Shown: in pieces, positions 1 through 64,000 of the stretch
Position numbering within the stretch: position 1 is the first letter of the stretch
Layout: the number at the start of each line of letters is the position of its first letter
Assembly: GCF_030369635.1 (NCBI RefSeq)
Contig: NZ_CP128474.1
Coordinates: forward strand, 310,001-374,000
Origin: Microbacterium arborescens
GTDB lineage: Bacteria > Actinomycetota > Actinomycetes > Actinomycetales > Microbacteriaceae
DNA: 64,000 nucleotides
Direction of reading: 5' to 3'
Notes under the pieces: generated by a model
What the model was told of the DNA's origin: nothing
What the model saw: the letters and a program-made list of their open reading frames with translations, nothing else
Databases searched by the model: none
Program-made: the position numbers and the translations under genes

Positions 1-797
1 GCCGCGAGACCGTACGCGCCGTCGACGTGCAGCCAGACGCCGTGTTCGCGCGTGACCGCCGAGACCGATGCGATGTCGTCGACGATGCCGAAATTGGTCG
101 ACCCGGCGGTCGCGACGACGGCGAAGACGCTCTCGCCGTGCTCCGCGAGCGCGGCGCGCACCGCCTCGCCCCGCAGCACTCCGTCTTCGGCGACGGGGAC
201 CGCCACGACCTCGACATCCATGACCCGCGCGGCCGACGCGATCGACGAATGCGCCTCTGCGCTGCACACCACGCGCCAGCGGTCGGGACGGATGCCGCGG
301 GCGCGTGCGGTCTCGCGTGCCGCGACGAGCGCCGAGAGGTTGCCGAGCGTGCCGCCCTGCACGAAGACGCCCCCCGCGCTCGCGGGCAGCCCGAATTCAT
401 CGGCGAGCCAGCGCAGCACCTCGTTCTCGGCGTGAACCGCGCCGGCGCCCTCGAGCCAGGATCCGCCGTAGAGTGCGCTCGCCGAGACGACGAGGTCGAA
501 CGCGGCGGCGGCCTTCGAGGGCGCGCTGGGGATGAACGAGAGGTAGCGCGGGTCGTCGGTCGAGATGCACGACGGGGCGAGGATGTGCTCGAAGACCCCG
601 ATGGCCTTGCGGGCGCCGATGCCCTCGGCGTCGATCGTGCGGCCGGCCAGTCGGCGCAGCTCGGACGGCGGCAGGGGCTTGTCGAGCGGCGTGTCCTCGG
701 CGAGGAGCCGGCCGCGCGAGTACTCCAGCACGAGATCGACGATCGCGCGGGTCTCGTCGGTGACGTCGTGCATACGGGCGGGGAAGCGCTCGGTCAT
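1..797 (-). CDS. PLP-dependent (group II) amino-acid decarboxylase, C-terminus outside window
   Basis: The first 265 residues are visible and the rest runs off the left edge. The sequence resembles group II pyridoxal-phosphate decarboxylases (aromatic-amino-acid/diaminobutyrate/glutamate type). A Gly-rich segment VQGGTLGNLSAL lies near residue 140, SAEAHSSIASA near residue 180 supplies the His that stacks on PLP, and HVDGAYGLA at the end supplies the PLP-pyridine Asp. The Schiff-base Lys would lie beyond the edge. The start is ATG with AAGGAGG a few bases upstream. It lies 66 bp after the amidase on the same strand, so it may be the last gene of the TetR-controlled amine cluster. The substrate cannot be told from what is visible. 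Confidence 0.85.
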   Translation of the reverse strand, partial: MTERFPARMHDVTDETRAIVDLVLEYSRGRLLAEDTPLDKPLPPSELRRLAGRTIDAEGIGARKAIGVFEHILAPSCISTDDPRYLSFIPSAPSKAAAAFDLVVSASALYGGSWLEGAGAVHAENEVLRWLADEFGLPASAGGVFVQGGTLGNLSALVAARETARARGIRPDRWRVVCSAEAHSSIASAARVMDVEVVAVPVAEDGVLRGEAVRAALAEHGESVFAVVATAGSTNFGIVDDIASVSAVTREHGVWLHVDGAYGLA

Positions 798-863
798 GGG
801 TCCTCCTTGCGTCGAGGGTAGTTCTGTCGGGGCGGTTCGGGACAGGCTGGTGCCCCGACGGGG

Positions 864-2585
864 TCAGCGAAGCGGCGGCGTGCGCGGCGGCGCGACCCGG
901 CGGGGAGCGAGCGCTTCGACGGCCGCGCCGAGGCGGAGCAGCGCGTTGTCGTCGTACGCGCGCCCGGCGATCGTCAAACCGACCGGCATCCCGATGTCGG
1001 GGAGGATCCCCATCGGAACCGTCACGGTCGGGATGCCGAGGTGGCGGACGGCGAGGTTGCCGTTGGCGATCCAGGTGCCGTTGCGCCAGCCGAGGTCGGC
1101 GGAGGCGGGGTTCACGTCCATGTCCGCGCGAGCGACGTCGGCGACGGCGGGAAAGGCGACGGCGTCGAGGCCGGCGGCATCCATCCATTCCTCGAGGTCG
1201 ACGCGCCGGGTCTCCTCGAGGCCGCGGAGACCGGCCTCGAGCTGCGGGATGTCGTTGAGCGCCGTGTCGGGGTGGGACCGGATCCAGTCGGGGTACTCGG
1301 CGATGTCGTCGTCGAACCCGTCGTACCGGTCGGGCAGCGCGCCGTCGGGCTGCGGGAAGATCCGCGTGCCGTCGACACCTGCGAGCCCCGGGAGAGCGGG
1401 GTCGCCATTGGCGCGGAGGAAGTCGTCCCACGCCCACGCCGACAGATCGACGATCTCGCGGCGCAGATACTCGGCACTCACGCGGCCGTTCGTCGCGATG
1501 GAGCCCGCGCCCGGCCGGTCGTTCTCGTAGCGCGACACGACGGGGAAGTCTGTCTCGACGACCTCGGCTCCGGCAGCTTCGAGGTCGTCGCGCAGTGCGT
1601 GCCACAGTGCGATCACCCCCGGCCGCGTCTCGATGCGCCGCCCCGTGGGCCCGCCGATGCCGGGTTCGGCCGCGGTGCCGGCATCCGGATCGGCGCCGAT
1701 GTACATCCGCGGGACGCCGATGCGCCGCCCGGCCAGGGTTTCGCGGGCAGCGGCGGGGTTCGCGACGGCGAGGTCGCGGTAGCTGGGCGGGCGGACGGCC
1801 GAGGCAGCGGGGATCGCGACCCAGGGCTGCATCCGCCAGAAGTCGCCGCGGCGGTCGGAATCGTCGGCGACGATCACGTCGAGCACGGCGAGCAGATCGG
1901 CCATCGTGCGGGTGTGCGGCACGACGACATCCATCGTCGGGACGAGGGGCCAGTTGCCGCGCACCGAGATCACCCCGCGCGAGGGCGTGTAGGCGCACAG
2001 GGCGTTGTACGAGGCCGGCCCGCGCCCGCTCGACCACGTCTCCTCGCCGAGTCCGAAGGCGGCGAAGCTCGCGGCGGTGGCCGTGCCCGATCCGTTCGAC
2101 GACCCCGACGCGAACGGGGCGGTCAGATAGTCGGCGTTGTACGGGCTCTCGGCCCGCCCGTAAAGACCGCGCTGCATGCCGCCGTTGGCCATCGGGGGCA
2201 TGTTGGTCAGGCCGAGGCAGATGGCCCCGGCATCCCGCAGCCGCTCGATCGTGAACGCGTCGCGCTGCGCGACGAGGTCGGCGAAGGCGGGGCTTCCGGC
2301 GGCGGCAGTCAGGCCGCGGACCAGGTAGCTGTCCTTCGCGGTGTAGGGGATGCCGTCGAGCGGGCCGCGGCTCTGACCGCGGGCACGACGGTCATCGGAT
2401 GCGCGGGCTTCGGTGAGGGCGTCGGGGTTGCTGACGACGACTGCGTTGAGCGCCGTGGCGGTGTCGGGGCCGTCGTAGGCGTCGATGCGGGCGAGGTAGG
2501 CCTCGACGAGCTCGACCGCGGTGGTCTCGCCGCTCGCGAGCGCCGCCCCGAGCCCGGCGATCGTGGCCTCGCTGACCTCGATCAC
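864..2585 (-). CDS. Amidase signature family hydrolase
   Basis: A 573-residue cytosolic amidase of the amidase-signature family, which hydrolyses C-N amide bonds with a Ser-cisSer-Lys triad. Lys84 sits in YTAKDSY, the cis-Ser lies in GSSNGSG (162-166), and Ser186 lies in GEETWSSGRGPAS, which aligns with the family GTDTGGS motif. The residues around Ser186 are atypical (EETWSS), so substrate preference may be unusual. The GTG start overlaps the stop of the agmatine deiminase gene (GTGA), so the two are translationally coupled. The reading frame runs far upstream without a stop, but that part is antisense-style shadow over the deiminase. Its neighbours suggest an amine- or carbamoyl-derived amide as substrate, which is inference. 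Confidence 0.9.
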   Translation of the reverse strand: MIEVSEATIAGLGAALASGETTAVELVEAYLARIDAYDGPDTATALNAVVVSNPDALTEARASDDRRARGQSRGPLDGIPYTAKDSYLVRGLTAAAGSPAFADLVAQRDAFTIERLRDAGAICLGLTNMPPMANGGMQRGLYGRAESPYNADYLTAPFASGSSNGSGTATAASFAAFGLGEETWSSGRGPASYNALCAYTPSRGVISVRGNWPLVPTMDVVVPHTRTMADLLAVLDVIVADDSDRRGDFWRMQPWVAIPAASAVRPPSYRDLAVANPAAARETLAGRRIGVPRMYIGADPDAGTAAEPGIGGPTGRRIETRPGVIALWHALRDDLEAAGAEVVETDFPVVSRYENDRPGAGSIATNGRVSAEYLRREIVDLSAWAWDDFLRANGDPALPGLAGVDGTRIFPQPDGALPDRYDGFDDDIAEYPDWIRSHPDTALNDIPQLEAGLRGLEETRRVDLEEWMDAAGLDAVAFPAVADVARADMDVNPASADLGWRNGTWIANGNLAVRHLGIPTVTVPMGILPDIGMPVGLTIAGRAYDDNALLRLGAAVEALAPRRVAPPRTPPLR

Positions 2586-3652
2586 CGGTCGGTCCCTGTA
2601 TGCGAGTCGACGGGGGAGGGTGCGGGGAGAGCGGGCTGCTGCTGCGTGATGCAGTGGATGCCGCCGCCGCGGGCGAAAAGCGGGCGGACGTCGACCGTCA
2701 CGACGCGGCGGCCGGGGTAGGCATCGGCGAGGATGCCGCGGGCCCGGTCGTCCGCCGCCGGGTCGCCGAACCCGCACGCGACGACCCCGCCGTTGACGAC
2801 GAGGTGGTTGACGTAGCTGAAGTCGACGAAGCCCTCGTCGTCGCGCAGCTGGGCGGGTCCGGGCAGGTCGACGATCTCGAGGCCCCGGCCCGCGGCATCC
2901 GTCGCGGCCTCGAGGGCGGCGCGGATCTCGGGCATGACGGCGTGGTCGGGGTGCGCAGGGTCGGACTGCGCGTGCAGCAGCACCCGGCCGGGGGCCGCGA
3001 ACGTCGCGACGATGTCGACGTGGCCGTTGGTGCCGAACTCGTCGTAGTCGCGCGTCAGCCCACGTGGCAGCCAGATGGCCGTGTCGGCGCCGATCGTGCG
3101 GAGCATCTCTGCCTCCACGCGGGCGCGATCGGCGAAGGGGTTGCGGCGCGGGTCGAGCTGGACGGTATCGGTCAGCAGCACCGTGCCGGCGCCGTCGACG
3201 TGGATGCCGCCGCCCTCGTTGACGAGCATCGAGCTGACGAGCTCCGCTCCGACGTGAGCCGCGATGATGCGGGCGTGCTCGGCGGAGAGTCGCCAATCCG
3301 CCCAGTCGGGGGCGCCCCAGCCGTTGAAGATCCAGTCGACCGCGCCGAGGACGCCCGGCCGCTCGTCATCGAGCACGAAGGTGGGGCCGTGGTCGCGCAT
3401 CCAGAACTCGTCGACCGGCGTCTCGTGCTGCTCGATCCCGCTGCCGAGCAGATCGCGCGCCCGTGCGGTCTCGGTCGGATCGACGAGCATCGAGACCGGC
3501 TCGAACTCGGCGACGGCGCGGGCGACGGCGGTCCAGGCGGCGTACCCCTCCGCGCGGTCGGCGTCAGTCTCTCCCAGGGTGAGCCCGACGCGCGGGAACG
3601 CCATCCAGGTGCGCTCGTGCGGCGCGGACTCGGCCGGCATCCTCCAGGGCAT
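2582..3652 (-). CDS. aguA: Agmatine deiminase
   Basis: A 356-residue enzyme of the agmatine deiminase/peptidyl-arginine deiminase family, which converts agmatine to N-carbamoylputrescine plus ammonia. The N-terminus (PAESAPHERTWMAFP) is characteristic. WMRDHGPTFV (near residue 85) and NEGGGIHVDG (near 145) carry guanidinium-binding acids, GTNGHVD carries the catalytic His, and Cys334 in GGGIHCITQQQP is the nucleophile. Length is normal for the family. The ATG is 65 bp from the divergent TetR gene, and the shared gap carries a tandem TTGATCA operator candidate. It forms an overlapping operon with the amidase. No AguB-type (nitrilase fold) carbamoylputrescine amidohydrolase is visible here, so the amidase may fill that step. 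Confidence 0.92.
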   Translation of the reverse strand: MPWRMPAESAPHERTWMAFPRVGLTLGETDADRAEGYAAWTAVARAVAEFEPVSMLVDPTETARARDLLGSGIEQHETPVDEFWMRDHGPTFVLDDERPGVLGAVDWIFNGWGAPDWADWRLSAEHARIIAAHVGAELVSSMLVNEGGGIHVDGAGTVLLTDTVQLDPRRNPFADRARVEAEMLRTIGADTAIWLPRGLTRDYDEFGTNGHVDIVATFAAPGRVLLHAQSDPAHPDHAVMPEIRAALEAATDAAGRGLEIVDLPGPAQLRDDEGFVDFSYVNHLVVNGGVVACGFGDPAADDRARGILADAYPGRRVVTVDVRPLFARGGGIHCITQQQPALPAPSPVDSHTGTDR

Positions 3653-3672
3653 CGCGGTCCTCCGAGGTCTAG

Positions 3673-3688
3673 TTGATCAGTTGATCAA
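3673..3688. promoter_or_regulatory. Tandem TTGATCA operator candidate
   Basis: Two palindromic half sites, TTGATCA and TTGATCAA, are spaced 8 bp apart between divergent aguA and the TetR gene. This arrangement is typical of a TetR-family autoregulatory operator. That the neighbouring TetR protein binds it is inferred. Confidence 0.65.
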
Positions 3689-3716
3689 TTTCTCGGAAGC
3701 GTACAGACTGGCGGGC

Positions 3717-4343
3717 ATGGCGTCAAAGGATTCCGCGGGGCGAGCGCGACTGAGCGGAGAGCAGCGCCGCGCGCAGATCGCCGCCGCCGCCGAGAGCATC
3801 GCGCGCGAGCAGGGGCTCAGCGCGGTGACCCTGCGCGCGGTCGCGGCGTCGGTGGGAGTCGGGTCGGCGCTGGTCGCCCACCATGCGCCGAGCATGGACG
3901 ACGTCGTCGCCGCAGCCTTCGAGACGATCGTCGCCGCCGAGTTGCGCGACCTCGAACACCTCCGCGCGGGCAACCCCGATTCCGTGGTGCTGGTACGCGA
4001 GCTGCTGCGCACGCTCCTCGACGGCAGCCGCTCCGACGTCACGCTCGTGTGGGTGCAGTCGTGGGCGCTCGGCCGTCGCAACGAAGCGCTCGCCGAGCGG
4101 GTGCGCACGCAGATGGACGCCTGGACGGCCTTCCTCGAAGGCATCATCCGCGACGGCGTGCGCACCGGCACGTTCCGGGTCGACGACCCCGCGGCCGTCG
4201 CGGCCCAAGTGCTCGGGATGATCGACGGGCTCAACGCCCACGCTCTCGTGTCGTGGCGCGACGCCGACTCGCGCATCCGCCTGATGTCGACGGCGGTCGA
4301 GGCGCTGCTCGGGCTGCGCGCGGGAGACCTCGTGGCGCGGTGA
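3717..4343 (+). CDS. TetR-family transcriptional regulator
   Basis: A 208-residue regulator. The N-terminal helix-turn-helix spans roughly residues 15-60 (RRAQIAAAAESIARE then TLRAVAASVGVGSALVAHH), followed by a helical ligand-binding domain. The local motif ALVAHH replaces the usual LYYHF/LYRHF end of the TetR recognition region. It is divergent from the agmatine deiminase-amidase operon and probably represses it through the TTGATCA sites in the gap. The ATG at 3717 is chosen because the frame further upstream runs through the opposite-strand gene. The inducer might be agmatine or another amine, which is inference. Confidence 0.88.
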   Translation: MASKDSAGRARLSGEQRRAQIAAAAESIAREQGLSAVTLRAVAASVGVGSALVAHHAPSMDDVVAAAFETIVAAELRDLEHLRAGNPDSVVLVRELLRTLLDGSRSDVTLVWVQSWALGRRNEALAERVRTQMDAWTAFLEGIIRDGVRTGTFRVDDPAAVAAQVLGMIDGLNAHALVSWRDADSRIRLMSTAVEALLGLRAGDLVAR

Positions 4344-4440
4344 CCGGGACCGCTTTCACAGGGGGCGGCGATTCTCAACCCGTCGGCGCGGGAAGCGCAT
4401 GGCCCCTACGGTGGGATCACGCGAGCGAGGGAGCACAGCC

Positions 4441-5109
4441 ATGGCACATCGAGCACTCGTCCTGACCGGATCGGGGCGGTACGCCGACCCGTGGCATCCG
4501 TTCGCCGAGGTCGGTGCGCAGGTCGCCGACATCCTCCGTCACCGTGATTGGGAAGTCGCCGTGTCGGACGACGTCGATCAGGGCATGGCGAACCTCGACG
4601 GCTACGACCTCGTCGCGGTCTGCGCGGGCGATCCGTGGCGCGGCGGAAGCAGCCTGACGCGGGGCGCCCCGCCGTCCTCGGTCGCGGGCTTCGCCGCGGC
4701 GCTCGAGCGCGGCATCGGCGTGCTGGCGGTGCATTCGGCGGTGTCGTCGCTGCGCGACTATCCGGAGTGGGCACCCGCGCTGGGCGCCATCTGGCTGCCC
4801 GAGCTCTCGTTCCACCCCGAGGCGGGTGAGATGACGGTCCAGGTCGAGCCGGATGCCGTGCCCGTCGAGGTTCCCACCACCTTCCACACCCACGACGAGC
4901 GCTACTGCGCGCTGCAGCGGCTCGGGCACCGGACCGTCGTGGCGTGGCACGAGGGCGATGGCGCGAAGGAGGCCGCGGCGTGGGTCCGGGAGTACGGTGG
5001 CGGCCGCATCGCGGTCGACGTGCTTGGTCACGACGCTCGCGCCTTCGAGGCCTCGGGGCACCGCACGCTCGTCGCCGCTCTGGCGGCCTGGGCGGTCGCG
5101 AGCAGCTGA
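4441..5109 (+). CDS. ThuA-like domain protein
   Basis: A 222-residue protein with a ThuA-like (class I glutamine amidotransferase-like) fold. It starts with ALVLTGSGRYADPWHPF, contains VLAVHSAVSSLRDYPEW and an acidic/His segment TFHTHDERYCAL, and ends with GGGRIAVDVLGHDARAF. ThuA-family proteins are linked to sugar (trehalose/disaccharide) utilisation, but the biochemical role of most is unknown. An in-frame ATG at 4399 exists, but the box TACGGT at 4407-4412 lies just after it and looks like a -10, so the ATG at 4441 is preferred. It is monocistronic and ends 25 bp before the convergent chelatase gene. Confidence 0.8.
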   Translation: MAHRALVLTGSGRYADPWHPFAEVGAQVADILRHRDWEVAVSDDVDQGMANLDGYDLVAVCAGDPWRGGSSLTRGAPPSSVAGFAAALERGIGVLAVHSAVSSLRDYPEWAPALGAIWLPELSFHPEAGEMTVQVEPDAVPVEVPTTFHTHDERYCALQRLGHRTVVAWHEGDGAKEAAAWVREYGGGRIAVDVLGHDARAFEASGHRTLVAALAAWAVASS

Positions 5110-5134
5110 TCCGGGAACCCGTGGATCGGACGCG

Positions 5135-5833
5135 TCAGCGAAGCGCGGCGCGATACCTCTCGACGACGACCGCCGCGACCGCGTCGTCGGGGGCGAGCGG
5201 CTCGGTCACGATGTCTGCTCCGGCGTTCGCGATCACGCCCGCGAAGTGTCCGGGGGCGAGGACGTAGCTCGCGGCGAAGACGCGCGTCGCACCTGTCGCG
5301 CGCGCGGCCTCGACCGCCACGCCGATGCGGATGCCGGCGCCCGCGGCGAAGCCCACCGACACCGGCATACCCAGATGGGCGGTCAGCAGCTCCGCCATCG
5401 CCATGACGTCGACCTCGGCCGCCGGGTCGGACGATCCCGCCGCCGCGAGCACGACTGCTTCGTCGCCGGGGGCGGCGTCGCCCGCGGCCAGGCCGGCGGC
5501 GCGCAGCCGCTCGGCGAGCAGACCAGCCAGCAGGTCGTGCGGTCCCAGGGCGGGGGTCGCGACGCACGGGCCGGGGGCCGCCGCGACCGCGCGTGCGATG
5601 TCGACCCGCGTGTGGAAGCCGGTGGAGAGCAGCAGTGGCACGACGACGGATGCCGCCCCCGGGGGCACGCCCGCGACGACGGTGTCGATCTCGGGCTCCT
5701 GCACGTCGACGAACGCCTCCTCGACCTGCACCCCGGGGAGCATCTCGCGCACCCGCGAGACGACCCCGGCGATCGCGGCCCGGCCCTCGAGGGAGCTCGT
5801 GCCGTGGGAGCAGGCGATGAGGACCGGGGTCAT
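5135..5833 (-). CDS. Sirohydrochlorin chelatase-like protein (CbiX/SirB)
   Basis: A 232-residue CbiX/SirB-type ferrochelatase that would insert Fe(II) into sirohydrochlorin, the last step of siroheme synthesis. The metal-binding His of the family is in LIACSHGT (near residue 10), a second His is in LLSTGFHTRVDI (near 80), and the C-terminal half (AGAGIRIGVAVEAAR, then APGHFAGVI) repeats the fold. It is the last gene of the nitrite-reductase/siroheme operon; its ATG overlaps the stop of the preceding gene (ATGA). Its position next to cysG and nirB supports a siroheme rather than a cobalamin role. Confidence 0.88.
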   Translation of the reverse strand: MTPVLIACSHGTSSLEGRAAIAGVVSRVREMLPGVQVEEAFVDVQEPEIDTVVAGVPPGAASVVVPLLLSTGFHTRVDIARAVAAAPGPCVATPALGPHDLLAGLLAERLRAAGLAAGDAAPGDEAVVLAAAGSSDPAAEVDVMAMAELLTAHLGMPVSVGFAAGAGIRIGVAVEAARATGATRVFAASYVLAPGHFAGVIANAGADIVTEPLAPDDAVAAVVVERYRAALR

Positions 5834-6975
5834 GGCGTCGTTCCCGTCGTCGTGAGGTCGAGTCGATACCCGCGTTTGACGACCGTCCGGATGAGGCCGG
5901 GGCACCCGAGCGCTTCGCGCGTGCGGGCGATCGCGACGTCGAGGGCGTGGTCGCCGGCGCTCGAACGCGGCAGCGACCGCTGCAGATCGGTGCGGCTCAC
6001 GACGCCACCCGCCGCGGCGAAGAGTGCTTCGAGGATGAGGGCTGAGGTCGGTGAGAGCGGGATCACGCGCCCGTCGAGGACGGCGGCCGAGCTGCGCAGC
6101 TCCAGTCGTCCGGCCGGGGTGAGAAGCGAGGGCGCGTGGCCGCCGCCGAAATGGGTGACGACGGCGCGGACGAGCGAGCCCAACCGCCCGCGTTCGGCGA
6201 TCAGAGGTTCCGCTCCGGCGCCGCGGAGGGGGGCTGCGGTGATCGGCCCGACGGCCGCGAGAAGCAGCCTCCGGCCGTGCGCCCGCTGGACGATGTCGTC
6301 GAGGACGCCTTCCCGGCGGGCGGTTGCGATCCATTCCGCCGCGCCCGGCGCGGAGGTGAAGAGCACGGCGTCGACCTCGCCCTGTGCGGTCGCGACGACC
6401 GAGCGCGCGACGGCCGCCGGGTCGGGCGGCGGCCCCCACCGGTACACCGTGAGGCTGACGACGTCTGCGCCCGCACCGGTGAACAGCTCGTCGAGGCCGT
6501 CGGCTCCCGAGCCGTGATGCTGCACCGCGACGCGGCGACCGCGCACGCCTTCGGCGAGCAGGAACTCGCCGAGCTCGCCCGAGGTCTCCGACTCGGCGAC
6601 CCAGTCGGCCAGGAGGCCCGCTTGCTGGATCGCACCGCGCGCTTTGGGCCCGCGGGCGACGATCTGGGCGCCGGCGAAGGCGTCGTGCAGATCGTCGAGG
6701 AGCCCTGCTTCGTCGGCGGCCTCCATCCACCCCCGGAATCCCACGCCTGTCGTCACGACGACGACATCCGGCGGATCTGCGATCAGCGAGTGCGTCGCCG
6801 AGATGAGCGCCTCGTCGTCGATGTGCGGCACGATGCTCAGCGCCGGCGCGTGTCGCACGCTCGCCCCGTGCCGCTCGAGCGCCGTCGCGAGCTCGTTCGA
6901 GCGCCGATCGACGGCGATGACGATCGTGCAACCACCGAGAGCGGCCGAGAGTGCGGGACGGACGGACTGATTCAC
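5830..6975 (-). CDS. HemD domain-winged helix fusion, NnaR-like nitrite assimilation regulator
   Basis: A 381-residue protein. The N-terminal part (about 1-265) is a uroporphyrinogen-III synthase-like domain, with VVVVTTGVGFRGW, IVARGPKARGA and AVLFTSAPGAAEW. The C-terminal part (about 285-378) is an OmpR/PhoB-type winged helix (PLSPTSALILEALFAAAGGVVSR, then ALDVAIARTREALG, then RTVVKRGYRL). Fusions of this kind are known in actinobacteria (NnaR of Streptomyces, Rv0260c of Mycobacterium), where NnaR activates nitrate/nitrite assimilation genes. Its location inside the nir/siroheme operon fits that role. The GTG start overlaps the cysG stop (GTGA). Whether the HemD half keeps catalytic activity or acts as a sensor is unknown. 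Confidence 0.87.
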   Translation of the reverse strand: MNQSVRPALSAALGGCTIVIAVDRRSNELATALERHGASVRHAPALSIVPHIDDEALISATHSLIADPPDVVVVTTGVGFRGWMEAADEAGLLDDLHDAFAGAQIVARGPKARGAIQQAGLLADWVAESETSGELGEFLLAEGVRGRRVAVQHHGSGADGLDELFTGAGADVVSLTVYRWGPPPDPAAVARSVVATAQGEVDAVLFTSAPGAAEWIATARREGVLDDIVQRAHGRRLLLAAVGPITAAPLRGAGAEPLIAERGRLGSLVRAVVTHFGGGHAPSLLTPAGRLELRSSAAVLDGRVIPLSPTSALILEALFAAAGGVVSRTDLQRSLPRSSAGDHALDVAIARTREALGCPGLIRTVVKRGYRLDLTTTGTTP

Positions 6976-8201
6976 CGGGTGACGCGCTCCCGTTCTCCAG
7001 CGTGCGCGAGCAGCAGGCCCGGTCGGGCGACCTCGCCGATCACGATGACCGCGGGATTCGCGACACCGGCGGCTGCGGCATCCGCGAGCACCGTCGCGAG
7101 CGTCGATCGGGTCGTGCGCTGCTGCGGCGTGTGCCCCCGCTCGACGATGGCGACCGGACGCTCGGCAGGAGCGCCCGCGGCCCGCGCGGCCTCGACGATG
7201 CGCGGCAGCGCGGCGACGCCCATCAGGAAGACGGTCGTGATCGCGTCGTCGCCGAGCGCCGCCCGTGTCGACGGCGTGATCGGCCCCTGGCCGTTGGCGA
7301 CGTGGAGCCCGCCCGAGACGCCGCGGTGGGTGACCGGGATGCCGGCGGCTTGCGGCACCGAGACGATGCTCGTGAGGCCGGGGACGACCTCGACCGGGAT
7401 GCCGGCCGCGTGGCAGGCCGCGACCTCCTCGCCACCGCGGCCGAAGACGAACGGATCGCCGCCCTTGAGGCGCACGACGCGTTTGCCGGCGCGGGCATGA
7501 GCGACCAGCAGGACGTTGATCTCGTCCTGCGTCACCGGGTGGTGGCCGGGCTGCTTGCCGACGTCGATGACCTCGACACCGGGCTCGAGCTCGTGAAGGA
7601 CGTCGACGGGGCCGAGCCGGTCGGCCACGACGACATCCGCTTCGGCGAGGAGGCGCCGGCCCCGCACGGTCATGAGGTCGGCCGGACCCGGGCCGCCGCC
7701 GACGAGATCGACCCGGCCACCGCCGCGGCGGCGTCGGCGCAGCGGCAGCATCCCGGCACGCAGCGCGGCGGCGATCGCGTCGCGCAGGCGCACCGCGCGT
7801 CGCGGGTCGACGCCCGCGTCCGAGGCGACCCCCACTATGACGTCGCCACTGCGGGTCTCGGCCGCCAGCCGCGCCGAGCCGTGCGCCCCGTCGGAGGTGT
7901 TCACGCAGAAGACGCGGTCCGATTCGCACCACGCCGCGACCGCGGCATCCACCTGGGGGATGCCGGTAGCCGTGTGCACGAGCCACGCGTCGGCGATATC
8001 GTCCCGCCGCACGTCGCGCGGCAGCCAGGTGAGGCCGTGCGCGGTCACGACATCCCGCATGGCGTCGCCGAGGGCGGGGGAGACGACCCGGACGTCCGCT
8101 CCTTCGTCGAGGAACCGGCCGATCCGCCGGGCGGCGACAGCCCCGCCGCCGACGAAGACGACGCGACGGCCGGTGAGCGAGAGCCCGAGCATCGTGGTCA
8201 T
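6972..8201 (-). CDS. cysG: Siroheme synthase: precorrin-2 dehydrogenase fused to uroporphyrinogen-III C-methyltransferase
   Basis: A 409-residue fusion. The N-terminal domain (about 1-150) has a dinucleotide-binding stretch VVFVGGGAVAARRIGRF for NAD-dependent oxidation of precorrin-2. The C-terminal domain (about 160-400) is the SAM-dependent uroporphyrinogen-III methyltransferase, with LVGGGPGPADLMTVRG, VVADRLG, VRLKGGDPFVFGRGGEE, PGLTSIVSVPQAAGIP and a terminal PAVIVIGEVAR. It provides siroheme to NirB. The ATG overlaps the nirD stop and the stop overlaps the HemD-fusion start. With SirB downstream, the dehydrogenase domain need not also be the chelatase. Confidence 0.93.
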   Translation of the reverse strand: MTTMLGLSLTGRRVVFVGGGAVAARRIGRFLDEGADVRVVSPALGDAMRDVVTAHGLTWLPRDVRRDDIADAWLVHTATGIPQVDAAVAAWCESDRVFCVNTSDGAHGSARLAAETRSGDVIVGVASDAGVDPRRAVRLRDAIAAALRAGMLPLRRRRRGGGRVDLVGGGPGPADLMTVRGRRLLAEADVVVADRLGPVDVLHELEPGVEVIDVGKQPGHHPVTQDEINVLLVAHARAGKRVVRLKGGDPFVFGRGGEEVAACHAAGIPVEVVPGLTSIVSVPQAAGIPVTHRGVSGGLHVANGQGPITPSTRAALGDDAITTVFLMGVAALPRIVEAARAAGAPAERPVAIVERGHTPQQRTTRSTLATVLADAAAAGVANPAVIVIGEVARPGLLLAHAGERERVTR

Positions 8202-8605
8202 GCCGCACCTCCGTCGCGGATGAAGATGGTGCCTTCGCCATTTACGGCCACCGGCCAGACCGGCAGCATCCGCTGCTCCTTGCCCTGGGTGTCGAGGCAT
8301 GCGCCCGTCCGCAGGTCGAAGACCTGCTTGTACATCGGCGACGCGACCGTGGGCGCGTCGCCGCGGGTGCCGACGATCCCGCGCGACATGACGTTCGCGC
8401 CGCTGTACGGGTCGAGGTTGGCCGTCGCGTGAACACGACCGTCGTGCAGGAGGAACAGGGCGATCTGCCGGTCTCCGAGCAGCGCCGCACGGCCACGCTC
8501 GACCTCGAGGTCGTCGAGCCGGCACACCGCCGTCCACGCCGAGCTGCGGCTCTGCGCGCGCAGCGCGCTGTCGATCTCGCTCACCGTGTCGTCCACCAGG
8601 GTCAT
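8198..8605 (-). CDS. nirD: Assimilatory nitrite reductase small subunit
   Basis: A 135-residue Rieske-fold protein, the small subunit partner of NirB. Conserved blocks include VCRLDDLEVERGRAAL, IALFLLHDGRVHA, NLDPYSGANVMSRGIVG, and the end SPMYKQVFDLRTGACLD with LPVWPVAVNGEGTIFI. The Cys/His ligands of true Rieske proteins are absent, as is normal for NirD. It is coupled to nirB upstream and cysG downstream by ATGA overlaps, which implies one transcript. Confidence 0.95.
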   Translation of the reverse strand: MTLVDDTVSEIDSALRAQSRSSAWTAVCRLDDLEVERGRAALLGDRQIALFLLHDGRVHATANLDPYSGANVMSRGIVGTRGDAPTVASPMYKQVFDLRTGACLDTQGKEQRMLPVWPVAVNGEGTIFIRDGGAA

Positions 8606-11178
8606 CGCCGCACCTCCAGGGTCGTGCCGGCGATGAGCACGCGGTCTTCCGTGCGTTCGTCGGCGGTCGCGGGCCGCGGCTGACCTCGCTCGACGGTGTA
8701 CGCCAGCGAGGGGTCCGGCGTCGTCGGCGCGTTGACGAACGACGCGAAACGCCGCAGCTTGTCGGGGTCGGCGAGGGTCGCCGCCCACTCGTCCTCGTAG
8801 GCGTCGATGTGGCGCGCCATCGCGGCATCCAGATCGGCGCAGATCCCGAGCGCGTCGTCGAAGATGACGGCGCGCAGACCGTCGATCCCGCCCTCGAGGT
8901 CTTCGAACCACGGAGCGGTGCGCTGCAGCCGGTCGGCCGTCGAGATGTAGTACATCAGGAAGCGGTCAATCGTCGTCAGGAGGGCGTCGTCGTCGAGGTT
9001 CTCGGCCAGCAGCACCGCGTGACGCGGAGTGAACCCGCCGTTTCCGCCGACATAGACGTTCCACCCGGTCTCGGTCGCGATCACCCCCACGTCCTTCCCG
9101 CGGGCCTCGGCGCATTCGCGGGCGCATCCCGAGACCCCGAGCTTGAACTTGTGGGGAGCGCGCAGTCCGCGATACCGCAGTTCGAGGCGCACCGCCATGC
9201 CGACGGAGTCCTGCACCCCGTACCGGCACCAGGTCGACCCCACGCACGACTTCACGGTGCGCAGCGACTTGCCGTACGCGTGACCCGACTCGAAGCCGGC
9301 CTCGACGAGTCGCCCCCAGATCGCCGGCAGCTGTTCCAGCCGGGCCCCGAAGAGGTCGATCCGCTGGCCGCCGGTGATCTTCGTGTACAAGTTGAAGTCC
9401 TGGGCGACCTGCGCGATCACGAGCAGCTTCGCCGGGGTGATCTCGCCGCCCGGGATGCGGGGGACGACGGAGTAGCTGCCGTCCTTCTGCATGTTCGCCA
9501 TGACGTGATCGTTCGTGTCCTGCAGCGTTGCGTTCTCGCCGTCGAGCACGTGACGGCCGGTGAGGGTCGACAGGATGCTGGCGAGCGCGGGCTTGCAGAT
9601 GTCGCATCCGCGCCCCGCGCCGAAGCGCTCGATCACGGCGCTGAACGTCGTCAGACCCGACACCCGCACTGCGTCGAAGAGCTGCCGGCGCGACAGGTCG
9701 AAGTGCTCGCAGAGGGCGTTGCTGACGGTCGCCCCCGACTTCGCGAGCTCGGCGCCGACCAGCTTCTTGATCATCGGGACGCACGAGCCGCACGCGGCTC
9801 CCGCCTTCGTGCAGGCCTTGACGGCGGCGACATCCGTGCATCCCTCGTCGTGGACGGCCGAACGGATGCCGCCCGCCGTCACGCTGTTGCACGAGCAGAC
9901 GAGGGCCGCATCGGGCAGCTCGCCGGTCGGGGCCGCGACGCCGCCGTCCGGCATCAGGTAGGCGACCGGGTCGCCGCCGAGCGCGCCGCCCACGAGCGGG
10001 CGCAGCGAACCGTACGCCGAGGCATCGCCGACGAGGATGCCGCCGAGCAGGGTCTTGGCGTCATCCGAGAGCACGAGCTTCTTGTAGACACCCGCCACGG
10101 GGTCGGCGTAGACGACGTCGAGGGCGCCGGGCGTCTCGGCGAACGCGTCGCCGAAGCTCGCGACATCCACGCCCGACAGCTTCAGCTTCGTCGACACGTC
10201 GAAGCCGCCGAAGGTGGCGTCGAGCCCGAGCAGGCGCGTCGCGGCGACCTCGGCCATCGCGTAGCCGGGAGCAACGAGCCCGACGCACTGACCGCCGAAG
10301 CTGGCGACCTCGCCGATCGCCAGGATGCGGGCATCCGAGGTGTCGCATCCCTCGTCGATCACGACGCCGCCGCGCGGGTCGACGGCGAGGCCGGTATCGC
10401 GCGCGAGCTCGTCGCGGGGGCGGACACCGACGGTGAAGACCACGACGTCGGTGCGCTCCCACGTGCCGTCGCGGAACTCGAGCCCGACCACCTGGCCGGT
10501 GCGATCGGCGTCGAGCCGGGTGGTCAGCGCCGAGGTGCGCACCCCGATTCCCCGTGCCGTGATCAGGCGGCGCAGGGCATCTCCGGCCGGAAGGTCGAGC
10601 TGAGCCGACATCAGCCTGTCGGAGGACTGCACCACGGTGCAGTCGACGTCGAGCCCCTGCAGCGCGCCCGCCGCTTCGAGGCCGAGCAGGCCGCCGCCGA
10701 TGACGGTTCCGGTCAGCCGTCGGCCGAGCTCAGCCGAGCGTCGCTGCACGAACGCCTCGAGCGCTTCGACGTCGTCGAGGGTGCGGTAGACGAAGCAGCC
10801 CTCGTGGTCGTATCCGTCCACCGCCAGCCGGGCCGCGTACGAGCCGGTCGCGAGCACGAGCCGGTCGTAGCCGATGCGCTCGCCGGTGTCGACGAGCACC
10901 TCGGCGGCGTCGCGGTCGATGCGGGTGACGGTGCGCCCGCGGAGGAACCGCACGCGCTCGTCGTCGAACGGCGAGCGGTCGAGCTCGAGGTCTTCGGTGG
11001 AGGCGCCGGCGAAGAACGATGTCAGGCCGACCCGGTCGTAGGGGTGTCGCGGCTCGTCGCCGACGACCGTCACGCGCCAGGTGTCGTCGGCGCGGCTCAG
11101 CAGGCTCTCGACGAAACGGTGGGCGACCATTCCGGCGCCCACCACGACGATGTGTCGGGTGGGGCCGGTGGAGCTCAT
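8602..11178 (-). CDS. nirB: Assimilatory NAD(P)H nitrite reductase large subunit
   Basis: An 858-residue cytoplasmic enzyme reducing nitrite to ammonia. Domains in order: FAD/NAD(P)H oxidoreductase (GAGMVAHRFVESLL near 12-25; CDTSDARILAIGEVA), a BFD-like [2Fe-2S] domain (CSC near residue 428, then CTKAGAACGSC), and ferredoxin-like and siroheme/[4Fe-4S] half-domains with CVGSTWC (near 643-649) and CAREC (near 682-686). The ATG at 11178 is preferred; an in-frame ATG at 11250 would add 24 residues. TACGGT lies 6 bases before the preferred ATG, suggesting a leaderless or internal start. It heads the nirBD-siroheme gene string and is followed by nirD with an ATGA overlap. Confidence 0.95.
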   Translation of the reverse strand: MSSTGPTRHIVVVGAGMVAHRFVESLLSRADDTWRVTVVGDEPRHPYDRVGLTSFFAGASTEDLELDRSPFDDERVRFLRGRTVTRIDRDAAEVLVDTGERIGYDRLVLATGSYAARLAVDGYDHEGCFVYRTLDDVEALEAFVQRRSAELGRRLTGTVIGGGLLGLEAAGALQGLDVDCTVVQSSDRLMSAQLDLPAGDALRRLITARGIGVRTSALTTRLDADRTGQVVGLEFRDGTWERTDVVVFTVGVRPRDELARDTGLAVDPRGGVVIDEGCDTSDARILAIGEVASFGGQCVGLVAPGYAMAEVAATRLLGLDATFGGFDVSTKLKLSGVDVASFGDAFAETPGALDVVYADPVAGVYKKLVLSDDAKTLLGGILVGDASAYGSLRPLVGGALGGDPVAYLMPDGGVAAPTGELPDAALVCSCNSVTAGGIRSAVHDEGCTDVAAVKACTKAGAACGSCVPMIKKLVGAELAKSGATVSNALCEHFDLSRRQLFDAVRVSGLTTFSAVIERFGAGRGCDICKPALASILSTLTGRHVLDGENATLQDTNDHVMANMQKDGSYSVVPRIPGGEITPAKLLVIAQVAQDFNLYTKITGGQRIDLFGARLEQLPAIWGRLVEAGFESGHAYGKSLRTVKSCVGSTWCRYGVQDSVGMAVRLELRYRGLRAPHKFKLGVSGCARECAEARGKDVGVIATETGWNVYVGGNGGFTPRHAVLLAENLDDDALLTTIDRFLMYYISTADRLQRTAPWFEDLEGGIDGLRAVIFDDALGICADLDAAMARHIDAYEDEWAATLADPDKLRRFASFVNAPTTPDPSLAYTVERGQPRPATADERTEDRVLIAGTTLEVRR

Positions 11179-11253
11179 GCCGCGACCGTACGCGGGCGAG
11201 GTTGCCGGGTCGTCAGCGGCGTGTTTCCGGCTGCTTACGGTGCGCGCCATGAG

Positions 11254-12174
11254 TCAGACCCGGGCGGTCTCGGGCTCGGCGGCTGCGGGCTCGGCGGCGG
11301 GCTCGACGGCGGGTTCGACGGTGGCCGGCGCGACGGCCCCGGTCGCACGGGTGCGCTTGGGCGTGCGCGCGCGACGCGGCGAGGTCGGCCGGCCGTAGGT
11401 GAAGTAGAGCGGGATCGCGACGAAGACGAGGCCACCGACGAGGTTTCCGAGCACGGTGGGGATCTCGTTCCAGATCAGGTAGTCCATGATCGTGAAGTCA
11501 CCGCCGAGGAGGAGCCCCGAGGGGAACAGGAACATGTTCACGATCGAGTGCTCGAAGCCCATGAAGAAGAAGAGCATGATCGGCATCCACATCGCGAAGA
11601 TCTTTCCGATGACATCCTTCGAGATCATCGCCAGCACGACGCCCGTCGCGACCATCCAGTTGCACAGGACGCCGCGGACGAAGAGCGTGAGCATGCCCGC
11701 TGCGCCGTGCTCGGCGTAGCCGACGGTGCGGCCCTCGCCGATGTGGCCGATCGCCTGGCCCACCTCGTTCGGCGGGGTCGAGAACCCGTAGGTGACGACG
11801 ATCGCCATGAGGACGGCGACGGTGAAGGCGCCGATGAAGTTGCCGAGGAACACCAGGCCCCAGTTGCGCAGGATGCCGCCGAGCGTCACCCCCGGACGCC
11901 GGTCGAGCCAGGCGAGCGGCGCGAGCACGAAGACGCCGGTCAGCAGGTCGTAGCCGAGCAGGTACAGCATGATGAAGCCGATCGGAAAGAGGACGGCGCC
12001 GAGCAGCGGCATCCCCGTCGTCACGGTGATCGTCACGGCGAAGGCGGCGGCGATCGTGAGGACGGCGCCGCCCATGATGGAGCGGATGAGCGTGTCGCGG
12101 GTCGAGAGCATGACCTTCGACGCACCCGCGTCGATGACGGTCTGAACGAGCTCGGTGGGCTTGACGTAGGACAT
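11254..12174 (-). CDS. nirC: Formate/nitrite transporter family protein, likely nitrite channel
   Basis: A 306-residue FocA/NirC-type membrane channel with six hydrophobic segments. Recognisable parts are the first helix region GGAVLTIAAAFAVTIT, the loop LLTGVFVLAPLAWLD, NWGLVFLGNFIGA, VRGVLCNWMVATGVVLA and GFEHSIVNMFLFPSGLL. The last ~45 residues form an Ala/Pro/Glu-rich cytoplasmic tail (repeats of VEPAVEPAAEPA). It lies 75 bp upstream of nirB on the same strand, so nitrite rather than formate is the likely substrate. The GGAGG before the ATG is clear. Confidence 0.92.
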   Translation of the reverse strand: MSYVKPTELVQTVIDAGASKVMLSTRDTLIRSIMGGAVLTIAAAFAVTITVTTGMPLLGAVLFPIGFIMLYLLGYDLLTGVFVLAPLAWLDRRPGVTLGGILRNWGLVFLGNFIGAFTVAVLMAIVVTYGFSTPPNEVGQAIGHIGEGRTVGYAEHGAAGMLTLFVRGVLCNWMVATGVVLAMISKDVIGKIFAMWMPIMLFFFMGFEHSIVNMFLFPSGLLLGGDFTIMDYLIWNEIPTVLGNLVGGLVFVAIPLYFTYGRPTSPRRARTPKRTRATGAVAPATVEPAVEPAAEPAAAEPETARV

Positions 12175-12350
12175 CGCGTCCTCCTTCGGTCGAGAGCCGG
12201 TGGGTATGGTGCTCGACGCTAGGGGCGGGGTGTTTCCTCGGCGGTCTCGCTGATCGTCCGTTCCGTTACCTCTTTCTCTCTTCGGGCCGTCGGCGGTTGT
12301 GAGATCGCCGGCTCTGGTGGCGATTCGGCGGGGTGGTGCAGAGTAGCGGT
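12175..12350. promoter_or_regulatory. Divergent nirC / MOSC promoter region
   Basis: A 176-bp gap with outward genes on both sides. It must hold the promoter of the nir operon. A pyrimidine-rich stretch (TTACCTCTTTCTCTCTT) lies mid-gap. No clear palindromic operator was found by eye, so the NnaR or GlnR site is not assigned. Confidence 0.45.
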
Positions 12351-13148
12351 GTGCCCGTCGTCTCCGCCCTGTACCGCTATCCCCTCAAGGGGTTCACGCC
12401 CGAAGCGCGCGACGAGCTCGTCGTCCAGCCCGACGGCCGGATCGCCGGTGACCGGGTGCTCGCGTTCCGCTTCGCCGACGCGGTGGAGCCCGAGGACGCC
12501 GACGGCCTGGAGTCGTGGCCGAAGAGCCGCGGCCTCGCGCTCATGGACTTCCCGGCGCTCGCGCAGGTGACGCTCGCGTTCGAGGCCGAGGCGCAGCGGC
12601 TGCGGCTGAGCGCCGGCGGTGTCGTGCTTGCCGAGGTGAGGCTCGACGACGCCGGTCGGCGCGAGCTCGAGGAGGCTGTGACCGCCTTCGTGCTCGCGCC
12701 GGGCGACGCGCGACGCCTCGAGCGCGAGGGCGTGCTGCCTCTGCGTCTCATCGGCGACGGCGTCATCTCGCGATTCCAGGATCGGGCGCGCGGCTACGTC
12801 TCGCTGCACGGCGCCGCCTCGGTCGCGGAGGTGGATGCCGCGGTGGCCGCGCCCGTCGACAGCCGGCGGTTCCGCTCGAACATCGTCGTTTCGGGTGCCG
12901 GGGCGTGGGACGAGCTCGGCTGGAGCGGCCGCATCCGCATCGGCGACGTCGCCTTCGACGTGCAGCGCCCCATCGGCCGCTGCGCCGCGATCATGGCCAA
13001 CCCCGACACGGGCGAACGCGACGCGCGGCTGCTGCGGGTGCTGACGACCGAATTCGATCAGGCCGAGCCGACCCTCGGCATCCTCCTCCTCCCCGCCGCC
13101 GGCGGCGGTGTGGTTCGGGTCGGCGACGAGGTCGTCATCGGGGGCTGA
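12351..13148 (+). CDS. MOSC domain protein
   Basis: A 265-residue protein with an N-terminal MOSC_N beta-barrel (VSALYRYPLKGFTPEARDEL) and a C-terminal MOSC domain containing the conserved Cys in QRPIGRCAAIMANPDTG, where MOSC proteins bind or carry sulfur for molybdenum-cofactor chemistry (mARC/YcbX-like). The GTG at 12351 starts directly at MPVVSALYRYPLKG. GTG at 12333 is possible, but TAGCGGT at 12344-12350 looks like a -10 just before 12351. It is divergent from nirC across a 176-bp gap, which suggests a link to nitrogen or N-oxide metabolism, though that is only context. Confidence 0.85.
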   Translation: MPVVSALYRYPLKGFTPEARDELVVQPDGRIAGDRVLAFRFADAVEPEDADGLESWPKSRGLALMDFPALAQVTLAFEAEAQRLRLSAGGVVLAEVRLDDAGRRELEEAVTAFVLAPGDARRLEREGVLPLRLIGDGVISRFQDRARGYVSLHGAASVAEVDAAVAAPVDSRRFRSNIVVSGAGAWDELGWSGRIRIGDVAFDVQRPIGRCAAIMANPDTGERDARLLRVLTTEFDQAEPTLGILLLPAAGGGVVRVGDEVVIGG

Positions 13149-13182
13149 GCCGGGGTGGTCGGCATCCGTTCGTGGGTGCCGG

Positions 13183-13255
13183 GATGCAAGGGATCGTGCC
13201 CGACACCCGGGTGGGATGCCCCGGCGCCGGGGTGTCGTCGGCAATCACTTGCATC
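13183..13255. repeat. Palindromic interspersed repeat, copy A
   Basis: A 73-bp imperfect inverted repeat beginning GATGCAAGGGATCGTGCC and ending with the near-complement GGCAATCACTTGCATC. The arms also share CGACACCC/GGGTGTCG. Related copies lie at 13313-13386 and 63014-63086. Confidence 0.75.
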
Positions 13256-13312
13256 GCGGCGGGCTGAGCGGTGCAGGGGCGGGGCCGGGGCGGGGCTTGG
13301 TTCACGTGCGGG

Positions 13313-13386
13313 GATACAAGTGTTCCCGACCGACACCCGGGTGGAGGATGCCGCATCGCGGCGTGTCGGGTGTGGTCCCTTGCATC
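13313..13386. repeat. Palindromic interspersed repeat, copy B
   Basis: A 74-bp relative of copy A. The left arm is GATACAAGTGTTCCCGACCG, and the right arm ends GGTCCCTTGCATC. The shared block CGACACCCGGGTGG follows the left arm in both A and B. It sits in the gap between the MOSC gene and the tRNA-Gly fragment. Confidence 0.72.
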
Positions 13387-13439
13387 GCGAATCGGCGCGA
13401 CTGGGGCGGGTCGATTACGACGGCAACCGCACGAATGCG

Positions 13440-13470
13440 AAAGGGACGCGACCGATGGCCGCGTCCCTTT
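13440..13470 (-). terminator. Orphaned tRNA-Gly terminator
   Basis: A perfect 11-bp stem (AAAGGGACGCG / CGCGTCCCTTT) with a 9-base loop. On the minus strand it is followed by TCGCATTCG, giving a short T run. It lies just past the displaced 3' end of tRNA-Gly at 13478-13523, so it is probably the original tRNA terminator, now 6.3 kb from the intact tRNA. Confidence 0.75.
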
Positions 13471-13477
13471 CGCATCT

Positions 13478-13523
13478 GAGGGGCTGACGGGAATCGAACC
13501 CGCGCTATCTGCTTGGGAAGCAG
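13478..13523 (-). repeat. attL: displaced tRNA-Gly 3' half
   Basis: 46 bp identical to 19789-19834. It covers the anticodon 3' side, variable loop, T arm and acceptor 3' strand of tRNA-Gly(CCC). Homology stops abruptly at 13523 (next base T versus A at the other copy). Confidence 0.9.
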
Positions 13524-13879
13524 TGAGCAGGCCCCCGGAGTTCCGCGTGATCCTAGGTTTCTGGGCCCCGGTCGTGTGGTCTGGTGAGGTCGAGTTAGGG
13601 CACGTGATGGCCCCTAAGGGCACGAATAGGGCACGGCCGGAGGCCCCCACGCGAGGCATTGGCGATGCCAGGCTGTTGCATCATGGACCACTCCGGGCTG
13701 TGGAGAGAGATTCGAGGCTGGAGCGCCACCAGGAGCCGTGAGAGCCGCACAGAGTGACGAACGAGCGCAGGGTGGGGTGAGAGGGCCTGGACGGTGTGAA
13801 AGTCGCTCAGGCGGGCGCACACGGCGCGAGGGGCGGACCAGCCGGGTAGGCCAGCCCGCTCCTCGGCGCTGATCGGTGG
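13524..13879. other. Element left end without a supported gene
   Basis: A 356-bp stretch between attL and the last leftward gene. It contains the AGGGCACG cluster and a small hairpin GGCAT-TGGCG-ATGCC near 13656. A minus-strand 75-codon frame at 13595-13822 has no family features and covers the att arm region, so it is not called as a gene. If the element is packaged by a helper phage, a recognition site could lie here, but nothing proves it. Confidence 0.5.
13595..13635. promoter_or_regulatory. Left cluster of AGGGCACG repeats, candidate integrase arm sites
   Basis: Three direct copies: TTAGGGCACG (13595), TAAGGGCACG (13615) and ATAGGGCACG (13626). Two more copies lie near the other end (19693-19713). 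Direct repeats placed on both flanks of the core att site are typical of tyrosine-integrase arm-binding sites. Confidence 0.6.
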
Positions 13880-14572
13880 TCAGGCGTCCACCGGCACGCG
13901 GTCGAGCCCGTCCATCATCGACTCGATGAGGTTCCCGGACGGGCCGGGCACCGCTTCGGCGTCGCCGTCGTCCAGGAGGCCCAGCACGGCAGGGTCGGCA
14001 CGGTTGAGGAGCACGCGGCCCTCGAACGGGATCGAGCCCGCCGTCGCGACGCCCTCCAGGATCGAGCGCCACGCACGCGCCGGGATCGTGGCCTCCTCGG
14101 CGGCGACGACGGCCTGCGCCGTCTCATCCACCTGCACGAGCCGATCCCAGATCATCTCGTGGAGCGCGCCGAGCACGGATGCCGGGTCGCGTGCCTCCAG
14201 GACCTCGGGGCTTGTCTCGGCGCTGTCGAGGATCGCGGCGAGCCGGTCACGGCTGGCGGTCGCGATGACCTCCGGGAGGAGACGGCCCGCGGTGAGCAGG
14301 GCGCTCACCTTCGCCTGCTCGTGCTGGACACGGGCGATGTCGTCGGCGGTGGCCGGGGCGAGCGCGTCGAGGACCGGCTGACGGTCAGGGGTCGCCGCGG
14401 GCTCGGCGGGCATCGCGTCGAGGAGTCGAGCCCGGATCGCTTCGACCTCGGCACGCTGGCGAGCCCGGAGGCCCTCCGGTGTCAGGTGCGGATCGGTGGT
14501 GCGTGCCGTTGCGAGGAGGTCGCGGCGCGCGGTAGTGATGAGGGTGATGAGGGTGGCGCTGTCGATGGTCAC
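13880..14572 (-). CDS. Hypothetical helical protein, distal gene of element
   Basis: A 230-residue protein with no recognised family. It is predicted by eye to be mostly alpha-helical, with Ala/Glu/Arg-rich segments (RAEVEAIRARLLDAM; VQVDETAQAVVAAEEA) and an acidic C-terminus (LLDDGDAEAVPGPSGNLIE). The GTG start is preceded by GGAGG at 6-7 bases and overlaps the stop of the zinc-binding protein gene (GTGA). As the last gene after the terS-like gene, it could be a packaging or capsid-modifying accessory of the satellite or a helper-interaction protein. That is speculation. Confidence 0.7.
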   Translation of the reverse strand: MTIDSATLITLITTARRDLLATARTTDPHLTPEGLRARQRAEVEAIRARLLDAMPAEPAATPDRQPVLDALAPATADDIARVQHEQAKVSALLTAGRLLPEVIATASRDRLAAILDSAETSPEVLEARDPASVLGALHEMIWDRLVQVDETAQAVVAAEEATIPARAWRSILEGVATAGSIPFEGRVLLNRADPAVLGLLDDGDAEAVPGPSGNLIESMMDGLDRVPVDA

Positions 14573-14991
14573 GACGGCCTCCGTTCTGTGTTGGTGTCGG
14601 TGCCCTGCTGGGCGATGGTCCCCGCCGTCTGACGGGAGGTCTTGCGGCGGGCGCGGGCCTCGCGGTCCCACTCGCGTCGGCATCCACGGCAAGCACCGCT
14701 GGGGGTGGTGCCGAACGCTATGCGGGCGTGACCCCGCGGGCAGAGCGTCCAGTTGCCGCCCCCGTCGCGCTGGCCGTTGTGAGAGCGGCACATCGGCACG
14801 TAGTCCTCGTAGTTCGTGGACCACTTCACGACCGTGCCGCGTTCGCTGTAGCCGATGTTCGTCGGGTGACCGAGGAGGCCCCAGCCGATGGCGGGGGTGT
14901 CGCAATCCGGGTGGGCGCAGGGGAGGCCCACGGCGGACCCGCGGCGGCGACGCAGTTCGTGGTGCACGCCCTCGTAGGTGCGGGCGGTCAT
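14569..14991 (-). CDS. Cys-rich zinc-binding (HNH-like) phage protein
   Basis: A 140-residue protein with two metal-ligand clusters: CAHPDC near residue 24 with YVPMCRSHN, and CPRGH with CRGCRREWDREARARR near 100-115. The second cluster resembles the zinc ribbons at the end of many actinophage HNH-type proteins. A clear HNH catalytic signature is not seen, so nuclease activity is uncertain. The ATG at 14991 overlaps the stop of the upstream small gene (14988), and its own stop overlaps the next GTG. It is part of the tightly packed leftward operon. Confidence 0.72.
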   Translation of the reverse strand: MTARTYEGVHHELRRRRGSAVGLPCAHPDCDTPAIGWGLLGHPTNIGYSERGTVVKWSTNYEDYVPMCRSHNGQRDGGGNWTLCPRGHARIAFGTTPSGACRGCRREWDREARARRKTSRQTAGTIAQQGTDTNTERRPS

Positions 14992-15215
14992 TGGAGTCCC
15001 CTCTCCGCTCGGCGTGCCTCCAGGCGCGCCTCTGCTCGCTGTGCTCGGTGACGCTGAGCCGCGGCCTCCGCGCTGAGCGCACCCGTGTACGCGGTAATGG
15101 TCGAGCGCACTGGCTCGGGGAGGGTGACGAGGATGCTCCGGTACGGCAGGAACGCGGCCTTGGCGCGAGCGCGGGCGAGGTCTACGTCGCTCGGTCGGGG
15201 GGTGCTGTGCACCAC
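14988..15215 (-). CDS. Small hypothetical protein in element operon
   Basis: A 75-residue basic, helical protein (RARAKAAFLPYRSILVTLPEP, then AAAQRHRAQRAEARLEARRAERG). It lies 3 bp after the terS-like gene and overlaps the next ATG. Adjacent GTG codons at 15215 and 15212 are both possible starts. No function is recognised; the Arg/Ala-rich C-terminal helix could be a coiled coil. Confidence 0.6.
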   Translation of the reverse strand: MVHSTPRPSDVDLARARAKAAFLPYRSILVTLPEPVRSTITAYTGALSAEAAAQRHRAQRAEARLEARRAERGLQ

Positions 15216-15218
15216 GGG

Positions 15219-15671
15219 TCAGCCCTCCCCGTTGACGAGCCGGTCGAGCAGGCTCCCCACCTGCTCCAGGCCCGCCGTGTGCGCCGCGTCGAGGTTGAGG
15301 AGACGCGCGCGGCGCTCCATCACCTTCAGGCATCCCTCCGCGGCTCGCACGTCGCCCGCAACTGCGTCAGGGAACAGTCCGCGGAAGATCGCATCGAGCC
15401 GGTCGAGTTCGAGCAGGCGCAGTTCGTTCGCCTCCTCACGCGGGATCGCCGCGAGGGCATCCCTCAGCCACGTGTAGACGGTGCGGGGGTGCACCTTCAG
15501 GTGTGCGGCGATGGCCTCGACGGAGATGCCCGCACGGCGCATCTGGAGCGCCTTCGCCTTGCGGGTCGCGCGGGCGACGCGGGCGGGAACGCCCTTCGGG
15601 GCGGGCCGGTCGCCGAGGAGGTATTCCGCGGCGAGGTCGGCAGTGGTCGGGTCGTGCTGTGGGGTGCTCAT
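15219..15671 (-). CDS. Terminase small subunit-like protein
   Basis: A 150-residue protein. Residues ~38-75 form a helix-turn-helix (KALQMRRAGISVEAIAAHLK, then HPRTVYTWLRDALA). The rest (LRLLELDRLDAIFRGLFPDA, then GDVRAAEGCLKVMERRARLLNLD) follows the pattern of actinophage small terminase or terminase-like DNA-binding proteins. In phage-inducible islands a satellite-encoded TerS redirects helper packaging to the island genome, and the absence of a large terminase here fits that. The start ATG overlaps the stop of the replication-like gene (ATGA). A sequencing-style generic HTH regulator is the alternative call. Confidence 0.68.
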   Translation of the reverse strand: MSTPQHDPTTADLAAEYLLGDRPAPKGVPARVARATRKAKALQMRRAGISVEAIAAHLKVHPRTVYTWLRDALAAIPREEANELRLLELDRLDAIFRGLFPDAVAGDVRAAEGCLKVMERRARLLNLDAAHTAGLEQVGSLLDRLVNGEG

Positions 15672-16393
15672 CGAGCGCCCTCCTCTCTGTCCGTGAACGT
15701 GAGGCCGTGACGGCGCGCATAGCGCTGACCGGCTGGGGATAGGTCTGTTATCGAGCCGTCGAGCGGTTCACCTTCGGCGCGGCGGCGCTCCATCTCGTGC
15801 CAGTACTCGGTGATGAGGTCGTTCGCGTGCTCGCGTGATTCGACGCTGGGGAACTCGTAGTCGAGGGCTCGGGTGAGGTCACCGATGAATGCCAGTTGCC
15901 GAGGAGATGCCGGGAGGTCATCGAGCCGCCGACCTCGCGAGGGCGGCTTTAGAAGTGGGTCTACTTCTTGGGTCTTCTTCCCTGGGTCTACTTCGTAGGC
16001 ATCTGGTGCCTCAATCGACAGGCACGAGGTGCCGGAATCGGAGGCAGGAGGTGCCGGAATCGTGTCCGTGGGTGCTGACGTGAATGCGGCAGGAGATGCC
16101 GGAATCGACAGCGGCGGGCGCATCCCCACGCGGTATCGGTTGCCCTGCTTCGTGCCACGGCTCACCACCTCCACGAGCCCGACCTCGATGAGGCGCTTCA
16201 GCGCGGCACGCACCGCTCGCGGCGACTGGCCCGACTCTCGCGCGATGAGGTCCTGACCTGGGAACGTCACGCCGTGCTCATCGGCGCGGTCGCGCAGAAC
16301 GGCGTACACGGCGATCTGCGGCGGGGTGAGCCCGAACGCGGGTACGGCCTCGCGCGTCACCCAGTGAGGAGCCCGCACCCAGCCCACCGTCAT
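15668..16393 (-). CDS. Replication-initiator-like winged-helix protein
   Basis: A 241-residue protein. The N-terminal ~95 residues form a winged helix (LTPPQIAVYAVLRDRADEHG, then SPRAVRAALKRLIEVGLVEVV), as in phage/plasmid replication and replisome-organiser proteins. The middle is a Pro/Ser/Thr-rich linker, and the C-terminal ~85 residues (SPRQLAFIGDLTRALDYEFP) form a helical domain. It is placed between xis and terS, where satellites carry their rep module. No helicase or primase motifs are seen, so it may load host or helper replication proteins. Both ends overlap neighbours by 4 bp. Confidence 0.65.
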   Translation of the reverse strand: MTVGWVRAPHWVTREAVPAFGLTPPQIAVYAVLRDRADEHGVTFPGQDLIARESGQSPRAVRAALKRLIEVGLVEVVSRGTKQGNRYRVGMRPPLSIPASPAAFTSAPTDTIPAPPASDSGTSCLSIEAPDAYEVDPGKKTQEVDPLLKPPSRGRRLDDLPASPRQLAFIGDLTRALDYEFPSVESREHANDLITEYWHEMERRRAEGEPLDGSITDLSPAGQRYARRHGLTFTDREEGAR

Positions 16394-16506
16394 CGCTCAC
16401 CCTCCGCAACTTCGGCGAGCGCGAACTCGGCCAGGTGCGCGTCGAAGCGGTCGAGCGCGGCGAGCATCGAGACGAACGGCTCCGAGGTCTGCTGTGTCGT
16501 GTCCAT
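16390..16506 (-). CDS. 38-residue small ORF in element operon
   Basis: A short ORF (MDTTQQTSEPFVSML..., 38 residues) with a GGAGGG ribosome site upstream. Its stop overlaps the ATG of the replication-like gene (ATGA). The sequence is acidic and helical. The N-terminus (MDTTQQ) resembles the excisionase N-terminus (MTTTQQ) just upstream, hinting at a partial duplication. The function is unknown; it could be a coupling leader or a small helper-interaction protein. Confidence 0.55.
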   Translation of the reverse strand: MDTTQQTSEPFVSMLAALDRFDAHLAEFALAEVAEGER

Positions 16507-16527
16507 CAGGGTCACCCTCCGGACGGC

Positions 16528-16788
16528 TCAGCGCTTCGGGCGCGCGAGCGCGGTGGGTTCGTCTACCTGCGCGCCGTCGAGCATGCGGAGGAGCGCCGGG
16601 ACCGGGACGACGAGGCGGCGACCGATGCGAAGCGTCGGAATCTCGCCACGCTGTGCGGCCTGGTATCCAACCCACGGGCTGAGCCCGAGAACGCTGGATG
16701 CCTCAGGGACAGTGACCGTGGCGCGCGTCCCGTCGCGAAGGTCCGCGAGGGTGAGCGTCGGCTGGTCGTTCTGCTGGGTGGTGGTCAT
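16528..16788 (-). CDS. xis: Excisionase / AlpA-like DNA-binding protein
   Basis: An 86-residue MerR-like winged-helix protein of the excisionase type, with TVPEASSVLGLSPWVGYQAA followed by GEIPTLRIGRRLVVPVPALLRML, the usual excisionase layout. It is the first gene of the leftward operon and faces the XRE regulator across 76 bp. It would bend att DNA to drive excision and in many islands also activates the operon. Confidence 0.82.
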   Translation of the reverse strand: MTTTQQNDQPTLTLADLRDGTRATVTVPEASSVLGLSPWVGYQAAQRGEIPTLRIGRRLVVPVPALLRMLDGAQVDEPTALARPKR

Positions 16789-16864
16789 CTCTTTGCCCCG
16801 TTCTCGTTGTGTCTGGCTGCATGTCCATCATGTGAGGTAGCGTTGCCTGTGGAGGACAGGTGTT
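16789..16864. promoter_or_regulatory. Divergent control region of the element
   Basis: A 76-bp gap between xis and the XRE gene. Rightward, GTAGCGT (near 16852) may be a -10, and GGAGG precedes the ATG of the repressor. The block CATGTCCATCATGTG contains two CATGT-like half sites that could be operators. This is the expected lysogeny-type switch. Confidence 0.5.
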
Positions 16865-17524
16865 ATGAAAACCGCTACACATCTCGATCAGTACATCGGC
16901 GCACGCATCGCGGAGGTCCGCGCGAAGCGGGGCATGAGCCAGGCCCACTTCGCACGAGAGGTCCGCGCCCTCGTTGGCGTCGGGTGGTCACGCCAGGTCG
17001 CATGGCAGGTGGAGCGCGGCGAGAAGGCCGTAGCCGCCGCCGACCTCGTGGCCGTGGCGTGGGTGCTCGAATGCACCGTGGCCGACCTCATGAGCACCAC
17101 CGAGCCGGTCAGCCTCGGCGGCGAGCAGACCCTCCGCACCGACGCCATCGTGGCCGGGGAGGAGGCTATGCCCGAGGTCGAGGCGTGGGCCCGGTTCGAG
17201 GAGGCCGCCGACGCCCTCGCGGACGTGCGCCACGCATGGGAGCGCTACGCGCACTTGATCGACGTGGTGCGGCGGCGCGTGGCCGACACCCCGGCCCTGC
17301 GGCGGCGCATCGAGACGTTCGGTGCGAAGGCCCTCCGGCGCGCCGTGGCCGAGATGGAGGAGGCGTTCGGCTTCCGACCGACCGCCGATTTCGACGCCGA
17401 GAGCGCCGCACGGTCGAACCCAACCCCGGCGATGCTCGTGGCGTTCGACGCCCTCGGCACACACAAGGTCAGCGAGAGCCAATGGCGGCGATGGACGCGC
17501 CGCGCAGAGAGGAGCACGCGATGA
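16865..17524 (+). CDS. XRE-family repressor of the element (Stl/CI-like)
   Basis: A 219-residue protein. Residues ~10-75 form an XRE helix-turn-helix (IGARIAEVRAKRGMSQAHFA, then VGWSRQVAWQVERGEKAVAAADLVAVAW). A long helical C-terminal region (PEVEAWARFEEAADALADVR and onward to WRRWTRRAERSTR) may sense an inducing partner. It overlaps the integrase gene (ATGA) and is divergent from xis, as Stl-type repressors are in phage-inducible islands. No peptidase/LexA-type cleavage domain is seen, so induction by helper-protein binding rather than RecA cleavage is plausible but inferred. Confidence 0.78.
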   Translation: MKTATHLDQYIGARIAEVRAKRGMSQAHFAREVRALVGVGWSRQVAWQVERGEKAVAAADLVAVAWVLECTVADLMSTTEPVSLGGEQTLRTDAIVAGEEAMPEVEAWARFEEAADALADVRHAWERYAHLIDVVRRRVADTPALRRRIETFGAKALRRAVAEMEEAFGFRPTADFDAESAARSNPTPAMLVAFDALGTHKVSESQWRRWTRRAERSTR

Positions 17525-18789
17525 GCGCGCGCAAGACGAACCGGGCATCCTTCGGGACCGTCCGCAAACTGCCCTCGGGTCGCTACCAGGCCCGCTACCC
17601 GGAGGCGAACGGCCAGCGCGTCACAGCCCCGACCACGTTCGTGACGAAGCGTGAGGCGCTCGACTGGCTCGCCGGGGTGCGCGCCGACAAGATGCGCGGT
17701 CAGTTCCGCGACCACCGGGCCGGGTCCGAGGCGTTCGGCCCCTATGCCGCCGACTGGATCGAGAACGGCGGTTCACGGGGCAGACTCGCGCCCAAGACGC
17801 GCGCGAACAACGAAGACCTCCTCGCCGGTCTGCTCGCCCCGCTTCACGACTACCCGCTGAACACGATCACCCCCGCCATCGTCCGGTCCTGGTACAGCCG
17901 GGCGCGCAAGGACCTCGCCGCCACGCTGAAACTGCGTGCGGAGGAGGCGCGGCGCAAGGTGCTGGAGACGGCGAAGCGGCGCGGCATCGAGCCCCCGGAG
18001 GCTCCACCCATCCCCACCGGCGAGTCGCGGCTCCGGCAGGCGTACACCCTCCTGCGCTCCATCCTCCAGACCGCCGTCCGTGACGGGCTGATCGGCTCGA
18101 ACCCGTGCCAGATCGTCGGTGCCGGGTCCGTCGCCCACCCCGAGCGACCGTACATGACGCCGGAGGCGCTCGCCGCCATCGTCAACGCCATGCCGGAGCA
18201 GTGGACGCTCCCGATCCGTGTGATGTTCGGCGCGCACCTGCGCGTCGGTGAACTCGTCGCCCTCCAGCGCGGCGACTACGCCGATGGGGTGCTGAGGGTG
18301 GAGCGTCAGACGATCCGTGTGCGAGGCGAGTTCATCACCACGGCCACGAAGACCGGCAACTCGCGGTCGGTCGCGCTCCCGCCTCGGATCGCCGCTGAGG
18401 TCGAGGCGCACCTGGCCGGGACCACCGGGTTCGGCAAGTCGCCGCTGTTCCCTCGCGCCGATGGAGAGGCGATTACGGGGAACGCGCTCGGTCAGGCGTG
18501 GCGCAAGGCCGCGCGAAGCATCGGGCTCGGGCAGTTCCACGTGCATGACGTGCGGCATGCGGGGCTGACGATGGCGGCGCAGGGCGGAGCCACGACGCGG
18601 GAACTTATGGCGCGCGCCGGGCACTCCACAGCGCGCGCGGCGCTCATCTACCAGCACGCGGCGGAGGAGCGGAACGTCGCAATCGCGGCGACCCTTGACG
18701 CCCTTGCTGGCGCGGCCCTGGAACCGCGCGCGACTATGCAGTCCACGGGCTTGCAGGCGGTGATCCGCGTCGAGATGCCAGGCCTGTGA
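17521..18789 (+). CDS. int: Tyrosine-family site-specific integrase
   Basis: A 422-residue phage-type integrase. Residues ~8-65 are an AP2-like/arm-binding N-terminal domain (GTVRKLPSGRYQARYPEANG). The core-binding domain spans ~70-200, with a long charged helix. The catalytic domain carries Arg241 (FGAHLRVGEL), His342-x-x-Arg345 (HDVRHAG), His368 (RAGHSTA) and Tyr377 (ALIYQHA). The ATG overlaps the repressor stop. The upstream in-frame extension is shadow over the repressor gene. It catalyses integration between attP and the tRNA-Gly 3' end found at both borders. Confidence 0.95.
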   Translation: MSARKTNRASFGTVRKLPSGRYQARYPEANGQRVTAPTTFVTKREALDWLAGVRADKMRGQFRDHRAGSEAFGPYAADWIENGGSRGRLAPKTRANNEDLLAGLLAPLHDYPLNTITPAIVRSWYSRARKDLAATLKLRAEEARRKVLETAKRRGIEPPEAPPIPTGESRLRQAYTLLRSILQTAVRDGLIGSNPCQIVGAGSVAHPERPYMTPEALAAIVNAMPEQWTLPIRVMFGAHLRVGELVALQRGDYADGVLRVERQTIRVRGEFITTATKTGNSRSVALPPRIAAEVEAHLAGTTGFGKSPLFPRADGEAITGNALGQAWRKAARSIGLGQFHVHDVRHAGLTMAAQGGATTRELMARAGHSTARAALIYQHAAEERNVAIAATLDALAGAALEPRATMQSTGLQAVIRVEMPGL

Positions 18790-18882
18790 ATTGCGGCGAC
18801 TCAGACCACGGGGGTGTTACAGTGGGTGCACGCCGTGACTGCGCCGCTATCGCAGGTTTTGGGGAAACCCAGACACGGCGTC

Positions 18883-19629
18883 TTACTTTTTCGGGATGTA
18901 GATGAGCCCGTAGCCCGCCATTGCGCCGGTCCTACTGCGTCGAACCCGATCCGCAATCCGGTCGAAGAACCGCGTGTCGCCCGCACTCTCCTTGCGATAC
19001 ACGCATCCCGCCACGAGGTCCGCGAACTGCGTGCCGGGGCTGTGGTGTGACGCGGCAATGAACAGGCCCTCGATGAGATTCCCGTAGTTGCTCGTGAATG
19101 CTCCGCCCTGGAGCAGAGTCTGATGGAACTCCTTCAGCCGGTTGTCCTGGTCGTTGTTGCGGTTGTCGCACACGATCATTCCGCGCATCGGGGAGCCCGA
19201 TTCACGCTCCAAGTCCTGAAGAAAGTACTGGAAGCGTTCGCTCAACTGCTTGAACGCGAACTGGTAGAGGTCGTCCGCATCCTCGATTCCCCGGCGCTGG
19301 TATGTCGCTACTGTGTCCACGACTGCTGCGATGATCCGGATGGCTTTGTACCGTGCCACCGCGTCCAGCAACTCCTCGCGTAGCGCGTCGCGCTCGTCAC
19401 GTTCGAGGTGGGAGAGGGAGTGTGTCTTTCCGCCCTTCGGGGGTGCGAAGTACCGCCACTTGATTTCGCCCGTTACCTTGTGGCGGCGCTTGGCGGCTTC
19501 GAGGTCTGCCTTCAGTTTCGGCCAAACCTCCTCTGGGACTACCAGCCCGCCTAGAACGAAGAGTGGGGTGGCGGACGCCTTATCGGGCGGCGGCGCGGTT
19601 CCGCTCTCGTCCACGAACAGGATGTGCAT
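18883..19629 (-). CDS. DUF3800 domain protein, element cargo
   Basis: A 248-residue protein with the DUF3800 pattern: N-terminal VDESG (residues 6-10, acidic active-site-like strand), FVLGGLVVP, a central AAVVDTVATYQ and a later acidic MIVCDNRNNDQDNR, then GTQFADLVAGCVYRKESAGD. The conserved acids (Asp7, the DNR..D cluster and FADL) resemble an RNase H-like nuclease core. It sits between int and attR in opposite orientation with its own promoter, the usual spot for satellite cargo. By eye its composition is less GC-rich than its neighbours. DUF3800 proteins recur in mobile elements and near defence genes; activity is unproven. Confidence 0.82.
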   Translation of the reverse strand: MHILFVDESGTAPPPDKASATPLFVLGGLVVPEEVWPKLKADLEAAKRRHKVTGEIKWRYFAPPKGGKTHSLSHLERDERDALREELLDAVARYKAIRIIAAVVDTVATYQRRGIEDADDLYQFAFKQLSERFQYFLQDLERESGSPMRGMIVCDNRNNDQDNRLKEFHQTLLQGGAFTSNYGNLIEGLFIAASHHSPGTQFADLVAGCVYRKESAGDTRFFDRIADRVRRSRTGAMAGYGLIYIPKK

Positions 19630-19692
19630 GCCTCAGATTCTACGAAGCGGTGAGACGTATCTGACGCGTCAGCGAGCGCACCGTGTGAAGGC

Positions 19693-19713
19693 TAAGGGCA
19701 CGAGGAGGGCACG
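19693..19713. promoter_or_regulatory. Right AGGGCACG repeats, candidate integrase arm sites
   Basis: TAAGGGCACG (19693-19702) and GGAGGGCACG (19704-19713) match the three copies at the left end in the same orientation. They lie ~75 bp inside attR. Confidence 0.6.
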
Positions 19714-19786
19714 AGCGCGCCTACATGGGGTCAATGGAGGCGAACGCACTGGCGACGAAATCTATTCTGACCTGGGGATAATCCTG

Positions 19787-19860
19787 TGGAGGGGCTGACG
19801 GGAATCGAACCCGCGCTATCTGCTTGGGAAGCAGATGTTCTGCCATTGAACTACAGCCCC
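19787..19860 (-). tRNA. tRNA-Gly (anticodon CCC)
   Basis: On the minus strand the 71-nt cloverleaf begins GGGGCTG (acceptor), pairs with CAGCCCC at its end, has the anticodon arm TCTGC-TTCCCAA-GCAGA with anticodon CCC, and the T arm GCGGG-TTCGATT-CCCGT. Discriminator T and an encoded CCA follow (19787-19790). It decodes GGG. It is the integration target of the adjacent element, which supplies its 3' 46 bases. Confidence 0.95.
19789..19834 (-). repeat. attR: tRNA-Gly 3' half restored by the element
   Basis: 46 bp identical to 13478-13523. It forms the 3' part of the intact tRNA-Gly, so integration kept the tRNA functional. Confidence 0.9.
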
Positions 19861-19885
19861 ACGCACCCGAAGGTGCTCGGTCAGC

Positions 19886-20356
19886 TTACCCCACGGGGCT
19901 CGGACCGCCCGAAGCAGGGCCGCCAGGGCCGCCAGGAGCAGACGGCCCATTCGGAGCCGCAGGCCCACCCGGAGCTGCAGGCCCAGCCGGTCCTCCGGAC
20001 CCAGCAGGGCCACCCAGGCCGCCCGGCCCAGCAGGACCTCCCGACCCAGCCGGGCCGCCCGGCGCCGCGGGGCCAGCCGGGCCGTGACCGCCCGGCGCGG
20101 GCGGAGCCTGCGGGTACGGCGGTGCTGCCGGACGCGGACCGGCAGCATAACCACCGCCACCAACCGCACCCCCACCGCCTGGGAACTGTCCGCCGCTCTC
20201 GCGCATGGCGAGCAGCATCCCGTTCTTCACCGCCGTCCGCATCAGCAGGTAGCTCACCCAGAGGATGAGCGCGATCGTCCCGAGGTAGATCGCGATGCCG
20301 AGCACGATGAAGCCGATGCCGAAGGCCGCTGCGGGTCCTGCGTAGTCGTTGTACAT
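19886..20356 (-). CDS. Small membrane protein with collagen-like Gly-Pro-Ala tail
   Basis: A 156-residue protein. Residues ~8-50 form one long hydrophobic stretch, probably one or two membrane helices ([20 protein letters not shown] and WVSYLLM). After residue ~60 it becomes a low-complexity Gly/Pro/Ala tail with repeated GPAGP and GGPAG triplets like bacterial collagen-like regions. An in-frame GTG at 20365 would add three residues; the ATG is preferred. The tail may be extracytoplasmic or a flexible cytosolic linker. No function is recognised. It lies 26 bp past the tRNA on the same strand. Confidence 0.72.
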
Positions 20357-20399
20357 GGCCCGCACACTATCGCTCGAGCCCGTCGTACACGACCCCTGA

Positions 20400-22679
20400 T
20401 CAGCGCTCGATCGAGACCTCTACGATGCGCCGGTCGGATGCCGTCACGCGGTGCACGTCGCCGACGATCTCGGTCGCCGCCTCGGTCTCGCGCTCCGCGC
20501 ACGACGGGCCGACCCACAGCTCGATGTCGCCGGGTTCGACGATGCGCACGCCCTCGCGTCCGGTGAACGCCAGCCGCGCTGTCGGCACATCGAACGAGAC
20601 GGTCGCCTCGGCGCCGGCATCCAGCTGCACCCGGGCGAAGCCGAGCAGCTGCGCGACGGGGCGGGTGATGCTCCCGTGGAGGTCGCGGGCATAGAGCTGC
20701 ACGAGATCGGTGCCGGCGCGCCCACCCGTGTTCCGCACCCGCACGGTCGCCGTGAAGGCGTCGCCCGCGGGCACCGACGCCGTCACCGACAGATCGGTGC
20801 GTTCGAACGTCGTGTAGCTCAAGCCGTGCCCGAAGGGGAGCGCGGGGGTGCTGTCGGCGCTCGTGATCTCGTTCGGCCCGCCGAGGATCGGGTGCAGGTA
20901 GCTGTAGGGCTGCGAGCCCGACGAGCGGGGGAGCGAGACGGGCAGGTGACCCGAGGGCGAGACCTCCCCGCTCAGGACCGCAGCGATCGCCGGTCCGCCC
21001 TCTTCGCCCGGGAAGAACGTCTGCAGCGCCGCCGCGACGGCCCCCTCGCCCGAGAGCGCCCAGTCGATCGCGTACGGCCGCCCCGACAGGATGACGAGCA
21101 CGACCGGCGTCCCCGTCGCGACGAGACGCTCGACGAGCTCGCGCTGCACGCCCGGAAGCTCGAGCGAGTCGGCGTCGTTTCCTTCGCCGACGGTGCCGCG
21201 CCCGAACAGACCCGCCCGGTCGCCGACGGCGACGATCGCGACATCCGCCGCGCGTGCGTCATCCTCCGCCTCGGCGAAGCCCGACCGGTCGTCGCCCTCG
21301 GCGTCGCAGCCGCGCACGACGGTGACCTCAGCGTCGGCAAGGGCTTCGGCGACGGATGCCGCAAGGGTGGGGATCTCGAATCCCAGGGGTACGCCCGGGT
21401 GGTGCGCGAGCACGTGATTGGCGAACGAGTAGCAGCCCATGAGGGCTTCCGAGCTGTCGCCGTTCGGTCCGATCACGGCGACGCGGCGAGGCGACGCCAG
21501 GGGAAGGGTGCCGTCGTTGCTCAGCAGCACGACCGATTCCTCAGCCAGGCGGCGAGCGAGGGCGCGGTGGGCGGGCGAGTCGAGGTCGACGCTGGTCGGC
21601 GGCGTCTCGAACGTCTCGTCGAGCAGCCCCAGCTCCTCCTTCTGGATCAGCACGCGGCGGACGGCGCGGTCGATGAGCGCCTCGTCGACCAGTCCCGCGC
21701 GCACGCGCTCGGCGAGCGGCCCGACGTAGGCGTCGCCGGTAGGCAGCTCGACATCGATGCCGGCCTCGAGGGCGAGCTGCGCGGCCTCGCCGCGGTCTCG
21801 CGCGACGGCGTGCATCGTCTGGAGGAAGGCGACGGAGAAGTAGTCCGACACGACGGTGCCGTCGAAGCCCCATGTGTCGCGCAGGAGGTCGGTGAGGTAG
21901 GCGGGGGTCGCGGCGACCGGCACCCCGTCGATCTCGGCGTACGAGTTCATGACCGACCGCACGCCGCCGTCGCGCACGGCCATCTCGAACGGCGGAAGGA
22001 AGACGTCGGCGATCTCGCGCGGTCCGGCGTGGACCGGTGCGTGGTTGCGGCCCGCCTGCGAGCCCGAGTAGCCCACGAAGTGCTTCAGCGTCGCGTGCAC
22101 CCCCGTGCTCTGCAGGCCTCGCACGTACGCGGTGCCGATGACGCCGACGACGTACGGGTCTTCGGCGATGCACTCGTCGACGCGGCCCCAGCGGGGGTCG
22201 CGGATGACGTCGAGCACCGGGGCCAGCCCCTGGTGGATGCCGAGCTCGCGCATCGACTCGCCGATGAGCGCCCCCATCTCCTCGACGAGCTCCGGGTCGA
22301 ACGCCGCTCCCCACGCGAGGGGTGTGGGGAAGGTCGCCGCCTGCCATGCCGCCAGGCCCGTCAGGCATTCCTCGTGAACGAGTGCGGGGATGCCCAGCCG
22401 CGTCTCGCGGACGAGCCGGCGCTGCTCGTCCCACAACCACGCCGCCCGCTCGATCGGGTCGACCGGCCGTGTGCCGTAGACGCGGGTGAGCTGGCCGAGG
22501 CCGTGGACGGTGGCGTCGGCGTACGCGGTCGACGACGCCATCTCGCCGGCCATCGGGGCGACGACCTCATCGCCCTGGTCCACCCAGAAGCCGACCAGCT
22601 GGGCCAGCTTCTCGTCGAGGGTCATGCGCGCGATCAGGTCGGCGACGCGCGTCGAGACGGAGATATCGGTGAGGGTCAC
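20400..22679 (-). CDS. Glycoside hydrolase family 3 (beta-glucosidase/xylosidase-like)
   Basis: A 759-residue GH3 enzyme with no signal peptide, so probably cytosolic. The N-terminal (beta/alpha)8 domain has FPTPLAWGAAFDPEL, the substrate-binding LKHFVGYSG, and the nucleophile Asp near residue 278 in GTVVSDYFSV. The alpha/beta sandwich domain has VAVIGPNGDSSEALMGCYS. The C-terminal fibronectin III-like domain spans ~630-745 (PFGHGLSYTTFERTDL). It likely hydrolyses beta-linked oligosaccharides imported by the ABC transporter encoded just upstream. The GTG start lies 24 bp after the permease gene. Linkage specificity cannot be assigned. Confidence 0.93.
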   Translation of the reverse strand: MTLTDISVSTRVADLIARMTLDEKLAQLVGFWVDQGDEVVAPMAGEMASSTAYADATVHGLGQLTRVYGTRPVDPIERAAWLWDEQRRLVRETRLGIPALVHEECLTGLAAWQAATFPTPLAWGAAFDPELVEEMGALIGESMRELGIHQGLAPVLDVIRDPRWGRVDECIAEDPYVVGVIGTAYVRGLQSTGVHATLKHFVGYSGSQAGRNHAPVHAGPREIADVFLPPFEMAVRDGGVRSVMNSYAEIDGVPVAATPAYLTDLLRDTWGFDGTVVSDYFSVAFLQTMHAVARDRGEAAQLALEAGIDVELPTGDAYVGPLAERVRAGLVDEALIDRAVRRVLIQKEELGLLDETFETPPTSVDLDSPAHRALARRLAEESVVLLSNDGTLPLASPRRVAVIGPNGDSSEALMGCYSFANHVLAHHPGVPLGFEIPTLAASVAEALADAEVTVVRGCDAEGDDRSGFAEAEDDARAADVAIVAVGDRAGLFGRGTVGEGNDADSLELPGVQRELVERLVATGTPVVLVILSGRPYAIDWALSGEGAVAAALQTFFPGEEGGPAIAAVLSGEVSPSGHLPVSLPRSSGSQPYSYLHPILGGPNEITSADSTPALPFGHGLSYTTFERTDLSVTASVPAGDAFTATVRVRNTGGRAGTDLVQLYARDLHGSITRPVAQLLGFARVQLDAGAEATVSFDVPTARLAFTGREGVRIVEPGDIELWVGPSCAERETEAATEIVGDVHRVTASDRRIVEVSIER

Positions 22680-22703
22680 AGTTCGTGCTTTCTCTACGGG
22701 GGA

Positions 22704-23600
22704 TCAGCCCTTGACGGCGCCGGTCAGACCGCCGACGATGCGGCGCTCGAACAGGCTGAAGAACGCCAGGGCGGGAAGCATCGACAGGGAGGTGAAGGCG
22801 AGCACCTTCGCCGTGTCGACCGAGTACTGCGACGAGAACGCCTGCACGCCGAGCGGCAGGGTGAAGGTCGCCTCGTTGTTGAGGATGAACAGCGGCAGCA
22901 GATAGCTGTTCCAGCTGCCGATGAAGGCGAGGATGCCGACCGTGATGACGCCGGGCACCGACAGGGGCAGCACCATCCGCCAGAAGAACGACAGGCGCCC
23001 GCATCCGTCGATGAACGCGGCCTCCTGGATCTCGTCGGGGATCGCCCGCAGGAACGGCACCAGGATGATGATCGTCATCGGCAGTGCGAAGGCGATCTGC
23101 GGCAGGATGATGCCCGCGAGCGAGTTCATCAGGCCGAGGTCGCGGATGACGATGTACAGCGGGGTGATCGCGACGGTGATGGGGAACATCAGGCCCGAGG
23201 CGAAGACGGCGTACAGCACTCCGCGACCGCGGAACTGGTAGCGGGCGATGATGTAGCTCGCCATGAGCCCCAGCAGCACGGCGCCGATCGTCGTGGCGCC
23301 GGCGGCGATCGTGGAGTTGAGCACCTGCTGCCAGAACTGCGACCCGGTGAGCACCGTGAGGTAGTTCTCGATGTTCCAGGGCGACGGCCATCCGGCGGGG
23401 TCCACCGTGATCTGGGCGTTGCTGCGGAAGCCGCCGATGATGATGTAGAGCACCGGCGTCAGCATGAGCGCGATCACGACGAGGGCGACGAAATACACCA
23501 CGGGGCTGCCCCAGGGCAGGCGCTCTCTGCGGCGCCCGCGACGACCGGTGGGGGCGGGGGTGACGACCGCGCGAGTGGCGGAAGAGGTGAGGGCGGTCAT
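22704..23600 (-). CDS. Sugar ABC transporter permease (MalG/LacG type)
   Basis: A 298-residue inner-membrane permease of the CUT1 carbohydrate uptake family. About six helices are visible (VVYFVALVVIALMLTPVLYI first), and the EAA loop is EIQEAAFIDGCGRLSFFWRMVLPLSVPG. The basic cytoplasmic N-terminus (GRRGRRRERLPWG) is typical. The ATG overlaps the stop of the partner permease (ATGA). It acts with the upstream permease and the lipoprotein. No ATPase gene is in this cluster, so a shared MsiK-type ATPase encoded elsewhere is likely, as is common in actinobacteria. Confidence 0.92.
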   Translation of the reverse strand: MTALTSSATRAVVTPAPTGRRGRRRERLPWGSPVVYFVALVVIALMLTPVLYIIIGGFRSNAQITVDPAGWPSPWNIENYLTVLTGSQFWQQVLNSTIAAGATTIGAVLLGLMASYIIARYQFRGRGVLYAVFASGLMFPITVAITPLYIVIRDLGLMNSLAGIILPQIAFALPMTIIILVPFLRAIPDEIQEAAFIDGCGRLSFFWRMVLPLSVPGVITVGILAFIGSWNSYLLPLFILNNEATFTLPLGVQAFSSQYSVDTAKVLAFTSLSMLPALAFFSLFERRIVGGLTGAVKG

Positions 23601-24613
23601 CGCTCCTGCTTCCCTTCGGTGATGGCCCCGGCGGTGTCGCGTCGCAGCACATAGCGCTGGTACACGATCGCGACGACGAGGGAGATGAGGAAGATCACGA
23701 CGGCGACGGCGTTTCCGAAGCCGTAGCTGCCCGCGTTGCGGCCGTTGACGACCATGTAGGTGGCCATCGTCGAGGTGCCGGCCGTCGAGGCGACGTACTG
23801 ACCCCAGATGATGTACACGAGGTCGAACAGCTGCAGCGCACCGATGATCGAGAGGAACGCCCAGATGCGCAGGGTGGGGGCGAGCAGCGGCAGCGTGATC
23901 CGCCAGTGCATCTGCCAGTAGCCGGCGCCGTCGAGGGCGGCGGCTTCGTACAGTTCCTCGGGGATGCCCTGGAGGCCGGCGAGGAAGAGGATGACGGCGA
24001 AGCCGACGTACTTCCACGTGAGGATGCCCATGAGTGTCCAGATGGCGATCGAGGGATCGGCGATCCAGTCGCGCGTGAACGCCCCGAGGCCGAGCTGCTC
24101 GAGTGCGCCGTTGAGGGCGCCCTGGGTCTGCAGCATGAGCCCGAAGCCGGTGCCGACGACGACCTCGGCGATGACGTACGGCACGAAGATCAGCACGCGG
24201 ATGAGCGACTGCCCGCGCATGCGGCGGTTGAGCAGCAGGGCGAGGAGGACCGCGACCGGTCCCTGGAGCACGAGGGATGCCACGACGATGATCGCGTTGT
24301 GGCTGAGGGCCTCGACGAAGGTCGGGTCGGTGAGGATCGTGATGTAGTTCTGCAGGCCGACGAACTCGGTAGGCGGTCCGTAGCCCTGCCAGCGGAAGAA
24401 GCCGTAGTACGCGGCCATCACGACGGGGAAGATGACGAACCCGACGAACATCACCAGGGCGGGTCCGACGAGCACCGCGATCTCGAGGCGACCCGACCAG
24501 CCGAGGCCTCGGCGGCGCCGGGAGGGCGAGGGCGTCGTGGTGACGCCCTCGCCCCGGGCCGCGAGATCCACGCCGTCGGCGTTGCCCGCCACGGCTGTCT
24601 CGCTGAGCGACAT
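23597..24613 (-). CDS. Sugar ABC transporter permease (MalF/LacF type)
   Basis: A 338-residue CUT1 permease. It has a ~45-residue disordered basic N-terminus (TPSPSRRRRGLGWSG), about six helices, and the EAA loop ELYEAAALDGAGYWQMHWRI. It starts with ATG 9 bp after the binding-protein stop and is coupled to the MalG-type permease. Together they form the import channel for the sugar handled by the adjacent GH3 enzyme. Confidence 0.92.
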   Translation of the reverse strand: MSLSETAVAGNADGVDLAARGEGVTTTPSPSRRRRGLGWSGRLEIAVLVGPALVMFVGFVIFPVVMAAYYGFFRWQGYGPPTEFVGLQNYITILTDPTFVEALSHNAIIVVASLVLQGPVAVLLALLLNRRMRGQSLIRVLIFVPYVIAEVVVGTGFGLMLQTQGALNGALEQLGLGAFTRDWIADPSIAIWTLMGILTWKYVGFAVILFLAGLQGIPEELYEAAALDGAGYWQMHWRITLPLLAPTLRIWAFLSIIGALQLFDLVYIIWGQYVASTAGTSTMATYMVVNGRNAGSYGFGNAVAVVIFLISLVVAIVYQRYVLRRDTAGAITEGKQER

Positions 24614-24621
24614 GATGCGGA

Positions 24622-25926
24622 TCAGCCCTTCTTCGCCGCGTCGGAGACCGACTGGATCATCTGCTCGGGCGTGCTCTTGCCCGCGAGCAGGTCGACGACG
24701 GCGACGTTGAGCGCGTTGCCGACGTTCTGGCCGAGGACGGTGTCGAGCCACTGCGACACGAAGGGTGCCTTGTTGTATGCGGCGAGGACCTCCTGGAGGT
24801 ACTCCTCCTCGACGGCGCCCTGCGCGACCGAGTTGACCGGCGGAGCGTTGAACGCCTTGTAGTAGGCCTCCTGCTGCTCGGCGCTGGCGAGGAAGTTCAG
24901 GAAGTCGGCGCACTCCTTGGGGGCCTTGGCCGAGCACGAGTACCCGTCGACACCGCCCATGATCGAGCCGGGCTCACCCGCTCCGCCCGACAGCTCGGGG
25001 AAGGGGAACCACGCCAGGTCGGGCAGAGGCTGCTCGTCGGGCGTGAGCGAGGCGATGACGCCGGGGTTCCAGGCGCCCATGAGCTCCATGCCCGCCTGGT
25101 GGTTCGCGATGAGGCCCGCGCTGCTGCCCGCGCCCTGCTGCGCCGAGGTGGTGAGGTAGCCCTCGTTGAACGGCTGGAGCTCGGCGAAGTCGGCGAGGTC
25201 CTCGGCGGACTTGAGCCAGCATTCGTCGCTGAAGTCCTTCGAGTCGCCGGTCTTCTCGATCGTCTCCGGGCTGCACTCGCGCAGCGCGAAGTTGTAGAAC
25301 CAGTGCGCGGCGGGCCAGGCGTCCTTCGCGCCGAGGGCGATCGGGGCGATACCGGAATCCTTGAGCTGCCCGACGACGGTCTTGAGGTCGTCGACCGTCG
25401 TGGGGGTCTCGGTGATTCCGGCGTCGGTGAACAGGTCGGAGCTGTACCAGAAGCCGCTGGGCAGCACGGCGAGCGGCATCGCCCACACCTTGTCCTGGTA
25501 GGTCTCGGCCTTGAACGAGCCCTCCGAGATCTCTTCCTTGGCGGTGTCGCCGATGAGGTCGGTGAGGTCCATCAGCTGTCCGGCCTGGACCATGGCGGCC
25601 ATCTTGCCGCCGCCGCGCTGCAGGAAGATGTCGGGCGGGTCTCCCGCGTTGAGTGCGGTCTGGAGCTTGCCGTCCATGTCCTCGTTCTGAACGGACTGCA
25701 TCGAGATCTTCACGTTCTCGTTCTCCGCCTCGAACGCGGCGATCGCGTCCTTCCAGAACTCCTGTCCGGGGCCGGTCGTCGAGTTCTGCCAGAGCGTCAT
25801 CTCGACGGTGCCGTCGGCGCTGCCGCCGTCGCCGTTGGCGCTGCAGGAGGTGAGGGCCAGTGCCCCCACCGCCAAGACGGCTGCCGTGACGGCTGCCTTG
25901 CGGCGAGCCGTGATGGAGCGTGCCAT
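24622..25926 (-). CDS. Sugar-binding lipoprotein of ABC transporter
   Basis: A 434-residue extracellular solute-binding protein (family 1). The signal peptide (ARSITARRKAAVTAAVLAVG) ends in a lipobox LTSC near residue 27, so it is anchored to the outer membrane face by a lipid. The mature part has the family pattern VEMTLWQNSTTGPGQEFWKD, ALNAGDPPDIF and MGAWNPGV. It is the first gene of the operon after a strong LacI-type operator, which matches the high expression usual for binding proteins. Confidence 0.94.
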   Translation of the reverse strand: MARSITARRKAAVTAAVLAVGALALTSCSANGDGGSADGTVEMTLWQNSTTGPGQEFWKDAIAAFEAENENVKISMQSVQNEDMDGKLQTALNAGDPPDIFLQRGGGKMAAMVQAGQLMDLTDLIGDTAKEEISEGSFKAETYQDKVWAMPLAVLPSGFWYSSDLFTDAGITETPTTVDDLKTVVGQLKDSGIAPIALGAKDAWPAAHWFYNFALRECSPETIEKTGDSKDFSDECWLKSAEDLADFAELQPFNEGYLTTSAQQGAGSSAGLIANHQAGMELMGAWNPGVIASLTPDEQPLPDLAWFPFPELSGGAGEPGSIMGGVDGYSCSAKAPKECADFLNFLASAEQQEAYYKAFNAPPVNSVAQGAVEEEYLQEVLAAYNKAPFVSQWLDTVLGQNVGNALNVAVVDLLAGKSTPEQMIQSVSDAAKKG

Positions 25927-26092
25927 GTGATTCCTTCTCTCTTCGTTGAGTGGACATCTGCCGGTGAGCGCGCCGCGGCCGGGCCCGGGCTGGGCTGCTC
26001 GAACCGCCGAGCGGCGATGCTCGGGTGTCGTCGGACATTCGCTGGTGCTGTCGGACACCGAAAGTTTGCGCGGGCAACAAAGAGGTGTCAAA

Positions 26093-26106
26093 CGTTTTCG
26101 AAAACG
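26093..26106. promoter_or_regulatory. LacI/GalR operator
   Basis: A perfect 14-bp palindrome, CGTTTTCGAAAACG, between the divergent binding-protein gene and the LacI regulator. The central CG and A/T-rich arms match LacI/GalR-family operators. It probably controls both directions. Confidence 0.85.
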
Positions 26107-26133
26107 GTTTCCACTTCGGGCTAGCATGCGTGC

Positions 26134-27147
26134 ATGGACCGTCGCCGCCCCACCATCCACGACGTCGCCGAGCGCGCCGGCGTCTCGGTGTCGACGGTGT
26201 CGAAGGCCGTCAATGGGCGCTACGGCGTGGCGACAGCCACCGTGGATGCCGTGATGGCGGCCGTTGCGGAGCTCGGTTACGAGTCGAGCCTCATCGCCAG
26301 CAGCATGCGCTCGCGCTCGACGGGTGTGATCGGCGTCCTCGTCGCCGATTTCGAGCCGTTCAGCGCTGAGATCCTCAAGGGTGTGGGCGAGGCGCTTCGT
26401 GACACCAGTTACGACCTGCTCGCCTACTCAGGGTCGCGGGGCGACGAGGAGGGGTGGGAGCGGCGGTCGCTGTCGCGCCTGAGCGGAACGCTGATCGACG
26501 GCGCGATCATGGTCACACCCACGGTGGTCAAAGCGAGTGCCGACGTCCCGCTCGTCGCGATCGACCCGCACACCGGCCCCGCCGACGTGCCCATCGTCGA
26601 GAGCGACAGCTACGGCGGCGCCCGTGAGGCGACGGCCTACCTCATCGGCATGGGGCACACGCGCATCGGCTACATCGCGGGACGCGCCGACCTGCGGTCG
26701 TCGATCGCACGCGACGCCGGATATCGTCGCGCGCTCGCCGACGCCGGCATCCCGTTCGACGCGACGTACGTCGGGGCGGGGCGCTATCGCGAGGCGACGG
26801 TGCGCGAGGTCGCGATCGACATGCTCTCGGCGGCCAATCGGCCCACCGCTGTCTTCGCGGCGAACGACGTGTCGGCGATCGCCATCCTGCAGGTGGCCGC
26901 CGAGCTCGGGCTCGAGGTTCCCCGCGACCTGTCGATCGTCGGATTCGACGACATCCCCGAGGCGACGAGGCTTCCCGTCCCCCTGACGACGGTGCGACAG
27001 CCGATGGGGCGCCTGGGGGCGGCCGCGGTGCAGATGCTGCTGGCCCTCATGCGCGGCGAGACGCTGCCGGCCACGCATCTGCGGCTTCCGACGAAGCTGG
27101 TGGCCCGGCAGACCACCGCGCCGCCCGCTCGGTATCGGGCCGGATGA
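26134..27147 (+). CDS. LacI-family transcriptional regulator
   Basis: A 337-residue regulator with an N-terminal LacI helix-turn-helix (TIHDVAERAGVSVSTVSKAV, residues 7-27) and hinge, followed by a periplasmic-binding-like sensor domain (GVIGVLVADFEPF, MGHTRIGYIAGR, FAANDVSAIAILQ, DLSIVGFDDIPEA). It is divergent from the sugar ABC-GH3 operon and shares the CGTTTTCGAAAACG operator, so it most likely represses that operon until its sugar is present. Confidence 0.93.
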   Translation: MDRRRPTIHDVAERAGVSVSTVSKAVNGRYGVATATVDAVMAAVAELGYESSLIASSMRSRSTGVIGVLVADFEPFSAEILKGVGEALRDTSYDLLAYSGSRGDEEGWERRSLSRLSGTLIDGAIMVTPTVVKASADVPLVAIDPHTGPADVPIVESDSYGGAREATAYLIGMGHTRIGYIAGRADLRSSIARDAGYRRALADAGIPFDATYVGAGRYREATVREVAIDMLSAANRPTAVFAANDVSAIAILQVAAELGLEVPRDLSIVGFDDIPEATRLPVPLTTVRQPMGRLGAAAVQMLLALMRGETLPATHLRLPTKLVARQTTAPPARYRAG

Positions 27148-27182
27148 CGTCCTCGCCCGGCCTCGCGCTCTAGGCTGTGTCC

Positions 27183-27788
27183 GTGCTGCTGAGTGATCGC
27201 GACATCCGTGCCGGAATCGATCAGGGCCGTATCGGTCTCGACCCCTGGGATGCCTCGATGGTGCAGCCCTCGAGCGTCGACGTGCGCCTCGACCGGTACT
27301 TCCGCCTGTTCGACAACCACAAGTACCCCTTCATCGACCCGGCGCAGGATCAGCCCGAGCTGACCCGTCTGATCGAGGTCGAGCCGGACCAGCCGTTCAT
27401 CCTGCATCCCGGCGAGTTCGCGCTCGGATCGACGTACGAGCAGGTGCGCCTCGGCGACGACGTCGCCGCGCGCCTGGAGGGCAAGTCGTCTCTCGGGCGG
27501 CTGGGCCTGATCACCCACTCGACGGCCGGCTTCATCGACCCCGGGTTCTCGGGTCACGTGACGCTCGAACTCGCCAATGTCGCCACTCTGCCGATCAAGC
27601 TCTGGCCGGGGATGAAGATCGGGCAGCTCTGCTTCTTCCAGCTCAGCTCGCCGAGTGAGAACTCCTACGGATCCGGCCCGTACGGCAACCGCTATCAGGG
27701 GCAGCGCGGCCCGACCGCGTCGCGCTCGTTCCAGAACTTCCACCGGACCGACGTGGGCACGATCGACGCCGGATCGCGCGGCGCCTGA
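27183..27788 (+). CDS. dcd: dCTP deaminase (possibly bifunctional dCTP deaminase/dUTPase)
   Basis: A 201-residue trimeric enzyme of dUMP/dTTP synthesis. It starts [20 protein letters not shown] and has [10 protein letters not shown], the active-site region [12 protein letters not shown] with [19 protein letters not shown], and the terminal [11 protein letters not shown]. Actinobacterial Dcd proteins commonly also hydrolyse dUTP. The GTG at 27183 gives the family-typical N-terminus. The GTG at 27177 is in frame, but TAGGCT (27171-27176) fits a -10 just before the preferred start, which would make the mRNA nearly leaderless. Confidence 0.95.
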
Positions 27789-27809
27789 CGCGGTTCCGGG
27801 ACGGATGGG

Positions 27810-27837
27810 GGCCCCGAGGCGTCGAACCTCGGGGGCC
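27810..27837 (+). terminator. dcd terminator
   Basis: A GC-rich hairpin GGCCCCGAGG / CCTCGGGGGCC with a 7-base loop, 21 bases after the dcd stop and between convergent genes. It could serve both strands. Confidence 0.7.
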
Positions 27838-27856
27838 TCATCCGAGCTGCCGCGGG

Positions 27857-28453
27857 TCAGGCGGCGTCGCGCCCGGCCGCGAAGCCGGCGGTGAAGCCGC
27901 GCTCGAACGCGTGCTCGCCGTGGTGGGGCTGCTCGCCGCAGCGAGGGCCCCGGCCGTGGCCGACGCGGTGGTCGTGGCCGAAGCGGTGACCGAAGCCGCG
28001 GTGGCCCCGGGGGCCGAATCGGCGTGGTCCGCTCTCGTCCCAACCCAGCTCGCGAGCGATCGCCTCGAGCGAAGCGACCGTCGTGGCGTAGTCGTCATCC
28101 GACACGGCGCCCCGCACGCGATTGCGGACGCCCGTGACGAGCCCATGGATGCGGTCGCGCTCGCGACGGCCCTCCTCGGTGATGGTCCAGGCGCCGTCGC
28201 GCTCGGCGGCCCAGCCGCGAGCCGCAAGCGACCGGACGCGCTTCCCGCCGCGCTGAACGCGCTCGGCGAGGCCGGGGATGTCGCGCTCGCCCGCGAGGAC
28301 ATCGAGTACGGCCCAGTCTCGGCGGTCGAGCCCCTCGGCGGCCAGCGTCCGATTCATCTCGGTGGCGAGTGCCGCTCCGGCGGCGCGCATCCAGAAGGCC
28401 AGCGACCGCGATCGGGTCTCGGGTGCCTCGGGGGTGTTGTCGTGGTTGTTCAT
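27857..28453 (-). CDS. MarR-like winged-helix regulator with His-rich C-terminus
   Basis: A 198-residue protein. The central winged-helix region (~25-125) has RRDWAVLDVLAGERDIPGLA, GKRVRSLAARGWAA and WTITEEGRRERDRI. The C-terminal ~50 residues are rich in His, Gly and Arg (GHRGFGHRFGHDHRVGHGRG) with one Cys, suggesting metal binding. The start ATG at 28453 has GAAGGGAA upstream; the longer frame from 28507 lacks a site. It is divergent from a second His-rich MarR gene, with repeated CATG motifs in the shared gap. Confidence 0.8.
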   Translation of the reverse strand: MNNHDNTPEAPETRSRSLAFWMRAAGAALATEMNRTLAAEGLDRRDWAVLDVLAGERDIPGLAERVQRGGKRVRSLAARGWAAERDGAWTITEEGRRERDRIHGLVTGVRNRVRGAVSDDDYATTVASLEAIARELGWDESGPRRFGPRGHRGFGHRFGHDHRVGHGRGPRCGEQPHHGEHAFERGFTAGFAAGRDAA

Positions 28454-28488
28454 GATGTTCCCTTCGCGGGCCGGCGCATCCGACCCGT

Positions 28489-28552
28489 TATGTATGTCAT
28501 GTGTCATGTATATGCACTATGACATGCAGTCCGGTCCATGTCAAGTCGCATG
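28489..28552. promoter_or_regulatory. Divergent MarR-pair operator region with CATG repeats
   Basis: This gap holds five CATG cores (28498, 28505, 28523, 28537, 28549). They include the direct pair TCATGTG-TCATGTA and the inverted partner TATGACATG. It is strikingly AT-richer than the surroundings. It is a likely shared operator for one or both adjacent MarR proteins. Confidence 0.65.
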
Positions 28553-28564
28553 TATTCTCGAACC

Positions 28565-29089
28565 ATGACGGCTGCCGACGACCCGCAGATCGATGCCATC
28601 GCCGACGCGTTGGGGCGTCTGCGCGGGCTGCGGCGTCCAGGGCCCGGTCCGCAGCACGCAGCGCACGCGCAGGGGCCGTTCGGCAGCCACGCCGGGCACG
28701 GCCCGCACGGACATCGCGGGGGTCCGTTCGCCGACGGACGCGGGAGGATGGCGGGCCTCGCGCGCCTGCGCATGCTCGAGGCGCTCGCCGCGGCATCCCA
28801 CCCGCTCAGCGTCAGCGAGATCGGTGAGGCGATCGGTGTCGACCAGCCGCGGGCCTCCCGGCTGGTGCAGCAGGCCGTCGAGCTCGACCTGGTGCGTCGC
28901 GAGGCCGACCCCGACGACGCCCGCCGCACCCGCATCGCACTGACCGACGAGGGGCGTGGATTCGCGCGCAGCGTGCGGGGTGAACGTCGCGCGGCCCTGG
29001 GCAGCGCGCTGGACGGATTCACCGACGACGAGCGCGCCGAACTGGCCCGACTGCTCACCAAACTCGCCGACGCCTGGCCGCGCGGCTGA
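28565..29089 (+). CDS. MarR-family transcriptional regulator with His-rich N-terminus
   Basis: A 174-residue MarR protein. Residues ~25-60 carry a His/Gly-rich segment (HAAHAQGPFGSHAGHGPHGH). The winged helix follows (LARLRMLEALAAASHPLSVS, IGEAIGVDQPRASRLVQQAV, LVRREADPDDARRTRIALTD), then the C-terminal dimerisation helix. An in-frame ATG at 28538 would place the start within the operator region, so 28565 is preferred. The His-rich segment mirrors the C-terminal one in the divergent neighbour, hinting at shared metal sensing (inference). Confidence 0.83.
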   Translation: MTAADDPQIDAIADALGRLRGLRRPGPGPQHAAHAQGPFGSHAGHGPHGHRGGPFADGRGRMAGLARLRMLEALAAASHPLSVSEIGEAIGVDQPRASRLVQQAVELDLVRREADPDDARRTRIALTDEGRGFARSVRGERRAALGSALDGFTDDERAELARLLTKLADAWPRG

Positions 29090-29167
29090 GCCATACCCGC
29101 TGTCGCGGATGCAGGCAACTGGGCTTCTCCACTTTGCGTCGCGCCGGTATCCTGCCACCCTGGTTCG

Positions 29168-30835
29168 GTGAGCACCGAGAATCAGCCCTCTCCCGCAGAA
29201 CGCATAGCCGCGGTGTCCACCCCGGGCACGATCGCCCGTTGGGTGTTCTGGCCCGCCGCGGTCGTGATCGTCGGCTTCAGCGCCTTCGCGATCATCTTCC
29301 CCACCACGGCCGAGTCGTTCTTCGGCGCCATCCAGACGTCGATCGTCGACTCGTTCAACTGGTACTACGTCCTCATCGCGGCCTTCTTCGTCGGCTTCGC
29401 GATCTTCGTCGGCTTCAGTCGTTTCGGTGACATCAAGCTCGGACGCGACGACGACGAGCCCGAGTTCTCGACCGGCTCGTGGTTCTCGCTCCTCTTCGCG
29501 GCGGGCATGGGTATCGGACTCGTCTTCTACGGCGTGAGCGAGCCGCTCAGCCACTTCGTCGACCCGCGACCCGGGGTGACCGGCACCGAGCAGCAGCTGG
29601 CTCAGGGAGCGCTGACGCAGACGTACCTGCACTGGGGTGTGCACGCCTGGGCGATGTACGTGGTCGTCGGGCTCGCGCTCGCGTACGCGATCCACCGCCG
29701 TCGCCGGCCGATCTCGATCCGCTGGGCGCTCGAGCCGCTGCTGGGCAATCGTGTGCGTGGGGCCGCGGGCAACGTGATCGACGCGGTCGCTCTCGTCGGC
29801 ACCCTGTTCGGTGTCGCAACCTCGCTCGGACTCGGAGTCATGCAGATGGGCTCGGGCCTCGAGTTCATCGGCCTCCCTCCCATGAACGACGCGATGCTCA
29901 TCGGGCTCATCGCGATCGTCTCCGTCTTCGTCCTGTTCTCGGTGCTGTCGGGAGTGACGAAGGGGATGAAGTGGCTCTCCAACTTCAACCTCATCGTCGC
30001 CGGCCTGCTGCTTCTTTTCCTCCTCTTCGCCGGGCCGACGCAGTTCCTCCTGCGAGAGTGGGTGCAGTCGATCGGTGCGTACATCCAGGACTTCATCGGC
30101 CTCTCCTTCACCGTCAGCGCTCTCCAGGGGGCGGCGGGCGAGGCCTGGCAGGCGCAGTGGACGTCGTTCTACTGGGGCTGGTGGATCTCGTGGGCGCCCT
30201 TCGTCGGCATCTTCATCGCGCGCGTCAGCAAGGGGCGCACGGTTCGCCAGTTCGTCGCGGGCGTGCTGCTGGTGCCGACCCTGATCGGCATCCTGTGGTT
30301 CGCCGTCCTCGGCGGCTCGGCGCTGTACCGAGAGCTCGAACAGCCCGGGTCGATGCTCGCCGCCGATGGTTCGGTGAACCTGCAGGGGGCGCTGTTCCAG
30401 CTTCTCGAGGGGCTGCCGGCCGGTGGCGTGCTGACGATCGGCGCCATCGTCCTGATCGCCGTGTTCTTCATCACCTCGGCTGACTCGGGCGCCCTCGTCA
30501 TGGGCATGATCGCCACGGGCGGCAACCCCGAGCCGCCGCGCTGGGTGCGTGTGTTCTTCGTCGTCATCACCGCCGCCCTCGCGAGCGCACTCCTGCTCGC
30601 CGGAGGCCTGCAGGCGCTGCAGACCGCGGCGATTCTCATCGCGCTGCCCTTCTCGATCGTCATGCTCCTGATGTGCTGGTCGACGGTGCTGGCCTTCCAA
30701 CGCGAGCGCCGCGCGTACGCCCGTGCGGAGCGGGCCCAGTTCATCGAACGCATCGGCGACCACTACGGCCTCGAGGTCGAGGAGCCGAACGAGCGGGGAG
30801 TGCGCTTCCCGTGGATCGTCGGCAGGCGCGGCTGA
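29168..30835 (+). CDS. BCCT-family betaine/choline/carnitine transporter
   Basis: A 555-residue secondary transporter with about 12 membrane helices. Family signatures are FAAGMGIGLVFYGVSEPLSHF (split here: GMGIGLVFYGVSEPL near 110) and TSFYWGWWISWAPFVGIFIA near 330-350, the Trp-rich substrate box. It probably imports glycine betaine or a related osmolyte with Na+ or H+. The charged C-terminal tail (RAYARAERAQFIERIGDHYG) may sense osmotic state, as in BetP, which is inferred. GTG start; monocistronic, followed by a strong hairpin. Confidence 0.93.
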   Translation: MSTENQPSPAERIAAVSTPGTIARWVFWPAAVVIVGFSAFAIIFPTTAESFFGAIQTSIVDSFNWYYVLIAAFFVGFAIFVGFSRFGDIKLGRDDDEPEFSTGSWFSLLFAAGMGIGLVFYGVSEPLSHFVDPRPGVTGTEQQLAQGALTQTYLHWGVHAWAMYVVVGLALAYAIHRRRRPISIRWALEPLLGNRVRGAAGNVIDAVALVGTLFGVATSLGLGVMQMGSGLEFIGLPPMNDAMLIGLIAIVSVFVLFSVLSGVTKGMKWLSNFNLIVAGLLLLFLLFAGPTQFLLREWVQSIGAYIQDFIGLSFTVSALQGAAGEAWQAQWTSFYWGWWISWAPFVGIFIARVSKGRTVRQFVAGVLLVPTLIGILWFAVLGGSALYRELEQPGSMLAADGSVNLQGALFQLLEGLPAGGVLTIGAIVLIAVFFITSADSGALVMGMIATGGNPEPPRWVRVFFVVITAALASALLLAGGLQALQTAAILIALPFSIVMLLMCWSTVLAFQRERRAYARAERAQFIERIGDHYGLEVEEPNERGVRFPWIVGRRG

Positions 30836-30857
30836 CGCGGACATCGTCGATCGCCGC

Positions 30858-30889
30858 GAAGGCGCCGGGCCCGACCGCCCGGCGCCTTC
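30858..30889 (+). terminator. Terminator after BCCT gene
   Basis: A perfect 13-bp stem GAAGGCGCCGGGC / GCCCGGCGCCTTC with a 6-base loop, followed by GTCGT rather than a long T run. It lies 22 bases after the stop codon. Confidence 0.75.
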
Positions 30890-30905
30890 GTCGTACGCTG
30901 GGCGG

Positions 30906-31352
30906 ATGCCTCCGGTGTCCTCCGCCCGTCTGACCGATGTTCCCGCCGAGACCCTCTACCGTCTGCTCTGGCTGCGCGTCAGCGTCTTCGTCGTCGAGCA
31001 GGCCGCGGCCTACCCCGAGCTCGACGGCCGAGACCTCGAGCCCGCCACCGAGCTCTTCTGGATCGAAGACGACGGACGGGTTCTGGCGACGCTCCGGCTG
31101 CTGCGCGATGCCTCGGGCAACGCCCGCATCGGACGCGTCGCCACCGCCGCGGAGGCCCGCGGCCGTGGCCTGTCGGCCCAGCTCATGCGCGCGGCGGTCG
31201 AGCGCGCCGGCGAGCGGTGGCCCGGCGCGGCGATCGACCTCGACGCGCAGAAGCACCTCGCCGACTGGTACGGGCGGTTCGGATTCGCGATCAGCGGGCC
31301 GGAGTTCTCGGAGGACGACATCCCGCACGTCCCCATGCGGCGTTCCGCCTGA
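30906..31352 (+). CDS. GNAT N-acetyltransferase (ElaA-like)
   Basis: A 148-residue acetyl-CoA-dependent acyltransferase of the ElaA type. The N-terminus LYRLLWLRVSVFVVEQAAAYPELDGRD (LRVSVFVVEQ is the ElaA mark) is followed by the CoA-binding loop RIGRVATAAEARGRGLSAQLM (motif A R-G-R-G near 85-88) and the C-terminal DAQKHLADWYGRFGF. The substrate is unknown. The ATG lies 16 bp after the hairpin, so it has its own promoter within or after that region. It ends 6 bp before the convergent MFS gene. Confidence 0.9.
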   Translation: MPPVSSARLTDVPAETLYRLLWLRVSVFVVEQAAAYPELDGRDLEPATELFWIEDDGRVLATLRLLRDASGNARIGRVATAAEARGRGLSAQLMRAAVERAGERWPGAAIDLDAQKHLADWYGRFGFAISGPEFSEDDIPHVPMRRSA

Positions 31353-31358
31353 AGCCGG

Positions 31359-32816
31359 TCAGCGGATGCCGGCCTGCTTCGGCAGGCGCACGAAGAGCAG
31401 CAGCACGAGCCCGAGAAGCAGCACCACGGCGATGCCCAGCACGCCCCAGATGATGCTGCCGAACCAGGCGATGAACAGCGCCCACATGGCGGGGGAGAGG
31501 AAGCTCGCGACGCGCCCCGTCGTGGCGTAGAGGCCGAAGATCTCACCCTGCATGCCCGGAGGCGTGACGCGCGCGAGCAGTGAGCGGCTCGCCGCCTGTG
31601 CGGGTCCCACGCATCCCGAGAGGATGAGCCCGGCGATCCAGAACACGATCGATCCGGCGTCCTGCAGCACGAACAGCAGCACGGCGACCGCGATGAGCCC
31701 CGAGAGGGTCGCGATGATCACGGCTCGCGCTCCGAAACGGTCGTCGAAGCGTCCCGCGATGATGGTGGACGCGCCGGCGACGAGGTTCGCGGCGATGCCG
31801 AAGACCATGACCTCCGTCGGCGAGAATCCGAACGCGCGGGCAGCCAGCACCCCGCCGAAGGCGAAGACGCCCGCGAGGCCGTCGCGATAGACCGCGCTCG
31901 CCAGAAGGAACCAGAACGTGGGGCGCTCGGTGCGATACAGGCGAGCGATGTCGGCGACCAGGTGGGCGTACGCCGCGAAGAAGCCGACCTTCTCCGTGCT
32001 GTGCGGTGCGGAGCGCTCGGGGACGTTCAGCATCAGCGGGATGGCGAAGACGATCGTCCAGACCCCGCATCCCACGGCGATGAGCCGGTAGGCCAGACCG
32101 TTGCTCGTGTCCATCCCGAACCAGTCGGCCAAGGTGAGCACGACCACGAGGGTGAGCGCGACGATGCCGCCGATGTACCCGAGGCCCCAGCCCAGGCCGC
32201 TGACCCGGCCGATCGTGCGAGGCGTCGACACCTCGACGAGCATGGCGTTGTAGTTGACGCCCGCGATTTCGGAGACGACGGCGCCGAGCGAGAGGACGAT
32301 CGCGCCGTACCAGAAGTACGCCGGGTCGGCGAAGGTGAAGAACAGCGCGAACTGCAGCAGCGCGAGGACGACGGTGAACACGCCGAGCCACCGCTTCTTC
32401 CGGCCCGATCGGTCGGCGGTCTGCCCCAGCACCGGCGCGAGGAGCAGGATCAGGATGCCGGCAGCTGTCGAGGCGACGCCGTACCCGCTCGCCAGCTCGG
32501 CGAGGGCTGCTTCCTTGATCGGGTCGGAGTCGGGCAGCGCGGCGATGTCGGCGGGCAGGAACGAATCGGAGACGAGGAACAGCGACGCGAAGACGAAGGT
32601 GAGGATGACGGAGTTGAACGGCTGCGTCGCCCAGTCCCACAGTGCCCACGACACAACGGTCTTCCGGGGGACGGGCTGCTCGTCGACATCGCGGGTCTGC
32701 ATGGCGGCGATGCGCCCGAGGGCCTGCGTGTCGGCGGCGGTGGGGGGCGTGGGAACCCCCGGCGCGGATGCCTTCGGGCTGCGGCCTCCGCCGGGCGGAT
32801 CGGTCTCGGGTGACAT
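31359..32816 (-). CDS. MFS transporter of UMF1/Atg22-like type
   Basis: A 485-residue membrane protein with about 12 helices and the UMF1 pattern WALWDWATQPFNSVILTFVF near residue 60, LAPVLGQTADRSGRKKRWLG (the MFS loop 2-3) and SRSLLARVTPPGMQGEIFGLYA near 410. The substrate is unknown; relatives are annotated as effluxers. The N-terminal ~50 residues are Pro/Ser-rich and disordered. An in-frame ATG at 32703 (MQTRDVDEQP) is an alternative start closer to the first helix. Confidence 0.88.
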   Translation of the reverse strand: MSPETDPPGGGRSPKASAPGVPTPPTAADTQALGRIAAMQTRDVDEQPVPRKTVVSWALWDWATQPFNSVILTFVFASLFLVSDSFLPADIAALPDSDPIKEAALAELASGYGVASTAAGILILLLAPVLGQTADRSGRKKRWLGVFTVVLALLQFALFFTFADPAYFWYGAIVLSLGAVVSEIAGVNYNAMLVEVSTPRTIGRVSGLGWGLGYIGGIVALTLVVVLTLADWFGMDTSNGLAYRLIAVGCGVWTIVFAIPLMLNVPERSAPHSTEKVGFFAAYAHLVADIARLYRTERPTFWFLLASAVYRDGLAGVFAFGGVLAARAFGFSPTEVMVFGIAANLVAGASTIIAGRFDDRFGARAVIIATLSGLIAVAVLLFVLQDAGSIVFWIAGLILSGCVGPAQAASRSLLARVTPPGMQGEIFGLYATTGRVASFLSPAMWALFIAWFGSIIWGVLGIAVVLLLGLVLLLFVRLPKQAGIR

Positions 32817-32926
32817 GCCGGGCACGCTACGACCTCTCCGTGAACACTCGGTGCCGCCCGTCGGCGGCGCGTCGCATCTTCGCGACGGGGTCAGCGTATC
32901 CGCAGCCGAACGGGGTGGGGCGCTTT

Positions 32927-33646
32927 TCAGTCGCGACGCGCGAACCGGTAGCCGATGCCGCGCACTGTCTCGATCCAGCGGCCGGTGCGTCCGTCGTCGC
33001 CGAGCTTGCGGCGCAGGTTCATCAGGTGCACCTCGACCGCGTGGAGGTCGTGGGGGCTGACGTGTTCGCCATGGACACCGCTCTGACGGCGCAGCATGAG
33101 CGCGATCCACGCCTTCTCGACGACGTCACCGGGGCGCTGCATCAGCGCCTGCAGGACGTCGAACTCGGAACGGGTCAGATCGAGGGCGCGGCCGTCGAGT
33201 TCGACGCGGCGCGATCCGGGGCTCAGCCGCAAACCACCTGCTTCGAGCCAGCCACCCGACACGTTCTCGGGTGACTGGAGGGTGCGGGGGCGCCGCATCA
33301 GGGCGTCGATGCGGGCGCGCAGCTCGTAGGGGCGCCAGGGCTTGATGACGTAGTCGTCGGCTCCGCTGCGGAAGCCCTCGACCGTCGCGGTCTCGTCGTC
33401 GACGGCGCTGATGATGAGCACGTATCCGTCGTGGAAGGCCCGGATGCGGCGAACCGCCTCGAAACCGTCGATGCCGTCGAGCTTGACGTCGACGGTCGTC
33501 AGGTCCGGACGCAGGTGGCGGACGGCGTCGACTCCGGCGGGGCCGTCGGGGAAGGCGTGGACGGCGAAGCCGTGCTGCTCGAGGGTCTGGCTGAGCAGGC
33601 TGCGGAGGTCGTCGTCATCCTCGATGACGACGGCGCTGCGCGTCAC
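32927..33646 (-). CDS. Orphan OmpR-family response regulator
   Basis: A 239-residue regulator. The receiver domain (1-~120) has acidic EDDDD at 9-13 and the phospho-acceptor Asp in TTVDVKLDGIDGFEAV near 53, with Lys in DDYVIKPWRP near 102. The winged-helix DNA-binding domain (~135-235) has LDLTRSEFDVLQALM and the end WIETVRGIGYRF. No histidine kinase gene is adjacent. The GTG start is 85 bp downstream of a HAIR-like inverted repeat, so the heat-shock repressor HspR could influence it, which is inference. Confidence 0.92.
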   Translation of the reverse strand: MTRSAVVIEDDDDLRSLLSQTLEQHGFAVHAFPDGPAGVDAVRHLRPDLTTVDVKLDGIDGFEAVRRIRAFHDGYVLIISAVDDETATVEGFRSGADDYVIKPWRPYELRARIDALMRRPRTLQSPENVSGGWLEAGGLRLSPGSRRVELDGRALDLTRSEFDVLQALMQRPGDVVEKAWIALMLRRQSGVHGEHVSPHDLHAVEVHLMNLRRKLGDDGRTGRWIETVRGIGYRFARRD

Positions 33647-33730
33647 GGGTGCCTCCGGGCACGCGGGAACGCTCGACGACCGCCCATCACGGGCTCGGAG
33701 TCGACGAGAGGCGAGTTCGGGTTCACGCTT

Positions 33731-33751
33731 CTTGTCATGAGTGGACTCAAC
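33731..33751. promoter_or_regulatory. HAIR-like HspR site 1 (near response regulator)
   Basis: CTTGTCA-N7-ACTCAAC follows the 7-7-7 spacing of the HAIR consensus CTTGAGT-N7-ACTCAAG, with mismatches mainly in the left arm. It is closer to the response regulator than to dnaK. Confidence 0.5.
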
Positions 33752-33847
33752 ATATAGCGCGCCGCTGAGAGGATCCGATGATCGTGCCTCAGGGTTGCTC
33801 AGAATTGGCTCAGGTGGACGTCATGCACCTCGCCATCCGGCAATGAA

Positions 33848-33868
33848 CTTGATACGACCTGACTCAAC
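33848..33868. promoter_or_regulatory. HAIR-like HspR site 2
   Basis: CTTGATA-N7-ACTCAAC, ending six bases before the dnaK -35 box. Good match to the HAIR arms and spacing. Confidence 0.72.
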
Positions 33869-33873
33869 TTCTC

Positions 33874-33900
33874 TTGACATGGTTTCGGTGCGCGAGTACA

Positions 33901-33902
<2 letters not shown>
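33874..33902 (+). promoter_or_regulatory. dnaK operon promoter
   Basis: TTGACA, a 17-base spacer, then TACAGT: a near-consensus vegetative promoter. HAIR sites lie immediately upstream and downstream, so HspR binding would block polymerase. Confidence 0.85.
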
Positions 33903-35843
<1,941 letters not shown>

Positions 35844-35845
35844 TC

Positions 35846-36472
35846 ATGACCAACAAGGACTTCGAAGAGCCGCACGGCGAAGACGAGGTCCTCGGCGGGG
35901 AGGGGTCGGACGCCCAGGCGTCCGGCCCCGACGCGCACGAGGCCACCGGAGCAACGGATGCCGCGGACGCCGCGGCTGCGGACGACGAACTGACCATCGA
36001 CGACATCCTCGGCGCGACGCAGTCCGACGAGGCCGCCGTCGCCGAAGCGCCTGCCGAGGAGCACGACCTCGTGCTCGACCTCAAGCGCGTGCAGGCCGAG
36101 TACGCCAACTACCGTCGGCGCACCGAGGAGCAGCGCGAGGTCGAGATCGAGCGCGCCAAGGGCTCGGTCGCCAAGGGTCTGCTGCCCGTGCTCGACGACC
36201 TCGACCGTGCCGACAAGCACGGCGACCTCGTCGAGGGATCGCCGCTCGCGGTGATCGCGGACAAGCTGCGCGGGGTCGTGGCGCGACTGGGTGTCGAGTC
36301 CTACGGCGCCGCGGGCGACGCGTTCGACCCGCAGCAGCACGAGGCGATCTTCCAGGCGCCCACCCCGGGCACGGCCGAGCCGACGATCCTCGAGGTCGTC
36401 GAGGTCGGCTACCGCCTCGGCAGCATCGAGCTGCGTCCGGCGAAGGTCGTCGTCGCCGTGCCGGCCGAATAG
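35846..36472 (+). CDS. grpE: Nucleotide exchange factor GrpE
   Basis: A 208-residue dimeric exchange factor that releases ADP from DnaK. The N-terminal ~60 residues are highly acidic and disordered. A long coiled-coil helix follows (LVLDLKRVQAEYANYRRRTEE and onward), then the beta domain with QQHEAIFQAPTPG and the end VEVGYRLGSIELRPAKVVVA. It starts 2 bp after the dnaK stop, in the same operon. Confidence 0.97.
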   Translation: MTNKDFEEPHGEDEVLGGEGSDAQASGPDAHEATGATDAADAAAADDELTIDDILGATQSDEAAVAEAPAEEHDLVLDLKRVQAEYANYRRRTEEQREVEIERAKGSVAKGLLPVLDDLDRADKHGDLVEGSPLAVIADKLRGVVARLGVESYGAAGDAFDPQQHEAIFQAPTPGTAEPTILEVVEVGYRLGSIELRPAKVVVAVPAE

Positions 36473-36483
36473 GAGGCAACGAC

Positions 36484-37488
36484 ATGGCCAGTCAGGACTG
36501 GTTCGATAAGGACTTCTACAAGGTGCTGGGCGTCTCCAAGGACGTCTCCGACAGCGACCTGAAGAAGACCTACCGCAAGCTCGCGCGCAAATACCACCCC
36601 GACTCGACGCAGGGCGATGCTGCGGCCGAGGCGAAGTTCAAGGAGATCAGCGAGGCGTACTCCGTGCTCTCCGACAAGGAGCAGCGCGCCGAGTACGACC
36701 AGATCCGAGCGATGGGGTCGGGCAGCGCCCGCTTCACCGCGGGTGGCCAGGGCGCGGGTGGCTTCGAAGACGTCTTCAGCGCCTTCAACCAGGGGGCTCG
36801 AGGCGGCGCCGGAGCGCGCGGCGCGGACTTCGACGACATCTTCGCGATGTTCAACCAGCAGTCCGGCCGATCCAGCCGCTTCGGGACGGGCGGCTTCGGC
36901 CGCTCGACCGGCGGATTCCAGGGCTTCGGCGGCCCGCAGCGCGGCGCCGACGTCACAGCTCGGACGACGCTCGACTTCGCGACGGCGGTGCGCGGCGACA
37001 CCGTCACGCTCCAGGGCGAAGACGGCAAGCCGTTCAAGGTGAAGATCCCCGCAGGCGTCAAGGACGGCCAGAAGATCCGGCTGCGCGGCCGCGGGCGGCC
37101 CTCGCCCGACGGCGGCGAGCCGGGTGACATCGTCGTGGCCGTCACGGTCCGCCCGCACTCGGTGTTCACGCGCGATGGGCTCAACCTGCGCGTCGTGGTT
37201 CCGGTGACCTTCACCGAGGCCGCCCTCGGCGCCACGATCGAGGTTCCGACGCTCGGCGGCGACCCCGTCAAGCTCCGGGTTGCGCCCGGCACGCCGTCGG
37301 GTCGCGTCCTGCGGGTCAAGGGTCGCGGTGTGAGCACGTCCAAGGGCACCGGCGATCTGCTGGCCGAGGTCCAGGTCGCCGTTCCTGCGCACCTCGACGA
37401 GGAAGCCCGGGCGGCCCTCGAGCGCTTCGCGGAGGTCGAACCCCGCGAGAACCCGCGTGCCGACCTGATGAACAAGGCGCGCGGCTGA
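36484..37488 (+). CDS. dnaJ: J-domain co-chaperone, type B (zinc-finger-less DnaJ)
   Basis: A 334-residue J protein. The J domain spans residues 10-75 with His-Pro-Asp at 38-40 (RKLARKYHPD), followed by a Gly/Phe-rich region (~80-160, with GGFGRSTGGFQGFGG). Two beta-sandwich peptide-binding domains follow (GADVTARTTLDFATAVRGDT; GDIVVAVTVRPHSVFTRDGL). The four CxxCxGxG zinc repeats of classical DnaJ are absent, so this is CbpA-like in layout although it sits in the dnaK operon. It stimulates DnaK ATPase. The ATG is preceded by GGAGG, 11 bp after grpE. Confidence 0.95.
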   Translation: MASQDWFDKDFYKVLGVSKDVSDSDLKKTYRKLARKYHPDSTQGDAAAEAKFKEISEAYSVLSDKEQRAEYDQIRAMGSGSARFTAGGQGAGGFEDVFSAFNQGARGGAGARGADFDDIFAMFNQQSGRSSRFGTGGFGRSTGGFQGFGGPQRGADVTARTTLDFATAVRGDTVTLQGEDGKPFKVKIPAGVKDGQKIRLRGRGRPSPDGGEPGDIVVAVTVRPHSVFTRDGLNLRVVVPVTFTEAALGATIEVPTLGGDPVKLRVAPGTPSGRVLRVKGRGVSTSKGTGDLLAEVQVAVPAHLDEEARAALERFAEVEPRENPRADLMNKARG

Positions 37489-37503
37489 CACACCCGTCGT
37501 CGA

Positions 37504-37541
37504 CCCGCCGCACCCGTTCGCCACGGGACTGGTGCGGCGGG
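37504..37541 (+). terminator. Intra-operon hairpin between dnaJ and hspR
   Basis: A perfect 11-bp stem CCCGCCGCACC / GGTGCGGCGGG with a 16-base loop and no T run. It may act as a partial terminator or mRNA stabiliser that sets the level of the repressor gene downstream. Confidence 0.55.
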
Positions 37542-37581
37542 CCGGATGACGACGATCTCGACGTCCAGGAGGTGACCAACC

Positions 37582-38031
37582 ATGGCTGAAGACGACATCG
37601 ACGAGGACGCCCCGATCTTCGCGATCGCTGCCGCGGCGGAGCTCGCCGCCATGCACGCGCAGACCCTCCGGCAGTACGACCGGCTGGGGCTCGTGGTGCC
37701 CGGGCGCACGCAGGGCGGGTCGCGGCGATACTCGCTGCGGCACATCCGTCAGCTGCGTGAGGTGGCTCGGATGTCGGCGGAGGGCATCAGCCTGCCCGCT
37801 ATCGCGCGCATCCTCGAGCTCGAGAACGAGGTCGCGGGCCTTCGGCGTGAGGTGCGAGACCTCGAGCAGCGTCTTCGCGACGAGATGCAGCAGCGCCCCG
37901 GTGCGCGGGTGTTCGCCGCGGGTGCGACCGGCGCCGTCGTGACCCTGCGCCACGGCGCGCGCGTCCGCCGCGCGACCGAGGTCGTGCTCTACCGCCGCCC
38001 CGCCGCCCCGCCCACCGCCCCGCAGTCCTAG
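37582..38031 (+). CDS. hspR: Heat-shock repressor HspR (MerR family)
   Basis: A 149-residue MerR-type regulator that represses dnaK and clpB through HAIR sites and uses DnaK as corepressor in studied actinobacteria. Winged helix at ~10-80 (FAIAAAAELAAMHAQTLRQY, then LGLVVPGRTQGGSRRYSLRH, then ISLPAIARILELENEV). A coiled-coil helix follows, and a C-terminal part (TEVVLYRRPAAPPTAPQS). GGAGG precedes the ATG. The stop TAG lies inside the first unit of an in-frame 18-bp repeat array, so the C-terminus may have been shortened recently. Confidence 0.95.
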   Translation: MAEDDIDEDAPIFAIAAAAELAAMHAQTLRQYDRLGLVVPGRTQGGSRRYSLRHIRQLREVARMSAEGISLPAIARILELENEVAGLRREVRDLEQRLRDEMQQRPGARVFAAGATGAVVTLRHGARVRRATEVVLYRRPAAPPTAPQS

Positions 38032-38109
38032 CCGCCCCCGCAGCCTCAGCCGGCCCCGCAGCCTCAGCCGCCCCCGCAGCCTCAGCCGGCCCCGCAGCCT
38101 CAGCCGGCC
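38020..38109 (+). repeat. Five 18-bp in-frame repeats across the hspR stop
   Basis: Five units of the type CCGCAGCCTCAGCCGGCC, with G/C variation in the last codon, in register with the hspR frame. Units 2-5 would encode Pro-Gln-Pro-Gln-Pro-Ala/Pro. Unit 1 reads CCG CAG TCC TAG CCG CCC and supplies the stop codon. Confidence 0.9.
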
Positions 38110-38113
38110 CCGT

Positions 38114-38133
38114 CGACCCGACACAAAGGGTCG
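38114..38133. repeat. 20-bp CGACCC repeat, copy 1
   Basis: CGACCCGACACAAAGGGTCG, with inverted ends CGACCC/GGGTCG. Two more copies, in inverted arrangement, lie after the DUF559-like gene (39193 and 39230), so the gene is flanked. Confidence 0.65.
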
Positions 38134-38234
38134 TTATCCGGCGTGCGGAGCGGCCATTCGGGTCGGTTCAGGGTGGGGCGGGGGTGGGGCGGGGTGGGCG
38201 GGGTTCCTGCACAGGCGAGGGTGGGGGAGACCGG

Positions 38235-39176
38235 ATGGTGAACGGGCTGGGGATATCGCAGGAGAGGGCGAGAGAGCGTCAGTCTGGACGGGTGGCACGC
38301 ATTCCTGCTGAGCTCCCCGAGGCGCTGCCGGGTGCCTTCACGGTTGGGACCGCGCGCGCGACCGGTGTGACGCGGGGCAGACTTCGTTCCGCCGACCTGG
38401 CCGTGCCCTTCCGCGGCATCCGCTCGCGTGCACCCGTGACGGACGTGCGCGCGCTGGTGACCGCCTATCTGCCGAAGTTGCGCGCAGGCGAGCACATCAG
38501 CCATGCCACGGCAGTGGCTCTCGTCGGCGGCTGGATTCCAGAGCGGCTGCGCACGCAGGTGGACGTCGCGGCGCCGCGACCGCTCGGGCGCGCCCGGGGT
38601 GCGGGGGTGCGCGGGCACGAAGCCGCCGCGGCGAGTCGGTGGCGGTTCGGACCCGTTCCGATCGAGCATCCGGCCGTCGCCTGGTGCCAATCGGCCGAGC
38701 TCATGGGCGAACGCGAGCTCGTCATCGCGGCAGACTCCCTCATGCGCAGGCATGATCCCGTCCTGTCCATCGAGCAGCTCGGCGGGGCGGTGGCGGCGTG
38801 GTCCGGCCGGCGCGGCGTACGTGCACTCCGACTCGCGCACGAACGCTGTCGGGAACGCACCGACTCCGTTGCGGAGACGGAGCTGCGTCTCGACGCCGAG
38901 GACCTCGGGATGACCACCTTCGAGGTCAACGCGGTCATCCGCGATGAGGCCGGGCACTTCGTGGCCTATGGCGACCTCGTCGACGCCGAGCGGCGCGTGC
39001 TCCTGGAGTACGACGGTCAGCAGCATCGGCTCGACGACGCGCAGTACGGCCGCGACGTCGACCGCCTCGACGACCTCGCACGTCTCGGCTGGCGCGTCAT
39101 CCGCGTGAACAGAACCCACTGCGGCGCGCGGCGTCGCGCCGTCCTCCTCCGTGCGCGCGAAGCGTTGACCAGCTGA
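38235..39176 (+). CDS. Vsr/DUF559-like endonuclease-fold protein
   Basis: A 313-residue protein. The N-terminal half (~35-160) resembles the AbiEi-like/antitoxin-type domains found in front of DUF559 in actinobacteria (FTVGTARATGVTRGRLRSAD, then GEHISHATAVALVGGWIP). The C-terminal ~110 residues have the restriction-fold pattern SVAETELRLDAEDLG, GDLVDAERRVLLEYDGQQHR and LARLGWRVIRVNRTHC: an E...D-x-E-x-D metal centre as in very-short-patch-repair-type nucleases. Its role is unknown. The ATG at 38235 follows GGGGGAG; the GTG at 38292 is an alternative. It is flanked by copies of a 20-bp repeat. Confidence 0.78.
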   Translation: MVNGLGISQERARERQSGRVARIPAELPEALPGAFTVGTARATGVTRGRLRSADLAVPFRGIRSRAPVTDVRALVTAYLPKLRAGEHISHATAVALVGGWIPERLRTQVDVAAPRPLGRARGAGVRGHEAAAASRWRFGPVPIEHPAVAWCQSAELMGERELVIAADSLMRRHDPVLSIEQLGGAVAAWSGRRGVRALRLAHERCRERTDSVAETELRLDAEDLGMTTFEVNAVIRDEAGHFVAYGDLVDAERRVLLEYDGQQHRLDDAQYGRDVDRLDDLARLGWRVIRVNRTHCGARRRAVLLRAREALTS

Positions 39177-39192
39177 CCCCCCAACCCCTCGC

Positions 39193-39249
39193 CGACCCGA
39201 CACGAATGGTCGCTCCGGCCGGAATTCGGCGACCTTTTGCGTCGGGTCG
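39193..39249. terminator. Inverted pair of 20-bp repeats, hairpin after DUF559-like gene
   Basis: CGACCCGACACGAATGGTCG (39193-39212) and the reverse complement of CGACCCGACGCAAAAGGTCG (39230-39249) form a long hairpin between convergent genes. It likely terminates both, and it is also related to copy 1 at 38114. Confidence 0.65.
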
Positions 39250-39282
39250 GCGATCGGGCAGGGGCGGAGGGGGCGGAGGGGG

Positions 39283-39876
39283 TCAGGCGGGAGGAAGGCG
39301 CAGGGTGCCGGCGGACTCGTCGAGGGTCAGATCGTCGACGACGCGCAGCGAGCGGGCGAGATGATCGAGCTCGTCGAGCACCGTTCCCACGCGCTCGCGG
39401 TCGCTGCAGACGGCCGACAACGTCACGAGGTGGGTGCCGGTGTCCCACGTGTACGACACGAACGGCGGCGTCCTCGGATCGGGAGGCAGGGTCATCACGA
39501 GCTTCTCGCCCACCCCCAGGTAGGGGGAGCGGAAGTCCTCGGTGTCGTCGTACTCCATCGGCATCATCGCCCGCGCCGCCCGCACCTGCGCCGTCGCCTC
39601 CTGCATCTGCGCGAGAACGACCAGCAGCTCGGGGTCGGCTTTCCACATCCAGGCCCGCACCCGGCCGTTCGCGCGTCGCATCAGCATCGGCACCGCCTGG
39701 CTCGCGGCCCACGCGGCGAACCGCCCGCCCGGGCGCGGCGCGGCGCCGATCGCGGCGTTGGCCTGGCTCAGCAGCATCCCGATCGCGCGCTTGCGGGCGC
39801 GGCGTCCGGAGAATCCGAACGATTCGGTGACGGCAACCCAGCGGGCGGGATCGGCATCGGCTTCGAGTCGGGCCAT
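39283..39876 (-). CDS. Conserved hypothetical protein
   Basis: A 197-residue protein without a recognised domain. It starts ARLEADADPARWVAVTESFG, and a middle helical region (ARAMMPMEYDDTEDFRSPYL) precedes a beta-rich segment (EKLVMTLPPDPRTPPFVSYTWDTG split across 130-155). No signal peptide or clear membrane span is seen, although RRARKRAIGMLL and AAWAASQAVPML are mildly hydrophobic. It is monocistronic and convergent with the DUF559-like gene. It is probably a real gene judged by codon bias and an intact frame with ATG. Confidence 0.6.
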   Translation of the reverse strand: MARLEADADPARWVAVTESFGFSGRRARKRAIGMLLSQANAAIGAAPRPGGRFAAWAASQAVPMLMRRANGRVRAWMWKADPELLVVLAQMQEATAQVRAARAMMPMEYDDTEDFRSPYLGVGEKLVMTLPPDPRTPPFVSYTWDTGTHLVTLSAVCSDRERVGTVLDELDHLARSLRVVDDLTLDESAGTLRLPPA

Positions 39877-40053
39877 GACCCCAGCCTAGGGATGCCGCCG
39901 GGGTTCCCGCGTCCGCCCGCCGTGCAGCCCGTGCGGCCGGTTTGCCTCAACGCCGGGCCGCCTCCCGGAAGCGTCAAGACCGCTCGGGTAAGCTCGGGGC
40001 CGCCGCGTCGGCCACAGCCGGCGGCACTCCGCCGTACAGATTGGGCCTGACCC

Positions 40054-41268
40054 GTGACCGAATCCACGACGAACGAGGGTGTTCCCGCCGCCAGCTCGCG
40101 CGCACCTCTGACCATCGTGATGGGCGCCGACACCTTCGCCCCCGACGTCAACGGAGCCGCCCGCTTCGCCGAGCGGCTCTCCGCCGGCCTCGCCGCTCGC
40201 GGTCACGATGTCCACGTCGTGACGCCGAGCGTGAAGCACTCGCAGTCGGGCGTCTTCACCGAGAACATCGAGGGCGCGGACCTCACCGTCCATCGCCTCC
40301 CCGGATGGCGCTGGTACCCGCACGACTGGCTGCGCTTCGTGCTGCCGTGGCGCTCGAAGCACTACGCGCGGCGCATCCTCGACTCGGTCAAGCCCGACGT
40401 CGTCCACAGCCAGTCGCACATCGTCATCGGCCGCGGGCTCACCCGCGAGGCGAGGAAGCGCGGCATCCCGGTGGTCGCGACCAACCACGTCATGGCCGAG
40501 AACGTCATCGACTTCACGACGCTCCCGCCGTTCCTCGACAAGATCATCATCAAGCTCTGCTGGGACGACGCCAAGCGCACGTTCCTGATGTCGCGCGCCG
40601 TGACGACCCCCACGCGCAAGGCCGCGGAGTTCCTCGAGGACACGATCGACATCTCGGGCGTCATCCCGATCAGCTGCGGCATCGACAAGCGCAACTACAC
40701 CCCCGACCTCACCCCGCGCGAGCACCGTCGCATCCTGTTCGTCGGTCGCCTCACGACCGAGAAGCATGTCGAGGTCACCCTGAAGGCCGTCGCCAAGCTC
40801 GCGCCCGAGCTCGACGTCCACTTCGACATCGTCGGCGGCGGCGACCAGCGTCGGAACCTCGAGCAGACCGCGCAGCAGCTGGGCATCAGCGATCGCGTCA
40901 CGTTCTTCGGGCGCACCGATGAAGCCGACCTGCGTGCCGCGTACACGCGGGCGGATGTGTTCGCGATCGCGTCGATCGCCGAGCTGCAGTCGATCGCGAC
41001 GATGGAGGCCATGGCCTCGGGGCTGCCGATCGTGGCGGCGGATGCCGTCGCGCTGCCCCACCTCGTACAGTCGGGTGTCAACGGTTACCTCTTCGAACCC
41101 GGCGACGTCGACGATCTCGCGGACAAGCTGCGTCGGGTGCTCACCGCATCGCCCGAGGAGTACCTGCGGATGCAGCAGGCCTCGCTCGACGGCGTCGAGA
41201 TCCACGACATCGAGCGCACTCTCGACACCTTCGAGAAGCTCTACCGCGGCGAGCCGCTCGACGCGTGA
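40054..41268 (+). CDS. GT4-family glycosyltransferase (mannosyl/glucosyl-lipid type)
   Basis: A 404-residue retaining GT-B glycosyltransferase. The N-terminal acceptor domain has [26 protein letters not shown] and [15 protein letters not shown]. The C-terminal nucleotide-sugar domain has [20 protein letters not shown] and the E-x7-E-like motif [18 protein letters not shown] (near 315-332). Related actinobacterial enzymes build glycolipids at the inner membrane face. GTG start. Its stop overlaps the GTG of a second glycosyltransferase gene (GTGA), so both act in one pathway, probably envelope glycoconjugate synthesis (inference). Confidence 0.88.
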
Positions 41269-42377
41269 CGATGCGGCTGTTCTTCGACGCGCGTTACATC
41301 CGCACCGACTTCCACGACGGCATCAGCCGGTTCTCGCACGAGCTCGCGCACGCGGTGTTCGCGGCGGCGCCCGCCGAGGACGTCGAGGTCACGTTCATCG
41401 TGCACGACCCCGCGCAGATCGCGTTCCTGCCCGAGGGAGCCCCCCACGTCGTGCTGCACGCACCGACCTCGATGCTCGAGCCCTTCGCCGCCCTGCGTCT
41501 GAACCGTCACCGTCCCGACGTGGTCTACTCGCCGATGCAGACCATCGGTGCCCTCGGTCGCCGATTCGCGCTGATCCTGACGCTCCATGACACGATCTAC
41601 TACCGGCACCGCACACCTCCGCGCGACCTGCCGTGGTTCGTCCGTCTGGGATGGCGCCTCTTCCACCTCTCGTACGCGCCGCAGCGGGCGACGCTCAACG
41701 CCGCTGACCTCGTCGCGACGGTGAGCGAGACGAGCAAGCGGCAGTTCGCCGACGTGAAGCTGACCAAGCGCGAGGTGGTCGTGCTGCCCAACGCTCCGCA
41801 GCGTCTGGCCGACCTCGCACCGGCGACGGCGATGCCGGGGGCCGCCAAGCCGCGGAACATCGTCTACATGGGCTCGTTCATGCCCTACAAGAACGTCGAG
41901 ACGCTCGTCCGGGCGATGCAGTGGCTGCCGGGTCGCACACTGCACCTGCTGAGCCGCATCTCGGACGGCCGGCGCGCCGAGCTCGAGAAGCTCGCGCCCG
42001 CCGACGCCCGCATCGTCTTCCACGGCGGGGTGACGGATGCCGAGTACGCGGCGCTCCTCGCCGACGCCGGTATGCTCGCGACGTTGAGCCTGGACGAGGG
42101 CTACGGGCTGCCGATCGCCGAGGCGCTCGCGCTCGGAGTGCCCGCGGTGGTGAGCGACATGGAGATCTTCCACGAGGTCGGCGGCGACGGGGCGCTCTAC
42201 GTGCCGCCGCGCGATCCGCGTGCCTTCGCGGCGGCCGTCGTCTCGCTCGACGACGACGCTGCCCGTGCGGGGCTCGTGGCGGCGGGCCGCGCCCACATCG
42301 CGCGGTTCACCTGGGTGGAATCGGCGTCGCGACTGCTCGCGGCATCCCGTCGCGCCCGCGCGCTCCGCGCTCGCTGA
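41265..42377 (+). CDS. GT4-family glycosyltransferase
   Basis: A 370-residue GT-B enzyme. N-terminal [20 protein letters not shown] (the D-G-I-S/G-R loop typical of GT4), [15 protein letters not shown], then the C-terminal [20 protein letters not shown] and [20 protein letters not shown] with the catalytic-site Glu pair near 270-280. It is coupled to the upstream glycosyltransferase by a GTGA overlap; an internal ATG at 41271 is two codons later. Its last ~70 bp overlap the convergent small membrane-protein gene. Confidence 0.88.
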
Positions 42378-42567
42378 CGTCCGCCGCGATCCTCTTCGCG
42401 GGGCGCCCGCCGTCGCGAGGCCCCGGGGCCACCTCCGCCGGCCGAGGTAGGCGCGACGCGTCGGTGGGCACACGGCGGTAACCGTCGTGCGCGACGACCG
42501 CGAGGGTGGCGATCGACGCAGCGACGACAGCGACGATGACGGCGACGAGAAGCAAGTCGGAATCCAT
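42307..42567 (-). CDS. Small single-span membrane protein
   Basis: An 86-residue protein. The N-terminal membrane helix ([20 protein letters not shown]) is followed by [10 protein letters not shown], a motif seen after the helix of many tiny Microbacteriaceae membrane proteins, and a basic Pro/Arg-rich tail. It overlaps the 3' end of the convergent glycosyltransferase gene by 71 bp and is divergent from the GlxA-like regulator. The function is unknown. Confidence 0.6.
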
Positions 42568-42638
42568 GGCAGAAACGCTACGATTGGCGTCATCCTGCCG
42601 ACACTGGCGGACGAGACGGTATTCGGAGGAATCCTGCC

Positions 42639-43637
42639 ATGCACACGGTCGCCTGCGTCGTCCAGCCCGGATTCGCGCCATTCGAGTTCGGCCTCGCGTG
42701 CGAGGCGTTCGGCCTCGACCGATCCGACGAGGGCATCCCGAACTTCGATTTCCGTGTCGTGACGCCCGATCCCGGCGTGGTTCCGGCCAACCTCGCGTTC
42801 TCGCTCAACGTCGACGCGGGCCTCGAGTTCGCCGACGAGGCCGACCTGGTGATCATCACACCCATCCCGCGCGAGAGTTGGGATGCCGTCGACGAGCGGG
42901 TGACGGCCGTGGTGTGTCGCGCAGTCGAGCGCGGCGCCTGGGTGCTCACCGTCTGCAGTGGAGCCTTCGTGGTGGCGGCATCCGGTGTGCTCGACGGCAA
43001 GCGCGCGACGACCCACTGGCGCTACGCCGAGACGATGGCACGCATGTACCCGCGCATCGAGGTCGATCCCGACGTGCTGTACGTCCAGTCGGACCGGATC
43101 ATCACCTCGGCGGGCACGGCGGCCGGCCTCGACGCCTGCCTGCACCTGCTGCGCATCGAGCTCGGCGCCGAGGCGGCGAACACCATCGCCCGACGGATGG
43201 TGGTTCCGCCCCTCCGCGACGGCGGACAGGCCCAGTTCATCGCCCGTCCCCTTCCCGAGGCGTCGTCGCTGTCGCTCGCGCCGATCACCGACTGGATGAT
43301 CGCGAATCTCGACCTCGATCTGTCCGTCGATCTGCTCGCCTCGCGCGCGCACATGTCGCCGCGGACGTTCGCCCGACGATTCAAGGCCGACTACGGGACG
43401 ACCCCGGCGGCGTGGCTCGGGCGGCAGCGGATCCTGCGCGCGCAGCGATTGCTCGAGCAGACCGATCTCGGCCTCGATCAGATCGCGGCCGACAGCGGCT
43501 TCGGTTCCGCGTCCGTCCTGCGGCAGAACTTCGCCCGCGCCCTGGGGGTGAGCCCATCGGCATACCGCGCTCGCTTCGCCTGCACGCCCGAGGCCGCTTC
43601 GGTGGCCGGTGTCGCGCCGGAGGCCGTAGCGTCCTGA
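42639..43637 (+). CDS. GlxA-family AraC-type regulator
   Basis: A 332-residue regulator. The N-terminal DJ-1/PfpI-like domain (1-~185) has [20 protein letters not shown] and the nucleophile-elbow Cys in [15 protein letters not shown] (near 107), then [16 protein letters not shown]. The C-terminal AraC helix-turn-helix (~215-315) has [20 protein letters not shown] and [20 protein letters not shown]. The ligand is unknown. It stands alone upstream of clpB, whose HAIR site lies in the gap after it. Confidence 0.9.
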
Positions 43638-43653
43638 GCAACACGGTGATAAA

Positions 43654-43674
43654 CTTGAGTCACACAGGCTCAAG
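43654..43674. promoter_or_regulatory. HAIR site upstream of clpB
   Basis: CTTGAGT-N7-GCTCAAG, a nearly perfect HspR operator, 27 bases before the clpB ATG. It is followed by TTTGAGCC, which makes a second inverted repeat (GGCTCAAG/TTTGAGCC). Confidence 0.88.
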
Positions 43675-43701
43675 TTTGAGCCGAGAGATTTCAGGAGAGA
43701 T

Positions 43702-45927
43702 ATGAACGCCACGCAACAGCCCGGACAGGAGGAGGCGCAGAGCGCCCTCGAGCAGTTCGGGATCAACCTCACCGACCGCGCCCGGCAAGGCAAGCTCGAC
43801 CCCGTCATCGGACGTGACAGCGAGATCCGCCGCGTCAGCCAGGTGCTCACACGACGCACGAAGAACAACCCCGTCCTCATCGGCGAACCCGGCGTCGGCA
43901 AGACCGCCGTCGTCGAGGGCCTCGCCCAGCGCATCGTCGCCGGTGACGTCGCCGAGAGCCTGAAGAACAAAGAGCTCGTGTCGCTCGACATCTCCGCGCT
44001 CGTGGCCGGCGCCATGTACCGCGGCCAGTTCGAGGAGCGCCTGAAGAGCGTGCTCAAGGAGATCACCGAGTCCGACGGCCGGATCATCACCTTCATCGAC
44101 GAGCTGCACGTCCTCATGGGTGCCGGCGGCGGTGAAGGGTCGGTCGCCGCATCCAACATGCTCAAGCCCATGCTCGCCCGCGGCGAGCTCCGGCTCATCG
44201 GTGCGACAACCCTCGACGAGTACCGCGAGTTCATCGAGAAGGACGCCGCCCTCGAGCGCCGTTTCCAGCAGGTCTACGTCGGCGAGCCGAGCGTCGAGGA
44301 CACCATCGCGATCCTCCGCGGACTCAAGGAGCGCTACGAGGCCCACCACAAGGTGGCGATCTCCGACGGCGCCCTCGTGGCCGCGGCATCCCTGTCCAAC
44401 CGGTACATCCCGGCCCGCCAGCTGCCCGACAAAGCGATCGACCTGATCGACGAGGCCGCCTCGCGCCTGCGCATGGAGATCGACTCGGCGCCGCTCGAGA
44501 TCGACGAGCTGCGCCGCCACGTCGACCGGCTCAAGCTCGAGGAGCTCGCGCTGAAGAAGGAGAAGGATGCCGCTTCGCGCGAGCGTCTCGAAGCCCTCCG
44601 GGCGACCCTCAAGGACGAGCAGCAGAAGCTCGACGACCTGCAGGCGCGGTGGGAGCGGGAGCGTGCATCCCTGAACCGCGTCGGTGACCTCAAGACGCGC
44701 CTCGACGCCGCTCGTGTCGAAGCCGAACGCGCTCAGCGCGAGGGCAACCTCGAGAAGGCCTCGCGCCTGCTCTACGCCGAGATCCCCGCGCTCGAACGCG
44801 AGGTCGTCGAGGCGGAGCGCGCCGAGACCGCCGTCGACGGTCCCGAACGCATGGTCAACGAGCAGGTCACCGACGAGGACATCGCCGCCGTGATCGCCGC
44901 GTGGACCGGCATCCCCGTCGGACGCCTGCTGCAGGGCGAGACCGAGAAGCTCGTGCGACTCGAGTCCGAGCTCGGCAAGCGCCTCATCGGTCAGAAGGTC
45001 GCGGTGAAGGCGGTCGCCGACGCCGTGCGACGCTCGCGTGCGGGCATCAGCGACCCGAACCGTCCGACCGGCTCGTTCCTCTTCCTCGGCCCCACCGGCG
45101 TCGGCAAGACCGAGCTCGCGAAGGCCCTCGCAGAATTCCTCTTCGACGACGAGCACGCCATGGTGCGCATCGACATGTCGGAGTACGGCGAGAAGCACTC
45201 GGTCTCGCGGCTCGTCGGAGCCCCTCCGGGATACATCGGCTACGAGCAGGGCGGCCAGCTCACCGAGGCCGTGCGGCGGCGCCCGTACTCGGTCGTGCTG
45301 CTCGATGAGGTCGAGAAGGCGCACCCCGAGGTGTTCGACGTGCTGCTGCAGGTCATGGACGATGGTCGCCTCACCGATGGCCAGGGCCGCACGGTCGACT
45401 TCCGCAACGTCATCCTGATCCTCACGTCGAACCTCGGTTCGCCGATCCTCATCGACCCGACGCTGAGCCTCGAGCAGAAGCGCGAGCAGGTGCAGATCCT
45501 GCTGCGCCAGGCGTTCCGTCCGGAGTTCCTCAACCGCCTCGACGACACCGTCATGTTCGAGGCGCTGAGCCAGGACGACCTCGCGCAGATCGTCGAACTG
45601 TCCGTCGACGCGCTGCAGCGGCGGCTCAAGGACCGGCGCCTCTCGCTCGCCGTCACGCCCGACGCGCGCGCCTGGCTCGCCGAGCGCGGCTACGACCCCG
45701 TGTTCGGGGCCCGGCCGCTGCGCCGCCTCATCCAGTCCGAGATCCAGGACCGCCTCGCGATGGCCATCCTCTCGGGCGGGGTGCACGACGGTGACATCGT
45801 GCGAGTCGACGTCGCCGCCGACGGTTCCACGCTCGTGCTCACCAGCGCCGGCGCGGCGGAGCCCGCCGCGCCGGCAGGTGCCGGAGGAGACGACGACGTG
45901 ATCGAGGCCGAGCTGCTCGACGACTGA
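43702..45927 (+). CDS. clpB: ClpB-type disaggregase lacking the N-terminal domain
   Basis: A 741-residue Hsp100 ATPase that would pull apart aggregates with DnaK. AAA1 has Walker A GEPGVGKT at 61-68 and [17 protein letters not shown] long coiled-coil middle domain spans ~265-390 ([20 protein letters not shown]), as in ClpB. AAA2 has Walker A GPTGVGKT near 463, [20 protein letters not shown] and PEFLNRLDD. Only ~27 residues precede AAA1, so the ~140-residue N-domain of full ClpB is missing. GGAGAG precedes the ATG. It is controlled by the HAIR site. Confidence 0.95.
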
Positions 45928-45951
45928 TCCCCGGTGCCGCGAGCGGCGGCT

Positions 45952-45986
45952 GTGCTGGGTGCTGGGTGCTGGGTGTTGGGTGTTGG
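45952..45986. repeat. Heptamer tandem array after clpB
   Basis: Five tandem 7-bp units: GTGCTGG three times, then GTGTTGG twice. Confidence 0.85.
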
Positions 45987-45990
45987 GTCC

Positions 45991-46383
45991 CGTCGTCAGG
46001 CTGAGCCTCGCGTGGGGGGTGTTTCCCGCGGTGTCGGAGGCCGTTGAGCCTGTTGGCGGCACAGCTGGCCGGGTGGTGGCCGGACCGGAGCGGGGCGAGC
46101 TGCGCGCGGCGGGTGGCGGGTGGCCGGTGGTCGGCGTGGGTTGCTATCTCGTCGTCAGGCTGAGCCTCGCATGGGGAGCTTTCCCGCGGTGTCGGAGGCC
46201 GTTGAGCCTGTTGGCGGCACAGCTGGCCGGGCGGTGGCCGGACCGGAGCGGGTCGAGCTGCGCGCGGCGGGCGGCGGGCGGCCGGTGGCCGGTGGTCGGC
46301 GTGGGTTGCTGTCCCGTCGTCAGGCTGAGCCTCGCGTGGGGGTGTTTCCCGTGGCGGTTGATCTCATCCAGCCTGTTGGCGGC
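45991..46383. repeat. ~160-bp tandem repeat, 2.5 copies
   Basis: Units start at 45991, 46150 and 46315, each with CGTCGTCAGGCTGAGCCTCG and later GCCTGTTGGCGGC. Spacing is 159 then 165 bp; the third copy is truncated and diverged. No gene is supported in 45928-46535; plus-strand open frames across it have repeated low-complexity translations. A short CACGGC/CCCGAC array follows at 46398-46441. Confidence 0.85.
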
Positions 46384-46535
46384 CCCCCGCTCGGCCCGGC
46401 ACGGCCTGACACGGCACAGCCCGACACGGCACGGCCCGACCCCGGCACGGCGCGGCGCGGCAGGCCGCGAAGCGGCCGGGCCGGCGCGCGCAAGCCACGC
46501 GGGGCGGGCGGCGGCGGCGTGAGAGTGTTGAGGCT

Positions 46536-47360
46536 ATGCGCACGGTCCGGGCCCTGTGGGGCGCCTCACACCCGGGTCCATCGGTCGTCGTGACGGCCCT
46601 CGCTCTGGCGCTCGGGCTCGCGGCCGGGCTCGAGCCGTGGCGGCTGGCGGTGCTCGTGACGTCCGTGCTGTTCGGTCAGCTCTCGATCGGCATCTCCAAC
46701 GACGCGATCGACCGCGAGCGCGACCGCGCTGTCGGCCGGACCGACAAGCCCCTCGTCCGAGGTGAGGTCTCGAACCGTTCGGCGTGGATCGCGGCGTCGG
46801 GCTCGGTCGTCATCGCGCTGGCTCTGTCGGCGGTGCTCGGGTGGGGGATGCTGCTCGCGCATGCCGTCACGATCGTGTCGGCCTGGTCGTACAACCTGGG
46901 GCTGAAATCCTCACCGTTGTCGGTCGTGCCGTTTCTGGTGAGCTTCGGGCTCTTCCCCTCTCTCGCCACCCTTTCTTCCTCCGACCCGACGCTCGCGGCA
47001 CCCTTCGCGGCGGTCGCGGGTGCGGCGCTCGGGGCCGCTGTGCACCTGACGAATGTCCTGCCCGACCTCGACGACGACCGCGACACGGGCGTGCGCGGGC
47101 TGCCGCACCGCCTCGGAGCACCCATTTCGGTGGTCGTCGCGGTGGCCGGCATCGTCGTGGCCGCGATCGCGGTGCTCATCGGCGGACGGAGCGACGGCGT
47201 CTTGCCGTGGCTGTTCTTCGGGGCGGTGCTGGCGCTCGCGATCGCCGTCGTGGTGCGGATGCGGCTGCGCGGTCCCGATCGCACCGGGTTCCGTCTGGTC
47301 ATGGCCGCGGCCCTCGTGCTGGCGGCCCAACTGGTGGTGGCCGCAGGGTCGCTGCGCTGA
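46536..47360 (+). CDS. UbiA-family prenyltransferase
   Basis: A 274-residue membrane enzyme with ~8 helices that transfers a prenyl chain to an aromatic or lipid acceptor. The first Asp-rich motif is GISNDAIDRERDRAVGRTDK (near 53-70) and the second is LPDLDDDRDTGVRGLPHRLG (near 175). It lies between the repeat region and the type III PKS operon, converging with it with a gap of 4 bp. The context suggests it prenylates the PKS-derived phenolic or quinone product. A homogentisate/menaquinone-type role is an alternative, though no menaquinone genes are nearby. Confidence 0.88.
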   Translation: MRTVRALWGASHPGPSVVVTALALALGLAAGLEPWRLAVLVTSVLFGQLSIGISNDAIDRERDRAVGRTDKPLVRGEVSNRSAWIAASGSVVIALALSAVLGWGMLLAHAVTIVSAWSYNLGLKSSPLSVVPFLVSFGLFPSLATLSSSDPTLAAPFAAVAGAALGAAVHLTNVLPDLDDDRDTGVRGLPHRLGAPISVVVAVAGIVVAAIAVLIGGRSDGVLPWLFFGAVLALAIAVVVRMRLRGPDRTGFRLVMAAALVLAAQLVVAAGSLR

Positions 47361-47364
47361 TGCG

Positions 47365-48522
47365 TCACCGGGCGGCGGCGTCGAGGCCCATCGCGTAGGC
47401 GTTCGGGACGAGTGACCCGGTCGCGGCCAGCACCCGCCCGAGTACACGCGTGCGTATCGCGTGCGTCACGGGACTCACGGGGCGTCCGAGCCGCATGTTG
47501 ACGGCGGCCAGCCGTCCGGCGGTGCGGGCCGAGCGCAGGCGGTCGCGTTCCCAGATGGCGAGGGCGGCGGCGGGCTCGGCCCCGCTGCGGATCCAGTCGG
47601 CGAGCAGCGGAGCCAGGGTCGCCGCGTCGAGGAGGCCGAGGTTCATCCCCTGTCCGCCGATCGGGCTGATCTCGTGCGCCGCGTCGCCGATGACCACGAC
47701 CCGGCCGCGACGGAGCTGCGCCGCGAGCACGCGCCGCACGCGGAAGCCCGTCGCGTCGGTGATCGCGTCCGCGGCATCCGTCTCGCCGCGTTCGCGCATC
47801 GCCGCGCGCAGCCGGTGCAGTCGGGCTTCCGGCTCGTCGAAACCGCCGTCCTCCCGCGCGGGCGGGGCGTCCCAGGCGACGAACCGGCGACGGTCTCCGG
47901 GCAGGGGGAACGACTCGAGCACGCCGGATGCCGCGAGGTGCACGACCGCGACCTCCGCGTCGGTTCTACCGGGCACGTCCGCGTCGCTCATGAGATATCG
48001 GTCGGGGTAGCTCGTGCGGCGCAGGGCCTCCGGCCGGAACACCAGCTCACGCGCGCCGACGCCTCCCGCGATCACGACGAGTGGCGCCGAGAGCTCGCCG
48101 TGCCCCCGTGGGCCCGCCGTCTCGAGCCGCACCTCGGTGGGTCGCGGTGTCACGCGGGTGACCGAGGTGCCCCGCAGCGGAGGCGGTGCGCCGTGCGCGA
48201 GCGCACGCTCGGTGAGCGCCTGGGGGAGGGTCGCGACATACGGATGCCGAGCCGGCAGGCGGTCGAAGCGCACGACGCCGAGCAGCTCGCCGTCGCTGCG
48301 CGCCTCGCCCTGCGAGACGCGGACGGCGTCGGCGAGGATGCGGTCGGTCGCGCCGCCCGCCTCGAGCGCTGCGAGCACGGGGGCGTGGAGCCCGATCGCG
48401 CGGGATCCGTCGCCGCTGCGCTCACGTCTCTCGAGCACCGTGACGTCGACGCCCCGCCGTGTGAGCTCGGCGGCCAGCAGCATCCCCACCGGGCCGGCGC
48501 CGACGACGATGACGTCAGGCAT
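47365..48522 (-). CDS. FAD-dependent aromatic monooxygenase (SrsC-like)
   Basis: A 385-residue class A flavoprotein hydroxylase. FAD-binding DVIVVGAGPVGMLLAAELTR (3-22), and the second FAD motif RVVVIGDAAHEISPIGGQGM (near 270-290). It is the last gene of the type III PKS operon; its ATG overlaps the methyltransferase stop by 8 bp. In the Streptomyces griseus srsABC system the matching enzyme hydroxylates alkylresorcinol to a quinone precursor. The same role here is inferred from gene order. Confidence 0.88.
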   Translation of the reverse strand: MPDVIVVGAGPVGMLLAAELTRRGVDVTVLERRERSGDGSRAIGLHAPVLAALEAGGATDRILADAVRVSQGEARSDGELLGVVRFDRLPARHPYVATLPQALTERALAHGAPPPLRGTSVTRVTPRPTEVRLETAGPRGHGELSAPLVVIAGGVGARELVFRPEALRRTSYPDRYLMSDADVPGRTDAEVAVVHLAASGVLESFPLPGDRRRFVAWDAPPAREDGGFDEPEARLHRLRAAMRERGETDAADAITDATGFRVRRVLAAQLRRGRVVVIGDAAHEISPIGGQGMNLGLLDAATLAPLLADWIRSGAEPAAALAIWERDRLRSARTAGRLAAVNMRLGRPVSPVTHAIRTRVLGRVLAATGSLVPNAYAMGLDAAAR

Positions 48523-49213
48523 GCCCTGCTCCCACGGCCAGCACGCGGAACGGTGCCGGCCGCACGACGTGCCATTCGCCGCGGTCGGCGAGCGTCATCC
48601 GCAGCTCGGGCGCGCGGTAGCTGCGGCGGATCGAGCGCAGTCCGTCTGTGCGCAGGAACGTCCCGCGCTGCAGTGGCGTGATGCCCGCGGCATAGAGCGC
48701 GTAGGCGGCCCGCCCGCGTTCGATGTCGGCGTGCAGCACGATGCCGCGCGACAGGGCGAGCGAGTCGCCGACGAAGGCGTCGAGCTCGCTCTCGCCGAGG
48801 TGATGCAGGACATGGTTCGAGATGACGGCGTCGAAACGTTCGCCGCTCGCGCGCAGGGTGGTCGAGTCGGTGCTGCGGAACTCGAGGTCGGGCCGGCCGC
48901 GCTCACGGGCGACGGCGAGAGCGCGCGGGTCGGGATCGATCCCGACCCAGCTGACGTCGAGGCCGTCCCGCTCGGCGAGCCGCGCCAGTCGGGCGGTGAC
49001 GTCGCCGCCGCCCGAACCGATGTCGAGGACCCGCGAGGGACGATCGAGCCGCGCGAGGGCGGGCCGCAGGTGGCGCCGCCACACCGTTCCCCAACCGCTC
49101 ACGGCGCGATTGACGACGTCGAAGCGGCGGAGCGTCTGCGCGAGGGCGACCGGGTCGCAGCCGGGGTCGTCCATCAGCTCCCGCAGGTCGACGTCGCGGT
49201 GCCTCAGGTCCAC
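48515..49213 (-). CDS. SAM-dependent methyltransferase (SrsB-like position)
   Basis: A 232-residue class I methyltransferase. SAM-binding motif I is VLDIGSGGGDVTARLARLAE (near 63-82), the acidic loop is VGIDPDPRAL, and motif IV-like is FDAVISNHVLHHLGESELDA. The C-terminal part is basic. The GTG start overlaps the PKS stop by 10 bp. It probably O-methylates the phenolic PKS product. Many bacterial operons pair such an enzyme with a type III PKS. Confidence 0.87.
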   Translation of the reverse strand: MDLRHRDVDLRELMDDPGCDPVALAQTLRRFDVVNRAVSGWGTVWRRHLRPALARLDRPSRVLDIGSGGGDVTARLARLAERDGLDVSWVGIDPDPRALAVARERGRPDLEFRSTDSTTLRASGERFDAVISNHVLHHLGESELDAFVGDSLALSRGIVLHADIERGRAAYALYAAGITPLQRGTFLRTDGLRSIRRSYRAPELRMTLADRGEWHVVRPAPFRVLAVGAGHA

Positions 49214-50436
49214 GATGCGACGGGTTCCGGCCGTGCGGCATCCCTCGCCACGGTCTCACCGGCAGCGGCGTCGGGCGCGGCGGCGACTCCCGCGGTGAGG
49301 AGGGCGGCCTCCATCGTGAGGCCCGGCCCGAAGGCGAGCGTCGCGATCGTCTGACCATCGCGCAGAGCATCGCCCGCGAGGAGCGAGCGGAGGATGAAGA
49401 GGATCGTCGCGCTCGACATGTTGCCGTAGTCCCGCAGCACCGCGCGCGATTGCGCGAGGGCATCGGGCGCCAGATCGAGCCCCGACTCGACGCGGTCGAG
49501 GACGGCACGGCCACCCGGGTGCACAGCCCAGACGTCGACGTGGGCATCGCCGACGACGTCGGCCACCGCGCCGCGGATCTCCCGTCCGATGATCCGCGGC
49601 ACCTCGGCCGTGAGCACCATCTCGAAACCGGCGTCGCCGATCGTCCAGGTCATGTCGCGTTCGCCGTCGTCGGTCACGGCTGTCGCGAACCGGTCGAGAT
49701 CGAGCCAGCGGTCAGCGCGTCGCGAGGGGTCGGCGCTGATGACGGCCGCCGCGGCGCCGTCGGCGAACAGCGACGCGGCGAGGATCTGGTCGGGATCGTC
49801 CGCGACGCGGAAGTGCAGCGTGCACAGCTCGGCGCACACGACGAGCACGACCGCGTCGGGCTGCGCGGCGCACATGCGGGCCGCCGCGCGCAGCGCCGGA
49901 ACAGCGGCAGCGCAGCCGATGAACCCCAGGTGGTAGCGCTCGACGGATGTCGGCAGGCCGAGATCTCGGACGAGTCGGTAGTCGGGGCCGGGGGCGTACA
50001 TCCCGGTGCACGACACGGTCACCACATGCGTGACGTCGGCCGGGTCGACCGATGCCGCCGACAGGGCCTCGCGGGCCGCGCGCGCCGACAGCTCGGGGGC
50101 GAGCGCGATGTAGGCGTCGTTGCGCGTTCGGGTCGAGGGTGACAGCAGGGCGCCGTCGCCGGAGATGACGGGGAGGGATGCCGGGTCGGCGGCATCCGCC
50201 TCTGCGGCATCCGCTCGCGCAGCATTCCCTCCCGCGGCCCGGGAGGCGAGGGCGTCGGCGAGGTCGGTCAGCACCGTGTGCCGCGTCTCGATCGCCGAGG
50301 CGTCGAACGCTGCGCCGACCAGGCGCTGCGACAGCCGCCCGATGCCGGGCTGCGCGGCGAAGAGGTCGCGCACGGAGTTCTGGTGGATCACGGCCGGCGG
50401 CACCGCGGTGCCGATCGACAGGATGCGGGCGGTCAT
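49204..50436 (-). CDS. Type III polyketide synthase (chalcone-synthase-like)
   Basis: A 410-residue homodimeric PKS that extends an acyl-CoA starter with malonyl-CoA and cyclises it. Catalytic triad: Cys143 (VTVSCTGMYAPGPDY), His306 (WAVHPGGRAVLD) and Asn339 (DYGNMSSATILF). Also FADGAAAAVISADP. An Ala/Asp-rich insertion lies near 75-95 (AARADAAEADAADPAS). A 16-residue upstream frame extension exists, but MTARILSIGTAVP is the family start. It is first in the operon with methyltransferase and FAD monooxygenase genes, like srsABC, pointing to methylated phenolic lipids or quinones. Confidence 0.93.
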   Translation of the reverse strand: MTARILSIGTAVPPAVIHQNSVRDLFAAQPGIGRLSQRLVGAAFDASAIETRHTVLTDLADALASRAAGGNAARADAAEADAADPASLPVISGDGALLSPSTRTRNDAYIALAPELSARAAREALSAASVDPADVTHVVTVSCTGMYAPGPDYRLVRDLGLPTSVERYHLGFIGCAAAVPALRAAARMCAAQPDAVVLVVCAELCTLHFRVADDPDQILAASLFADGAAAAVISADPSRRADRWLDLDRFATAVTDDGERDMTWTIGDAGFEMVLTAEVPRIIGREIRGAVADVVGDAHVDVWAVHPGGRAVLDRVESGLDLAPDALAQSRAVLRDYGNMSSATILFILRSLLAGDALRDGQTIATLAFGPGLTMEAALLTAGVAAAPDAAAGETVARDAARPEPVASWT

Positions 50437-50550
50437 GCTTGACGATAACCGGAGGACGCGCCCCGAGGCGCGGGGGTGTCGCACCTCACAGGCCTCGTCT
50501 ATGGTGCGCGGCCGTCGAGAGGGGGTGTCGTCGCCATCCCGAACGACCGC

Positions 50551-50578
50551 GCCCCGCCGGCACGGGGCACGGCGGGGC
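50551..50578 (-). terminator. Terminator after nitroreductase gene
   Basis: A GC hairpin GCCCCGCC / GGCGGGGC with a 12-base loop, 18 bases past the nitroreductase stop. No T run is seen. The ~85 bp further left hold nothing else recognisable. Confidence 0.6.
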
Positions 50579-50595
50579 GCTGAGGCGGGGCGGGC

Positions 50596-51177
50596 TCAGT
50601 CGTCGATGACGACGGACTCGGCCACCGGACGGCGCGTGCGGGGCGACAGCTCGCGCTCGCGGACCGCCGCGGGGGCGGCGTCGACGTCTCCGAGGTCTCC
50701 GACGGCCATGACGGTGACGGGAACGAAAGGTGACTCGATGCCGAGCTTGTCGGCGAGACTCGCGGCATCGAATCCGGTCATCTGGTGCGTGTAGAGACCA
50801 TCGGCGTGGGCCTGGACGGTGAAGTGCGCAGCGGCCTGACCGAGGTCGTAGAGCGCGGTGGGTACGGGCTTGCCGTCGTTCTCGGTCTGCGCGATGAAGA
50901 CGATGAGGGCGCCTGCCGGGCCGGCCCAGGCCTGGTTGAACTCGACGAGGGTCGACACGACCTTCTCGTGGGTCTCGGTGCCGCGGCGGGCCACGACGAA
51001 ACGCCAGGGCTGCGCGTTGAAGGCAGAGGGTGCCCAGCGCGCCGCTTCGAGGGCGCTGGCGAGGGCGTCCTCATCGACGGGCGAGACATCGTCATACAGA
51101 CGGGTGCTCCAGCGCGCGGCGAGGATGTCGAGGACGGGGGCGTCGGTCTCGGCGACGCGCTCTTCGATGAGGGACAT
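50596..51177 (-). CDS. Nitroreductase-family flavoprotein
   Basis: A 193-residue FMN-dependent oxidoreductase. FMN-binding ARWSTRLYDD near 21-30, EAARWAPSAFNAQPWRFVVA near 45-65, and ALYDLGQAAAHFTVQAHADG near 108-127. The C-terminus lacks the longer domain of NfsA. It probably reduces quinones, nitroaromatics or an unknown enone with NAD(P)H. It is divergent from a glyoxalase-like gene with a 135-bp gap. Confidence 0.9.
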   Translation of the reverse strand: MSLIEERVAETDAPVLDILAARWSTRLYDDVSPVDEDALASALEAARWAPSAFNAQPWRFVVARRGTETHEKVVSTLVEFNQAWAGPAGALIVFIAQTENDGKPVPTALYDLGQAAAHFTVQAHADGLYTHQMTGFDAASLADKLGIESPFVPVTVMAVGDLGDVDAAPAAVRERELSPRTRRPVAESVVIDD

Positions 51178-51312
51178 GGGTTCTCCCGATGATTCAGTGG
51201 ACTGGCGTCGGACTCCATCGTCCCGTCACGTGCGAACCACGGCGCGCTCGCCGACATTCCCCGTCACGAGAAACCTCTTGCGCGAGCCTCCGGGCGGGGT
51301 GAACCTGTCGGC

Positions 51313-51702
51313 ATGAGCGCATTCACCCCGGACGGGGCCTTCAGCGGGTTCAGCGTCGACGACATCGACGCGGCCCGATCGTTCTACGCCGACACTCTCG
51401 GTCTCGATGTCGAGACCAATCCCATGGGGTTTCTCGAGATCCGGCTGGCCTCGGGCGGCGGCATCCTGGTCTACGACAAGCCCGGACACACGCCCGCGAG
51501 CTTCACGATCCTGAACTTCCCGGTCGACGACATCGACGCCGCCGTCGATGAGCTGCGTGAGCGCGGCGTCGACACGAAGATCTATCCCGACGAGGTGTTC
51601 CCCTCCGACGAGCGGGGTATCGTCCGGGGCGGGGGCGGCGGTCCCGACATCGCCTGGTTCCGCGACCCCGCCGGGAACGTCATCGCCGTCCTCCAGGCCT
51701 GA
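51313..51702 (+). CDS. Glyoxalase/bleomycin-resistance-type VOC protein
   Basis: A 129-residue vicinal-oxygen-chelate protein with two beta-alpha-beta-beta-beta modules: GFSVDDIDAARSFYADTLGLDV and NFPVDDIDAAVDELRERGVD, ending FRDPAGNVIAVLQA. Family metal ligands are usually His/Glu. The final module has Asp/Asn at the expected places and no obvious His, so it may bind ligand without metal. The substrate is unknown. Confidence 0.88.
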   Translation: MSAFTPDGAFSGFSVDDIDAARSFYADTLGLDVETNPMGFLEIRLASGGGILVYDKPGHTPASFTILNFPVDDIDAAVDELRERGVDTKIYPDEVFPSDERGIVRGGGGGPDIAWFRDPAGNVIAVLQA

Positions 51703-51746
51703 GACCGGAGGACGGCGATGCGACGGCGCGGCGGCGCCGCGCCGGT

Positions 51747-52835
51747 TCAGCGGCGCAGGGCCTCGCCGAGCTTGACGCGGGCACCCATCCGCAGCAGCGA
51801 GTTCTCGTAGATCTTCGCGCCGACGAGGATCGCGCCGACGCAGGTCACGAGGAGGATCACCAGTGACAGCAGGGGCTCCCACCACAGCGCGTCGCCCAAG
51901 AAGAGACGCATCGGCATGCCGACGGGTGCGGAGAACGGCACGTACGACATGATCCCGAGGATCAGCGGGTTGTTCCAGGCGAAGATCACGAGGAAGTACG
52001 GCGCCATGACCAGCAGGATGAGCGGCGTCGTGGTCGCCCCGATGTCCTCCTGACGAGAGACCATCGCGGCGGCGGCGGCGAAGAGAGCGGCGAGCAGGAC
52101 GAAGCCGAACAGGAAGAACACCGCGAACCACGCGATGGGCGCCCCGATGCCGGTGAGCAACGCGGTCTGATCGGTCACGGTGAGACCGATCACGGCGACC
52201 GCGGCGAGGATCAGGATCTGCCCCATCGCCAGCACCGTGTTGCCGATCACCTTCCCCGCGAGCAGCGCCCGGACGGGCACGGCCGAGATCAGCAGCTCGA
52301 CGACGCGCGTCTGCTTCTCCTCGACGACCGACTGGGCGATCGTCGCACCGAAGGTCTGCGCCGAGATGAAGAAGATCGCGCCGAAGCCGATCGCGACGAT
52401 GTAGCCGAGGAACCCGGCGTCGCCGGACGGGTCGAGCAGCTCGACCTTCGGCAGCTGCGCGAGCGACAGCAGGATGTTGTTCGACACCGACGTGTCGCCG
52501 ATGACGACGTAGCCGGTGGGGGCCGACGAGTCAGCGACGATCGCGGCGTCGACGTCGCCGTCGCGCACCGCGCTCTCGGCGGCCGCACGGTCGGCGACAT
52601 CCTTCACGTCGAGCCCGGGGGCGTTCTGGACGTAGGAGGCGGCGTCGGGGGTCACGGCGACAGGGGAGCCGCTGTCGTTCGCCGCCGAGAAGCCACCCCA
52701 GATCACGAGAGCGAGCGCTCCGAGGAAGAGGATGGCGAACGAGATGACGAACGACTTGCTGCGGAGCTTCGAGCTGATCTCGCGCTCGGCGACCAGCCAG
52801 GTGCTCTGGGCGAATGAGGGGGATGCGGCGCTCAC
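51747..52835 (-). CDS. ABC-2 type exporter permease (NatB-like)
   Basis: A 362-residue membrane protein. The first helix (~25-50, SFVISFAILFLGALALVIWG) is followed by a ~110-residue extracytoplasmic domain and five or six C-terminal helices with the ABC-2 signature EEKQTRVVELLISAVPVRAL and VPFSAPVGMPMRLFLGDALW. It pairs with the ATPase upstream (GTGA overlap). Related systems export Na+ or unknown small molecules. The start codon is GTG. Confidence 0.9.
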   Translation of the reverse strand: MSAASPSFAQSTWLVAEREISSKLRSKSFVISFAILFLGALALVIWGGFSAANDSGSPVAVTPDAASYVQNAPGLDVKDVADRAAAESAVRDGDVDAAIVADSSAPTGYVVIGDTSVSNNILLSLAQLPKVELLDPSGDAGFLGYIVAIGFGAIFFISAQTFGATIAQSVVEEKQTRVVELLISAVPVRALLAGKVIGNTVLAMGQILILAAVAVIGLTVTDQTALLTGIGAPIAWFAVFFLFGFVLLAALFAAAAAMVSRQEDIGATTTPLILLVMAPYFLVIFAWNNPLILGIMSYVPFSAPVGMPMRLFLGDALWWEPLLSLVILLVTCVGAILVGAKIYENSLLRMGARVKLGEALRR

Positions 52836-53728
52836 GGGGCGACCTCCTGGATGACTTCGGTGAAGATCTGGGCGAGGGACGGATGCCGCGGCGTGAAGCT
52901 CGCGACGTCGCCGTGCTCGACGGCACGGCGCAGCACGCGCTGCGCGGTCTCGTCGGCATCGACGTCGAACAGGGCGTAGCCGCCGTCGAACTCGACGACC
53001 TCGACACCCGGCTCGGTGCGGATCCAGCCGGCGTCTCCGGTCGAGACGAGCTCGTAGCGGTGGCCCTGGTGCTCGCGGCGCAGCCCGTCGCGCGTGCCGG
53101 CGGCGCGGATGGTGCCGCGGGCGATGATGACGAGGTCGTCGCAGAGGCGTTCGACCACGTCGAGCTGGTGCGACGAGAACAGCACACCGACGCCCTGCGC
53201 GGCGCGGGTCTGCAGGACATCGGCCACGACGTCGACGGCGAGGGGGTCGAGGCCCGAGAACGGCTCGTCGAGGATGAGCACCTCGGGATCGTGCACGAGG
53301 GCGGCGGCGATCTGCGCGCGCTGCTGGTTGCCGAGCGACAGCGTCTCGATGTTGTCGTTCAGGCGCTCGCCGAGTCCGAGCTCCTCGAGAAGGGCGCGAG
53401 CGCGCGTTGTGGCATCCGCCTTCGAGAAACCGTGCAGTCGTGCCAGGTAGACGATCTGCTCGAGCACCTTCATCTTGGGGTAGAGCCCGCGCTCCTCGGG
53501 CATGTACCCGAAGCGGCGGCGGTCGGCGGCGGTCACCGGTGATCCGTCGAGGGTCACCTCGCCGCGATCACGCGAGAGCACGCCGAGCATGATGCGCATC
53601 GTCGTGGTCTTGCCGGCTCCGTTGCCGCCGACGAAACCCGTCAGGCGCCCGTCGGGCACCCGGAAACCCACGTCGTCGAGCACGCGGTGCGTGCCGTAGT
53701 TCTTGGTGATGCCGCTCAGTTCGAGCAT
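52832..53728 (-). CDS. ABC exporter ATP-binding protein (NatA-like)
   Basis: A 298-residue ATPase. Walker A GGNGAGKT near 35, the ABC signature LSLGNQQRAQ near 130 (SLGNQ instead of SGGQ), Walker B VLILDEPFSGLDPLA, and a switch His in LFSSHQLDVVERL. The C-terminal ~85-residue extension (EHQGHRYELVSTGDAGW and onward) is typical of DrrA/NatA-like proteins. It is first in the two-gene operon, and CCTAGCGTGG upstream may be its -10 region. Confidence 0.93.
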   Translation of the reverse strand: MLELSGITKNYGTHRVLDDVGFRVPDGRLTGFVGGNGAGKTTTMRIMLGVLSRDRGEVTLDGSPVTAADRRRFGYMPEERGLYPKMKVLEQIVYLARLHGFSKADATTRARALLEELGLGERLNDNIETLSLGNQQRAQIAAALVHDPEVLILDEPFSGLDPLAVDVVADVLQTRAAQGVGVLFSSHQLDVVERLCDDLVIIARGTIRAAGTRDGLRREHQGHRYELVSTGDAGWIRTEPGVEVVEFDGGYALFDVDADETAQRVLRRAVEHGDVASFTPRHPSLAQIFTEVIQEVAP

Positions 53729-53872
53729 TCCGCCTCCTTAGCCGATGACTCCACGCTAGGGAGCGGCCGGGGGTGCGCGGATCCCCCGTACGGCGGATCG
53801 TGGCGGCACGGGCCCCGCCCGGCGGGGGAGCCGCGCGGGGCGACGGGGCGGGCGCCACCCTAGCGTGCTCGG

Positions 53873-54637
53873 TCAGCGGCGCAGGAAGGTGATGACCGGA
53901 CGCCCCGTACGGGCGTCCGGGTGCACCTCGGCCGCTACGCCGTAGACGTCGGCGATGAGCTCGGCGGTCAGCACATCGGCGGGGGAGCCGGCCGCGACGA
54001 CCCGACCCGAGCGCAGCACCATGACGGCGTCGCAGTACATCGCGGCGAGATTCAGGTCGTGGATCGCGACGATGCACGTCACCGGCAGGTCGCAGACGAG
54101 CTCGAGCAGCTCGAGCTGATGACGGATGTCGAGGTGATTGGTGGGCTCGTCGAGCAACAGCTCCCGCGGCTCCTGCGCCAGCGCGCGGGCGATCTGCGCA
54201 CGCTGGCGCTCACCGCCCGAGAGGGTGTGCCACAGTCGGTCGGCCCGATCGGCGAGGCCGACGTGCTCGAGGGCGCGGGCGATCGCGGCGTCATCGGCCG
54301 CAGGGTCGCCCCCGAACGCGGTTCGGTGGGGGATGCGGCCGAGGCGGACGACTTCGCGCACGGTGATGTCGACCTCCGTATCGGCGTGCTGCGTCACGGC
54401 GGCCACGGCGCGCGCCACGTGACGCCGGCCGAGCGAGGCGAGGTCTTGATCGTCGAGGGTGACGAGACCGGCGTCGGGCCGGACCAGACCGTGCAGCAGC
54501 CGCAGGAGCGAAGACTTGCCCGAGCCGTTGGGTCCGAGCAGTCCGAGGGTCTTCCCCGGCTCGGGTCGCACGCTGACGCCGTCGACGACGAGGGTGCCCG
54601 AGCGCGTCCACGACAGGTCGCGTGCGGCGAGGGTCAT
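53873..54637 (-). CDS. Iron-siderophore ABC transporter ATPase (FecE type)
   Basis: A 254-residue ATPase. Walker A GPNGSGKS near 35, signature LSGGERQRAQ near 140, Walker B ELLLDEPTNHLDI near 160, and switch His IVAIHDLNLAAMYCDAV. This is the FecE/FhuC pattern for Fe(III)-siderophore or vitamin B12 uptake. The ATG overlaps the permease stop (ATGA). It is last in the operon bearing a DtxR-type box. Confidence 0.93.
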   Translation of the reverse strand: MTLAARDLSWTRSGTLVVDGVSVRPEPGKTLGLLGPNGSGKSSLLRLLHGLVRPDAGLVTLDDQDLASLGRRHVARAVAAVTQHADTEVDITVREVVRLGRIPHRTAFGGDPAADDAAIARALEHVGLADRADRLWHTLSGGERQRAQIARALAQEPRELLLDEPTNHLDIRHQLELLELVCDLPVTCIVAIHDLNLAAMYCDAVMVLRSGRVVAAGSPADVLTAELIADVYGVAAEVHPDARTGRPVITFLRR

Positions 54638-55665
54638 GCGCGGTTCCTCCGGCGGGCGAGCAGGGCGATGAAGACGGGTACGCCCACGAGGGCCGTGCCG
54701 ACGCCGACGGGCAGCGGAGTCGGCGAGAAGGCGACCCGTGAGCCGGCATCCACCCACACCATGAAGACCGCACCCGCGACGATCGTGGTGGGGATGAGGC
54801 GCCCGTGGCGCGACCCGACGAGCAGGCGCGCCATGTGCGGCAGGACGAGTCCGACGAAGCCGATCGCTCCGGCGACGCTCACCAGTGTGGCCGTGATCAG
54901 CGCCGTCGTGACGAGGAGGATGCCGCGCGTGCGCGCGATGTGGATGCCCAGGGAGGCCGCGACCTCGTCGCCGAAGACGAAGGCGTCGAGCGCCGAGGCG
55001 TAGCGCAGGCACAGCACCGAGCCGAGAGCCACGACGACGGCGCACAGCACGACGTCGTCCCAGCGGATGCCCTCGAGCGATCCGAGCAGCCAGAACATGA
55101 CCCCGCGCGTCTCGTCGGCGTCGGCGAACGCGAAGATCACGAGCGAGGTGAGCGCGGAGAACAGCTGCGTGCTCGCGACACCGGCCAGGACGACACGGTC
55201 GTTGCCGCCCCCGGCGAGGCGTGAGAGCAGGAGGACGACCGCGAAGGCGACGAGCGCGCCGATGAACGCGCCCCCGGAGAGGCCGAGGGCAGCACCGCCG
55301 AGACCGAGCACGCCGATCGCGACGGCGCCGGTCGAGGCGCCCGAAGAGATGCCGAGGATGAACGGCTCGGCGAGAGGGTTCCGCAGGAGCGACTGCATGA
55401 TGACGCCGCAGAGCCCGAGACCCGCGCCGCATGTCGCGGCGACGAGCGCGCGCGGCAGCCGCTCCTCCCAGACGATCGCGTCCTTCGCTGCCTTGACGGG
55501 GATGTCGGTCAGGCCGAGGTGGTTGGTGACGATGTCGCGGACGTTGACGAGCAGGATGTCGGCCGGGCCGAGGGTGATCGCGACGCCGACGGAGACGACG
55601 AGCAGCAGGATGCCGCCGACGAGAAGCGTCGCCGTGGCGAGGGGGCCGCGGGTGCGCGCGCTCAG
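54634..55665 (-). CDS. Iron-siderophore ABC transporter permease (FecCD type), CTG start likely
   Basis: A 343-residue permease with ~9-10 helices. Family marks are RLPRALVAATCGAGLGLCGV, NPLAEPFILGISSGAS and FVGLVLPHMARLLVGSRHGR (Gly-rich ATPase-contact loop near 280). There is no ATG, GTG or TTG in frame near the start. A CTG at 55665 overlaps the upstream stop as CTGA and gives the normal length, so a rare CTG start coupled to termination is the best reading. Confidence 0.88.
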   Translation of the reverse strand: MSARTRGPLATATLLVGGILLLVVSVGVAITLGPADILLVNVRDIVTNHLGLTDIPVKAAKDAIVWEERLPRALVAATCGAGLGLCGVIMQSLLRNPLAEPFILGISSGASTGAVAIGVLGLGGAALGLSGGAFIGALVAFAVVLLLSRLAGGGNDRVVLAGVASTQLFSALTSLVIFAFADADETRGVMFWLLGSLEGIRWDDVVLCAVVVALGSVLCLRYASALDAFVFGDEVAASLGIHIARTRGILLVTTALITATLVSVAGAIGFVGLVLPHMARLLVGSRHGRLIPTTIVAGAVFMVWVDAGSRVAFSPTPLPVGVGTALVGVPVFIALLARRRNRA

Positions 55666-56705
55666 AGCTCGTCCCGGTGCTCGTCCAGCCAGCGCCTGAT
55701 CTTCTCGAGGCCGTCGACGAAGCGGATCGAGGGGTTCAGCTCGGCGCCGTGAAGTGCGATGTAGCGCTGACCGCGCACCGCGTCGATCGTCCGGGTCAGG
55801 GGATCGGATTCGAGGAACGCGATCTTGTCGTCGAGCCGGTCGCCGGGGAACCGGTCGCGCTGCAGGTCGCCGAGGACGAGCACCTGCGGATCGCGGTCGA
55901 CGAGGTCCTCCCACGTCGTGGCGGGCCAGTCGTCGTCGAGGTCGTCGTAGACGTTGGTGAACCCGGTCGTCGAGGCGAGCAGCTCCGCCGATCCGAGCCC
56001 GCCCGCGACGTACGGGGTCTTCGTGTCGGCGAACCAGAAGGCCACGCTCGCTCCCGAGGCGTCGATGCCCGCGGTCGCCGCCTCCGCCCGCGACCGCAGA
56101 TCGTCGACGAGCTTCTCGGCCCGATCGGACACATCGAAGATCCGACCCAGCTCGCTGATCTCCTGGTAGAGCGCGTCGACGGTGAGCGCGGTCGTGCGGG
56201 TGCCGCCTCCGTTGATGCTGACCCCGTTGTCGCAATCGGTCGGCGAGAGGTAGCTGCCGATCCCGGTCTCGTCGAACCGGTCGCGAGTCGCGACGCCGCC
56301 CTGGCTGAAGTGGCGTCCGAACGAGGCGGTGACGAAGTCGGGGTCGGCGCCGAGGACGACCTCGTAGGTCGGAGCGTTGTCGGCCAGGCGCGGCACCGTC
56401 TCATCGGCCTCGGCCAGCGACGGCAGGATCGGATCGGTCCACGAGGCTGTGCCCGCGATCCGGTCCTCGAGGCCGAGGGAGAGCAGTATCTCGGTCGAGT
56501 TCTGATCCAGAGAGACGACGCGCTGAGGTGCGGCGTCGACGGTGATGGTGCGACCGCAGTTCTCGATGGTCAGGGGGTAGGCCGTCTCACCGTTCCCGTC
56601 CGAGGCGGCCGCGCCGGCCGGGACGACCTCCGACGCGCCGCATCCCGCGAGGACGAGAGCGGCCAGCGGAACGGCGGCGAGGCAGGCGAGGAGACGATGA
56701 CGCAC
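55662..56705 (-). CDS. Fe(III)-siderophore binding lipoprotein
   Basis: A 347-residue periplasmic-binding-type protein (FecB/FhuD class). The signal peptide HRLLACLAAVPLAALVLAGC ends in a lipobox near residue 22. The mature part has the family pattern APQRVVSLDQNSTEILLSLG near 60 and DPQVLVLGDLQRDRF near 265. It captures iron-chelate outside the membrane for the FecCD permease. GTG start. A DtxR-type box lies 58 bp upstream, so expression should rise under iron limitation. Confidence 0.93.
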   Translation of the reverse strand: MRHRLLACLAAVPLAALVLAGCGASEVVPAGAAASDGNGETAYPLTIENCGRTITVDAAPQRVVSLDQNSTEILLSLGLEDRIAGTASWTDPILPSLAEADETVPRLADNAPTYEVVLGADPDFVTASFGRHFSQGGVATRDRFDETGIGSYLSPTDCDNGVSINGGGTRTTALTVDALYQEISELGRIFDVSDRAEKLVDDLRSRAEAATAGIDASGASVAFWFADTKTPYVAGGLGSAELLASTTGFTNVYDDLDDDWPATTWEDLVDRDPQVLVLGDLQRDRFPGDRLDDKIAFLESDPLTRTIDAVRGQRYIALHGAELNPSIRFVDGLEKIRRWLDEHRDEL

Positions 56706-56762
56706 GAGTGACTCTTTCGTTCGGGGGATCCGCCGGTTCGGGACACGGGGGACGGCAGAAGG

Positions 56763-56776
56763 ATAGCCTCGCCTAA
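56763..56776 (-). promoter_or_regulatory. DtxR/IdeR-type iron box
   Basis: TTAGGCGAGGCTAT on the minus strand matches the core of actinobacterial iron boxes (TTAGG-N-(A/G)GGCTAA type). It lies 58 bp upstream of the siderophore-binding-protein start and likely overlaps its promoter. Confidence 0.78.
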
Positions 56777-56834
56777 CCAGCGACCGCCAATCGCCGTGTT
56801 GGCGGATCGGCCGCCCGGGCGCGAAGATGCGAGG

Positions 56835-58646
56835 ATGCCCGCACCGATCGAGCGCTACGCCCTCCTCAGCAACTGCCGCAGCGCCGCCCTCGTCTCCGAC
56901 ACGGGCGATCTCGACTGGCTGTGTCTTCCCCGCTACGACTCGGGCTCGATCTTCGGGGCGCTGCTCGGCGACCATTCGCACGGATGCTGGAGCCTGCGGC
57001 CGCGTGACCCGGGCGCGACCGCGACGCGGCGATACGACGGCGACACGTTCGTCCTGGTGACCCGGTGGGAGTGCGCCGACGGCGTCGCAGAGGTCCACGA
57101 GTTCATGCCGATCCTCGACGGTGTCGATGCGGTCGTCCGCCGCGTCGTCGGCATCACCGGAGAGGTCGCCTTCGTCAGCGAGGTGCGGTTGCGGTTCGAC
57201 TACGCGCGGGCCGTGCCCTGGGTGCGGCAGATCGGCGCCGCGAACACCTCCGACGCCCTGCCGATGGGTGTTCTGCTCGCCGTGGCCGGCCCCGATGCGG
57301 TCACGCTCCGCGGCCCCCGACTCGTCGCCGACGACACCATGCACCGCGGCGATTTCCGGGTCACAGCCGGGCGGACGATCGACTCGGTGCTTCGGTGGGA
57401 GCCGTCGTACCGCGACGTCCCCCAGCCGTTCGACGTCGACGACGCTCGGGACCGCACACACGCGTGGTGGACGACCTGGGCGCGGCGCATCCGCGACGGC
57501 GGCCGGTGGGGCGACCGCGTGCTGCGCTCCATGCTCGTGCTGCGGGCCCTCACCCACGCCGAGACGGGCGGCATCGTGGCCGCCGCGACGACCTCGCTGC
57601 CGGAGGACTTCGGCGGCTCGCGGAACTGGGACTACCGGTACGTGTGGTTGCGTGACGCCGCCCTCACCCTCGAGGCCTACATCTCGCACGGGTACCTCGA
57701 GGCAGCCGCGCGCTGGCGCGACTGGCTGCTGCGGGCGGTGGCGGGCGATCCCGCCGACGTGCAGATCATGTACGGCATCGCCGGGGAGCGCGACCTGCCC
57801 GAGCGTGAGCTGGAGAGCCTGCCCGGCTACGCGGGATCCGCGCCGGTGCGCGTCGGCAACGGTGCGGTCGACCAGTACCAGGCCGACGTCATCGGCGAGG
57901 TGATGGTCGCCCTCGAAGCCGCGCGCCTCGCTGGTGTCACCGAGACCTCGTTCTCGTGGGCGCTGCAACGGGCGCTGCTCGATCAGGTCGTCGCCTGGCT
58001 CGATCGCCCCGACCACGGCATCTGGGAGATCCGCGGCGAGCCGCAGATGTTCACCCATTCGCGCGCGATGATCTGGGCAGCCCTCGACCGCGGCGTGCGC
58101 GCCGTGGAGGAGCACGGGCTCGCCGGCGACCCCGCCACGTGGCGCACCCTGCGCGACCGCGTGCGCGCCGAGATCGACGAGCGGGGCGTGGATGCCGCCG
58201 GCGGTCACTTCACGCAGCACTTCCGCACCGACGAGGTCGACGCCTCGCTGCTGCTGCTCCCGGCGGTCGGATTCTGCGCTCCCGACGATCCGCGCATGCT
58301 CGCGACCGTCGCACGCATCGAGAGCACCCTGCTGCGCGAGGGTCTGGTGATGCGCTACCGCACCGAAGCCGGAGTCGACGGCCTCGCCGGAACCGAGCAC
58401 CCCTTCCTCGCCTGCTCGTTCTGGCTCGTCGAGCAGTACGCCGCGACCGGCCGCACCGACGACGCGACGCGGCTCATGGACCGGCTGTGCGGGCTCGCGA
58501 ACGACGTCGGGCTGCTTTCCGAGGAGTACGACGTCACGGTCGGGCGGCAGGCGGGCAACACGCCTCAGGCGCTTTCGCACCTCGCGCTCGTCGGTGCAGC
58601 CGATGCGCTGGCGGGCCACGGCGGCCGCGCCGCGCACCGCCGCTGA
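56835..58646 (+). CDS. Glycoside hydrolase family 15 (trehalase/glucoamylase-like)
   Basis: A 603-residue enzyme. The N-terminal GH15 beta-sandwich has IERYALLSNCRSAALVSDTG and DLDWLCLPRYDSGSIFGALL. The (alpha/alpha)6 barrel has LPEDFGGSRNWDYRYVWLRD near 255-275, QYQADVIGEVMVAL, the catalytic region GIWEIRGEPQMFTHSRAMIW near 395-415, and GTEHPFLACSFWLVEQYA near 520. Actinobacterial relatives include cytosolic trehalases. No signal peptide is visible. The ATG at 56835 starts at the conserved N-terminus; the frame extends upstream to 56796. Confidence 0.92.
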   Translation: MPAPIERYALLSNCRSAALVSDTGDLDWLCLPRYDSGSIFGALLGDHSHGCWSLRPRDPGATATRRYDGDTFVLVTRWECADGVAEVHEFMPILDGVDAVVRRVVGITGEVAFVSEVRLRFDYARAVPWVRQIGAANTSDALPMGVLLAVAGPDAVTLRGPRLVADDTMHRGDFRVTAGRTIDSVLRWEPSYRDVPQPFDVDDARDRTHAWWTTWARRIRDGGRWGDRVLRSMLVLRALTHAETGGIVAAATTSLPEDFGGSRNWDYRYVWLRDAALTLEAYISHGYLEAAARWRDWLLRAVAGDPADVQIMYGIAGERDLPERELESLPGYAGSAPVRVGNGAVDQYQADVIGEVMVALEAARLAGVTETSFSWALQRALLDQVVAWLDRPDHGIWEIRGEPQMFTHSRAMIWAALDRGVRAVEEHGLAGDPATWRTLRDRVRAEIDERGVDAAGGHFTQHFRTDEVDASLLLLPAVGFCAPDDPRMLATVARIESTLLREGLVMRYRTEAGVDGLAGTEHPFLACSFWLVEQYAATGRTDDATRLMDRLCGLANDVGLLSEEYDVTVGRQAGNTPQALSHLALVGAADALAGHGGRAAHRR

Positions 58647-58719
58647 CCCGAACCGGGCCGCCGACGGACGGCGCGAGATCGTTCATCGTGCGGATATGCG
58701 CGGGGCCTATGATGCCCGG

Positions 58720-60051
58720 GTGACGTCTCTCCCGGCATCCCCCCGCCTGACCCGTCGCCAGCGGCTGGCGGCCTTCGGACGGACCCGTCGAGGTCTCGTC
58801 ACCGGTTTCGTGGCCTTCCACGCGGCTTACATCCTGGCCCTCCTGCCGCTCATCATCGCCGGCGGCACCGAAGGCGATCTGCCGCTGTATCGGCAGTGGG
58901 CGCAGGATGCCGTGCAGGGCACGTGGCCCATCATCGATTTCGAATGGGTGTACCCGGCCGGCGCGCTGCTGCCGATCGTCGCCCCCATCGCACTCGGCCC
59001 CTACCTGTATCAGCTCCTTTGGCTGCTCATGCTCGCGGGGGCCAACTGGCTTGCGCTCGCCGCGATCGCCGGCGGCCGGCTGCAACGGCGCTCCGCGTAC
59101 CCGGCTGCGTGGTACTGGCTGCTCAGCATCCTGCTCCTGGCGCCCGTGTCGATGCTGCGCCTGGAGGGGGTCGCCGCGCCCCTCGCCATCGCCGGTCTGG
59201 TCTGGGTGGCGCGACGTCCCGTCGTCGCCGGAGCGCTCATCGCGTTGGCGACCTGGATCAAGGTCTGGCCCGCCGCCATCGCCGCGGCCGTCGTCGCGGT
59301 GTGCCGAAGCCGCTGGTGGGTCGCTCTGGGCGGCATCGCGGCGAGCGCCGTCATCATGATCGCTGTCGTCCTCGCCGGGGGAGCCTCGAACCTCTTCAGC
59401 TTCCTGACCATCCAGGGAACCCGCGCGCCGCAGCTCGAAGCGCCCGTCGCGACCCCCTGGGTGTGGGCGACGATCTGGGAGATGCCCGGCGCACGCATCC
59501 AGCAGAACTACGAGCTCGCGACCCGTGAGGTGATCGGACACGGGGCGATGGCCGCCGGTGAGGTCGTCGGGTGGCTGATGATCGCGGCGTTCGCCGCCAT
59601 CGCCCTGCTGCTGGTGCGTGCCCGGATGACGTGGGTGGCCGGCGCGCAGCGCGCCGAGCTCGCGGAGGGGCGCCTCGTGGTGCTGGGGGCTTTCGCCCTC
59701 ACGGCTGCGTTGATCGTCTTCAACAAGGTCGGCTCACCGCAGTACATGCTGTGGCTCGCTCCGATCGTCGTCGTCGGCCTGCTCGTCGACCCCGATCGGT
59801 GGCGGACGCCGGCGAAGTGGATGGCGGTGACGAGCTTCCTGACGACCCTCGTCTTCCCGATCTTCTACATGCCGCTCGTCCACGCAGATCCGTTCGCGGC
59901 GAGTCTGCTCCTCGCCCGCAACGTGCTTCTGGTCGCCCTGTTCGTCTGGAGCATCCAGGCGCTCTGGCGTGTCGCGGTGCCACGCGCCGCGCGGAACATC
60001 TCGGTTCCGCTGCCGCGCCCCTCGCTCTCGCCCGTGTCCGACCCCGCCTGA
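58720..60051 (+). CDS. Polyprenyl-phosphate-mannose-type membrane glycosyltransferase (GT87/DUF2029-like)
   Basis: A 443-residue protein with ~10 membrane helices. The first extracytoplasmic loop has acidic DLPLYRQWAQDAVQG and DFEWVYPAGALLPI, the arrangement expected of GT-C enzymes using lipid-linked sugars. Also VARRPVVAGALIALATWIKVWP (the IK..P pattern of DUF2029) and KVGSPQYMLWLAPIVVV. It probably adds mannose or a related sugar to an envelope glycan. The GTG is six bases after TATGAT (58708-58713), so translation may be leaderless. Confidence 0.8.
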   Translation: MTSLPASPRLTRRQRLAAFGRTRRGLVTGFVAFHAAYILALLPLIIAGGTEGDLPLYRQWAQDAVQGTWPIIDFEWVYPAGALLPIVAPIALGPYLYQLLWLLMLAGANWLALAAIAGGRLQRRSAYPAAWYWLLSILLLAPVSMLRLEGVAAPLAIAGLVWVARRPVVAGALIALATWIKVWPAAIAAAVVAVCRSRWWVALGGIAASAVIMIAVVLAGGASNLFSFLTIQGTRAPQLEAPVATPWVWATIWEMPGARIQQNYELATREVIGHGAMAAGEVVGWLMIAAFAAIALLLVRARMTWVAGAQRAELAEGRLVVLGAFALTAALIVFNKVGSPQYMLWLAPIVVVGLLVDPDRWRTPAKWMAVTSFLTTLVFPIFYMPLVHADPFAASLLLARNVLLVALFVWSIQALWRVAVPRAARNISVPLPRPSLSPVSDPA

Positions 60052-60059
60052 CGCGGCGG

Positions 60060-60752
60060 TCAGGCCCAGCCGTTGCGGTGCGCGAGGACCACGGCCGCCA
60101 CCCGATCGCGTGCGCCGAGCTTGATGAGGATGTTCGACACGTGCGTCTTCACCGTCGCGTCGCCGATGAACAGCTCGCGGGCGATCTCGGCGTTGCTGAG
60201 CGCCCGCGCGAGGAGCCGCAGCACCTCGGCCTCGCGCTCGGTCAGGCCGTGGTCGGCGGGAGACGGCGGTGCGGCGGGCGCCTCGCGAACCGTGGACGTC
60301 GGGTCGGTCGGGCCGCCTGCGAAGCGCTCGATGACCCGGCGCGTGACTTCCGGAGCGAGGAGGGCATCGCCGGCGGCGGCCACCCGCACGGCTGCGGTGA
60401 GCTCTTCGGGCCCGGCGTTCTTCAGCAGGAACCCGCTGGCGCCGGCCTGCAGCGCCTGGAACAGGTAGTCGTCGCGGTCGAAGGTGGTCACGACGACGAC
60501 CGCGCTGGAGTTGCGAGGGTCGGCGACGATGCGACGGGTCGCCTCGAGCCCGTCGAGGATCGGCATCTGGACGTCCATGAAGACGACGTCGGGCTGCAGG
60601 CGGGCGACCGTCTCGACCGCCTCGGCGCCGTCGCCCGCCTCGCCGACGACGGCGATGTCGCCGCTCGCTTCGAGGATCATGCGGAAGCCGGCCCGCATGA
60701 CGGCATGGTCGTCGACGAGCACCACGGAGGTTGACTTGGCGCTGTCGTTCAC
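60060..60752 (-). CDS. NarL/LuxR-family response regulator
   Basis: A 230-residue regulator. The receiver domain has VVLVDDHAVMRAGF (DD at 14-15), the phospho-acceptor Asp in DVVFMDVQMPILDGLEATRR near 57, and Lys in GFLLKNAGPEEL near 107. The LuxR helix-turn-helix is near 165-225 (LTEREAEVLRLLARALSNAE, then VKTHVSNILIKLGARDRVAA). It is coupled to the kinase by a GTGA overlap. The target genes are unknown. Confidence 0.95.
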   Translation of the reverse strand: MNDSAKSTSVVLVDDHAVMRAGFRMILEASGDIAVVGEAGDGAEAVETVARLQPDVVFMDVQMPILDGLEATRRIVADPRNSSAVVVVTTFDRDDYLFQALQAGASGFLLKNAGPEELTAAVRVAAAGDALLAPEVTRRVIERFAGGPTDPTSTVREAPAAPPSPADHGLTEREAEVLRLLARALSNAEIARELFIGDATVKTHVSNILIKLGARDRVAAVVLAHRNGWA

Positions 60753-62035
60753 GCGAGAACCCCCTCGACGCTCGGCTCCGGCGACCGTGCACCGACGGGA
60801 ACCCGCGCTCGGACGAGGAACCCGCCGCGCGGCCGCGGCGCCGCCTCGAGCCAGCCGCCGGATGCGGCTGCGCGCTCGCGCATGCCCACGAGTCCGAGCC
60901 CCGGAGTCGCTCCGAACCGCACGCGGCCGTCGTTGGCGACCTCGAGCTCGATCTCGTCGCCGTCGAATCGCAGGCGGACATCGGCGCGAGCCTCCGGCCC
61001 CCCGTGGCGGCGGGCGTTCGTGAGCGCCTCCTGCGCGATGCGGTACAGGTTCACCTGAGCGACCTCGGATGCCGCGACGGGCTCTCCCACGACGCTGAAC
61101 GTGGTCGGCATCCCGTTCTCCTCCGAGTACCGCACGAGCTCGGCGATCGCATCGAGGCGCAGCGTGGAGTCGTGCGGGGAAACGGCATCCGGGGTCCGCA
61201 GCGTCTCGAGCAGCTGACGCAGCTCGGTCAATGACGCCCGGGCCGACTCCTCGACGACGGTCAGCGCGCGTCGCGCCGCGTCGGGGTCGCGGTCGAGCAC
61301 GGTGCGGGCGGCCCCGGCCTGGACCCCCATTGCCGAGACATGGTGCGCGACGACATCGTGCAGCTCGCGCGCGATGCGGACGCGGTCGAGCGCGACCGCC
61401 TGAGCCGCGGTGATCTCACGCTCCCGCTCGAGTTCGCGCGTGCGCTGTTCGAGCTCCTCGCGGCTGAGCGCCTCGGCGTAGGCCCGCTCGCCGAAGGCGA
61501 AGGCGCCCGCGAAGAACACGACGTTGAACAGGAACTGCAGCATCATCATCGCCGCGACGGGGGAGAAGAGCGAGAACTCCGCGGCGCTGTCGCTGCCCTG
61601 CTCGCTCGCCGCCTGGAACATCGCCGCCAGCAGCCAGAAGAACATGCCGATGATCACCACGACGCGCACGATCATGGCTCGCCGGCGGTCCACGACCCAC
61701 GCGCCGACCGAGTACATCGCGATGAAGAGCGCGATACTGCCCACGTACATCTCGGGGATGTGCACCGACATGCCGACGAAGTAGACGATCGCGACCACGA
61801 TCAGTGCGACTTCGGGCAGACGGCGGCGCAGCGCGAGCGGAACCGTGAGTGCGGCGCAGTAGACCAGGCCCCAGCCGAGGTGCGGCGAATCGTCGCCCCA
61901 TACCCGCGCGACACTGCCGAGCCAGGTGCTGAGGATCGCGCTCACGAGCAGCGCAGCGGCGAGCCAGAGGTCGTTTCGCAGCTGCTCGGGAGTCGGAGCG
62001 AGACGCTCGTCGGGAACGGAGGTGGCCACGGACAT
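60749..62035 (-). CDS. Two-component histidine kinase (HisKA_3 type)
   Basis: A 428-residue membrane kinase. About six N-terminal helices (40-190), then dimerisation/phosphoacceptor helix RVRIARELHDVVAHHVSAMG with the His near 233, and an ATPase domain with YRIAQEALTNARRHGG near 335 and GLGLVGMRERAAASGGW near 390. The layout is like DesK/LiaS-type sensors with no extracellular domain. The ATG at 62035 has GGAAGG before it; the GTG at 62044 is an alternative. It forms an operon with the NarL-type regulator. Confidence 0.93.
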   Translation of the reverse strand: MSVATSVPDERLAPTPEQLRNDLWLAAALLVSAILSTWLGSVARVWGDDSPHLGWGLVYCAALTVPLALRRRLPEVALIVVAIVYFVGMSVHIPEMYVGSIALFIAMYSVGAWVVDRRRAMIVRVVVIIGMFFWLLAAMFQAASEQGSDSAAEFSLFSPVAAMMMLQFLFNVVFFAGAFAFGERAYAEALSREELEQRTRELEREREITAAQAVALDRVRIARELHDVVAHHVSAMGVQAGAARTVLDRDPDAARRALTVVEESARASLTELRQLLETLRTPDAVSPHDSTLRLDAIAELVRYSEENGMPTTFSVVGEPVAASEVAQVNLYRIAQEALTNARRHGGPEARADVRLRFDGDEIELEVANDGRVRFGATPGLGLVGMRERAAASGGWLEAAPRPRGGFLVRARVPVGARSPEPSVEGVLA

Positions 62036-62092
62036 GCCTTCCACGCTACGGCCCGCCCGGGATCCGTAGCATCCCCCGAGCGGGGGAGCCGG

Positions 62093-62932
62093 TCAGAAGA
62101 TCATCGGGCGGTCGTCATCGTCGTCGCCGTCGTGGTCGAGGTCGACCACGACAGGCACGTGATCGCTCGGCGCCTCGCCCTTGCGCTGATCGCGGTGGAT
62201 CGCCGCACCCGTGACGGCGTCGGCGAAAGCCGGCGAGCCGAGGATGAAGTCGATGCGCAGCCCCTCGTTGCGGGGGAATCGCAGCTGCTTGTAGTCCCAG
62301 TAGGTGAATCCGGTGGGAACCAGCGGGCGGACCGTGTCGGCGAGCCCGGCGTCGAGCAGAGCCTGGAACGCTGCGCGCTCGGCCGGAGAAACGTGGGTCG
62401 TGACGCCCTCGACGAGGGTCGGGTCGCCGACATCCTCGGGCGTCGGGCAGATGTTGAAGTCGCCGGTGAGGGCCAGGGGCAGACCCGGCGAGGCGGCGAG
62501 CGTGTCGCGGGTGTACTGCTCGAGCGCTTGCAGCCAGTGGAGCTTGTAGACGTAGTGCGGGTCGTCGAGCGACCGGCCGTTCGGGACGTACAGGCTCCAG
62601 ACGCGGACGCCGCCGACCGTCGCGGCGATGGCCCGCGCCTCCAGCGGCGCGTCGGGGCCTTCGTGGCCCTTCAGGAAGCCCGGCATGCCGGGGAACCCGA
62701 TCTGCACGTCGGTCATCGGCTCACGGCTGGCGATCGCGACACCGTTCCACTGGTTCAGGCCGTGGAGCTCGACGTGATAGCCGGCCGCCTCGAACTGCTC
62801 CATCGGGAACTGCTCGGGCTTGCACTTGATCTCCTGCATCGCCAGGACGTCGATGTCTTCGTTCACGGCGAAGCCGACGATGCGGTCGACGCGAGCGCGG
62901 ATCGAGTTCACGTTCCAGGTGGCAAGACGCAT
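62093..62932 (-). CDS. xthA: Exodeoxyribonuclease III
   Basis: A 279-residue AP endonuclease/3'-5' exonuclease of base-excision repair. RLATWNVNSIRARVDRIVGF at the start, MQEIKCKPEQFP with the metal-binding Glu near 34, LYVPNGRSLDDPHYVYKLHW, LTGDFNICPTPEDV with catalytic Asp-x-Asn near 160, LRIDFILGSP and PSDHVPVVVDL with the catalytic His. It has an acidic tail (DHDGDDDDDRPMIF) after the usual end. Downstream, the gap to the phosphoesterase is filled with repeats. Confidence 0.96.
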   Translation of the reverse strand: MRLATWNVNSIRARVDRIVGFAVNEDIDVLAMQEIKCKPEQFPMEQFEAAGYHVELHGLNQWNGVAIASREPMTDVQIGFPGMPGFLKGHEGPDAPLEARAIAATVGGVRVWSLYVPNGRSLDDPHYVYKLHWLQALEQYTRDTLAASPGLPLALTGDFNICPTPEDVGDPTLVEGVTTHVSPAERAAFQALLDAGLADTVRPLVPTGFTYWDYKQLRFPRNEGLRIDFILGSPAFADAVTGAAIHRDQRKGEAPSDHVPVVVDLDHDGDDDDDRPMIF

Positions 62933-62972
62933 GCCTCCAGCCTATTCGGCACCCCGGACCTCACTCGCCCGG

Positions 62973-63007
62973 TGCCCTGTGCCCTGTCCCCTGTGCCCTG
63001 TGCCCTG
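62973..63007. repeat. Heptamer tandem array upstream of phosphoesterase
   Basis: Five 7-bp units TGCCCTG, the third being TCCCCTG. It abuts palindromic repeat copy C. Confidence 0.85.
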
Positions 63008-63013
63008 TGCCGC

Positions 63014-63086
63014 GATGCAAGGGATCGTGCCGACACCCCGGCGGGGAGGCTCTCGCCGCGGCGCGTCCCGCACGATCCCTTGCATC
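63014..63086. repeat. Palindromic interspersed repeat, copy C
   Basis: A 73-bp inverted repeat with arms GATGCAAGGGATCGTGC / GCACGATCCCTTGCATC, a perfect 17-bp match. It is the best-conserved of the three copies; the others are near 13.2-13.4 kb. Confidence 0.85.
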
Positions 63087-63133
63087 CCGGCATCCCGGCA
63101 TCCCGGCATCCGGCATCCGGCATCCGGCATCCG
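63082..63133. repeat. GCATCCCG/GCATCCG tandem array
   Basis: Three 8-bp units GCATCCCG followed by four 7-bp units GCATCCG. It overlaps the end of copy C and finishes 17 bases before the phosphoesterase ATG, where its promoter or ribosome site should be. Confidence 0.85.
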
Positions 63134-63150
63134 GGGGATACCGTCGGGGC

Positions 63151-63645
63151 ATGGCTACACGACTGCTGCTCATCGCCGACACGCACGTCCCCGGACGGGC
63201 GCGGATGCTGCCGGATGCGGTGCTCGCGGCGGCCGACGCAGCCGACCTGATCGTGCACGCGGGCGATTGGGTCGCGGCATCCGTGCTCGACGAGCTCGAA
63301 CGGCACGGCGAGGTGCTCGGCGTGTGGGGCAACAACGACGGCGCCGACCTGCGTTCCCGGCTGCCCGAGGTGGCTCGGCGCACGATCGAAGGGGTGCGGT
63401 TCGCGGTCGTGCACGAGACCGGCGCCGCCACGGGTCGCGAGCGACGGATGGATGCCGCCTACCCCGATGACGACGTGCTCGTCTTCGGTCACAGCCACAT
63501 CCCGTGGGACACGACGACCCCGCGCGGACTCCGGCTGCTCAACCCGGGCTCACCGACCGACCGGCGCCGCCAGCCGCACAAGACCTTGATCACGCTCACG
63601 GTCGACGCGGGCGAGCTGCGCGACGTCGACCTCGTCGTGGTCTGA
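63151..63645 (+). CDS. YfcE/MJ0936-type metallophosphoesterase
   Basis: A 164-residue calcineurin-like phosphoesterase. Metal motifs in order: IADTHVPGR (D-x-H), IVHAGDWV (G-D), WGNNDGADL (G-N-x-D), VVHETG and VFGHSHIPW (G-H-S-H). It probably hydrolyses phosphodiesters in nucleotides. The upstream repeat array ends 17 bases from the ATG, so repeat-length change could affect its expression. It is followed by pyrE with its own promoter. Confidence 0.92.
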   Translation: MATRLLLIADTHVPGRARMLPDAVLAAADAADLIVHAGDWVAASVLDELERHGEVLGVWGNNDGADLRSRLPEVARRTIEGVRFAVVHETGAATGRERRMDAAYPDDDVLVFGHSHIPWDTTTPRGLRLLNPGSPTDRRRQPHKTLITLTVDAGELRDVDLVVV

Positions 63646-63685
63646 GCTGCGGGGGTGAGGCCGCTCCGCTCGTAGAATCGGGGGC

Positions 63686-64000
63686 ATGACCGTCGCAGGC
63701 ACGCCCGAGCTCGAAGCCGACCGCCAGGACCTCATCCGGCTGATCAAGGACGAGGCGGTGTTCCACGGCGACTTCACCCTCTCGAGCGGCAAGAAGGCGA
63801 CGTACTACGTCGACATGCGCCGGTTGACGCTCGACCACCGTGCTGCGCCTGCGATCGGCCGCATCATGCTCGACCTCATCTCCGACATCGACGGCGTCGT
63901 CGCCGTCGGCGGGCTCACGCTCGGCGCTGATCCGATCGCGAACGCCGTGATGCACGAGTCGGTTCGCGCGGGGAATCCCCTCGATGCGTTCGTCGTGCGC
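63686..64000 (+). CDS. pyrE: Orotate phosphoribosyltransferase, truncated at window end
   Basis: The first 105 residues are visible: ELEADRQDLIRLIKDEAVFHGDFTLSSGKKATYYVDMRR carries the family N-terminal pattern (FTLSSGKKATYYVD), followed by VVAVGGLTLGADPIANAVMH, the start of the PRPP-binding fold. It makes OMP from orotate and PRPP in pyrimidine synthesis. TAGAAT (63673-63678) lies seven bases before the ATG, so it appears to be leaderless. The C-terminal PRPP loop is off the edge. Confidence 0.93.
   Translation, partial: MTVAGTPELEADRQDLIRLIKDEAVFHGDFTLSSGKKATYYVDMRRLTLDHRAAPAIGRIMLDLISDIDGVVAVGGLTLGADPIANAVMHESVRAGNPLDAFVVR

Follow-up and report, generated by a model that had tools for sequence, protein, structure and literature searches.

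A 6.3-kb phage-satellite-like element with a terminase small subunit gene in a tRNA-Gly gene of Microbacterium arborescens

We identified a compact integrated element in a 64,000-nucleotide stretch of the Microbacterium arborescens genome (hereafter the window), and propose that it represents a new lineage of phage satellites, working like the pac-type phage-inducible chromosomal islands (PICIs). We give this reading a probability of about 0.77. The element is PICI-like but falls outside what has been published as the definition of a PICI (PMC6092414). Judged from sequence, elements of this kind probably travel inside Microbacterium phage particles.

Borders, gene content and candidate origin

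The exact 46-bp borders of a roughly 6.36-kb element, reported in a preliminary description of this DNA, were borne out. The copy at 13478-13523 matches that at 19789-19834 letter for letter, giving an outer span of 6357 bp and a start-to-start distance of 6311 bp. An exact-match search of the 3,370,341-base genome returned these two occurrences and no third, whereas the same sequence read backwards returned none, which excludes a chance origin of the repeat. The second copy overlaps a complete tRNA-Gly(CCC), and the repeat corresponds to the 3' part of that gene. The motif GGGCACG occurs five times on the + strand of the element (13598, 13618, 13629, 19696 and 19707), always within 160 bp of the outer borders. 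In the same-species genome that we compared (G636) there is one intact tRNA-Gly but no clean empty site, as a different 2.7-kb stretch occupies the place. The features of the element, in window positions, are:

13478..13523, no strand: att copy distal to int, 46 bp, exact repeat
13597..13635, +: three direct copies of AGGGCACG, candidate arm sites for the integrase on this side of the element
13880..14572, -: gene A, for an all-helical protein of 230 aa, conserved across the family (AlphaFold pLDDT 93)
14569..14991, -: HNH-like protein, 140 aa (phrog_4160 of unknown function, E 4.7e-9; weak HNH endonuclease matches, E 6.6e-4 and 8.3e-3)
14988..15215, -: small conserved protein, 75 aa (88-95% identity to relatives L168, L169, L170 and L176; 45% to L171, 53% to L172)
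15219..15671, -: terminase small subunit (TerS), 150 aa (phrog_645, E 1.9e-24; similar to gp1 of phages Gingerbug and Jace)
15668..16393, -: lambda-O-like replication initiator (Rep), 241 aa (HTH_36, E 4.1e-9; PHROG replication-initiation families, E down to 3.6e-12)
15948..16007, no strand: AT-richer stretch adjoining the iterons (48% GC, the element's lowest 60-bp window, tied with one at 16838)
15997..16107, -: candidate origin, four 21-bp iterons within rep, start-to-start spacing 23, 22 and 45
16390..16515, -: short conserved ORF, about 40 aa (64-97% identity across six relatives)
16528..16788, -: excisionase/regulator-like protein (HTH_17), 86 aa (weak Pfam/PHROG matches; position conserved in relatives)
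16865..17524, +: XRE-type repressor-like protein, 219 aa (HTH_31, E 4.4e-4, below the cut-off; phrog_3 transcriptional repressor, E 1.3e-4)
17521..18789, +: tyrosine integrase, 422 aa (Phage_integrase, E 6.4e-13; phrog_1, E 6.7e-49)
18883..19629, -: cargo, DUF3800 protein, 248 aa (PF12686, E 2.5e-20; PADLOC candidate PDC-M04A, E 2.9e-11)
19695..19713, +: two direct copies of AGGGCACG, candidate arm sites for the integrase on the opposite side
19787..19860, -: tRNA-Gly(CCC), complete by ARAGORN, the integration site
19789..19834, no strand: att copy within the tRNA gene, 46 bp, exact repeat

The int and xre genes lie on the + strand, and xis, the short ORF, rep, terS, the 75-aa ORF, the HNH-like gene and gene A follow in that order on the - strand, as had been described for int and the repressor on the one hand and xis, the rep-like and the terS-like genes on the other. 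The earlier gene list is correct as far as it goes but incomplete, with three further conserved genes (the 75-aa ORF, the HNH-like gene and A) beyond terS. The cargo that it placed at the int end is present and can now be named as a DUF3800 protein.

Nine of the ten element proteins (the short ORF omitted) were scanned against Pfam and PHROGs up to E 1. None gave a credible match to a large terminase (TerL), portal, capsid, lysis, relaxase or FtsK/Tra family, in agreement with the absence of structural and tra genes noted before, and no primase family was found, the nearest label being a match of Rep to phrog_11896 'primosomal protein' (E 3e-6). The weak hits to TerS were Pfam Terminase_5, over its HTH (E 0.016, below the cut-off), and PHROGs annotated 'terminase small subunit' (E 0.1); the DUF3800 protein weakly matched a PHROG annotated 'virion structural protein' (E 0.41). 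The 75-aa protein had no match in either scan; Gingerbug gp2 was rejected as its counterpart, as the sequences are not similar. Two copies of the SOS box GAACNNNNGTTC lie in the window, no more than chance would give. The only one in the element is inside int, with none close to xis or xre, and a role as a control site was rejected.

The candidate iteron origin inside rep is a new finding, as are the cross-genus copy, the probable helper group and the lack of phage matches to gene A described below. The iterons lie in the initiator gene beside an AT-rich stretch, the arrangement of a lambda-type origin, and we take the layout to be like that of lambda O. At least four copies of a 12-mer (up to two mismatches) fall within 200 bp in 16 of 22 rep loci, against at most three in codon-shuffled controls (ten shuffles per rep locus). 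Among relatives the spacing is conserved and the iteron sequence differs. Gingerbug gp44 is a counterpart of Rep (25% identical), and the same 12-mer scan found no iterons in it.

A family of compact elements in tRNA genes

Int, Rep, TerS and A occur together in 18 of 41 loci (window included; 18 genomes), the genome counts being lower bounds from the 8-10 best first-look candidates scored per genome. Exact tRNA-overlapping repeats of 27-68 bp bound 16 of these 18 loci, and the repeat-bounded elements measure 4.8-11.9 kb. Six tRNA genes are used (Gly CCC, Gly TCC, Ala TGC, Val GAC, Tyr GTA and Pro GGG); the same gene order at other tRNA sites, which the preliminary description had proposed to look for, is thus found. 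The terminase-large-subunit and portal profiles that we used gave no match in the 18 loci, and none of the 41 is a full-length prophage with the same int, rep, terS and A plus TerL and capsid genes. One of the 41 (L178) resembles a real prophage, with TerS beside TerL and portal. In L186, int shares the orientation of its neighbours, unlike in the window element. Gene maps of the relatives come from a codon-score gene finder that misread some window frames (it missed rep and xre), and the C75 labels, assigned by iterating a profile over whole open frames and possibly too broad, enter into no count. The cargo of relatives includes restriction-modification and other defence-type genes.

A copy in another genus (G365) is 95.1% identical over 2.9 kb, compared with 85% for dnaK. 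Its insertion point is a 7-bp core within a transposase gene, and three other sites of that genome carry the joined junction without an insert. This comparison indicates a recent cross-genus movement of the element.

Gene A has 65 homologues among 8000 candidates scored, and those with a named source are all from Microbacterium or Agromyces. No match was detected at E <= 0.01 among 50,697 phage records. In the satellites A lies within a few genes of TerS, and in two loci (L231 and L240) it precedes an HTH protein that is followed by TerL. It is also found next to a pilus-like locus where no integrase was recognised, in two cases with TerL. Its confident structural model has no PDB match at E <= 0.001, and the PDB sequence set returned two matches only (E 0.18 and 0.51). 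Roles for A and the HNH-like protein in packaging are guesses; their dN/dS values are comparatively high (0.43-0.67).

TerS and the candidate helper phages

Among 75 usable phage loci, 65 have the homologue of the element's TerS upstream of TerL, as counted with a TerL profile grown on the same loci. The two open frames lie within 300 bp of each other in 56 of the 65, and three more hold TerS and TerL in one open frame. This count replaces an earlier narrow-distance one (TerL downstream in 31 of 71 loci) that missed overlapping open frames, including those of phage Jace, whose gp1 and gp2 overlap. On this synteny we identify the product, previously called terS-like, as a TerS and not merely a regulator. 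Structure prediction by itself is no proof, with only weak matches to solved TerS folds, but neither did it expose the protein as an unrelated regulator, the outcome that the preliminary description had named as a refutation. Our analysis indicates that the protein family labelled 'Rnase E' by PHROGs is a terminase small subunit.

In the TerS tree, one clade (support 99/98) contains 11 of 19 satellite rows, the window's included, and only four of 28 phage rows, all Gingerbug-type. The phage rows were 34 of 82 chosen by score (L020 left out if present), reduced by six near-duplicates to 28 with L178. The other 8 of 19 satellite rows fall outside the Gingerbug clade, and thus the family need not share one helper. 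Relatives L167, L171 and L185 and the A-bearing L232 carry tape-measure genes, which the window element does not. The lone tape-measure protein of L167 has its best matches in phages Gingerbug, DelaGarza and Lesiram, and that of L171 is 89% identical to it; comparison with Gingerbug revealed no chaperone or hub gene beside the lone gene. Of 22 Gingerbug proteins compared, gp1 (TerS) alone matches the window.

TerS and the lone tape-measure gene of two relatives make the phages Gingerbug, DelaGarza and Lesiram the probable helper group. These phages are named, cultured and sequenced, on M. foliorum NRRL B-24224. A search for TerL of the family of Gingerbug-related phages recovered 3 of 3 known positives and found none in 20 of 20 genomes; thus no resident helper is known and the assignment rests on homology. 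No pac or cos site was found with 12- to 16-mers common to Gingerbug ends. Such words exceeded codon shuffles in several elements, with runs in terS and single words elsewhere (first three positions per element); as the listed runs fall in terS, we make no pac/cos claim.

Relation to known satellites, rival readings and proposed mechanism

In the parts of PMC6092414 available, pac-type Gram-positive PICIs, including SaPIs, resemble the element in having int and a master repressor opposite xis, replication genes and terS, a specific att site, cargo at the ends and no structural or lytic genes. The element differs in its iterons inside rep, its own gene A and its actinobacterial host. The same source gives a primase, initiator and origin and a size of about 12-15 kb, whereas here an initiator and iterons occur without a recognised primase, in 6.3 kb (4.8-11.9 kb in relatives). 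It further names as PICI traits att sites that prophages never use, genes found in no elements but PICIs, and induction by a phage together with interference and specific packaging; gene A, for its part, is absent from the phage records searched. The earlier reading as a phage-satellite-like island with the PICI gene order is supported, but strict PICI membership fails for want of a recognised primase and because of the small size. The element is indeed much shorter than PICIs (6.3 against about 15 kb), but this size has a precedent in satellite PICMI115 (6110 bp; PMC10803314, available portion).

The PICMI of Vibrionaceae, as presented in that portion, are alike in size (about 6.1 kb), minimal gene set and the lack of a recognised capsid-remodelling gene. 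Their helper is a virulent phage, as is likely here too. They integrate beside fis and carry an alpA, int and primase core without terS, whereas the present elements use tRNA sites (tRNA-Gly in the window) and carry an O-like rep and terS, with no primase family found in the window element. The Vibrio cholerae PLE, in the accessible text of PMC12987554, has its own tape-measure protein, as do L167, L171, L185 and the A-bearing L232; here the gene is a lone one, mostly in elements that also carry terS, and is missing from the window element. The Streptomyces satellites MulchRoom and MiniFlayer (PMC10690885, accessible part) are likewise actinobacterial, with phages that are seemingly virulent, but supply their own portal, capsid and scaffold as well as the two subunits of the terminase. 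The window element, with TerS only, fits neither them nor the capsid-forming PICIs, which have a portal, a capsid and both subunits of their own. The accessible part of that paper also mentions predicted Actinomycetota PICIs sharing a portal gene with MulchRoom and MiniFlayer.

An ordinary temperate phage reduced to int, rep and terS by the loss of its structural genes would account for the phage kind of the recognisable core genes, and one relative (L226), with a truncated int frame and A, looks like a remnant. The same compact order in 18 genomes at several tRNA genes, the lack of A in phage records, dN/dS below 1 in 16 of 16 comparisons (rough Jukes-Cantor values), the 95%-identical copy in another genus and the absence of the related phages' TerL from all genomes searched make such decay very improbable, and the common decay pattern inside full-length prophages that had been named as a possible refutation did not appear. 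A domesticated island, in which TerS, A and the HNH-like protein mainly block packaging of invading phages and movement is rare, would fit the defence-type cargo of relatives and the occurrences of A beside the pilus-like locus and with TerL. The complete set of int, xis, iterons and att, and the recent cross-genus movement, render it just as improbable.

Modules of int, xis, rep and repressor occur in AICEs and IMEs too, and the TerS fold match is weak. The element might thus be moved by conjugation, as an IME or mini-AICE, or by general transduction, its HTH protein being a regulator. We hold this to be very improbable, given that the nine proteins include no relaxase and no FtsK/TraB-like translocase or other Tra match, that homologues of the HTH protein precede TerL in phages, and that the tape-measure genes of two relatives are closest to the same phage group.

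For the satellite reading we propose the following course. The tyrosine integrase inserts the element in tRNA-Gly, as its anatomy and the comparison of genomes show, and the XRE repressor would keep it quiet. Repression would be lifted when a helper infects the cell, the likeliest one being a Microbacterium siphophage of the Gingerbug/DelaGarza/Lesiram type (about 39.7 kb), and Xis and Int would then excise a circle. Rep would bind the iterons in its own gene and start replication. The element's TerS, possibly assisted by A and the HNH-like protein, would redirect the helper's large terminase onto satellite DNA, and helper heads may be filled by concatemers of about six units, as suggested by the ratio of 39.7 to 6.31 kb and the PICMI precedent. 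The DUF3800 gene would be passenger cargo, possibly defensive.

We suggest, more tentatively, that this actinobacterial satellite family might make chimeric Gingerbug-type siphophage particles, in which TerS and A, as its packaging partner, redirect the motor and some members swap the tape-measure protein for their own; we consider this possible but doubtful. If true, it would be tail piracy in siphophages, independent of that described for the Vibrio PLEs. Lone tape-measure genes are now seen in a further satellite lineage. A 2023 survey, in its available part, describes experimental satellite work as lagging in actinobacteria (PMC10023795). The family offers an actinobacterial TerS-satellite system that is directly testable: gene A is conserved and recognisable, there is a candidate origin, several tRNA sites are used, and the candidate helpers form a named group of cultured and sequenced phages.

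Borders, gene content and integration

The element is bounded by two exact 46-bp copies of the 3' part of tRNA-Gly(CCC), at 13478-13523 and 19789-19834, and an exact search of the single-contig 3.37-Mb genome revealed no additional exact copies of this repeat. Its gene content is as follows.

Genes of the element
A (conserved, all-helical protein), 230 aa, minus strand
HNH-like protein, 140 aa, minus strand
75-aa ORF, minus strand
TerS (terminase small subunit), 150 aa, minus strand
Rep, 241 aa, minus strand
Short ORF, minus strand
Xis, 86 aa, minus strand
XRE, 219 aa, plus strand
Integrase (Int), 422 aa, plus strand
DUF3800 gene, at the int end of the element

There are three copies of the motif AGGGCACG inside one element end and two inside the other, with none elsewhere on the same strand of the element; a single reverse AGGGCAC lies at 14600. 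This is the pattern expected of integrase arm sites, for which these repeats are candidates. Repression and induction of the element are predicted, and the functions proposed for A, the HNH-like protein and DUF3800 are putative. Left of the element, an ~85-bp repeat is present in two copies at window positions 13176-13389; it is a dispersed repeat family, with many more matches (roughly 72-84% identical) throughout the host genome and that of the same species, G636.

The element integrates site-specifically and has moved recently between genera. Specifically, G365, a genome from another genus, carries a copy in which 2938 bp of the core are 95.1% identical to the window and the int region is 92.6% identical; dnaK, the single gene compared between the two genomes, is 85% identical. 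The copy interrupts a transposase gene, and its two flanks align to adjoining parts of the same insertion sequence at other sites, with a 7-bp overlap. The uninterrupted junction is found at three other places in G365 with zero mismatches, and the int gene of the copy is broken. In G636 the element is absent and the tRNA-Gly is single and intact.

In G636 the tRNA-Gly is parted from the flanking gene by a different 2.7-kb stretch (L190, about 4582-7308) holding a HipA-like gene, named by eye. Paired tRNA-Gly 3' copies at G009:C77:119785-127913 (~8.1 kb apart) and G532:C6:99988-129408 (~29 kb apart) possibly mark further elements integrated at the same tRNA.

A family of related elements

Profile searches of 366 genomes of the genus, Microbacterium, identified TerS in 30 (E <= 1e-8), ten of them, including the window's, at 2.1e-54 or better, and A in 35 (E <= 1e-5). 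A family-level draw of 398 genomes gave TerS matches at E <= 1e-3 in 93, mostly via a short HTH stretch; beyond the genus, G365 alone approached the window's own TerS score.

We mapped 41 loci, comprising the window and forty regions of at most 20 kb surrounding selected hits. All four of Int, Rep, TerS and A are present in 18, none of which matched TerL (terminase large subunit) or portal profiles. Sixteen of these (all except L176 and L185) have exact 27-68 bp repeats overlapping a tRNA gene and span 4.8 to 11.9 kb. L169, truncated by a contig end, encodes Int, Rep and TerS and is missing A. Among the other 22, L177, L182 and L183 are of ambiguous type, L226 is a probable remnant, and L224, L232, L241 and L242 have A and an integrase with no TerS call at the map's profile threshold (the A frame of L242 itself gave a weak TerS match, 2e-4). 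The rest include loci with A alone or with A and TerL, several adjoining a pilus-like gene cluster. Across the 41 loci, the TerL profile had hits in L178, L231 and L240 alone. The sole portal hit was in L178, which looks like a true prophage. The dN/dS ratio was below 1 in all 16 gene comparisons (0.10-0.67): TerS 0.10-0.60, Int 0.14-0.37, Rep 0.35-0.42, HNH 0.43-0.67 and A 0.52-0.67.

The cargo of relatives includes NgoMIV-type restriction-modification with an HNH gene (L171:3079-5626), another restriction-modification pair (L181:11180-13028), HIRAN proteins (L180:7945-8862 and L186:7780-8691), DUF4238 and an MrcB-like protein (L174:5163-6047 and 11338-12240) and a PIN-domain protein (L167:13635-14231).

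We identified 65 homologues of A, those with an organism name being from Microbacterium or Agromyces; a search of 50,697 phage records gave none. In satellites, A sits a few genes at most from TerS. In L231 and L240 it precedes an HTH protein of TerS size, followed by TerL; this HTH protein is TerS-like by position, and that of L231 weakly matched a PHROG terminase small subunit (E 0.007). Our guess is that A has a packaging role. By eye, A adjoins tad pilus-like genes in L225, L228, L229, L231, L234 and L240, all from Microbacterium. An HTH protein of TerS size follows in five of these six loci, with TerL too in two; some hold variable genes resembling restriction-modification by eye, and none has an integrase of the element family. 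They perhaps represent a second kind of satellite, one lacking an integrase, or else a defence hotspot.

Four 21-bp repeats lie within rep (15997-16107), adjoining one of the element's two lowest-GC 60-bp windows (48%). In 22 rep-bearing loci scanned for 12-mer copies within 200 bp, 16 had four or more copies, five had three and one had two; among ten codon-shuffled versions per locus, the maximum was three. In 15 of the 16 loci with four or more, the last two gaps measure 21-23 bp (the exception is L232). The repeat sequence varies between most lineages; the window, L169 and L176 are among the near-copies. Phage lambda has the same anatomy, with repeats inside its initiator gene, O. The repeats have iteron anatomy and may act as an origin.

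We found no description of this family in the literature on phage satellites of actinobacteria or Microbacterium or on tape-measure proteins, in a survey with most subscription papers outside its scope. One paper supposes small actinobacterial elements to be possible satellites (PMC10023795) and another mentions predicted Actinomycetota PICIs (PMC10690885).

TerS and the proposed helper phages

The product called terS-like in the preliminary description matched phrog_645 (PHROG label 'Rnase E'; E 1.9e-24), as did gp1 of the Microbacterium phage Gingerbug, gp1 of phage Jace and the TerS protein of prophage L178. A TerS search of the phage collection returned five records: Gingerbug, DelaGarza and Lesiram (49-52% identity over ~72%) and two of Jace (40%). 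The homologue overlaps the large terminase gene in Jace, and is gene 1 in Gingerbug, with the terminase as gene 5. Among the best 80 of 491 IMG/VR TerS loci, 75 have downstream room or a TerL, and a same-strand TerL open frame lies downstream in 65 of these mutually non-independent loci, starting <=300 bp away in 56. In the remaining ten, TerS and TerL share one open frame in three, the TerL frame begins ahead of TerS in L052, L020 is itself a satellite, and no TerL is visible in five. AlphaFold models TerS as a helical protein containing an HTH (pLDDT 77). The model resembles solved TerS structures weakly, and no more than it resembles unrelated ones; the identification therefore rests on sequence and synteny. 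On this basis, synteny identifies the product as TerS, and the phrog_645 label looks wrong because relatives occupy the TerS position.

In a tree of 50 TerS proteins, 19 of them satellite rows, 11 satellite rows including the window's cluster with only four phage rows (support 99/98), namely Gingerbug and the IMG/VR phage loci L021, L022 and L023; the other eight satellite rows sit elsewhere. L021 groups with the satellite-side loci L173-L175 (99/94), and Gingerbug, L022 and L023 fall near the window's group with support that is not firm (88/72). TerL of Gingerbug shares 72-95% identity with its counterparts in L021-L023. Satellite or A-bearing loci also host lone tape-measure genes.

Lone tape-measure genes
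L167:5903-8053, plus strand, found by PF10145
L171:5899-8046, plus strand, found by tblastn
L185:12481-14742, plus strand, found by PF10145 and tblastn
L232:11793-14042, plus strand, found by PF10145 and tblastn
L233:626-2485, minus strand, found by tblastn

The other Gingerbug structural proteins compared were unmatched in these loci at E 1e-4, which distant tail genes could escape. The full-length genes of L167 (716 aa) and L171 (715 aa) are 89% identical, with a dN/dS of 0.24. Among 1952 phage records, the best matches of the L167 protein were DelaGarza and Lesiram (74-75% over 91%) and Gingerbug (59%), the same three phages picked by TerS. PLEs replace a tape-measure protein, and putative tmp genes have been reported in other satellites, according to PMC12987554.

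We infer that the helper belongs to this phage group. Gingerbug is probably virulent, as its annotation includes no integrase. The TerL family of these phages, the one family searched, was absent at E <= 1e-10 from all 20 genomes (G636 plus 19 that carry an element with TerS or A), in a search whose control recovered three known-positive genomes among five; thus, the helper probably arrives by infection. The element is predicted to be packaged as concatemers. Given the at least three satellite/phage changes forced by the starred branches of the TerS tree, transfer of TerS genes between satellites and phages seems to have happened more than once.
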